DNA of 32,372 bases, taken from the NCBI GenBank assembly GCA_026392845.1, contig JAPLBJ010000053.1, positions 1 through 32,372 of the forward strand. The letters run 5' to 3'. Source of the DNA: Actinomycetota bacterium (GTDB lineage: Bacteria > Actinomycetota > Actinomycetes > Nanopelagicales > Nanopelagicaceae). Shown here in pieces: positions 1 to 32,372 of this stretch. The position numbers and the translations under genes are program-made. Below the pieces are notes generated by a model that was not told the DNA's origin, did no database searches, and was given only the letters and a program-made list of their open reading frames with translations. Numbering within the stretch: the first letter of the stretch is position 1; each line of letters opens with the position of its first letter.

Positions 1-735
1 AGAAGGCTTATCTTTTTGGAGCATGAGCCACATAGATTCAACATATTCTTTTGCATAACCCCAGTCGCGCACTGCGTCAAGATTTCCAAGGAACAACTTC
101 TTTTTTGATCCCTTTGCAATCTCTGCAACTGCTCGCGTAATTTTACGAGTTACGAATGTTTCGCCGCGTCGTGGAGATTCGTGATTGAAAAGAATTCCAT
201 TTGTTGCATGCATTCCATAACCTTCACGGTAATTTACTGTGCACCAATACGCCATCAATTTTGCAGCTGCATATGGGCTACGTGGATGGAAAGGACTCTC
301 TTCGTTTTGTGGTGGTGGAGTTGAGCCATAAAGCTCTGATGTACTCGCTTGATAAAAACGCGCATTGATATCTGCGCTGCGAAGTGCTTCTAGTAAACCA
401 ACAGCTCCAACAGCATCTACTTGACCTGTGTACTGAGGCATTGTGAAAGAAACTTGTACGTGTGATTGTGCTCCAAGGTTATAAACCTCATCAGGTTTGA
501 TTTCGCGAATGAGATTTGTCAGACCAACGCCATCAATGAGATCCCCATAGTGCAAGAACAACTTTGGATTTGGATCATGTGGGTCTTGATAAATATGGTC
601 AATACGCGATGTATTGAAAGTACTGCTTCGGCGAATAAGGCCGTGAACTTCATAGCCCTTGCTCAATAAGAGTTCAGCAAGGTATGAACCATCTTGTCCT
701 GTAACACCCGTAATCAGTGCGACTTTACTTTTCAT
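1..735 (-). CDS. gmd: GDP-mannose 4,6-dehydratase, N-terminal part (cut by window edge)
   Basis: Converts GDP-mannose to GDP-4-keto-6-deoxymannose in the cytosol, the first step towards GDP-L-fucose. About 245 codons are present and the frame is still open at base 1; the family is usually 320-370 residues. Visible SDR features are the N-terminal nucleotide-binding motif [14 protein letters not shown], the conserved RRSSTFNT stretch, the catalytic STSELYG serine region, and the YxxxK motif in [12 protein letters not shown]. The ATG at 733-735 overlaps the TGA of fcl by four bases (ATGA), so translation is probably coupled to fcl. Substrate assignment rests on family-typical motifs plus the fcl neighbour and is strong. 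Confidence 0.96.
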
Positions 736-1664
736 CTCCGACTGACTCCCTTTGCTGTTGCCTCTTTATACCAATTCATTGCCGATGCAATTCCATCTCT
801 AAGAGATATTGCAGGAGACCAACCTAGCGATTTTGCCTTTGTAACATCAAGAACCTTGCGTGGTGTTCCATCTGGTTTCGATGAATCCCACTTTATTTCA
901 CCCTTATAGCCTGCGATATCGGCTACTAACTCAGCCAATTCCTTTATTGATAAATCTTGCCCTGAACCAATGTTGAGATGCATTGAAGAGTCATATTTTT
1001 CAGATGCAATTAGTACTGCATTCGCTAAATCATCAACATGTAAAAATTCGCGCTTTGGAGCACCTGTGCCCCACAAAGTTTCAGTTGGTGCATTCTTCTC
1101 AGTTGCTTCAACAAAGCGGCGAATAAATGCGGGTAGAACGTGGGAGCCTTGCAGTTCAAAGTTGTCGTTTGGTCCGTAGAGATTTGTTGGCATCAAAGAG
1201 ATCCACTTATGTCCATATTCTTTACGATATGAATTTATAAGTTCAATGCCTGCAATCTTTGCAATTGCATATGCAGAATTTGTTGTCTCAAGCGGGCCGG
1301 TCATTAAATATTCTTCTTTGATTGGCTGTGCGCAATCGCGAGGATAAATACAGCTTGATCCAAGAAAAATAAATCGCCCTACTTTTGCCTCATGAGATGC
1401 ATCCATAAGGTTGCTCTGAATCCGAATATTGTCAGTGAGAAATTCAACAGGGAATGCATTATTCGCACCAATCCCACCTACGCGTGCAGCAGCATCAATA
1501 ACCATTGAAGGCGCTATATCTTTCAAAAACTTCTTAGTTGCCTGTAGGTCGAGCAAATCGACAACACTGCGATTGATTCCGACAACTTCTTTGCCCGCTT
1601 TTTCAAATGCTCGCACTATTGCCGAGCCAGCAAGGCCAGTTGCGCCAGCGACAACGATTGTCAT
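732..1664 (-). CDS. fcl: GDP-L-fucose synthase
   Basis: Epimerase/reductase that turns GDP-4-keto-6-deoxymannose into GDP-L-fucose using NADPH, completing the two-step pathway with gmd. The 310-residue product has the normal length. It shows the Rossmann motif [11 protein letters not shown] at residues ~7-17, the active-site segment FLGSSCIYP, the catalytic YAIAK (YxxxK), and the NLYGPNDNF motif typical of this family. It starts 19 bases after asd on the same strand and overlaps gmd by ATGA. The Shine-Dalgarno signal before the ATG at 1664 is weak. The product likely feeds fucosylated surface polysaccharide. Confidence 0.96.
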
Positions 1665-1683
1665 GGCGTCACTCTAACAGTGC

Positions 1684-2733
1684 TTACTTTGTGAACTCTG
1701 CTGCTAAAAGTTCGGCGATCTGCGCGGTATTGAGTGCCGCACCTTTACGTAAGTTATCGCCACATACAAAGAGGTCCAGTGCCATTGAATCATCAATGCT
1801 CTTTCGAACACGACCAACCCATGTTGGATCAGTTCCAACTACATCGGCAGGAGTTGGGAATTTGTAATTCTCTGGATCATCTACCAACTTCACGCCCACT
1901 GCATTTTGCAAAATGTCTTGTGCTGCTTTGCGTGACGGTTCTTTTGCAAATACTGCATGCACAGTTAGCGAGTGAGTTGTTAGAACAGGCACACGAACAC
2001 ATGTGGCTGAAACTTTTAGATTTGGAAGTCCGAGAATCTTTCGTGATTCATTGCGGACCTTGAGCTCTTCTGATGAATAACCATCTGCTTTTATTGAACC
2101 TGCCCATGGAATCACATTGAGTGCAAGCGGTGCTGGGAATGGACCAAGATCTTTTATGTGATTGCGAAGATCGCCAGCAACGTCGCCAGCGTTCGTTCCC
2201 GCAACTGTAGAAATTTGTTCACGCAAAATATCAATCCCCGCTTGACCAGCACCTGATGCTGCTTGGTAAGAAGAGACAACTAATTCTTTTAGTTCATACT
2301 CTTTGTGGAGTGCACCAAGAGCGACAATCATTGAAAGAGTTGTGCAATTAGGATTAGAGATGATTCCACGCGGACGATTCTTTGTCTCTTGTGGGTTTAC
2401 TTCTGGAACTACTAAAGGAATATCAGTATCCATACGGAATGCACCTGAATTATCAACAATTACAGCACCTCGAGATGCAGCAATGGGTGCCCACTCTGCA
2501 GATACTTCATCTGGTACATCAAACATTGCAACATCAATGCCATCGAATGCCTCTGGTGAAAGTGCAACAACGGTGAGTTCTTCACCGCGACACTTTAACT
2601 TCTTACCAGCACTGCGCGCTGAAGCGATCAAACGAATTTCTCCCCATACATCTGTACGCTCACTAAGAATCGAAAGCATTACTGTTCCGACCGCGCCAGT
2701 TGCGCCAACTACTGCAAGTGATGGTTTCTTCAT
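1684..2733 (-). CDS. asd: Aspartate-semialdehyde dehydrogenase
   Basis: Reduces aspartyl-4-phosphate to aspartate semialdehyde with NADPH, the branch point to lysine/diaminopimelate, threonine and methionine. The 349-residue protein has the N-terminal GATGAVG nucleotide-binding loop, the catalytic cysteine in [10 protein letters not shown], the [11 protein letters not shown] segment and the conserved histidine region [12 protein letters not shown]. The ATG at 2731-2733 overlaps the lysC TGA by four bases, the usual lysC-asd coupling in Actinobacteria. Length and motifs are complete. Confidence 0.97.
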
Positions 2734-4001
2734 CGGTCAGTACCGCCATAAACAACGGCCTCAACTTGATCGGCATCGAGTCCAAAAGCAGTGTGGGCAG
2801 CCTTTACTCCACGTTCTAAATCAGCTTCGCGGCAGACGATTGAGATACGAATTTCTGATGTAGAAATCATTTCAATATTCACGCCAGCATCAGCCATGGC
2901 AGCAAAGAAAGTAGCTGTAATTCCTGGGTGTGAGCGCATTCCAGCGCCAACTAGTGAAAGTTTTCCAATTTGATCATCGTAGAGAATTGATGCGAAACCA
3001 ACTTCTCCTTGAATGCGCTGCAAAATTGTTGTGGCATTTGCGCCTTCTGCTTTTGGCAATGTAAATGAAATATCGGTAAGGCCAGTAGCTGCGGCAGAAA
3101 CATTCTGCACAATCATGTCGATATTAATATCAGAATCAGCGATTGCTTGGAAGATGCGCGCTGCAACACCAGTTCGGTCTGGAACACCGACGATAGTGAT
3201 TTTCGCTTCGCTCTTATCGTGTGCGATTCCGGCGATGATTGCTTGTTCCATGCTTCCTCCTTGTGGGTGGTCTTTGACAACCCATGTTCCTTCGTTTGAT
3301 GAAAATGATGATCGGACGTGAATAGGTAAGTCATAACGGCGTGCATACTCGACGCAACGCAAGTGCAAAACTTTTGCACCACTTGCAGCAAGTTCTAACA
3401 TTTCATCGTATGTAACTGTAGAAAGTTTGCGAGCAGTTGGAACAACGCGTGGGTCTGCGCTAAAAACTCCATCGACATCTGTGTAAATCTCGCAGACATC
3501 GGCTTCAAGGGCTGCAGCTAATGCAACCGCAGTTGTGTCACTACCACCGCGACCAAGAGTTGTTACATCTTTTGTATCTTGCGATATTCCTTGAAAACCA
3601 GCAACGATTGCAATCGCGCCTTCATCGAGTGCGCTTTGAATTCGCCCTGGAGCTACATCGATAATGCGAGCGCGACCATGAGATGAATCTGTAATTACTC
3701 CTGCTTGGCTTCCGGTGAATGAACGTGCTTCATGGCCAAGATTTGAAATTGCCATTGCAAGAAGTGCCATAGAAATTCGCTCACCAGCAGTAAGCAACAT
3801 ATCGAGTTCGCGCCCTGCAGGAATTGGCGTGATCTGTTTTGCTAAATCAATCAATTCATCCGTTGTATCGCCCATGGCACTGACTACGACAACGACTTGA
3901 TGGCCATCGCGCTTGGCTGCCACGATCCTGTTTGCCACCCGCTTCATGCCCTCGGCATTGGCAACGGAGGATCCGCCATATTTCTGAACGATGAGTCCCA
4001 T
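2730..4001 (-). CDS. lysC: Aspartokinase (alpha form; also encodes an internal beta form)
   Basis: Phosphorylates aspartate with ATP, the committed and feedback-controlled step of the aspartate family. The 423 residues contain the N-terminal KYGGSS kinase motif, the ATP/aspartate site [16 protein letters not shown], and two C-terminal ACT domains (roughly 265-420) that bind inhibitory amino acids. As in Corynebacterium lysC, a second in-frame start lies at residue 251 (see 3249-3262), which would give a 173-residue regulatory beta subunit. It begins 93 bases after recR, in a gap holding a candidate promoter with a palindrome, so lysC-asd can probably be transcribed separately from dnaX-recR. 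Confidence 0.97.
3249..3262 (-). promoter_or_regulatory. Internal ribosome binding site and start for the LysC beta subunit
   Basis: Inside lysC the minus strand reads AAGGAGGAAGCATG: a full anti-16S match (AAGGAGG) four bases before an in-frame ATG at 3249-3251. The protein from this Met begins [19 protein letters not shown], matching where the beta subunit starts in corynebacterial alpha2beta2 aspartokinase. It would run to the lysC stop at 2730 (173 residues, both ACT domains). Seen: motif and frame. Known: the internal start in Corynebacterium. Inferred: use here. Confidence 0.7.
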
Positions 4002-4052
4002 GTACTAATAGTGAGGCATGGGGGAATATGGCGCGAACCCTTTTTCTGGATT

Positions 4053-4082
4053 TCTCATAATATGAGACGACGTACGTGTCAA
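4053..4082 (-). promoter_or_regulatory. Candidate lysC-asd promoter with overlapping palindrome
   Basis: In the recR-lysC gap the minus strand has a perfect -35 TTGACA (4077-4082), with TATGAG at 17 bp spacing (4054-4059) or TATTAT at 14 bp (4057-4062). The -10 area lies inside a perfect palindrome TCTCATAATATGAGA (4053-4067, 7-bp arms around one base). This would give a leader of about 45-50 bases before the lysC ATG. The -10 match is mediocre, so the promoter is plausible rather than certain. The palindrome is a natural operator candidate. Confidence 0.45.
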
Positions 4083-4094
4083 ATAATGAGATAA

Positions 4095-4703
4095 CTAGCC
4101 TTCTACGTTACGGCGTCCTTCAAATGCACGGCCAAGCGTGACTTCATCGGCATATTCCAAATCTCCGCCTACAGGCAGGCCGCTGGCTAAACGAGAAACC
4201 TTTATCTCAAGTGGCTTTATCAATCGAGCCAAATAAGTAGCTGTTGCCTCTCCCTCAAGGTTGGGATCGGTTGCCAAAATAACTTCAGTAATTGTGGAGT
4301 CAGCAAGACGTGCCATCAATTCACGAATACGAAGTTGCTCTGGACCAATTCCATCGATGGGACTAATTGCACCGCCAAGCACGTGATACTTCCCGCGAAA
4401 TTCGCGAGTGCGCTCGATAGCAATGACATCTTTACTCTCTTCAACAACACAAATCTGAGTTGTATCGCGACGTGGATCGCGACAGATTCGACATTCTATT
4501 TCTTCAGAAACATTTCCGCATTGTGTACAAAACTTGACGCGCTCTTTTACTGTACGAATTGCATCGACAAGAGCTGCAGCTACGTCGCCATCAGTTTGCA
4601 AAATATGAAAAGCAATTCGCTGAGCACTCTTTGGCCCAATACCGGGCAGACGACCAAGTGAGTCAATCAGATCTTGAATAGCACCTTCATACATACCGCT
4701 CAC
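4095..4703 (-). CDS. recR: Recombination mediator protein RecR
   Basis: Acts with RecF/RecO in loading RecA on gapped DNA. The protein (202 residues from GTG, 199 from the ATG at 4694) has the helix-hairpin-helix [17 protein letters not shown], a four-cysteine zinc finger (CTQCG...CRIC) and a TOPRIM domain with ICVVEESKD and [16 protein letters not shown]. The GTG lies one base past the dnaX stop codon. The downstream ATG (MYEGAIQDL) fits the usual actinobacterial N-terminus better and may be the true start. The dnaX-recR pairing is standard. Confidence 0.96.
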
Positions 4704-4704
4704 G

Positions 4705-6432
4705 TTACTTACCTTCTGTAATTATTTGTGCGCCAAGTTCCTTGGCTAGTAATGCGTGCCCACTGAGTTGTTCTGTATCACTCGGTGATTCATCAACGCG
4801 TGTCTCGCATGCCTGTGGTGTATTTGGATTGATTGAAGCGTCGACTACAACTTCGATTTTGCGATCTATTCCTACAACATCGACAAAGGCTTGGCGCAAA
4901 ATAACATCAGACTCTGAACGAATAAATGAATCGCGCGCTCCCGCATTGACGATTCCAATTGTGATTGCAGAATCATCGAGTCCTAATACTTGTGCACTAG
5001 CGCTCAGTAGTGACCATGTAAGACGGCGGCGCTTCTTTACATCTTCAATTACATCTGGCCATACGCGACGTAGACCTGCAATATCCATTCCAGCACTTGC
5101 TTTTATTGGCGCTTTCTTTGCTTCTTTTTTTACAACTTGTTCAACGACGGTTTCTACTGGAGCAATCTTTTCGGATTGGCTAGACGACTTGGGCAAAACT
5201 TCTTTAAAGTCGTCGACGCCAACCGAAGAAGATTGCTTTACTGAAGTTTGGGCGTTGCTCATTGGTGCAAGGTTTTCTGCGCGCTCTAAACGTTCGATTC
5301 GTGAAAGTAATCCGCTCTCGCTGGTATCGCCACCGGGTAGCAATATGCGCCCACAAATGAGTTCCAGGATGAGTCGTGGCGCAGTTGCACCGCGCATTTG
5401 AGTTAATCCTTCTGCTGCAATATCTGCTGCTCGTGAAAGATTTGCACTACCAATATGTTGTGATTGATTACGCATGCGCTCTAACTGATCATCGGGAAGA
5501 TCGCGCAAAATTGAATTGGCATTTGTTTCAGCAAGCGCGTCAACAATCATTAAGTCACGAAGGCGTTCGAGCAAATCACTTGTGAAGCGACGCGGATCAT
5601 GTCCTGATTCAATGACTTGATCAACAGTTTTGAAAAGAGTTGCACCATCTCGGGCTGCAATTGCATCGATTGCATCATCGAGTAGTGCGCCATCAGTAAA
5701 TCCTAGAAGTTGAAGTGCGATTTCATAACTGACACCGTCAGGACCAGCGCCGGCAAGTAGCTGTCCAAGAATTGAAAGTGCATCGCGAACAGAGCCACCG
5801 CTTGCGCGCACAACTAATGGCAATACACCTTTAGCAACTACCGCGCCTTCTGATGCGCAAATCTTCTCTAAGTGAGTTGTAAGAATTCCAGGCGGTACTA
5901 AACGAAATGGGTAATGGTGTGTACGTGAGCGAATAGTTGAAATGAGTTTTTCTGGCTCTGTTGTTGCGAAAATAAAAATAACGTGAGGAGGCGGCTCTTC
6001 AACTACTTTGAGTAATGCATTCGCAGCCCCTGGCCCAAGTTGATGAGCCTCATCAATAATATACATCTTGTACTTGCTTTGTACTGGCGCAAAGAATGCT
6101 TTGTCGCGAAGATCGCGAGCATCATCTACTAAGCCATGCGTTGCGGCATCTAGTTCAATGACATCGAGTGAACCTGGACCATTTGCAACTAAATCTTTAC
6201 AACTCTGACAATCACCGCATGGATTTGGTGTTGGACCCTTTTCGCAATTGAGCGAGCGCGCCATGATTCGCGCACTCGAAGTTTTACCGCAACCACGTGG
6301 GCCACTAAATAAATATGCGTGATGTGTACTTCCAGAACTAAGAGCATTTGAAAGCGGAGTTGTTACATGTTCTTGACCAATAACATCTGCAAAAATAGAG
6401 GGGCGATACTTGCGATATAACGCGAGTGACAT
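4705..6432 (-). CDS. dnaX: DNA polymerase III subunit tau (and possibly gamma)
   Basis: Clamp-loader ATPase that links the loader to the polymerase. From the chosen ATG at 6432 the protein is 575 residues. It has Walker [10 protein letters not shown] (44-52), zinc-binding cysteines at 63, 72, 75 and 78, Walker [10 protein letters not shown] and the sensor region [20 protein letters not shown] charged low-complexity linker (about 400-450) precedes the polymerase-binding C-terminus. The frame stays open upstream to 6519, but that stretch overlaps the SRP RNA and is not conserved. The chosen ATG starts the family-typical [11 protein letters not shown] and has a GAGGAG ribosome site. See 5125-5131 for a possible frameshift site. 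Confidence 0.96.
5125..5131 (-). other. A7 run in dnaX, possible slippery site for a gamma subunit
   Basis: On the coding strand, codons 434-436 read GTA AAA AAA G, an A AAA AAA heptamer. A -1 slip adds 26 codons and hits TGA, giving a product of about 462 residues lacking the C-terminal tau domains. A +1 slip also stops after a few codons (TAA). In E. coli the dnaX frameshift lies near codon 430, and in Thermus an A-run causes slippage. I see no upstream Shine-Dalgarno stimulator or strong downstream hairpin, so this is a suggestion only. Confidence 0.3.
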
Positions 6433-6490
6433 CAGCTCTCCTCTTTCTCTTTCGTAGCAATCTTCAGTAACTAACTTCAAGGATATTAAG

Positions 6491-6579
6491 GGATCCCCCG
6501 CGCACCCATCAGAGCACACCTACCCTTGCTGCATTCCTGCCCTGGGGGAGTTCAGTGCGGTGATGCCGCACGAGGGATC
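6491..6579 (-). ncRNA. ffs: Signal recognition particle RNA, small bacterial type
   Basis: The minus strand carries the conserved apical SRP motif: AGGGCAGGAATGCAGCAAGG, a GGAA tetraloop on a short stem followed by the AGCA side of the Ffh-binding internal loop. The ends pair: 5' GATCCCTCG with the 3' CGGGGGATC arm, a 9-bp closing helix with one G-U pair. About 89 nt, normal for the small actinobacterial type. It lies between tRNA-Ser and dnaX, the usual actinobacterial place. The ends are estimated from the pairing. Confidence 0.92.
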
Positions 6580-6586
6580 TGGTCTA

Positions 6587-6592
6587 ATCATA
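6587..6592 (-). promoter_or_regulatory. Probable -10 box of the SRP RNA promoter
   Basis: The minus strand reads TATGAT seven bases before the inferred 5' end of the SRP RNA, a good sigma-70-type -10 box. No convincing -35 is seen at 16-19 bp upstream. dnaX probably also uses this transcript or a promoter within it. Confidence 0.5.
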
Positions 6593-6644
6593 GTTAGCGC
6601 ACCGATAGAGTTGCTCACGCTAGTTCGCACACCGTTCTAGCGCT

Positions 6645-6732
6645 GGAGGATTCGCATAGCGGCCGAGTGCGCACGCTTGGAAAGCGTGTAAAGGGCAACC
6701 TTTCGAGGGTTCAAATCCCTCATCCTCCGCCA
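6645..6732 (+). tRNA. tRNA-Ser (anticodon GGA)
   Basis: An 88-nt class II tRNA with encoded CCA. The acceptor arms GGAGGAT and ATCCTCC pair fully, with discriminator G. The anticodon arm CACGC/GCGTG holds loop TTGGAAA, so the anticodon is GGA (reads UCC and UCU). There is a long variable arm and a GGTTCAAATCC T-loop. It is divergent from the SRP RNA. An upstream TTGCTC at 6611 could be a -35 but the matching -10 is poor. Confidence 0.96.
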
Positions 6733-6789
6733 GAAGGTTGATTGTGGATAACTTTTACGTCTCTCGAAAGAATTCTCAACCCTTACGGA

Positions 6790-7266
6790 ATGAAAATTCC
6801 TACGAAAAGAAGATCCACTCTGTTATTCACCTTATTCCTTCTATCGAATCACTTCACTGCTGTATCAACGGCTGCTGATTCACTGGGACCAAAAACTCGA
6901 TGCTTCATCGAAGTGGGTGATCCACATATTTCTACATTCCTGCGGGAACGGAGAGGTATTCGAGCGGTAAAGGTCGATGCTGAATCTAGATGCAATTTCT
7001 TGCAGAATAATGTGATTTTGACTGTAACGATTTACAAAGTAGGGCGATTCTCCGATCATTTTGTCAAAGAATTCCGGACTGATCCGGCTAACCCTAAGTC
7101 GTCAGGATTCAGGGTAAAGAATTGGCAAACGTATCGAGAATGTATGAATGAACAAGAAACCACATACTATGGCGTTGCTTTTTCTGAAGCAAAGATCAAC
7201 GGAAAGTTGCTAAGAACAGTTAAAGCGCGTTCAGATAAATCAAAACCCCTAAAGTGTGGCACGTGA
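6790..7266 (+). CDS. Hypothetical secreted protein, cysteine-containing
   Basis: I do not recognise this family. From the ATG at 6790 the protein is 158 residues. It has a clear signal peptide: basic start MKIPTKRRS, hydrophobic core TLLFTLFLLSNHF, and a likely cleavage near VSTAA/DS. The mature part has four cysteines (RCFIEV, SRCNFL, ECMNEQ, LKCGT), which would suit two disulfides in an exported protein, and is basic. The frame can be opened further upstream at a TTG (6742), but that start would place 16 residues before the signal sequence, so the ATG is preferred. Arginine codons are often AGA, AGG or CGG, unlike neighbouring genes, hinting at acquisition. It sits just after tRNA-Ser. Confidence 0.6.
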   Translation: MKIPTKRRSTLLFTLFLLSNHFTAVSTAADSLGPKTRCFIEVGDPHISTFLRERRGIRAVKVDAESRCNFLQNNVILTVTIYKVGRFSDHFVKEFRTDPANPKSSGFRVKNWQTYRECMNEQETTYYGVAFSEAKINGKLLRTVKARSDKSKPLKCGT

Positions 7267-7280
7267 GATAAAGTAGGAAC

Positions 7281-7610
7281 ATGAATGATTACTCTGGTGC
7301 TAAAAAATCTGAGTGGGAGGAGAGATTTTTTGGGCTAATCTTGGATTTAGGAGAATCCCAGTCAGAGAGATATAGAAAGCAAGCTATTGAGTTGCTTAGA
7401 GCTAAAACTATTAGAGTCCCAATTAAGAACAGTATTGGTTTCTACAAGTTAGAACTTTTTGAGTGTAAGTTTAAGATTTCACACGACAACGGAGAGTCTT
7501 TTGTGAACATTGGTCGGACCCGAATAGGCTGGCGCAAGCAGGACAAAATGCGCGACTTGCCTGGATTTTTTGCCCACACTGAGGCATCTACAATTCTGGA
7601 TGTAGAGTAA
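7281..7610 (+). CDS. Hypothetical protein, small and charged
   Basis: No family recognised. The 109-residue cytosolic protein has no signal peptide or membrane segment. The N-terminal half (residues 8-45) looks helical and charged (KKSEWEERFFGL, ESQSERYRKQAIELL). The C-terminal half is mixed and contains GESFVNIGRTRIGW. A GTAGGAAC ribosome site lies just before the ATG. About half of its arginines use AGA, unlike the neighbours. It follows the secreted protein by 14 bases on the same strand and ends one base short of the convergent aldehyde dehydrogenase stop. The two genes form an orphan pair. Confidence 0.55.
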   Translation: MNDYSGAKKSEWEERFFGLILDLGESQSERYRKQAIELLRAKTIRVPIKNSIGFYKLELFECKFKISHDNGESFVNIGRTRIGWRKQDKMRDLPGFFAHTEASTILDVE

Positions 7611-7611
7611 T

Positions 7612-9030
7612 TTAAATCTCGACTCCGATGTATTTTGTCTCCAAGAATTCATGAATTCCATCGAAGCCACCTTCACGACCTAACCCACTTTGTTTTACCC
7701 CACCAAATGGCGCTGCTGGATCTGAAATAACTCCACGATTGATTGCAACCATTCCTGATTCGATTGCCTCCGCCGTACGAATACCGCGAGCAAGGTCGCC
7801 CGAAAATACATAACTAATGAGACCAAAATCAGTGTCATTAGCGAGGGCAATTGCTTCTTCATCGGTATCGAAAGTAACAATCGGTGCAACTGGACCAAAG
7901 ATTTCGTGGAGCAAGATTTCATTATCTTTTTCGCAGGTAATTACTGTTGCTGGATAGAAAGCGCCATCGCCTGCTGGTGTTATGCCACCAGTAATAATTT
8001 TTGCGCCAGTCTTGACTGCGTTCGTTACTAATTCTGCAATCTTGTTGCGCTCTTTCATGGAAACACTGGCACCAAGTTGCACACCAGCATCCGTTCCTTT
8101 ACCCATCACGAGTGCACCCATTACTTTACTAAATTCGGTAACGAATTCTTGGGCTACTGGGCGTTGAACATAAACTCGATTTGCAGCTGTACATGCTGCG
8201 CCACCATTGCGCATCTTTGCAAGCATTAATCCTTGAACTGCTGCTGGAATATTTGCATCATCAAATACAACAAATGGCGCGTTGCCACCAAGTTCCATAG
8301 AACAACGAATCACGCGATCTGCTGCATCTTTGAGCAAGATGCGACCAACTTCGGTGGAACCGGTAAACGAAAGATTGCGAAGGCGTGGGTCATGAAGCAT
8401 TTTTGAAATTGATGCACCAACTTTTTCAGGCAAAATAATGTTTATTACACCCTTGGGAACGCCTGCGCGTTCCATGATGTCAACGATTGCGAGCGCTGTC
8501 AGTGGGGTTTCACTCGCTGGCTTCAAAATCATCGTGCAACCTGCTGCAATTGCTGGGCCAATTTTGCGAGTAGCCATTGCTGCTGGGAAATTCCATGGAG
8601 TAATGAGGAGTGAAACACCAATAGGTTGGTGAGTTACAAGGATTCGCTTATCACCGCTTGGGGATTTACGAAAATCACCTGAAACGCGAACAGCTTCTTC
8701 TGAGAACCAGCGGAAGAATTCGGCTGCATAGAGAACTTCCCCTTTCGCATCGCCGAGAACTTTCCCATTTTCTTTAGAAACAATGGTTGCAATCGAATCT
8801 GCTTCGGCGCTCATGATTTCGAATGCTTTGCGCAAGATTTCCGCGCGGACTCGTGGGGCACTTTTGGCCCACGCAGCAGCCGCTTTATCTGCTGCTGCGA
8901 GAGCGGCCTCGCATTCCTTATCACCGGCTAGGGCGACTTCAGCAATTACTGAACCGTCGCTGGGATCATAAACTGGCATTTTCCCAATGCCATCGACCCA
9001 TTGACCATCGATATACATTTGAGTGCGCAT
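7612..9030 (-). CDS. gabD: NAD(P)-dependent aldehyde dehydrogenase, succinate-semialdehyde type
   Basis: Oxidises an aldehyde to the acid; best match is succinate-semialdehyde dehydrogenase. The 472 residues have the substrate/cofactor segment TPWNFPAAMATRKIGPAIAAGC, KPASETPLTAL, the NAD-loop FTGSTEVGR, the catalytic glutamate in MELGGNAPFVV, and the catalytic cysteine in GGAACTAANRVYV (families usually have GQ.C here). The conserved EIFGPVAPI is also present. It starts with ATG at 9030; a second in-frame ATG at 9018 (MYIDGQWVDG) matches the usual family start and may be used. No GABA transaminase lies nearby, so the physiological aldehyde is not fixed by context. Confidence 0.88.
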   Translation of the reverse strand: MRTQMYIDGQWVDGIGKMPVYDPSDGSVIAEVALAGDKECEAALAAADKAAAAWAKSAPRVRAEILRKAFEIMSAEADSIATIVSKENGKVLGDAKGEVLYAAEFFRWFSEEAVRVSGDFRKSPSGDKRILVTHQPIGVSLLITPWNFPAAMATRKIGPAIAAGCTMILKPASETPLTALAIVDIMERAGVPKGVINIILPEKVGASISKMLHDPRLRNLSFTGSTEVGRILLKDAADRVIRCSMELGGNAPFVVFDDANIPAAVQGLMLAKMRNGGAACTAANRVYVQRPVAQEFVTEFSKVMGALVMGKGTDAGVQLGASVSMKERNKIAELVTNAVKTGAKIITGGITPAGDGAFYPATVITCEKDNEILLHEIFGPVAPIVTFDTDEEAIALANDTDFGLISYVFSGDLARGIRTAEAIESGMVAINRGVISDPAAPFGGVKQSGLGREGGFDGIHEFLETKYIGVEI

Positions 9031-9091
9031 AAGATGAGCATACTAAGTTCGCAATATGCGGCGCTAGTAGCGTCGCGCAAAGGAGTTTTCA

Positions 9092-11428
9092 GTGCCGAAA
9101 TCTTGGACCGATGGCGCACCAGAACCTGTTGCGTTGCAAGATCACGCACATGTAAGTGATCCACTTTCCTACAGAATTAAGCGTCGGTTTTTAGGCGGTG
9201 CGCTCAATCGACATTCACTAGGCCATCAGCGTTTAGGAAAGCGTTACGCCCTCGGAATTCTCTCATCTGACTGTATTTCTTCTTCCGCTTATGGCAGCGA
9301 ACAAATTTTGATTGCTTTACTACCTGCATTTGGATTAGCTGCATTTGCAATTTTGATGCCAATGACAGCAATCGTGCTAGTAATTTTATTAATTATTACT
9401 CTTTCTTACAGAAACGTAATTGATGTTTACACCAAAACTGGTGGTGCATACATTGTTGCAAGAGATAACTTTGGTCCAGTTGTTGCACAAATTGCAGCAG
9501 TCGCACTCATGCTTGATTACATCGTAACTCTTGCAATCCAAGCTGCCGCCGGCGTTGCAGCAATCATTTCCACATTTCCTGGGCTGATAAGTTGGAAAAT
9601 GCCTATGATTTTTGCAGTCATTATTCTGCTTACTTACGGAAATTTGCGTGGAGTCAAAGAGGCAGGCAAGGCATTTGCATTTCCGACTTATTTCTTCGTT
9701 GGATGTATGGCAATTGTTTTTACGATGGGATTGTATAAACAATTTTCTGGAACACTTGTTCGTCTTTCAACAGATCAACCAGGTGCAGTTGAGATTGGGC
9801 AGGAACAAGGATTACTTACATTTGCTGCGATCTTTATTTTGCTTCGCGCCTTTGCTAATGGTGGCTCTTCTCTTACTGGTCTAGAAGCCATCTCAGATGG
9901 AGTTGCGCTATTCAAGACCCCGGAACATGTAAATGCACGCAGAACGCTTGTGCTCATGAGTGCAATTCTTGGAACACTCGTTCTTGGAGTTTCATGGTTT
10001 GCACACAAGATTCATGCCGTTCCCTATGAATCAGGAACACCTACTCTTATCTCTCAAGTTGCAAAAGTAATTGTGGGCGATGGCGCGTTTGGTCAATTTA
10101 TGTTCGTGATGGTGCAGCTCGCAACAATGCTTATTCTCTTTGCCGGTGCAAATACAACGTATAGCGCTTTTCCTCTTTTGGTAAATTTTGTAGCATCAGA
10201 TGGCTATCTCCCACGCCAACTGACAAAACGTGGACACCGCTTAGCATTTTCAAATGGAATTCTTCTTCTGTCAGGTGGTGGCTTATTCCTCGTTGTCTTT
10301 ACTGCAGGAGCTGTTGAACACTTAGTCGCGTTTTATGCACTCGGAGTATTTACAGGATTTACTTTGGCGGGCTTTGGTATGGCACGACATTCACTTCGAA
10401 ACCGCCCAGAATCCTGGCGCTTCAAAGTATTTATAAATACTTTGGCAGGCAGTATTTCTTTCATCGTTGTAATTATTTTCTCAATTGTAAAATTCAGTGA
10501 AGGTGCGTGGTTAGTACTTATTACGGCACCAATACTCGTGATGATTTTCTTGCGTTTGCGTAGGCAATATACTCGCGAACAAAATGCTCTGGCTGTCAAG
10601 CAAGAAAATGAACGCGCAACGTCAATTGCACGCCATGATGTAACCGTTCTTGTTGACAATGTGGATCTAGCTACAGTTGGCGCAGTGCGTTATGCGCGCT
10701 CACTCAAACCTAGAAATCTTGCTGCCGTGCACTTTGTAATAGATGATCGCCGTGCAGAAGCAATTGCAAAAGCCTGGGCAGAATCCGATGCACTCGATGA
10801 TGTGGCCCTAGAACTTATCGATTGCCCTGATCGCAGACTTCCAAATTCGGCACTCGATTATGCAATTAGAATGACTGAAAAAAAGGATGTAGAACTTACA
10901 CTTCTATTACCTCGTCGTTCATATTCACGGCTTCTCGGTAGATTGTTACACGATCAAACTGCTGAAGAAATTGCAGCACCAATCTCACAATTAAGTCGAG
11001 TCGTGGCAACGATTGTGCCCTTTGATGTAAATAAAATTACATCAGGACAAGGTATAACTACTCATACCGTTGATGTTCAAAAACTTCCTGAAGAAAAAAA
11101 GGTTGTGACCAAGCCAGTTACGCCACCAATTACTATTGAACCAATTAGTCATTATGCAGAAGACCTGACACCTATTGGCAAAATTCAATGGCGTAAACGT
11201 GCACATGTGCAAGGGCAAGTAACATCTATTAAGACTGCCGCAAGTGGTTCAGCGCCATTGCTTCATGTTGAACTATGGGATGAAACTGGTGGTGTAACTC
11301 TTCACTTTATTGGTCGGCGCGAAATTTCTGGCCTCGAAGTTGGCTCGCAACTTCGAGCAGAGGGAATGGTTGGCGAAGAAGATGGTTCGCTGACAATTCT
11401 AAATCCGTCATACGAACTTCTTATTTAG
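9092..11428 (+). CDS. APC-family permease with cytosolic USP-like and C-terminal OB-fold domains
   Basis: Probable amino-acid/cation-type APC transporter in the membrane. GTG start with ribosome site AAAGGAG seven bases upstream. Residues ~50-490 hold about 12 hydrophobic segments, beginning with the family-typical SSDCISSSAYGSEQIL. Residues ~510-645 form a soluble region like a universal-stress-type domain (DVTVLVDNVDLATVGAVRYA). A proline-rich linker (KPVTPPITIEP) leads to a final ~85-residue OB-fold (HVQGQVTSI...LWDETGGVTLHFIGR...NPSYELL). That last domain resembles the small OB-fold protein (Rv2694c type) normally encoded as a separate gene near an APC permease (Rv2690c type) in other Actinobacteria. 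The 778 residues exceed the usual ~650. Substrate unknown. Confidence 0.88.
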   Translation: MPKSWTDGAPEPVALQDHAHVSDPLSYRIKRRFLGGALNRHSLGHQRLGKRYALGILSSDCISSSAYGSEQILIALLPAFGLAAFAILMPMTAIVLVILLIITLSYRNVIDVYTKTGGAYIVARDNFGPVVAQIAAVALMLDYIVTLAIQAAAGVAAIISTFPGLISWKMPMIFAVIILLTYGNLRGVKEAGKAFAFPTYFFVGCMAIVFTMGLYKQFSGTLVRLSTDQPGAVEIGQEQGLLTFAAIFILLRAFANGGSSLTGLEAISDGVALFKTPEHVNARRTLVLMSAILGTLVLGVSWFAHKIHAVPYESGTPTLISQVAKVIVGDGAFGQFMFVMVQLATMLILFAGANTTYSAFPLLVNFVASDGYLPRQLTKRGHRLAFSNGILLLSGGGLFLVVFTAGAVEHLVAFYALGVFTGFTLAGFGMARHSLRNRPESWRFKVFINTLAGSISFIVVIIFSIVKFSEGAWLVLITAPILVMIFLRLRRQYTREQNALAVKQENERATSIARHDVTVLVDNVDLATVGAVRYARSLKPRNLAAVHFVIDDRRAEAIAKAWAESDALDDVALELIDCPDRRLPNSALDYAIRMTEKKDVELTLLLPRRSYSRLLGRLLHDQTAEEIAAPISQLSRVVATIVPFDVNKITSGQGITTHTVDVQKLPEEKKVVTKPVTPPITIEPISHYAEDLTPIGKIQWRKRAHVQGQVTSIKTAASGSAPLLHVELWDETGGVTLHFIGRREISGLEVGSQLRAEGMVGEEDGSLTILNPSYELLI

Positions 11429-11431
11429 TAT

Positions 11432-11521
11432 TGGCGGTGGCGGTGGGATTTGAACCCACGGTTGAGTTTCCCCAACACACGCTTTCGAGGCGTGCTCTTT
11501 TGGCCGCTCAGACACGCCACC
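11432..11521 (-). tRNA. tRNA-Ser (anticodon CGA)
   Basis: A 90-nt class II tRNA with encoded CCA. The acceptor arms GGTGGCG and CGCCACC pair fully. The anticodon arm CACGC/GCGTG with loop CTCGAAA gives anticodon CGA (reads UCG). There is a long variable arm and a GGTTCAAATCC T-loop. A TATCGT (11529-11534) seven bases before its 5' end may be a -10 box of its own. Otherwise it lies 23 bases after tadA on the same strand. Confidence 0.96.
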
Positions 11522-11544
11522 AGAGATGACGATACATCAATACT

Positions 11545-11997
11545 TTAGTGTCGTTGATTTTTGAAAAAATCTTGCAACAACTTAGATGATTCCTCAGCCA
11601 ATACGCCGGTGCGTACTTCTACTTTATGAAGTGAGCGCGAGTCACGAAGTAGATCCCACATCGAACCTACTGCCCCAGCTTTTTCATCCCAGGCACCAAA
11701 AACAAGTGTAGATATTCTCGATTGAGCAATCGCACCAGCACACATTGCACATGGTTCAAGAGTGACAACGAGTGTGCAGCCATCAAGTCGCCAAGTTCCA
11801 AGTGATTCTGCTGCAGCACGAATGGCCACGATTTCTGCATGCGCTGTTGGATCACCAAGATCTTCTCGTTCATTACATCCTTGAGAGATAATTTCATTAT
11901 TTACATTTAGGACAATTGCACCTACTGGTACATCACCTGTACGTAGCGCTTCTTGCGCAACAGCTAGAGCTGTTCGCATTGCTTCTAGATCTTTCAC
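11545..11997 (-). CDS. tadA: tRNA(adenine-34) deaminase
   Basis: Zinc-dependent deaminase that makes inosine at the wobble position of tRNA-Arg(ACG). The 150 residues show the deaminase signature: the zinc ligand and catalytic glutamate in TAHAEIVAIR and the two cysteine ligands in PCAMCAGAI, with the typical LVFGAWDEKAGAVGS afterwards. The ATG overlaps the end of the acidic partner gene by four bases, so the two are translated together. A serine tRNA follows. Confidence 0.95.
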   Translation of the reverse strand: MKDLEAMRTALAVAQEALRTGDVPVGAIVLNVNNEIISQGCNEREDLGDPTAHAEIVAIRAAAESLGTWRLDGCTLVVTLEPCAMCAGAIAQSRISTLVFGAWDEKAGAVGSMWDLLRDSRSLHKVEVRTGVLAEESSKLLQDFFKNQRH

Positions 11998-12545
11998 AGA
12001 CCGATTAACTCTGCAAACTTTTCGCCAAAGCCTAGGCGTGCTGCAATTGCTTCAAGTTGCTCGTCAGGAAATAATTCTTCATCTGCACAAATTGCTCTGA
12101 GCTCCATCTGGTTCATTCCTAGATCAGAAAAAATATCTAAGTTTCCAACAGGAAAGCTTTCGTCATCGTCTTCAGGCATTGGCAAATCTGCAATCTCTAA
12201 GAATTCTTCTGCAACTTCATAATCAAGGGCACAGGTTGCATCGCTAAGAAATAGAGAAATTTGTGTTCCTAAAACTCTAATCAACATGAAAAATTCTTCA
12301 TCAATTGCGATCAGGGCGAGTGCTCCGCCATTTGTTTGTTGTGATTTAAGGCGAGTAATTATTTGTGGAATATCGTGCGCATCTGGAAGTGCAGCAAGTG
12401 TCCAACGTCCATCTTCATGCCACGCAGCAACAGCAATGTCACCTTCATCTGTGAGGTGGGTCTCTGGTTCAGATTCATTGTCGATTTCTTCTAAGTCGTC
12501 GAACTCTTCAATTTCATCATCGTGATCGTCTAACAAATCTGCCAT
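11994..12545 (-). CDS. TadA-associated acidic protein (tRNA adenosine deaminase-associated)
   Basis: Belongs to a small actinobacterial family known mainly for sitting beside tadA; the biochemical role is not established. The 183-residue protein starts with a strongly acidic stretch (MADLLDDHDDEIEEFDDLEEID), then a folded region (residues ~35-120, WTLAALPDAHDIPQIITRL and EEFFMLIRVLG), another acidic segment, and a C-terminal part (PDEQLEAIAARLGFGEKFAELIG). A ribosome site AAAGGGGG precedes the ATG. It is divergent from upp. Its tight coupling with tadA suggests a partner or substrate-handling role, but that is inference. Confidence 0.85.
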   Translation of the reverse strand: MADLLDDHDDEIEEFDDLEEIDNESEPETHLTDEGDIAVAAWHEDGRWTLAALPDAHDIPQIITRLKSQQTNGGALALIAIDEEFFMLIRVLGTQISLFLSDATCALDYEVAEEFLEIADLPMPEDDDESFPVGNLDIFSDLGMNQMELRAICADEELFPDEQLEAIAARLGFGEKFAELIGL

Positions 12546-12581
12546 TTCACACCCCCTTTCGCATGCTCATAGTTTCACTTA

Positions 12582-12609
12582 TTGAATGAGAAAGAAAGCC
12601 CTGTAAGGT
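12582..12609 (+). promoter_or_regulatory. Candidate upp promoter, leaderless type
   Basis: TTGAAT (12582-12587) and TAAGGT (12604-12609) stand 16 bp apart, and the -10 ends seven bases before the upp ATG. That spacing would put the transcript start at or next to the ATG. The same bases also give a ribosome-like GGAAG, so a leadered transcript from further upstream is possible. Confidence 0.35.
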
Positions 12610-12616
12610 AGGAAGC

Positions 12617-13255
12617 ATGAAAGTACATGTTGCCGACCATCCTTTAATTTCGCATAAATTGACGGTCCTGCGTGACGAAAGGACTGATTCGCCAACTTTC
12701 CGGCGACTAGTCGAAGAACTTGTAACTCTGCTGGCATATGAAGCAACGCGCGATGTGCGAACAGTAAATGTAAAAATAACCACCCCTGTTACAAAAACAG
12801 AGGGTAAGAAGATGGCCGAACCTCGTCCTGTTGTAGTGCCCATTCTTCGCGCTGGTCTTGGAATGCTTGAAGGTATGGCAAAACTTGTGCCTACTGCCGA
12901 AATCGGATTTCTTGGAATGGTTCGCGATGAAAAGACATTGCAAGCAAGTACATATGCAAATCGCCTACCTGAAGATCTTTCTGGTCGTCAATGTTTTGTT
13001 TTAGATCCCATGCTTGCAACCGGTGGAACTCTTATCGCTGCATTTCACTTTCTCATAGATCTTGGTGCAACCGATATCACTGCGATTTGTATTCTCGCAG
13101 CACCTGAAGGCATCACAGCAGTTGAAAAAGAATTTGCTAATAGCAAAGTGCCAATCACTCTCGTTACTGGTGCACTTGATGAAAAACTAAACGAACATGG
13201 TTACATTGTTCCTGGACTCGGCGATGCCGGTGATCGACTATACGGAGTTGTCTAG
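12617..13255 (+). CDS. upp: Uracil phosphoribosyltransferase
   Basis: Salvages uracil to UMP with PRPP. The 212 residues have normal length. They show the conserved N-terminal [22 protein letters not shown], the [10 protein letters not shown] uracil/PRPP region, the PRPP loop [12 protein letters not shown], and the C-terminal [15 protein letters not shown]. Its TAG is directly followed by the ATG of the malic enzyme, so the two form an operon. Confidence 0.97.
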
Positions 13256-14632
13256 ATGGCATCCACTAGCCCCGGCTATGGAATTACAATTCGCGTCGAA
13301 GGTCACCCTTCTAGCCAGCCAGTAGCACTTGCAACTGCAGTAATTACTGGCGCAGGTGCAACCATTACCGCACTCGATGTTGTTGAATCATTGTTAGAAA
13401 AAGTTGTCATAGATATTACCTGCGACACTATTGATGCTTCGCACGCAGATGAAATCACCAAGGCAATTGATAAGAAGCCAGAACTGACAGTTCGCAAAGT
13501 TAGCGATCGTACATTCTTGTTACACCTTGGTGGAAAAATTGAGATTCAATCTAAAGTTCCCCTGAAGACTCGTGATGATTTATCTCGTGCCTATACGCCT
13601 GGAGTTGCGCGCATTTGTCAGGCTATTGCTGATGATCCAGCAGATGCTCGTCGCCTCACAATCAAGCGAAATACTGTCGCCGTAGTAACAGATGGCTCTG
13701 CTGTGCTCGGGCTTGGAAATATTGGACCAGCTGCTGCACTTCCAGTGATGGAAGGAAAGGCTGCACTCTTCAAGCGTTTTGCAGATGTTGATGCATGGCC
13801 AGTCTGTATCGATTCCCAAGATGTTGATGAAATCGTTCGCACGGTTCAATTGATTGCTCCCGTTTATGGCGGTATAAATCTAGAAGATATCTCTGCTCCC
13901 CGTTGCTTTGAAATCGAACGTCGCTTGCGCGATCTATTGGATATTCCTGTCTTTCATGATGATCAACATGGCACTGCAATCGTTGTTTCTGCAGCGCTAA
14001 GAAACTCACTAAAACTCGTAAAGAAAAATCTCTCAGATGTAAAAATTGTCATGAGTGGCGCTGGAGCAGCGGGTACTGCAATAGCACGCCTACTAATAAA
14101 GAGTGGCGCTAAGAATATTATTGGCTTTGATAAAGATGGCGTTATCTATAGAGATACTAAGAGTGATGATCCAATGCGCACCTGGTTTATAGATAACTGT
14201 AATCCAAGTAATTTCTCTGGAAATATCTCAGATGCAATGAAAGATGCAGATATTTTTATTGGGGTAAGCGCACCTAATGTTATTTCAGAATCTGAAGTTG
14301 CTTCTATGGCAAAGGATTCAATTATATTTGCACTAGCTAACCCAGATCCAGAGATTGATCCAGTTATTGCTCGAAAGTATGCAGCCGTTGTCGCAACGGG
14401 TCGAAGCGATCAACCAAATCAAATAAACAATGTTTTAGCTTTTCCTGGAATTTTTCGAGGCCTTCTAGATGCAAATGCAAGCAAGATTACTGATGAACTT
14501 CTTATCGCAGCTGCGGAAGCCATTGCCGATTGTGTTTCTCCCGAACAACTCAATGCCTCATTTATTGTTCCAAGTGTTTTTGATTCTCACGTTGTCACAG
14601 CCGTTGCTGCTGCAGTAAAGAAGTCAGTGTGA
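13256..14632 (+). CDS. NAD-dependent malic enzyme with N-terminal ACT domain
   Basis: Oxidatively decarboxylates malate to pyruvate, linking the TCA cycle to pyruvate. The 458-residue protein opens with an ACT domain (about 1-85), a putative amino-acid-sensing regulator found on many actinobacterial malic enzymes. The catalytic part has YTPGVARICQAI, the lysine/metal region LGLGNIGPAAALPVMEGKA, the metal site FHDDQHGTAIV, the NAD loop MSGAGAAGTAIARLL, and ALANPDPEIDP near the C-terminus. The start codon abuts the upp stop and the 3' end overlaps the DedA GTG (GTGA). Confidence 0.95.
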   Translation: MASTSPGYGITIRVEGHPSSQPVALATAVITGAGATITALDVVESLLEKVVIDITCDTIDASHADEITKAIDKKPELTVRKVSDRTFLLHLGGKIEIQSKVPLKTRDDLSRAYTPGVARICQAIADDPADARRLTIKRNTVAVVTDGSAVLGLGNIGPAAALPVMEGKAALFKRFADVDAWPVCIDSQDVDEIVRTVQLIAPVYGGINLEDISAPRCFEIERRLRDLLDIPVFHDDQHGTAIVVSAALRNSLKLVKKNLSDVKIVMSGAGAAGTAIARLLIKSGAKNIIGFDKDGVIYRDTKSDDPMRTWFIDNCNPSNFSGNISDAMKDADIFIGVSAPNVISESEVASMAKDSIIFALANPDPEIDPVIARKYAAVVATGRSDQPNQINNVLAFPGIFRGLLDANASKITDELLIAAAEAIADCVSPEQLNASFIVPSVFDSHVVTAVAAAVKKSV

Positions 14633-15234
14633 TTGAGCTTGCAGCATCTTTTGATGCACAATTTTCGACGCTAGCTCCTATTCTCCTTTATCTTTTAGTA
14701 GGGGCAATAATTTTCTTTGAAACAGGTATCTTGCTTGGCTTTTTCTTACCAGGTGATTCGATTCTCTTCAGTGCTGGCCTTGTAGCTGCTGCACACAGTG
14801 AAGCGAATATCCTTATCTTGTTGGTTGTCATATTTATTGCCGCATTTATGGGTGACCAGATCGGTTTTGTCCTTGGACGTTTAGTTGGTCGGCCCTATCT
14901 AGAACGTCATTCTTCACCTCGAATAACGCGAATGATCGAACGCTCAGAACGTTTTTATGAAGAAACGGGGTGGTGGGCAGTTGTTGCCGCACGATTCTTC
15001 CCATGGCTTAGAACATTCGTTCCACCAATTGCTGGAATCTCGCATATGAATTACTACAAATTTCTTAGTGCAAATGCGCTCGGTGCACTCTTGTGGGGTG
15101 TTGGAATTACATTGGCTGGATATTACGCAGCAACGCTACCTTGGGTAAAAACTTGGTCGTACGCGATTGCAGCTTTCTTTATTGGTGCTTCGCTGGTTTC
15201 CGCACTCTGGAACTATTTACGCCACCGGCGATAA
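14629..15234 (+). CDS. DedA-family (SNARE-associated/VTT) membrane protein
   Basis: Polytopic inner-membrane protein of the DedA family; members help lipid-carrier recycling and membrane homeostasis. The 201 residues contain the family pattern FFETGILLGFFLPGDSILFSAG, the G-DQIGF-LGR loop, RFFPWLRTFVPPIAGISHM with the essential arginine, and a final membrane span with a basic tail. The GTG start overlaps the malic-enzyme TGA. The last 56 bases overlap the read-through extension of the convergent DMT pseudogene. Confidence 0.93.
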   Translation: MIELAASFDAQFSTLAPILLYLLVGAIIFFETGILLGFFLPGDSILFSAGLVAAAHSEANILILLVVIFIAAFMGDQIGFVLGRLVGRPYLERHSSPRITRMIERSERFYEETGWWAVVAARFFPWLRTFVPPIAGISHMNYYKFLSANALGALLWGVGITLAGYYAATLPWVKTWSYAIAAFFIGASLVSALWNYLRHRR

Positions 15235-16123
15235 CACCAAGATAAGTCATAACAATTCCACTAATTAGATATGCACTGACGTGAACCCCATTGGTTGGAT
15301 ATAAAATATCGATTACAAGTGAACCAACTAATTGGCCGCCAACACTAAAGAGTGTGAAATTTAGTACACCAAGATGTTGAACAATTGTTGAAGAAAAAGC
15401 AATATAAATAACTCATATTACCCCACCTGTATAAATCCACCATGGACCACTTGGCAACGGAACAAGTTCTATTCTTTTAGCAAGAATCATGACAATGAGC
15501 AGCACTACTAGAAATGTTGAACCCATAATGAAATTAAGCAGAGATGTTGTAAAACTCTGATGTGAATATTCATTTATTTCACCGTTCATTGCTCTTTGAA
15601 TTCCACCAAGTGCGCCTGTCAAAACACCAAGAAATACTGCAAATTTTGAAAGATTGCTCGCATCAAGTCGATCAAAAACCGAGAGCACTACAGCTAAAAC
15701 AGTAATTCCCGCTGCCGCTACTCGACGCTTTGAAAGTAATTTTTTCCCTCCCCCAGTAAGGCCGATGCGATCCACAATTAATGAAGCGGTTGCTTGGCCT
15801 GCGATTGATGCAACTGAAAATATTGCAACACCAATCATTGGAACTATGTGAGTTTGTACAGCAACCCAGGTTCCCCCGAGCATTCCTGCAAAGAGTTTCC
15901 AGCGAGCGATCTTTTTCTCTTGTACCGCTCCTCGTAAATTGCGAATTCCCTCTTTGATAGAAGGATTAAGAAGAGAAATGAAGACAATGATGATTAGTCC
16001 TGAACCAAAAGAGACTAGGGCGGCCTCTAATCCATTGTTGAGTTGATGTGAAAGTTCTCCATTTGCGCGTGCTTGGAGCGCAATTAGTACACCTGATAGC
16101 GCCGCCAGAAAATCAAGACGCAT
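15179..16123 (-). pseudogene. DMT-2 (YdcZ/DUF606-type) transporter interrupted by an in-frame TGA
   Basis: Membrane transporter made of two homologous five-helix halves. From the ATG at 16123 the frame runs 236 residues to a TGA at 15413-15415. The same frame continues without a shift for 77 more codons (VIYIAFSSTIVQHLGVLNF, then GGQLVGSLVIDIL) to a TAA at 15179, giving about 314 residues, the family's normal length. Aligning the second half with the first (LGGTWVAV...IAGQATASLIVD) places the TGA at a glycine, so one G-to-T change in GGA explains it. Without the tail it lacks the last helices. It may be a recent pseudogene, a population variant or a sequence error. The start overlaps the ABC-F stop (TAATG). 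Confidence 0.8.
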
Positions 16124-18336
16124 TAAGCGTGTGTACCGTGGAACTCTCGCTTATCTGCGATCCAATCCATAAGTGCAAAGAGCACTCCGGATGCTACGAA
16201 TGTAATGTGAATAACGATTCTCCATTTAGTGCCTCCGCCAACATGGTCTTGGCCGGAAAGTTCAATAAAGTCTTTAAGGAGTTCGATTACAGATATTGCA
16301 ACGAGTGAGCCGATAAGTTTAATTTTTAGACCGCTGAAATCGATAGTACCCATCCAGTGTGGTCGATCTTTTGATTCCGTTGCAACATCGATTCGAGATA
16401 CAAAGTTTTCATATCCGGCAAAGATAACCATCAGAATCAAGTTCGCAAGAAGTGTTAGGTCGAGAAGTGCAAGCAAATCAAGTGTAAAAGATTGAGGTGT
16501 TGCTTTATCAATCTTTTCTGCCAGATGAATAAATTCGATTATAAAACGATAACCAAGCAGTGCTAATGCTCCGACAAGGCCCAAATACAAAGGCGCTAAT
16601 AAGAAGCGAGAGCGGAAGAGGATATGAGCTTTTTCCAGTTGCTTTGTAACTTCAAGTAGGCGGCCTGAATCTGAGCCAGCCTCCTGTTGCTCTTTCTCTA
16701 AAGTGGCGATGAGCTCTTTTAGTTTTTCAATCTGGCGCTCTAATCTGACAATATCTTTTTTGATCTGGCGCTGTTCTGCAGCATTCGATTGAGTTTTCTT
16801 GGGTGTGTTAGATGCAATCGCAGCATTGATAGATACTTCACGTTGCTCTAAGTACTCATCGACTCCACGAGGAAGATCTCGAACTTCCTTATCTCCAAGT
16901 AAACCCACAAAGCGATCGCAAACTCTTTCTAAAAAGAATCTATCGTGAGAAATCACAAGAAGTGTTCCGGTGTAACTATCAAGCAAATCTTCTAGTTCGT
17001 TTAGAGTTTCAATATCGAAATCATTCGTAGGTTCATCCAGTAATAAAACATTGGGGCTATCCATCAACAAACGCGTGAGTTGCAGGCGTCGTCTTTCTCC
17101 GCCCGATAAGTCACCGACTGGTGTCCACTGAGAATCGCGATCAAAGCCAAGTCTTTCGCACAATTGCGAGGCAGAAAGTGATTTGCCTTTACCTAATTCA
17201 ATATGGTTTGCAACCTTTTCAACTGCTTCAAGTACGCGCCACGTTGGGTCCAGCTCAGTGAGGTGTTGAGTAAGAAATGCAGATGCAACTGTTATTCCTG
17301 TAACTAATTTGCCACCACTTGGTTTTAGCTCGCCAGCTAATGTACGCATCAGAGTTGTTTTACCCGCGCCATTTACGCCAACAATTCCTATTCGATCACC
17401 TGGACCGACATTCCACGTTAGGTTATCTATGAGTTCTTTATCGCCAATTTTTACTTGCATATGGTGTGCTTCATACACAGTATTTCCTAAACGATTGTGA
17501 GCAAATTTCAGTAGCTCAGTTTTATCACGAGGGGCTGGTTCGGCTGAAATAAGTTCATTAGCGGCATCTATGCGAAATTTTGGTTTTGTTGTTCGTGCAG
17601 GTGCTCCACGTCGTAACCATGCCAATTCTTTTCGAATTAATGCATTACGTCGACCATCAAGTACTGAAGCCTGGCGGGATCTTTCTGCTTTTGCTAATAC
17701 ATAGGCAGAATATCCACCGTCGTATTCTTCAATTTTCCCACCAACTACTTCCCACGTTCTATCTGTGACTGCATCTAGGAACCAACGATCGTGAGTTACA
17801 ACCGCAACGGCTAAGTTTTTTCGATTATTCAGATGTTGTGCAAGCCATGCAACGCCTTCAACATCTAAGTGGTTCGTTGGTTCATCAAGCAAAATTAAGT
17901 CAAGGTTTGCAATAAGTAACTTTGCAAGACCTACGCGTCTTTTCTCTCCACCTGATAATGATTCAAATTTTCTTTCAAATAAATGATCATCAAATCCGCC
18001 AAAGAGACCAGTAAAGACTTCACGAATACCTGCATCGCTTGCCCATTCATGAGTTGCTGTATCGCCAAGAACAACATCGCGAACAGTACTTTCAGGATCT
18101 GCGTAATCAATCTGTGAAAGAATTCCAATATGCGCGGAGTTTGATCGTGTAACACGTCCACTATCAGGTGATTCAATCCCAGCGATGACTTTCATAAGTG
18201 TGCTTTTGCCGCAACCATTTCGGCCAACAATGCCGATTCGATCGCCTTCAGATATACCAATAGAGACGCTATTTAATAGGGCTTTGATATCAAAGGCCTT
18301 AGAGACCTCTTCAATGTTTACAACGTTGCGCGCCAC
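16123..18336 (-). CDS. ABC-F ATPase (Uup-like) fused to a UPF0114/YqhA-type membrane domain
   Basis: Residues 1-~566 are a complete two-cassette ABC-F protein. Walker A motifs are GRNGCGKST (38-46) and GVNGAGKTT, signatures LSGGEKRR and LSGGERRR, Walker B LILLDEPTNHLD and VLLLDEPTNDFD. There is an inter-domain linker with LRRGAPARTTKPK, and a coiled-coil tail (~520-566) like Uup. ABC-F proteins act in the cytosol on ribosomes or DNA. From about residue 567 the frame runs without a stop into a ~170-residue UPF0114/YqhA domain (SRFLLAPLYLGL, LLALLDLTLLANLILMVIFAGYENFVS, HITFVASGVLFALMDW) with about four membrane spans. No ATG, GTG or TTG lies at the junction, so the membrane part is expressible only as a fusion. 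Starts with GTG without a clear ribosome site. Confidence 0.9.
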   Translation of the reverse strand: MARNVVNIEEVSKAFDIKALLNSVSIGISEGDRIGIVGRNGCGKSTLMKVIAGIESPDSGRVTRSNSAHIGILSQIDYADPESTVRDVVLGDTATHEWASDAGIREVFTGLFGGFDDHLFERKFESLSGGEKRRVGLAKLLIANLDLILLDEPTNHLDVEGVAWLAQHLNNRKNLAVAVVTHDRWFLDAVTDRTWEVVGGKIEEYDGGYSAYVLAKAERSRQASVLDGRRNALIRKELAWLRRGAPARTTKPKFRIDAANELISAEPAPRDKTELLKFAHNRLGNTVYEAHHMQVKIGDKELIDNLTWNVGPGDRIGIVGVNGAGKTTLMRTLAGELKPSGGKLVTGITVASAFLTQHLTELDPTWRVLEAVEKVANHIELGKGKSLSASQLCERLGFDRDSQWTPVGDLSGGERRRLQLTRLLMDSPNVLLLDEPTNDFDIETLNELEDLLDSYTGTLLVISHDRFFLERVCDRFVGLLGDKEVRDLPRGVDEYLEQREVSINAAIASNTPKKTQSNAAEQRQIKKDIVRLERQIEKLKELIATLEKEQQEAGSDSGRLLEVTKQLEKAHILFRSRFLLAPLYLGLVGALALLGYRFIIEFIHLAEKIDKATPQSFTLDLLALLDLTLLANLILMVIFAGYENFVSRIDVATESKDRPHWMGTIDFSGLKIKLIGSLVAISVIELLKDFIELSGQDHVGGGTKWRIVIHITFVASGVLFALMDWIADKREFHGTHA

Positions 18337-18354
18337 GGTAGGAGAGCGTACCTT
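18326..18354 (+). promoter_or_regulatory. Candidate kynU promoter, leaderless type
   Basis: TTGCGC (18326-18331) and TACCTT (18349-18354) are 17 bp apart. The -10 ends six bases before the kynU ATG, leaving no room for a ribosome site. The promoter overlaps the first codons of the divergent ABC-F gene; the two start codons are only 24 bases apart. Confidence 0.4.
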
Positions 18355-18360
18355 TGAAGC

Positions 18361-19635
18361 ATGGCTATCACTGACCGCGAATACGCACTTGAACTCGATC
18401 GAAACGACCCATTAGCTCATTTTCGTTCCCGTTTTGTAATTACTGACCCAGATATGTGTTATCTCGATGGAAATTCGCTAGGCCGTTTACCTCATTCAAC
18501 AGTTATTGCTATCAATGAATATATGACTCAAGAGTGGGGTCGTGAAGTTGTAACGGGTTGGAGTCATTGGGTCGATGAAGCGCAGCCAACTGGAGACCTT
18601 ATTGGTCGATCCGCACTCGGTGCTGGCCCCGGACAAATGCTTGCTTGCGATACAACATCTGTAAATTTCTATCAGTTGGCACTCGCTGCAATTAATGCTC
18701 GCCCAGGTCGCAAAACAATTATTACTGATGCGGCTAATTTTCCAACTGATCGATACATTCTTGAAGGGATTGCAAAGCAACTAGGTTTGAATCTGGTAAT
18801 AATTGATAACGAAAGTGCGGGCTCAACAGAGAATGAACGTATAACACCTAAGATTCTAGAAAAATATCTCAGCGATGATGTTGCTCTAGTGACTCTAGAA
18901 GTTATTCAATATAGATCAGGTGCACGAAACGATATAAAGTCATTGACTGATCTCACTAGAAAATATGGCGCACTTCTGCTGTGGGATGCGAGCCATGCGG
19001 TTGGCGCTATCGAAATGAATTTGGACGCAAATGGCGCGGACCTTGTTGTTGGTTGCACATATAAATACGGGAACTCAGGTCCTGGTTCGCCAGCATGGTT
19101 ATACGTAAGCAAAAGAATTCAAAAAGAATTACAAGTTCCAATCCAAGGTTGGTTTTCACAAGGTGATCAATTTGGAATGGGGCCTGTCTTTGAACGCGCA
19201 GAAGGTATCCGTGGCTACCAAATTGCAAGCCCATCCCTCATGGGACTTCGTTGCGTAAAGAGTGCTTTCGAAATAATTGAAGAGGCAGGTATTGATGCAA
19301 TCGCCTCTAAGGCAGCTATTGGTACTCAAATGATGATTGATTTATATGACGCTTGGCTCGCAGATCTTGGAATCACACTGCTGACTTCACGAAATGCAAA
19401 AGAGCGTGGTGGGCACATCACTCTTGGTCATCCCGATGCAGCCCGAATTTGCATTGCACTTCGCCAATTCGCAAATGTGATTCCTGATTACAGAACTCCA
19501 AATTCGATTCGTTTGGCAATTTCTCCTCTACCAACTTCTTACGTAGAAGTATGGGATGGGTTCCAAAGAATTAGAGATTTAGTGGCATCGCGCCAGTATG
19601 AGAAGGTTGAAGAAGGCGGTTCTCGAGTCACATGA
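18361..19635 (+). CDS. kynU: Kynureninase
   Basis: PLP enzyme that cleaves kynurenine to anthranilate and alanine. The 424 residues match the family length. Features are the N-terminal CYLDGNSLGRLP, the phosphate-binding region CDTTSVNFYQL, the cofactor aspartate/histidine in LLWDASHAVGAI, the PLP lysine in GCTYKYGNSGPG, and the Trp-containing GWFSQGDQFGMGP. Its TGA overlaps the kynA ATG by four bases. With kynA it turns tryptophan into anthranilate, provided a formamidase gene exists elsewhere; none is in this window. Confidence 0.95.
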   Translation: MAITDREYALELDRNDPLAHFRSRFVITDPDMCYLDGNSLGRLPHSTVIAINEYMTQEWGREVVTGWSHWVDEAQPTGDLIGRSALGAGPGQMLACDTTSVNFYQLALAAINARPGRKTIITDAANFPTDRYILEGIAKQLGLNLVIIDNESAGSTENERITPKILEKYLSDDVALVTLEVIQYRSGARNDIKSLTDLTRKYGALLLWDASHAVGAIEMNLDANGADLVVGCTYKYGNSGPGSPAWLYVSKRIQKELQVPIQGWFSQGDQFGMGPVFERAEGIRGYQIASPSLMGLRCVKSAFEIIEEAGIDAIASKAAIGTQMMIDLYDAWLADLGITLLTSRNAKERGGHITLGHPDAARICIALRQFANVIPDYRTPNSIRLAISPLPTSYVEVWDGFQRIRDLVASRQYEKVEEGGSRVT

Positions 19636-20429
19636 GCGAAGAGAATTTTGATTCTGCCCTAACGTATACATCGTATTTAGCTGTTGATGAACTCCTCAAA
19701 TTGCAACGTCCCCTTTCAGTTGGACCAGAGCATGATGAAATGCTCTTTATCATTATTCACCAAACGTATGAATTGTGGTTCAAAGAACTTATTCATGAAT
19801 TTCAAGCAGCACAAAAATCTTTAGAGGCTGGTGATACTCACTACTCGCTTTCACTTTTGGGTCGGATTCGAACAATTATGAAAGTATGTGTCGCACAAAT
19901 TGATATTTTAGAAACAATGACACCTCTGCAATTCAACTCATTTCGAAGTTATTTATCCTCATCAAGTGGCTTTCAATCCGCGCAATTTAGAAAAGTGGAA
20001 GCAATTCTCGGGCGACGCGATAGCAAAATGGCAGGCCACTTACCTGTTGATATTCAAGCTGAGATTGCAGTAATAACTAAAGGAAATTCTTTATGGGATT
20101 CCTTACTTGTTTATCTAAATCAACAAGGTCATCCGATACCAAGCGATGTACTCGAGCGCGATAAGAGCAAAGCCTATGAAACTAATGCGGGTGTACAGGA
20201 TGTGTTATTAGAAATACATAGGAATAGTCCCGATAGCGCAATGGTGTGTGAGCGACTTGTAGATATTGACGAAGGAATTCAAGAATGGCGCTATCGCCAT
20301 GTGAAAATGGTAGAGCGCACAATTGGACACAAAATGGGTTCAGGCGGTTCTAGTGGTACTAGTTATTTACAGAGCACGCTTTTCAATCCTGTATTTGTGG
20401 ATCTTTGGGAAATCAGATCTCGCTTTTAG
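19632..20429 (+). CDS. kynA: Tryptophan 2,3-dioxygenase
   Basis: Heme enzyme opening the indole ring of tryptophan to N-formylkynurenine. The 265 residues have the family pattern: LTYTSYLAVDELL, the substrate/heme region MLFIIIHQTYELWFKELIHE, ETMTPLQFNSFR and SSGFQSAQFRKVE, then the C-terminal heme-ligand histidine in WRYRHVKMVERTIG and GSGGSSGTSYL. It is translationally coupled to kynU. Its stop overlaps the stop of the convergent nitroreductase by three bases, leaving no space for a terminator. Confidence 0.96.
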   Translation: MSEENFDSALTYTSYLAVDELLKLQRPLSVGPEHDEMLFIIIHQTYELWFKELIHEFQAAQKSLEAGDTHYSLSLLGRIRTIMKVCVAQIDILETMTPLQFNSFRSYLSSSSGFQSAQFRKVEAILGRRDSKMAGHLPVDIQAEIAVITKGNSLWDSLLVYLNQQGHPIPSDVLERDKSKAYETNAGVQDVLLEIHRNSPDSAMVCERLVDIDEGIQEWRYRHVKMVERTIGHKMGSGGSSGTSYLQSTLFNPVFVDLWEIRSRF

Positions 20430-20998
20430 TTAGGCAACCCTTTCAGAACTATTTCGTCCAGTGGCTTACGTACTCTGGGAGCTAATTCGCGCTGTGCTGT
20501 AGCTTCATCTAATTGTTCAACCCCAGCTTGCTTTCCTATTGCTACAACAACAACTGGTGCTAACGCAGAATTAATTGAAAGATTCTGTATTGCTAATTCC
20601 TTTTCAAACCCTGCCATTTGATGTGCGACATATCCACGACTATGAGCTTCTATGGTTAATTGAGAAACAGCTAAAGCGCAGTCGTAGGTGTAGGAATTGT
20701 TATCACTTCCATCTTCATTTTTTGTAACACCAGCCACTAATACGAGAAGAGATGCTCGCTTTGACCAATTTTGGTTGAAAGGGCGAAGAGATTCTAAAAT
20801 ATTTGTAAATGTTGCATCTCCGCGTTGACCTACAAAGAAGCGCCATGGCTGCAAATTATTTGCCGAAGGCGCCCATCGCGCAGCTTCTAGTAGCGCTGCA
20901 ATTTCTTCTGAAGTTAGTTTTACTGATTCATCGAGAGAACGAGGACTTTTTCTCTCTGCAAGTATTGGATGAATCGGGACTGAAGTATTAGCGCTCAT
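20426..20998 (-). CDS. Nitroreductase-family FMN oxidoreductase
   Basis: Flavin enzyme of the nitroreductase fold, reducing nitro compounds, quinones or similar; the substrate is unknown. The chosen ATG at 20998 gives 190 residues starting MSANTSVPIHPILAERKSPRSL, the family-typical FMN-phosphate RxSxR region. AARWAPSANNLQPWRFF follows (classic), then a C-terminal helix pair and the FMN-loop-like LSINSALAPVVVVAIG. The frame stays open upstream to 21103, but that would overlap the divergent DedA gene and adds no conserved residues. A TATAGA ten bases upstream suggests a very short leader. Confidence 0.88.
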   Translation of the reverse strand: MSANTSVPIHPILAERKSPRSLDESVKLTSEEIAALLEAARWAPSANNLQPWRFFVGQRGDATFTNILESLRPFNQNWSKRASLLVLVAGVTKNEDGSDNNSYTYDCALAVSQLTIEAHSRGYVAHQMAGFEKELAIQNLSINSALAPVVVVAIGKQAGVEQLDEATAQRELAPRVRKPLDEIVLKGLPN

Positions 20999-21008
20999 GG
21001 GTCGTGAG

Positions 21009-21016
21009 TCTATAGG
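21009..21016. promoter_or_regulatory. Overlapping bidirectional -10 boxes between nitroreductase and dedA
   Basis: TCTATAGG holds TATAGA on the minus strand (21009-21014, ten bases before the nitroreductase ATG) and TATAGG on the plus strand (21011-21016, eleven bases before the DedA ATG at 21028). The gap between the two start codons is only 29 bases. A second plus-strand candidate, TAGAGT (21022-21027), lies six bases before the alternative DedA ATG at 21034. No clear -35 boxes. Confidence 0.35.
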
Positions 21017-21027
21017 ACGACTAGAGT

Positions 21028-21657
21028 ATGCGCATGTCGGGGTGGATTCATCATGTTGCAGATTGGCTAGTTCTGCACAATTTAGAAATTCCACTCTTTG
21101 CATTATTAATCACATTTGCCTTTGCTGAAGCCGCCGCTTTTGTTGGATTCGTTCTTCCTGGTGAGACTTCATTACTTATCGGTGGTGTACTCGCGCACTC
21201 AGGTGTATGGAACGTTTGGTTATTTCTTGGTTGTGCAATTGTTGGTGCAATTGCAGGTGATTCAGTTGGATATGAAGTCGGCAAACACTTTGGTCCCAAG
21301 ATTAAAACAACACAATTCGGAAAGTTTGTAGGTGAAAAACGCTGGAAATTAGCGCAGGCTATCTTCGATCGATATCACGGCGGAGCAATCTTTTTTGGCC
21401 GCGCTCAAGCACTACTGCGTGCCCTCGTCCCATCTTTAGCGGGCATGAATGGCGTTCCGTATAGAACTTTCCTAAAGTGGAATGCAGCAGGAGGCATTGT
21501 TTTCTCTACAACAGTTGTCTTGCTTGGATATCAATTTGCAAGTTCTTTATCTGTATTAGAAAAATACTTGAAGTACTGGGCAATAGTGGCCCTATTTCTT
21601 ATTGTAGGAGTAATTTTCTTATTGAAGCATAAACTCGAAAAGTACTTGGAAGAGTAG
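21028..21657 (+). CDS. DedA-family membrane protein, second copy
   Basis: Second DedA/VTT protein of the window, 209 residues (207 if the ATG at 21034 is used). It shows AFVGFVLPGETSLLIGGVLA, the loop AGDSVGYEVGKHFGPK, and the functional arginine stretch FFGRAQALLRALVPSLAGMNGVPYRTF, followed by two membrane spans and a basic tail. It is only distantly similar to the copy at 14629, so the two probably have separate roles. It lacks an obvious ribosome site. Its TAG abuts the convergent glycosyltransferase stop. Confidence 0.93.
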   Translation: MRMSGWIHHVADWLVLHNLEIPLFALLITFAFAEAAAFVGFVLPGETSLLIGGVLAHSGVWNVWLFLGCAIVGAIAGDSVGYEVGKHFGPKIKTTQFGKFVGEKRWKLAQAIFDRYHGGAIFFGRAQALLRALVPSLAGMNGVPYRTFLKWNAAGGIVFSTTVVLLGYQFASSLSVLEKYLKYWAIVALFLIVGVIFLLKHKLEKYLEE

Positions 21658-23070
21658 CTACTTCTTTTTTATTTCTACTAATTCGCCATATGCCTCGTGG
21701 GCAATTTCTTTGCGACGCTTTTTATATTTTTCAGAGGCGCCTTCAATAAGGTGCTCAAATCTGACTGAACCCTTGATTAGTTCGCGCAGCTCAATAGTTG
21801 AAGTCTGGCTACCAAATTGAGGTGGCTCTTGTTTTGTTACTTCTACAACAATATGTGGATTCAAGAATCGATATACAAGTGCAACTCGGCGCAATCCTAA
21901 ATTTGCAACGTGGCGCAAACCACGATTTATGTGCTCTTGAACAATCAAGCGTGTATAAGTGAAAGTTCCGGGTTTGTTTGCTCGTGATTTTGTTGCTAAC
22001 TCGAGGAGAATCTTTGCAATCTCAGTACCGCCATTAGCCGCCGGCAATTCTGCACATTTTTTTGAAAGTCGCTCACGAGTGGCGGAATCCTGTAATTCGC
22101 GCACTTTCGCAGTGATATCTGATAAATCACTTTGGTCAGCCCGTAGCGCAAAACCTTTGTCGTGACACCACTGAGCACGAGCCTCTTGATCATCGGTACC
22201 CCGGATATTTGAGACAAAAACCGTTGGTAGACCAGCAGGCAATAGTTCATGGACTCCGTTATAACCAGTTGCGCACACACCTGCATCAAATGCATGTAAG
22301 ACATTTGCAAGTGGAAAATAGCGCAAAACCTTTATATCCAACCCATCCGGTGCTAACGATTTTCCATTTTTATCCGTTGGAGCTTTGGTAAGTATTACTT
22401 GCAAATCTTTCCAACCAAGTAAACCTGATAGTGCAGCGCTCATCTTCTCATTTACATCGCTATCACCAGTTCCTAATTGAACTAATACAGCTGGGCGATG
22501 TGGGTCCAGCCCTAATGCTTTTTTTGCATCTTCTCGCAACATTGCATGTGTTGGCTGAAAAAGTGAAACAGGGGAAGTTAGTACTGCATCCTTACGTATT
22601 GCTGTTGGTCCGTGATCGTATTCACGAGCAATATCTCCAGGTTCAATAATTTTATCCATCATGCGCGATTGCAAACCTAAAACGAATCTCTGTGGTTTTT
22701 TCTGCCATAAGCCACGACGAACCCAAACAAGTGCAAGATTTGAATTTGAATTTTTTGCGGCGATGACTCCTGGATAAGGAACAACCCCATCAAATGAGAG
22801 AACTGTCGCTCCAGTCTCTTCGACTAATGCAAGAAGGCGATCACGAAGATATTTATCCCATTTTTCGCGCGACATCCATCCACGATCGCGACCAGGAATG
22901 TATTCGCAACGAATTCCCATGTATGAAGGAAGTTCTGCAATCCCCCCAGCCATTGAAACAATTATTGGATTTGCAACATCTTTGAGTGCAAGTGCAACAG
23001 CACTTGCTCGTGCAAGGTGGCCCATCCCGACACCATTGCTGGTAGCGAGAATAATTGTGGGCTTTGACAT
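21658..23070 (-). CDS. GT28/MurG-like glycosyltransferase with C-terminal extension
   Basis: Probable nucleotide-sugar glycosyltransferase of the GT-B fold. The N-terminal loop ATSNGVGMGHLARASAVALAL is the glycine-rich acceptor/carrier motif of GT28 enzymes. The C-terminal domain has VLVQLGTGDSD, FPLANVLHAFDAGVCATGYNGVHELLPAGLPTVFV (the donor-binding stretch) and a DDQEARA segment. Residues ~365-470 form an additional basic, helical tail (EKYKKRRKEIAHEAYGELVEIKKK) that I do not recognise and that may bind membrane or partner. Substrate unknown. A CTAGGAAAC ribosome site precedes the ATG. It follows the aldolase on the same strand by 36 bases. Confidence 0.8.
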   Translation of the reverse strand: MSKPTIILATSNGVGMGHLARASAVALALKDVANPIIVSMAGGIAELPSYMGIRCEYIPGRDRGWMSREKWDKYLRDRLLALVEETGATVLSFDGVVPYPGVIAAKNSNSNLALVWVRRGLWQKKPQRFVLGLQSRMMDKIIEPGDIAREYDHGPTAIRKDAVLTSPVSLFQPTHAMLREDAKKALGLDPHRPAVLVQLGTGDSDVNEKMSAALSGLLGWKDLQVILTKAPTDKNGKSLAPDGLDIKVLRYFPLANVLHAFDAGVCATGYNGVHELLPAGLPTVFVSNIRGTDDQEARAQWCHDKGFALRADQSDLSDITAKVRELQDSATRERLSKKCAELPAANGGTEIAKILLELATKSRANKPGTFTYTRLIVQEHINRGLRHVANLGLRRVALVYRFLNPHIVVEVTKQEPPQFGSQTSTIELRELIKGSVRFEHLIEGASEKYKKRRKEIAHEAYGELVEIKKK

Positions 23071-23106
23071 GTTTCCTAGCCTACCGAATAGAGATAGCTA
23101 TTTTCC

Positions 23107-23943
23107 TTAGGAAAGGGCGAGTAATTGCAGTAGTCGACCGCATTCATCGGCCACTTTATTTCTTGCACTCCTTACGTACTTACGAGGATCCACAATCTTT
23201 GAATCAGAGTTTAGGATTTTACGAATTTCATCTGTAAATAGATGATTGAGGTGTGTTGCAATGTTTATCTTACGCATTCCAGCTTTTACTGCCCTTTGTA
23301 AATCTTCGTCATTTACTCCAGATGACCCATGTAGGACTAATGGGACGCTTACGGTCTTAGCAATATGAGAAATTAATTCGAAATCCAAAGTTGCGTCTCG
23401 AGTTGTCATTGCATGTGAACTGCCAACCGCTACAGCTAATAGGTCTACCCCGGTTGCTTCAACAAATGCTTGTGCTTCGGTCGGATTAGTTCGAACTCCA
23501 GGTGCATGAACTCCATCCTTGCCTCCTACTTCACCAAGTTCTACCTCAATTGTTGCTCCATATTGTCTGCACAGTTCGGCCATACGAGCACTTGCTTGCA
23601 CATTGCTGGAATATTCCAACTTTGAACCATCAAACATAACGCTGTCGAACCCTAAATCAAGTGCTTCCTGGATTAGCAATTCACTCTCTGCATGATCTAA
23701 ATGTAAGGAAACATTTACTAACGAAGCTTGCGCAATTGCTTTAGATGCAAGTGCAATTGGCTTAAGGGCACCGTGGTAATCAACGCAATTCTGACTAATT
23801 TGTAATACGACTGGCAGTTTTACTCTTTCGGCCCCGGCAACAATTGCCTCTGCATGCTCTAGAAGAATTACATTGAATGCCCCTACTGCAGCAGCATTTT
23901 TTAGCTCGCCTGTAATTATTTTGAGTGGGTTGAGTTGAGTCAT
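23107..23943 (-). CDS. Class II ketose-bisphosphate aldolase (tagatose/fructose-bisphosphate type)
   Basis: Zinc-dependent aldolase giving dihydroxyacetone phosphate and an aldehyde. The 278 residues have the normal class II pattern: AFNVILLEHAEAIV, the zinc ligands in LHLDHAES, the catalytic region SVMFDGSKLEYSSNV, the zinc glutamate stretch EVELGEVGGKDG, the GSSHAM histidine region, LHGSSGV and KINIATHLN. The size and its place in the amino-sugar locus suggest a GatY/KbaY-like tagatose-1,6-bisphosphate aldolase, but fructose-bisphosphate is possible. No tagatose-6-phosphate kinase is seen. The ATG lies one base past the DeoR stop, so translation is probably coupled. Confidence 0.85.
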   Translation of the reverse strand: MTQLNPLKIITGELKNAAAVGAFNVILLEHAEAIVAGAERVKLPVVLQISQNCVDYHGALKPIALASKAIAQASLVNVSLHLDHAESELLIQEALDLGFDSVMFDGSKLEYSSNVQASARMAELCRQYGATIEVELGEVGGKDGVHAPGVRTNPTEAQAFVEATGVDLLAVAVGSSHAMTTRDATLDFELISHIAKTVSVPLVLHGSSGVNDEDLQRAVKAGMRKINIATHLNHLFTDEIRKILNSDSKIVDPRKYVRSARNKVADECGRLLQLLALS

Positions 23944-23944
23944 A

Positions 23945-24739
23945 TTAGGCGATTATAATTTCTATTCCAAGTTGACGTAATTTCTTTAGCATTTCTTCAT
24001 CTGTTCCAGAATCAGTAATAATTGTATCAATTTGATCAGCAGAACAAATTGTGGCAAATGCGGTACGAGTAAATTTTGAGCTATCTGCAATAACTACAAC
24101 TTTTTTTGATCGCTGAACCATTTGGCGATTTACTTTTGCTTCATCTTCATGGTTAGCGGCCGCCCCCATAATTGGATTGAAAGCGCTCACACCAAGAAAT
24201 GTAATATCAATATTTACTTCCTTGAGGACTTCTTCTGCAAATGGGCCCGTCAATTCATATGATTGAGGTCGAGCTACGCCGCCAGTAACGACAATCTTTA
24301 TTTGGTGGCGAACAGTCAACTCTGCTGCAATATTTACGGCATTTGTTACAACCGTTAGCGCTGGTGAATGTTCTTGGGAATCACTTGGAGCAAACTCAGT
24401 TCTTGCAGCGAGCGCTCGTGCTACTTCAGTAGATGTTGTGCCGCCATTGATTCCAATTATTTGATGTCGTGTAACCATTTCAGCCGCAACTTTTGCAATT
24501 CTTTGTTTTACCTTGTCATCTTTTGCCACCTTGTAAGTGAGCGGCAATCCAAGAGAACTCCCTGTTGCAACAGCCCCACCGTGTGTACGTGTGAGTAATT
24601 GGCGCTTTGCTAAAACATCAAAATCACGTCTGATCGTCGCTGCTGATACTCCAAGTATTCGAGATGCATCATCGACTTCAACGCTTCCTTTTTCTACGAC
24701 AAGTTCGAGGATGCTGCTGAGGCGTTGTTGGCGATTCAT
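23945..24739 (-). CDS. DeoR-family transcriptional regulator of the amino-sugar locus
   Basis: 264 residues. The N-terminal winged helix (1-~60) has the DeoR signature: RQQRLSSILELVVEKGSVEVDDASRILGVSAATIRRDFDVL, then RTHGGAV. The C-terminal sugar-phosphate-sensing domain has IGINGGTTSTEVARAL, VVTNAVNIAAEL, VVTGGVARPQSYELTGPFAEEVL and VVIADSSKF. A ribosome site AGGAG lies six bases before the ATG. It probably represses its own operon and the divergent SIS/ROK/deacetylase operon, responding to a phosphorylated sugar. The shared 119-base intergenic region holds two inverted repeats suited as operators. Confidence 0.93.
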   Translation of the reverse strand: MNRQQRLSSILELVVEKGSVEVDDASRILGVSAATIRRDFDVLAKRQLLTRTHGGAVATGSSLGLPLTYKVAKDDKVKQRIAKVAAEMVTRHQIIGINGGTTSTEVARALAARTEFAPSDSQEHSPALTVVTNAVNIAAELTVRHQIKIVVTGGVARPQSYELTGPFAEEVLKEVNIDITFLGVSAFNPIMGAAANHEDEAKVNRQMVQRSKKVVVIADSSKFTRTAFATICSADQIDTIITDSGTDEEMLKKLRQLGIEIIIA

Positions 24740-24763
24740 GCATTTCTCCTCTCAAATGAATAG

Positions 24764-24779
24764 ATATGCGCAAGCATAT
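24764..24779. promoter_or_regulatory. Inverted repeat ATATGC-GCAA-GCATAT, operator candidate
   Basis: Perfect 6-bp arms around a 4-base spacer, lying in the leader region of the DeoR gene, about 25 bases before its ATG. A 15-of-16 copy occurs inside the ROK kinase gene (26328-26343). Binding by the adjacent DeoR regulator is inference. Confidence 0.45.
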
Positions 24780-24809
24780 GATTGTTTATGCTCACTTTAC
24801 TATACAAGT

Positions 24810-24850
24810 AGTCAAAATTTTTTGACTCTTTCTAATCACTCGCCTATGGT
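24810..24850 (+). promoter_or_regulatory. agaS-operon promoter with operator repeat over the -35 box
   Basis: A perfect inverted repeat AGTCAAAATTTTTTGACT (24810-24827, 7-bp arms, 4-base spacer) has its right arm forming the -35 TTGACT (24822-24827). Exactly 17 bp on is TATGGT (24845-24850), eight bases before the ATG at 24859, so the transcript is probably leaderless. A protein bound to the repeat would block the promoter. This is the best promoter in the window. Confidence 0.65.
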
Positions 24851-24858
24851 TTCTCTTT

Positions 24859-25749
24859 ATGAGTACCAAAATTGCATGCGAATATGCAGATGCAGAGATA
24901 TCGTCACAACCATCTATCTGGGCACAAGTTGCTGATTTCGCACCAAGTTCACTCCATCTTCTTCCTGAAAAGGGCGAGAAGGTTGCAGTAGTTGGTTGTG
25001 GAAGTTCTTGGTTTATGTCGATGGCATATGCATCACTTCGTGAAGCTGCTGGCCATGGTGAAACTGATGTCTATGTTGGATCAGAAATGAATTACGAGCG
25101 CAAGTACGACAAAATCGTTTCAATTTCGCGCTCAGGTACAACAACTGAAGTTGTAAAGATGTTAGAAAAAACAAAAATTCCTTCAGTTATGTTGACGTCA
25201 GTTCACGGCTCTCCCGTAACCAAACATGCAACACATTCTATTGTTATGCCTTTCGCTGATGAAAAATCAGTGCTACAAACTCGTTGGGCAACAGCTGCTC
25301 TTGGTTTATTGCGAATGCATTTAGGTTTTGATTTGCGATCGATTATTAAAGATGCACAAGAGGCGCTCACATGTGACCTTGGAGATTTAGTAAATGTTGA
25401 GCAAATTACTTTCCTTGGCCGTGGATGGACAATCGGCCTTGCGCAAGAAGCTGCACTTAAGACGCGTGAATCTTCACAATTCTGGGCAGAGGCATATCCT
25501 GCACTTGATTACCGCCATGGTCCCCTTTCAATTTCAGAGCCAGGACGTGCAGTGTGGGCATTCGGTGAGATTCCAGATGATTTGATTCGAGATATTAAAA
25601 AGACTGGCGCACTATTTGAAAGTAGCACGCTTGACCCAATGGCTCATTTAATCAAGGCGCACCGTGTCGCTATCGCTATCGCGAAGAAGCGTGGTTTAGA
25701 TGCCGATAATCCTCGAGGTCTGTCACGATCCATCATTTTAGATAAGTGA
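24859..25749 (+). CDS. AgaS-like SIS-domain sugar isomerase/deaminase
   Basis: 296 residues with two SIS domains. The first has VVGCGSSWFMSMAYAS and the phosphosugar loop SISRSGTTTEVVKML; the second has FLGRGWTIGLAQEAALKTRESSQFWAEAY and the YRHGPLS motif. AgaS-type proteins deaminate galactosamine-6-phosphate (or glucosamine-6-phosphate) to ketose-6-phosphate and ammonia. It heads the divergent operon, probably from a leaderless transcript, and no classical NagB is in the window, so it is the likely deaminase. It is much shorter than GlmS and lacks the glutaminase domain. Confidence 0.85.
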   Translation: MSTKIACEYADAEISSQPSIWAQVADFAPSSLHLLPEKGEKVAVVGCGSSWFMSMAYASLREAAGHGETDVYVGSEMNYERKYDKIVSISRSGTTTEVVKMLEKTKIPSVMLTSVHGSPVTKHATHSIVMPFADEKSVLQTRWATAALGLLRMHLGFDLRSIIKDAQEALTCDLGDLVNVEQITFLGRGWTIGLAQEAALKTRESSQFWAEAYPALDYRHGPLSISEPGRAVWAFGEIPDDLIRDIKKTGALFESSTLDPMAHLIKAHRVAIAIAKKRGLDADNPRGLSRSIILDK

Positions 25750-25764
25750 TTTAGACTAGCCAGC

Positions 25765-26670
25765 GTGAAACTTGTCGCGGCTATCGATGTTGGTGGGACA
25801 AGTATCAAGGGCGCCTTGGTGGATCCTGATCTACACATCATTGCAACTGCTAATGCTCCAACTCCACAAAATGATGTAGATGGCAGCAAGACTGTAAAAG
25901 TAATTAGTGAATTACTTTCTAAGTTGGCATCTCCCGGTGAAATCAAAGCTGTTGGATTAGCAGTACCCGGTGCTCTCGATGAGACTAATGGAATTTCAAG
26001 ATGGTCAGGAAATTTAGGGTGGAAGAATCTTCCGATTCGTGACTTACTTGCTCGTGAAATAAAGATTCCTGTTGCATTCGGTCACGATGTTCGTACTGGT
26101 GCACTTGCTGAACTCCGAAATGGTGCTGCAAAAAGCCTAAATAATGCAATCTTTATCCCTATTGGTACCGGAATTGCAGCCGCACTGATTATCGATGGTC
26201 AAATTAGATCATCCAATGGTTTTGCTGGAGAAATTGGTCATGTCAATGTTGGTGGGGAATTCAATTGTGTTTGCGGCAAAAAAGGATGTTTGGAAGCAGC
26301 CGCTTCTGCCCTTTCTATTACGAATGCATATGCGCAAGCATCTGGGAAAACAGGAACTAGTAGTGAAGAGATTGCAACACTTTCACAAAATGGTGATGCG
26401 ATTGCTCAAAAAATATGGGAAAACGCTATGGCTTCTATTGCCACTGCATGCCAAATGCTTATAACTGTTCTGGCCCCTGAAGTAATTATTTTTGGTGGTG
26501 GCTTATCGCAATCAGGGAATTTGCTAATTGATCCAATTGCTAAATCTCTGGGTGAGTCACTTACATTTCAAAAAGTCCCACAATTAGTTATTGCTCACTA
26601 CGGCGCTCAAGCTGGAACTATTGGTTGCGCAATGTTGGCACTTGATTTACTTCCTAATGGAGGTAACTAA
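25765..26670 (+). CDS. ROK-family sugar kinase
   Basis: 301 residues of a single-domain ROK kinase, without a DNA-binding domain. Features are the ATP-phosphate loop AAIDVGGTSIKGALVD, the catalytic aspartate in VAFGHDVRTGALAE, the loop IPIGTGIAAALIIDG, and the zinc site GHVNVGG...CVCGKKGCLE. It most likely phosphorylates N-acetylgalactosamine or N-acetylglucosamine before deacetylation, judging from its neighbours; glucose is possible. GTG start at 25765 without a ribosome site. A TAGACT (25752-25757) seven bases before it could be another leaderless -10, with a poor -35. Confidence 0.88.
   Translation: MKLVAAIDVGGTSIKGALVDPDLHIIATANAPTPQNDVDGSKTVKVISELLSKLASPGEIKAVGLAVPGALDETNGISRWSGNLGWKNLPIRDLLAREIKIPVAFGHDVRTGALAELRNGAAKSLNNAIFIPIGTGIAAALIIDGQIRSSNGFAGEIGHVNVGGEFNCVCGKKGCLEAAASALSITNAYAQASGKTGTSSEEIATLSQNGDAIAQKIWENAMASIATACQMLITVLAPEVIIFGGGLSQSGNLLIDPIAKSLGESLTFQKVPQLVIAHYGAQAGTIGCAMLALDLLPNGGN
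26328..26343. repeat. Second copy of the intergenic inverted-repeat element inside the ROK gene
   Basis: ATATGCGCAAGCATCT matches the intergenic ATATGCGCAAGCATAT at 15 of 16 bases. It encodes part of NAYAQAS here, so coding constraint may explain some of it. A match this long is not expected by chance in a 32-kb window. Confidence 0.35.
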
Positions 26671-26671
26671 G

Positions 26672-27766
26672 ATGATTATCCAAGCCTCCTCTGGTGTTGT
26701 AGAAGGCGCCTTAAGAAAAAATTTTTGGTTAGAGATATCAAATAACACGATTTCTCATATCGAAAATGGGGCAAATGAAAAAGCTGACAAAGTAATTGAA
26801 GGCATCCTTATTCCTGGTTTTGTCGATATTCATTGCCATGGTGGCGGTGGTGCATACTTTTCATCCCCTGACCCAGAAGATATTGATCGAGTAATTGATG
26901 TTCATGCCCAACATGGGACAACATCAATGCTTGCAAGCTTGGTGAGTGAACCAATTGAAAAACTAATTGAACAAATCAAAAGAATTAATCCATATGTAGG
27001 AACTAGCGCGATAAAGGGAATTCACCTGGAAGGTCCTTATCTTTCACATGCTCGCTGTGGTGCGCATGATCCATCACTATTGCGCACCCCATCAGTAAAA
27101 GAACTACAACGATTACTCGATGCCGGGCAAGGCAATATTTCAATGATTACTCTGGCTCCCGAGTTAGAAGGGGCACTGGATGCAATTGATTTCCTTGTTG
27201 AAGAAGGCGTAGTTGTTGCACTTGGCCACACTGAAGCAACTGCTCATATTGCACTTGAAGCCATCGATTACGGCGCAACAATTATTACTCACTTCACAAA
27301 TGGAATGCCAAAACTTGGAAATGATGCAGGAACAATTTCTGAAGTAGCACTGGCCGATGATCGGTTATCTCTTGAATTGATTTTGGATGGAGCACATATA
27401 AAGAAAGAAGACACTGAAGAGATTCTTGCCTTGGCATCCCATAGATCTATTCTTGTTACAGATGCAATCTCTGCTGCGGGAAGTATTGATGGACAATACA
27501 AAATCGGTGAACTCGATGTTGATGTGTCTAAGGGAATAGCAAGGCTTGTTAGCAATAAGTCTCTGGCAGGAAGTACCTTGACTATGGATCGCGCATTTAT
27601 GAAGCTACATAAGGATTTCAAGGTTTCCATCGAGGATGCTGTTAATTCTTCTTCCGCGCTTCCTGCTGGAGAAATTGGTATGGGCAATGTCGGCGAGATT
27701 GCACTTGGAATGAGTGCAGATTTGTTAGAACTCACACAAACAGGAGAGGTAGTTATAATTCACTGA
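26672..27766 (+). CDS. nagA: N-acetylhexosamine-6-phosphate deacetylase
   Basis: Removes acetate from GlcNAc-6-P or GalNAc-6-P, giving the substrate of the SIS deaminase. From the ATG at 26672 (GGAGG eight bases upstream, one base after the ROK stop) it has 364 residues. Amidohydrolase motifs are VDIHCHGGGG (54 and 56 histidines), the metal glutamate in GIHLEGPYLS, HARCGAH, the metal histidines in LGHTEA and HFTNGMPKLG (more often HLFNAM), LILDGAHI and the catalytic aspartate in LVTDAISAAG. An in-frame ATG at 26657 would overlap the ROK end and is less likely. GalNAc versus GlcNAc specificity cannot be read from the sequence. Confidence 0.92.
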   Translation: MIIQASSGVVEGALRKNFWLEISNNTISHIENGANEKADKVIEGILIPGFVDIHCHGGGGAYFSSPDPEDIDRVIDVHAQHGTTSMLASLVSEPIEKLIEQIKRINPYVGTSAIKGIHLEGPYLSHARCGAHDPSLLRTPSVKELQRLLDAGQGNISMITLAPELEGALDAIDFLVEEGVVVALGHTEATAHIALEAIDYGATIITHFTNGMPKLGNDAGTISEVALADDRLSLELILDGAHIKKEDTEEILALASHRSILVTDAISAAGSIDGQYKIGELDVDVSKGIARLVSNKSLAGSTLTMDRAFMKLHKDFKVSIEDAVNSSSALPAGEIGMGNVGEIALGMSADLLELTQTGEVVIIH

Positions 27767-28182
27767 TGACACTAGAAAATAATCGCAAGGCCGCGTATGA
27801 CTTTTTTGATCAAATTTGGAACAAGAGAGATGAGAGTGCAATTGATCGCTTTATCGCTCTCGATGCTGCAGGAAATGACCCGAAATTCGGTGTTGGGCGT
27901 GAAAGTTTTAGAGAACAATGGAAAAAGTGGCAAGCAGCTTTTCCTGATCTTCACTTTGATGTTCAAGAAGTAATTTGTGAAGGCAATCGCGTTGTCTCCC
28001 GTTGGCATCTGACTGGAACACACACTGGCGCAGAATTTCTTGGTCAGCCACCAACTGGAAATAAGGTCTCAGTAGATGGTGTCAGTATCGACACAATCAA
28101 AGACGGAATTGTCCTAGATGGATTTGATGCGTGGGATTCTCTTGGATTTAGACAACAACTTGGAATTCTTCCTAAAGATTAG
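27766..28182 (+). CDS. SnoaL-like / ester-cyclase-family protein
   Basis: 138 residues of the small NTF2-like alpha+beta fold. Diagnostic are the start NRKAAYDFFDQIWNKRDE, GRESFREQWKKWQAAFPDLHFDVQEVICEGNRVVSRWHLTGTH, then LGQPPTGNKVSVDGVSI. Relatives include polyketide cyclases and many proteins of unknown role. The ATG shares its A with the TGA of nagA, so it belongs to the amino-sugar operon, but a function there is not obvious. Its last 69 bases overlap the convergent EEP hydrolase gene. Confidence 0.8.
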   Translation: MTLENNRKAAYDFFDQIWNKRDESAIDRFIALDAAGNDPKFGVGRESFREQWKKWQAAFPDLHFDVQEVICEGNRVVSRWHLTGTHTGAEFLGQPPTGNKVSVDGVSIDTIKDGIVLDGFDAWDSLGFRQQLGILPKD

Positions 28183-29556
28183 AAAACCAATAGCGCCAAC
28201 CAGTGCTAAGCCAACCCACTGCCAAAAAGAAATTGGGAATGGCTTGTGCGCAGGTAAATCAGCGCTGCGAGCACTTTTTGAGCCATCAAGAACTAATGTA
28301 GAAACCACGCCCGCATGATCTGTTGCTAAACAAATTCCAGAATCTGGAGCTGCGATTCCCATACGCTGCGCTATTTCTTGTGTATTACCAATCTGTTCTT
28401 CATTAGAACATTGCCATGTGTTCTCATTTTCTGGCCACGTGTTCCCGATAATTTTTGAAGAAATCTCTTTGATCCCATTTCTAATGAATACATAATCTAG
28501 TCGGTCACTAAATCCATATTTATTGCCCATTTTTTTTGCTTCATCAAATCTCATACCGTCAGGACCAGCCAGTAATGCACTCATTCCCCATGAATAGTTC
28601 TCTGGAAGTAATGGATTCGGATCTGCTTCCATATATCCAGCATCACGCATCGTCCAATAAGCACTGCAATTATGTTTTTGCGCAGGGCAGGCATCACTTT
28701 CAATTGGTTGTTCGCCAGGATTTGGCGCATCTAGAGGACGTGGATCGCGTGGATCAGAATTGAAATCACCAAGGACCACAAGTGGCATCGTTGTGTTTTC
28801 AAGATCATTGACTAATTGCGTTGCTTGCTTAGCTGCATTAGGAACTTTCCCTTCGTCCCAAATAGATTCCAAGTGGGTTGTAACAAATCGAACTGGTTGA
28901 TTCCCAATAGATATATCTGCCCAGGTATAGCCACGATAAATAGTCATCAGCGTTGGAACAATGCTGTATGTGTCTACATATTCTGTGTTTCCAACTTTTA
29001 GAACTTTATCTGCTAGCTCTTTCTTGATTGCTAGAGCATCACCAATTACAAAACCACATGCAGCTTTGTCTTGACCAAATAGAGGTTGGAAAGTTGAAGG
29101 GTCATTGACCATCGTCAGAAACGGAACCGCGGCTATTGAATACCCTGGGTTGAAAGCTTCTTTCCCGTCAAATTTTGCCAGCACATATTCACTTCCTTGT
29201 GCTTTTGTAGCTTCTAGAAATTGCTTTGTAAAATTTAGAACTTCGACCTTTTTACTCCACGCATTCTTCTTGCAATACCAAATAGTTGCTTCTTGTATTC
29301 CAATAACATCAGCATCATTGCTAATCGCTTCTTGCGCCAATTTTGGTGCGCGCTGTGCGAAATCATTAGCCTTTACTTGGCTCCACATAAATTGCGCAGC
29401 AGCAGGAAAATCAGGAATTAGTTTGAGCGCTATTCCAACATCTGCGCCTAGGTAGAGATTTCGGGATAAAACAGTTACTTGGTTATCGCTAGCTTGAGCT
29501 GATGCCGGAACGAGAAATGAAAATGTTAATGCGATGGCGAAGAAGAGACGCTTCAT
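28114..29556 (-). CDS. Exported endonuclease/exonuclease/phosphatase-family hydrolase, membrane-anchored
   Basis: 480 residues. A signal peptide (MKRLFFAIALTFSFLVPASAQAS) leads to an EEP-superfamily domain: SRNLYLGAD, the metal glutamate in VIGIQEATIW, VRFVTTHLES, the catalytic LVVLGDFNSDPRDP, DRLDYVFIRNG and the terminal histidine in ATDHAGVVSTL. Near the end a hydrophobic span (WVGLALVGAIGFLIF) is followed by a basic tail, so the enzyme is probably held outside the cell. No LPxTG is seen (LPAHK is at the right place but not canonical). Substrates could be DNA, phospholipid or inositol phosphate; I cannot choose. It follows guaB1 by 17 bases. The C-terminal tail overlaps the SnoaL-like gene. 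Confidence 0.85.
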   Translation of the reverse strand: MKRLFFAIALTFSFLVPASAQASDNQVTVLSRNLYLGADVGIALKLIPDFPAAAQFMWSQVKANDFAQRAPKLAQEAISNDADVIGIQEATIWYCKKNAWSKKVEVLNFTKQFLEATKAQGSEYVLAKFDGKEAFNPGYSIAAVPFLTMVNDPSTFQPLFGQDKAACGFVIGDALAIKKELADKVLKVGNTEYVDTYSIVPTLMTIYRGYTWADISIGNQPVRFVTTHLESIWDEGKVPNAAKQATQLVNDLENTTMPLVVLGDFNSDPRDPRPLDAPNPGEQPIESDACPAQKHNCSAYWTMRDAGYMEADPNPLLPENYSWGMSALLAGPDGMRFDEAKKMGNKYGFSDRLDYVFIRNGIKEISSKIIGNTWPENENTWQCSNEEQIGNTQEIAQRMGIAAPDSGICLATDHAGVVSTLVLDGSKSARSADLPAHKPFPISFWQWVGLALVGAIGFLIFRKNSKLLSKSKRIPRIKSI

Positions 29557-29573
29557 GCCTGCAATGCTAGAAC

Positions 29574-31024
<1,451 letters not shown>

Positions 31025-31042
31025 GATGAGAAAGCTGTTATT

Positions 31043-31074
31043 GGATAAAACGCACTCAGGCTTATACGCCTGAG
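31043..31074 (-). terminator. Rho-independent terminator of the sugar ABC operon, stop codon in its loop
   Basis: On the minus strand CTCAGGC-GTATAA-GCCTGAG forms a perfect 7-bp stem with a 6-base loop (31055-31074). It is followed by TGCGTTTTATCC. The TAA stop of the ABC permease (31062-31064) lies in the loop. The T tract is short, so efficiency may be moderate. It separates the sugar operon from guaB1. Confidence 0.6.
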
Positions 31075-31883
31075 CCCGCAGTAATATTTTTGAGCCAGAA
31101 GCGTTGAAGGAAGAGGAAGGCGACCAAAATAGGCGCCATCGCAACAAAGGCTCCCATAATCAATCCAGGGCCTCCGTATGAAGTTCCAAGCCCTACAGAT
31201 AAAGGGAAAAGCTTTGCATCGTTGAACATAAGTAAAGGTAAATAAAAATTATTCCAGTTGGTTACCAAATTAAGTAGAAATACTGTCGCTAAGGCTGGGC
31301 GCAAAATAGGAATTGAAAGTTGGATAAAAATTCGGATCTCACTCGCTCGGTCAAGTCTTGCCGCTTGAATAAGTTCTTTCGGCAGGTTCTCTTTCGCGTA
31401 ATAAGCAATAATAAAAGTTCCGAGTGGATTAACTAATGAAGGCAGGATCACTGCCCATGGTGTATTGATTAGATTAAAATTCGCAAAATAAATAAACAGT
31501 GGGAGAACAAGAGTATTAGCTGGAACCATGACAAGAAATAGAATAAAAGCCTGTAGTTGACGCACGCCTTTAAATTCATAAGCGGCAATCGCAAAACCGG
31601 CCATGGCAGAACAAAGTAGCGCTCCGATGGCACCAGTTAGTGAGTAAAAAATAGTGTTTTTTAGCCAGACAACATAAATACCACCATTTGAATCTACTAA
31701 CCATTGGAGGTTTTGGAAGAAGCTAAATGAGTGACCAAACCATAATGAAAATGTGTTTCCGAAATCCTGAGGTGGTTTTGTAGAACTAACAAAAAGAAAC
31801 ATAATTGGAATCGCAAAATAGATTATTGATACAGCTAAAAATATATTGACTAACTTACTTTTAGGCTGAAGTACTTTTTGCAC
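31062..31883 (-). CDS. Carbohydrate ABC transporter permease (MalG-like)
   Basis: One of two membrane subunits of a CUT1-type sugar importer. The 273 residues have six membrane spans, starting at IFLAVSIIYFAIPIMFLF. The EAA-type loop is KELIQAARLDRASEIRIFIQLSIPILRPALA, which contacts the ATPase. FVMVPANTLVLPLFIYF and NLVTNWNNFYLPLLMF are typical MalG segments. GTG start at 31883 with no obvious ribosome site. It lies ten bases after the probable glycoside hydrolase on the same strand. The other permease, the binding protein and the ATPase must be outside the window. Substrate unknown; uptake of an oligosaccharide from the hydrolase is likely. Confidence 0.9.
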   Translation of the reverse strand: MQKVLQPKSKLVNIFLAVSIIYFAIPIMFLFVSSTKPPQDFGNTFSLWFGHSFSFFQNLQWLVDSNGGIYVVWLKNTIFYSLTGAIGALLCSAMAGFAIAAYEFKGVRQLQAFILFLVMVPANTLVLPLFIYFANFNLINTPWAVILPSLVNPLGTFIIAYYAKENLPKELIQAARLDRASEIRIFIQLSIPILRPALATVFLLNLVTNWNNFYLPLLMFNDAKLFPLSVGLGTSYGGPGLIMGAFVAMAPILVAFLFLQRFWLKNITAGSGV

Positions 31884-31892
31884 TTGCTTATC

Positions 31893-32372
31893 TTAGGCTT
31901 CGCAGATGTAAACCCGTGCACCAGTACCAGTATCTGGGATTATTGACTCAATTTTCTCGCGCCGCCCACGTAGTAATTCCTTTCCATTCATTGGATCAAT
32001 AACCCTGTAATTCAAAGGGATTCCATCACCTCGAACATCGAGTGGGCCGCCATTTTCTTGATAACCAATAAAGAGTCTGCCGTGAACAATAAGTCCTCGT
32101 GGTGAAATTGCTTCACTCCAGCTCGGTTGTATCTGCGCAATTGGTAATCCACGCAAAATTTTCCCGACTAAACCAACATATGTTGCTCCTTCAAAATCAA
32201 GTGCCTCGCGCCATCCACATCCTGGTGCAAGAAAAAAATCACTGTGTCCTAATTCATCTTTATGTAATCGCCATCCCCATAAACAGGCAGCGCCATAAAC
32301 AACTCCCATTGTTGAACCAGCACAGAGATTGCTCCACGCTTCATGTCCTTGCCACCATCCTGCAGATTTTCC
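31893..32372 (-). CDS. Probable glycoside hydrolase, C-terminal part (cut by window edge)
   Basis: The frame is open to base 32372, so about 159 C-terminal residues are seen. The portion GWWQGHEAWSNLCAGSTMG, then VVYGAACLWGW and LAPGCGWREALDFEGATYVGLV resembles the end of the TIM barrel in DUF4038/apiosidase-like glycoside hydrolases. It is followed by a small beta-rich domain (RLFIGYQENGGPLDVRG, YRVIDPMNGKELLRG). I call the family by resemblance only; a related unclassified hydrolase is possible. Placement just ahead of a sugar ABC permease supports carbohydrate use. No signal peptide can be judged since the start is missing. Confidence 0.5.
   Translation of the reverse strand, partial: GKSAGWWQGHEAWSNLCAGSTMGVVYGAACLWGWRLHKDELGHSDFFLAPGCGWREALDFEGATYVGLVGKILRGLPIAQIQPSWSEAISPRGLIVHGRLFIGYQENGGPLDVRGDGIPLNYRVIDPMNGKELLRGRREKIESIIPDTGTGARVYICEA

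Follow-up and report, generated by a model that had tools for sequence, protein, structure and literature searches.

The window analysed here, a 32,372-nucleotide stretch of DNA from a freshwater Planktophila-type bacterium of the order Nanopelagicales (genome 94.5% complete), probably carries a PTS-free operon pair for the catabolism of N-acetylgalactosamine (GalNAc). Most likely, this is a GalNAc route of known kind whose deaminase and aldolase come from uncharacterised families. PTS-free GalNAc use as such is already known, in Shewanella (PMC2996990).

Gene content and proposed route

The original prediction placed a DeoR regulator, an aldolase, a deaminase, a ROK kinase and a deacetylase in two divergent operons, and all of these genes were found at 23107-28182 (Table 1). 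The aldolase and DeoR genes form the unit on the reverse strand and the SIS, ROK, NagA-type and SnoaL-like genes the unit on the forward strand, in which the start of the SnoaL-like gene and the end of the deacetylase gene have one base in common. A search for shared 8-mers revealed no convincing operator palindrome in the divergent promoter.

Table 1. Features of the two divergent transcription units (positions in the window).
Feature	Coordinates	Strand	Basis
Class II aldolase, predicted tagatose-1,6-bisphosphate aldolase of its own clade	23107..23943	-	Pfam PF01116 (F_bP_aldolase), 273 bits
DeoR-family regulator, AgaR-like	23945..24739	-	Best NCBIfam model AgaR, 196 bits, under its cut-off of 260
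Divergent promoter region, 119-base gap between the two units	24740..24858	.	Space between ORFs
Short SIS-domain protein, predicted galactosamine-6-phosphate deaminase/isomerase	24859..25749	+	Pfam SIS, 39 bits
ROK-family sugar kinase, predicted N-acetylgalactosamine 6-kinase	25765..26670	+	Pfam ROK, 189 bits; operon context
NagA-type N-acetylhexosamine-6-phosphate deacetylase	26672..27766	+	NCBIfam nagA TIGR00221, 216 bits, under its cut-off of 225.65
SnoaL-like protein	27766..28182	+	Pfam SnoaL, 112 bits

In the route that we infer, GalNAc would be released from glycans by hexosaminidases and then imported. The ROK kinase would convert it to GalNAc-6-P, the NagA-type enzyme would cleave this to galactosamine-6-P and acetate, and the short SIS protein would deaminate and isomerise galactosamine-6-P to tagatose-6-P. 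After phosphorylation by a kinase to tagatose-1,6-bisphosphate, the class II aldolase would yield glycerone phosphate and glyceraldehyde-3-P. A likely repressor is encoded by the DeoR gene, whose product has its top score against AgaR.

The original prediction had named a kinase and a deacetylase of GlcNAc type as an argument against GalNAc. The best matches of the ROK kinase are glucokinases, and those of the deacetylase are named GlcNAc-6-P deacetylases, as is its closest solved chain (6fv3, 245 bits); the deacetylase names, however, do not discriminate GlcNAc from GalNAc.

Conservation within the order

Of the 201 genomes of the order, 27 encode an orthologue of the SIS protein, the genome under study included. 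Twenty-five are complete, and the 24 complete ones from other genomes share 66-97% identity with it; the remaining two are a partial copy in G164 (78%) and a 52-residue piece in G167 (54%). We then counted neighbouring genes in the 26 fetched loci of other genomes, several of which lie on short contigs. A ROK gene was present in 22, the aldolase in 21, the DeoR gene in 20 and a NagA-type gene in 19 of them, non-adjacent in one case (L038). The locus is thus a conserved block, and a chance grouping is excluded. Six of these loci also have the SnoaL-like gene, and 16 have an ABC transporter. For the solute-binding protein of the relatives, a search of five genomes detected no orthologue in the genome under study (best match 28% identity).

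Glycoside hydrolases are encoded in some of the fetched loci, GH20 in 6/26 and a GH4 in 5/26, and the best match of one GH4 copy (L050) is an alpha-galactosidase subfamily, under its cut-off. The genome under study has its own GH20 gene elsewhere, outside the locus. One further genome of the order (G017) encodes the aldolase without a detected SIS gene, but its contig stops inside transporter genes and is uninformative.

A NagB-II-like SIS locus, with a short NagA and a BadF-type kinase, also occurs in the order; no aldolase of the present kind was seen in three order loci with a BadF-type kinase (L059-L061). The two SIS types occur together in 3 of 201 genomes, as compared with 8.7 expected (P 0.007, ignoring kinship). 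This figure takes in 65 genomes with a NagB-II-like SIS at ≥45% identity, partial and degraded copies counted, and leaves out five at 34-37% identity (G051, G025, G105, G079, G118). Both types are intact in G065 alone; G167 is partial, and the NagB-II-like copy of G039 is degraded.

Aldolase and sugar-phosphate kinase

The aldolase is a member of the class II ketose-bisphosphate aldolases (TIGR00167, 222.3 bits, cut-off 215.6; PF01116, 273.3 bits), while its scores against the GatY, KbaY and TIGR01858 models (225, 152 and 196 bits) do not reach the cut-offs of 383, 542 and 444. The aldolase tree combined the window protein with seven of the other 21 proteins of the order and with 14 of the 19 from outside it. 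The original prediction took a grouping with fructose-bisphosphate enzymes as evidence against a GalNAc route; the aldolases form a clade of their own (support 100/99) that groups neither with these enzymes nor with KbaY/GatY. Taken over kinase, deacetylase and aldolase, the outcome of this check is mixed.

At the position of E. coli FbaA Asp288, which in a docking study touches the C4-OH of fructose-6-P (PMC5434028), Ala is found in all 21 order aldolases covering it, the present one counted. Outside the order the residue is Ala, Ser or Gly in 18/18 proteins covering it and Ala or Ser in 25/25 loci of a class-wide search. The residue is also Ala in KbaY and GatY of E. coli, whereas Asp is present in the fructose-bisphosphate aldolases E. 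coli FbaA, 2fjk, 1rv8 and the genome's own separate, ordinary Fba, and Asn in 3q94, 7ncc, 7nc7 and 4to8. By this small-residue criterion, which is our own and draws on few references, the aldolase resembles KbaY/GatY; two chains, 8q57 (named kbaY) and 8q58, run counter to it with Asp. Because of this residue, the operon context and the separate Fba, we set aside a plain fructose-bisphosphate aldolase.

Relatives outside the order carry the same SIS gene. We analyzed its neighbours in the best 80 of the SIS matches listed, which after removal of 18 from the order left 62 loci. The aldolase is present in 19 of these and absent from 43, of which 36 are from Micromonosporaceae. A Pfk gene (≥45 bits) accompanies the aldolase in 16 of the 19 loci (15 PfkB-type, one PfkA-type) and occurs in none of the 43 others; as the sample is weighted to Micromonospora, a Fisher value on it overstates independence. 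Among the 25 best aldolase loci outside the order in the class-wide search, 22 have a PfkB gene no more than about 1.5 kb away, usually in the gene order ROK-PfkB-aldolase. Of the five gene classes of the GalNAc pathway (6-kinase, deacetylase, deaminase, tagatose-6-P kinase, aldolase), four are present in the window and all five in L112, L115, L150 and L167, each of which carries DeoR, SIS, ROK, NagA, PfkB and aldolase genes. The association of SIS protein and aldolase with a sugar-phosphate kinase in other Actinomycetes therefore suggests a tagatose-6-phosphate route for GalNAc. For the nine of these 15 PfkBs that were scanned, the best model is the hexose kinase/1-PFK subfamily TIGR03168, above cut-off in 8/9, and none of the nine reaches the cut-off for tagatose-6-P kinase (best 181 bits vs 469).

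A dedicated kinase adjoins these genes in some related soil bacteria. None was found in the genome under study, where a LacC-like query from L115 gave no match. The same query matched in 24 of 201 order genomes, eight of which carry this SIS (G043, G059, G065, G075, G088, G108, G164, G165; 20-61 bits); in G088 and G164 the surroundings, judged from ORF starts, read as fructose-PTS-type operons. Given the lack of a LacC-like match in the genome under study, we propose that the glycolytic PFK of the order would phosphorylate tagatose-6-P in place of a dedicated enzyme, and the genome's own PFK is the likely stand-in. One outside locus, L164, has the order ROK-SIS-aldolase-PFK; its PFK is PfkA-type and 55-58% identical to seven compared PFKs of the order, the present one among them, and its aldolase is the sister of the order's aldolases with modest support (86/78).

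SIS protein and choice of substrate

The original prediction called the deaminase AgaS-like, which proved too specific. The 296-residue protein scores 23.4 bits against the AgaS model TIGR02815 (cut-off 529.2; best stretch 64 residues), and by this score membership of AgaS is ruled out. It also falls below the cut-offs of the GlmD model NF041128 (91.9 vs 580 bits) and the NagB-II model NF046059 (35 vs 430 bits). Among solved chains, GlmD matches best (117 bits), against 42 and 37 bits for the AgaS-type 3odp and 3i0z; the putative deglycase 3eua scores 25.5 bits. By sequence, the protein belongs to a short clade nearer to GlmD and distinct from AgaS. This family is present at no fewer than 588 confirmed places among the matches listed, so that the special role in planktonic Actinobacteria suggested originally does not hold.

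The structural model (pLDDT 91.6) has the two-lobed amino-sugar-6-P deaminase/isomerase fold of the SIS superfamily. The best GlmD, AgaS-type, E. coli GlmS and NagB-II chains match it at Z 29.1-33.0 over 277-291 residues, with GlmD closest (Z 33.0), then 3odp (Z 30.7) and E. coli AgaS 3c3j (Z 29.1). GlmD ranks first by both Foldseek and VIA-align, yet many other families differ by no more than a few Z units, and the modelled fold is insufficient to decide the substrate.

The likeness to GlmD, a glucosamine-6-P deaminase, by sequence and fold raises the question of a GlcNAc route, in which the ROK and NagA-type enzymes would yield glucosamine-6-P, the SIS protein would form fructose-6-P in place of NagB, and the aldolase would be an accessory fructose-bisphosphate aldolase. 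A genome search for NagB, called for originally, gave no PF01182 match in this 94.5% complete genome, and the NagB model is above cut-off in none of the 201 order genomes. The near-exclusion of the NagB-II-like SIS, a pattern that could arise if both enzymes do the same job, and the glucose or GlcNAc names of the ROK and NagA matches point the same way. However, such a route leaves the presence of a dedicated PfkB and aldolase in the operon unexplained, and the aldolase does not have the Asp/Asn seen in the compared fructose-bisphosphate enzymes, in a genome that has its own Fba. Moreover, the GlmS Lys603 position, where GlmD and two aligned NagB-II-like proteins retain Lys, is Arg in all 29 aligned rows. 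We consider the GlcNAc route unlikely.

A dual-use locus, which overlaps with the GalNAc reading, is somewhat less improbable. Kinase, deacetylase and SIS protein would accept both sugars, with fructose-6-P entering glycolysis and tagatose-6-P the aldolase branch, which accommodates both the GlmD-like SIS protein and the aldolase link. GH20 enzymes cut both GlcNAc and GalNAc. GH3/GH20 are given for GalNAc release in PMC12118421, and the NagA of Streptomyces coelicolor also acts on ManNAc-6P and GalNAc-6P (PMC12680351, Table 1). On the other hand, G065 holds this locus together with an intact NagB-II-like locus, which suggests separate jobs.

Finally, SIS enzymes with other activities are known, such as NagS (PMC12680351), and 3eua is among the weak matches, but for the SIS protein a role as GlcNAc-6-P dehydratase of NagS type or as fructosamine-6-P deglycase, instead of as deaminase, is very improbable. 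NagS is described as MurQ-related and confined to Streptomycetaceae (PMC12680351), and going by this description the identity is unlikely; 3eua trails GlmD in sequence and fold (Z 21.5 vs 33.0), and the operon deacetylase provides the substrate for a deaminase.

Taken together, GalNAc is the best reading of the non-PTS GalNAc/GlcNAc route predicted originally, from which the AgaS identity and the special role in planktonic Actinobacteria have to be dropped. Pfk-aldolase association with its PfkB/ROK operon context, Asp288-position residue, separate Fba, GH20/GH4 context, L164 and AgaR score count for it. Against it stand the proximity to GlmD, the near-exclusion, the names of the ROK and NagA matches, the 43/62 outside loci without aldolase, PfkBs under the tagatose-6-P kinase cut-off, the Asp of 8q57/8q58, an aldolase outside the KbaY/GatY clade, and the lack of a detected LacC-like kinase or binding-protein orthologue in the genome.

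Implications and comparison with known systems

The evidence is about evenly balanced on a broader proposal, namely that Actinomycetes have a GalNAc pathway of their own, with galactosamine-6-P deaminases of a new short SIS family, different from AgaS, AgaI and NagB, and tagatose-bisphosphate aldolases of a third clade, missed by surveys that use AgaS as marker, and that streamlined freshwater Nanopelagicales lost the dedicated kinase, the glycolytic PFK taking over. In the single library searched, no title was found on such a route in Actinomycetes or on Planktophila with acetylgalactosamine. The acI group takes up GlcNAc. The acI lineage, which includes Planktophila, has been called the most abundant freshwater Actinobacteria (PMC5301498). 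Work on GlcNAc uptake in lakes is cited in an acI paper; a GalNAc route would, if true, be a second amino-sugar niche for acI. A published survey took AgaS (CDD cd05010, E below 1e-70) as the signature of GalNAc use and reported AgaS-based pathways in 76 gut genomes (PMC5583593), so the set of Actinomycetes scored as GalNAc users would change with a GalNAc deaminase that does not belong to the AgaS family.

The Shewanella GalNAc pathway (AgaP, AgaK, AgaAII, AgaS) is likewise PTS-free and uses a permease and a kinase, then a deacetylase and AgaS (PMC2996990, PMC12118421); here the kinase is of ROK type, a short SIS protein outside the AgaS family takes the place of AgaS, 16/26 order loci have an ABC transporter, and no LacC-like kinase was found in the genome. 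With the E. coli aga/kba cluster (AgaR, AgaS, KbaY, KbaZ, PTS), whose agaS encodes a galactosamine-6-P deaminase/isomerase (PMC3668189), the locus shares a DeoR-type regulator, a SIS deaminase and a class II aldolase, but neither a PTS nor a KbaZ gene is among its ORFs, and its SIS protein and aldolase belong to other clades. In the Shewanella NagK/NagB-II route for GlcNAc, NagB is likewise replaced by a SIS-type deaminase, although the NagB-II-like proteins (~350 aa) form a separate clade. Nearest to the SIS protein in sequence and fold is the SIS-type glucosamine-6-P deaminase GlmD of Pyrococcus (2cb0, 2dec), from which it differs in its score against the GlmD model (91.9/580 bits), its length (296 aa vs 325-333) and an Arg replacing the C-terminal Lys.

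Organization of the locus

The amino-sugar genes named in the original prediction are present between positions 23107 and 28182 of the window, which is the entire contig C55 of a genome of 1.36 Mb in 73 contigs (completeness 94.5%), and they are arranged as two divergent units. They probably encode a PTS-free route for N-acetylgalactosamine (GalNAc), in which a ROK kinase and a NagA-type deacetylase would be followed by the short SIS-domain protein (SIS protein), a tagatose-6-phosphate kinase and a class II aldolase.

Features of the window and of its genome
Feature	Position (nt)	Strand	Basis or remark
Unit with aldolase and DeoR genes		-	ORFs and family matches
Unit with SIS protein, ROK kinase, NagA-type deacetylase and SnoaL-like genes		+	ORFs and family matches
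SnoaL-like gene	27766-28182	+	Overlaps the deacetylase gene end by one base
Single 737-aa ORF	16123-18336	-	ABC-F ATPase joined to a small protein
Overlapping gene pair	18361-20429	+	Presumably kynureninase and tryptophan 2,3-dioxygenase
Apiosidase-like gene, then sugar permease gene	31062-32372	-	Apiosidase-like gene truncated at the contig end; permease binding-protein-dependent
PFK gene, contig C26	2052-2936		Sole PFK match in the genome; in-frame TAA

Several flanking genes recur near the SIS loci of relatives. The apparent kynureninase/dioxygenase pair is also found in L033 and L034, and the apiosidase-like and permease genes in L033. In L033 the two parts of the 737-aa ORF, which we take to be an ABC-F protein and a UPF0114/YqhA-type membrane protein, are separate ORFs of 590 aa (97.9% identity to residues 1-577) and 178 aa (98.2% identity); the joining is either a real fusion or an assembly error.

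Conservation within the order

An orthologue of the SIS protein was found in 27 of the 201 genomes of the Nanopelagicales, own genome counted (25 complete, 2 partial). Among the 26 fetched loci of the order, window excluded and some on contigs too short for a complete gene set, the ROK gene is present in 22, the aldolase gene in 21, the DeoR gene in 20 and the NagA-type gene in 19, once non-adjacent. An ABC solute-binding gene (16/26), GH20 (6/26), SnoaL (6/26) and GH4 (5/26) also occur. Most of these loci carry ABC transporter genes between DeoR and SIS. The loci of the window, G148 and G054 are among those lacking them, and searching the rest of the own genome for the relatives' solute-binding protein gave no orthologue. 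Five loci (L048, L049, L050, L052 and L055) carry GH4 and a second ABC transporter set between SIS and ROK. The GH4 of L050 matches best an alpha-galactosidase subfamily (349 bits, under the cut-off of 486), and these enzymes possibly release alpha-GalNAc.

Identity of the SIS protein and the aldolase

The original prediction had placed AgaS where NagB would be expected, and this assignment was not borne out by the models, as the SIS protein scores below the cut-offs of AgaS, GlmD and NagB-II. A profile built from 29 relatives matched GlmD best (117 bits; AgaS-type chains 42 and 37 bits). The predicted structure (pLDDT 91.6) likewise matched GlmD (Z 33.0), followed by the AgaS-type chain 3odp (30.7), E. 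coli GlmS (30.3), and E. coli AgaS and NagB-II (both 29.1). The position of GlmS Lys603 is occupied by Arg in 29/29 relatives, by Gln in E. coli AgaS and by Lys in GlmD and two aligned NagB-II-like proteins. The modelled fold suggests an amino-sugar-6-phosphate deaminase/isomerase and would fit glucosamine and galactosamine alike, giving no choice between the two.

The likeness to GlmD speaks against the GalNAc reading, as it would also suit a glucosamine-6-phosphate deaminase yielding fructose-6-phosphate in a locus for GlcNAc only. The distribution of related proteins would also fit two versions of one such deaminase: the SIS protein and a NagB-II-like SIS (at least 45% identity; 65/201 genomes, partial copies counted) occur together in 3/201 genomes versus 8.7 expected, and both are intact in G065 only. 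The NagB equivalog model exceeded its cut-off in 0/201 genomes of the order; a weaker NagB-like match (60-124 bits) was seen in 21/201. We consider the GlcNAc-only reading unlikely overall; a dual-sugar version overlaps with the GalNAc reading.

The aldolase obtains comparable scores from models of fructose- and of tagatose-bisphosphate aldolases. Clustering with fructose-bisphosphate enzymes, which would have spoken against a GalNAc route, was not observed; the tree separates it, in a clade of its own (100/99), from KbaY/GatY as well as from FbaA and the short fructose-bisphosphate aldolases. In docking, Asp288 of E. coli FbaA contacts the C4 hydroxyl of fructose-6-phosphate (PMC5434028). Ala occupies this position in the window aldolase and likewise in KbaY and GatY, and the relatives covering the site have Ala, Ser or Gly (21/21 in the order, 18/18 and 25/25 outside), versus Asp or Asn in the fructose-bisphosphate aldolases compared. 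This residue is suggestive rather than proof, because chains 8q57 (named kbaY) and 8q58 carry Asp. The own genome has a separate ordinary Fba.

Association with sugar-phosphate kinases

The GalNAc route would require a tagatose-6-phosphate kinase. At least 588 relatives of the SIS protein were confirmed in named genome contigs, and the best 80 were kept, 18 in the order and 62 outside (Nocardioides, Microbacterium, Jiangella, Kribbella, Micromonospora and others). Within this set, the flanking sequence retrieved (at most 9 kb) contains the aldolase in 19/62 outside loci, and a Pfk gene accompanies it in 16 of the 19 (15 PfkB, 1 PfkA-type) versus 0/43 loci lacking the aldolase. The three aldolase-bearing loci without a Pfk gene are L109, L123 and, on a short contig, L113. 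The 62 loci are not independent, since 36 of the 43 aldolase-less loci belong to Micromonosporaceae while the aldolase-bearing ones are scattered over the SIS tree. In a class-wide search, PfkB lies within about 1.5 kb of the aldolase in 22 of the best 25 outside-order aldolase loci. Of the 15 PfkBs, the nine scanned match best a hexose kinase/1-PFK subfamily (over cut-off in 8/9) and also match tagatose-6-phosphate kinase models, under cut-off.

The PfkB members of the own genome lie on contigs C13, C22, C29 and C65 and, from sequence starts and neighbours, look like a ribokinase, an adenosine kinase, a fructokinase and one further member. Five operon PfkBs as tblastn queries gave no match to them, nor did a LacC-like query match the own genome. 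Glycolytic PFK is the likely stand-in kinase in the order. Of 18 genomes searched, all but G054 contain a PFK, which in G083 consists of two pieces at contig ends. The in-frame TAA of the own PFK, absent from the other matches listed, reflects either assembly error or decay. In the Propionibacteriaceae locus L164 a PfkA-type kinase adjoins SIS and aldolase and shares 55-58% identity with seven order PFKs compared. E. coli PfkB has been named as a tagatose-6-phosphate kinase (PMC11907403).

Comparison with known pathways

GalNAc pathways of this type, the PTS-free form included, are already described (PMC2996990). As far as the literature searched shows, the predicted role of the SIS and aldolase clades in GalNAc use, the place of both clades in Actinomycetes and the Nanopelagicales version without a dedicated kinase are new.
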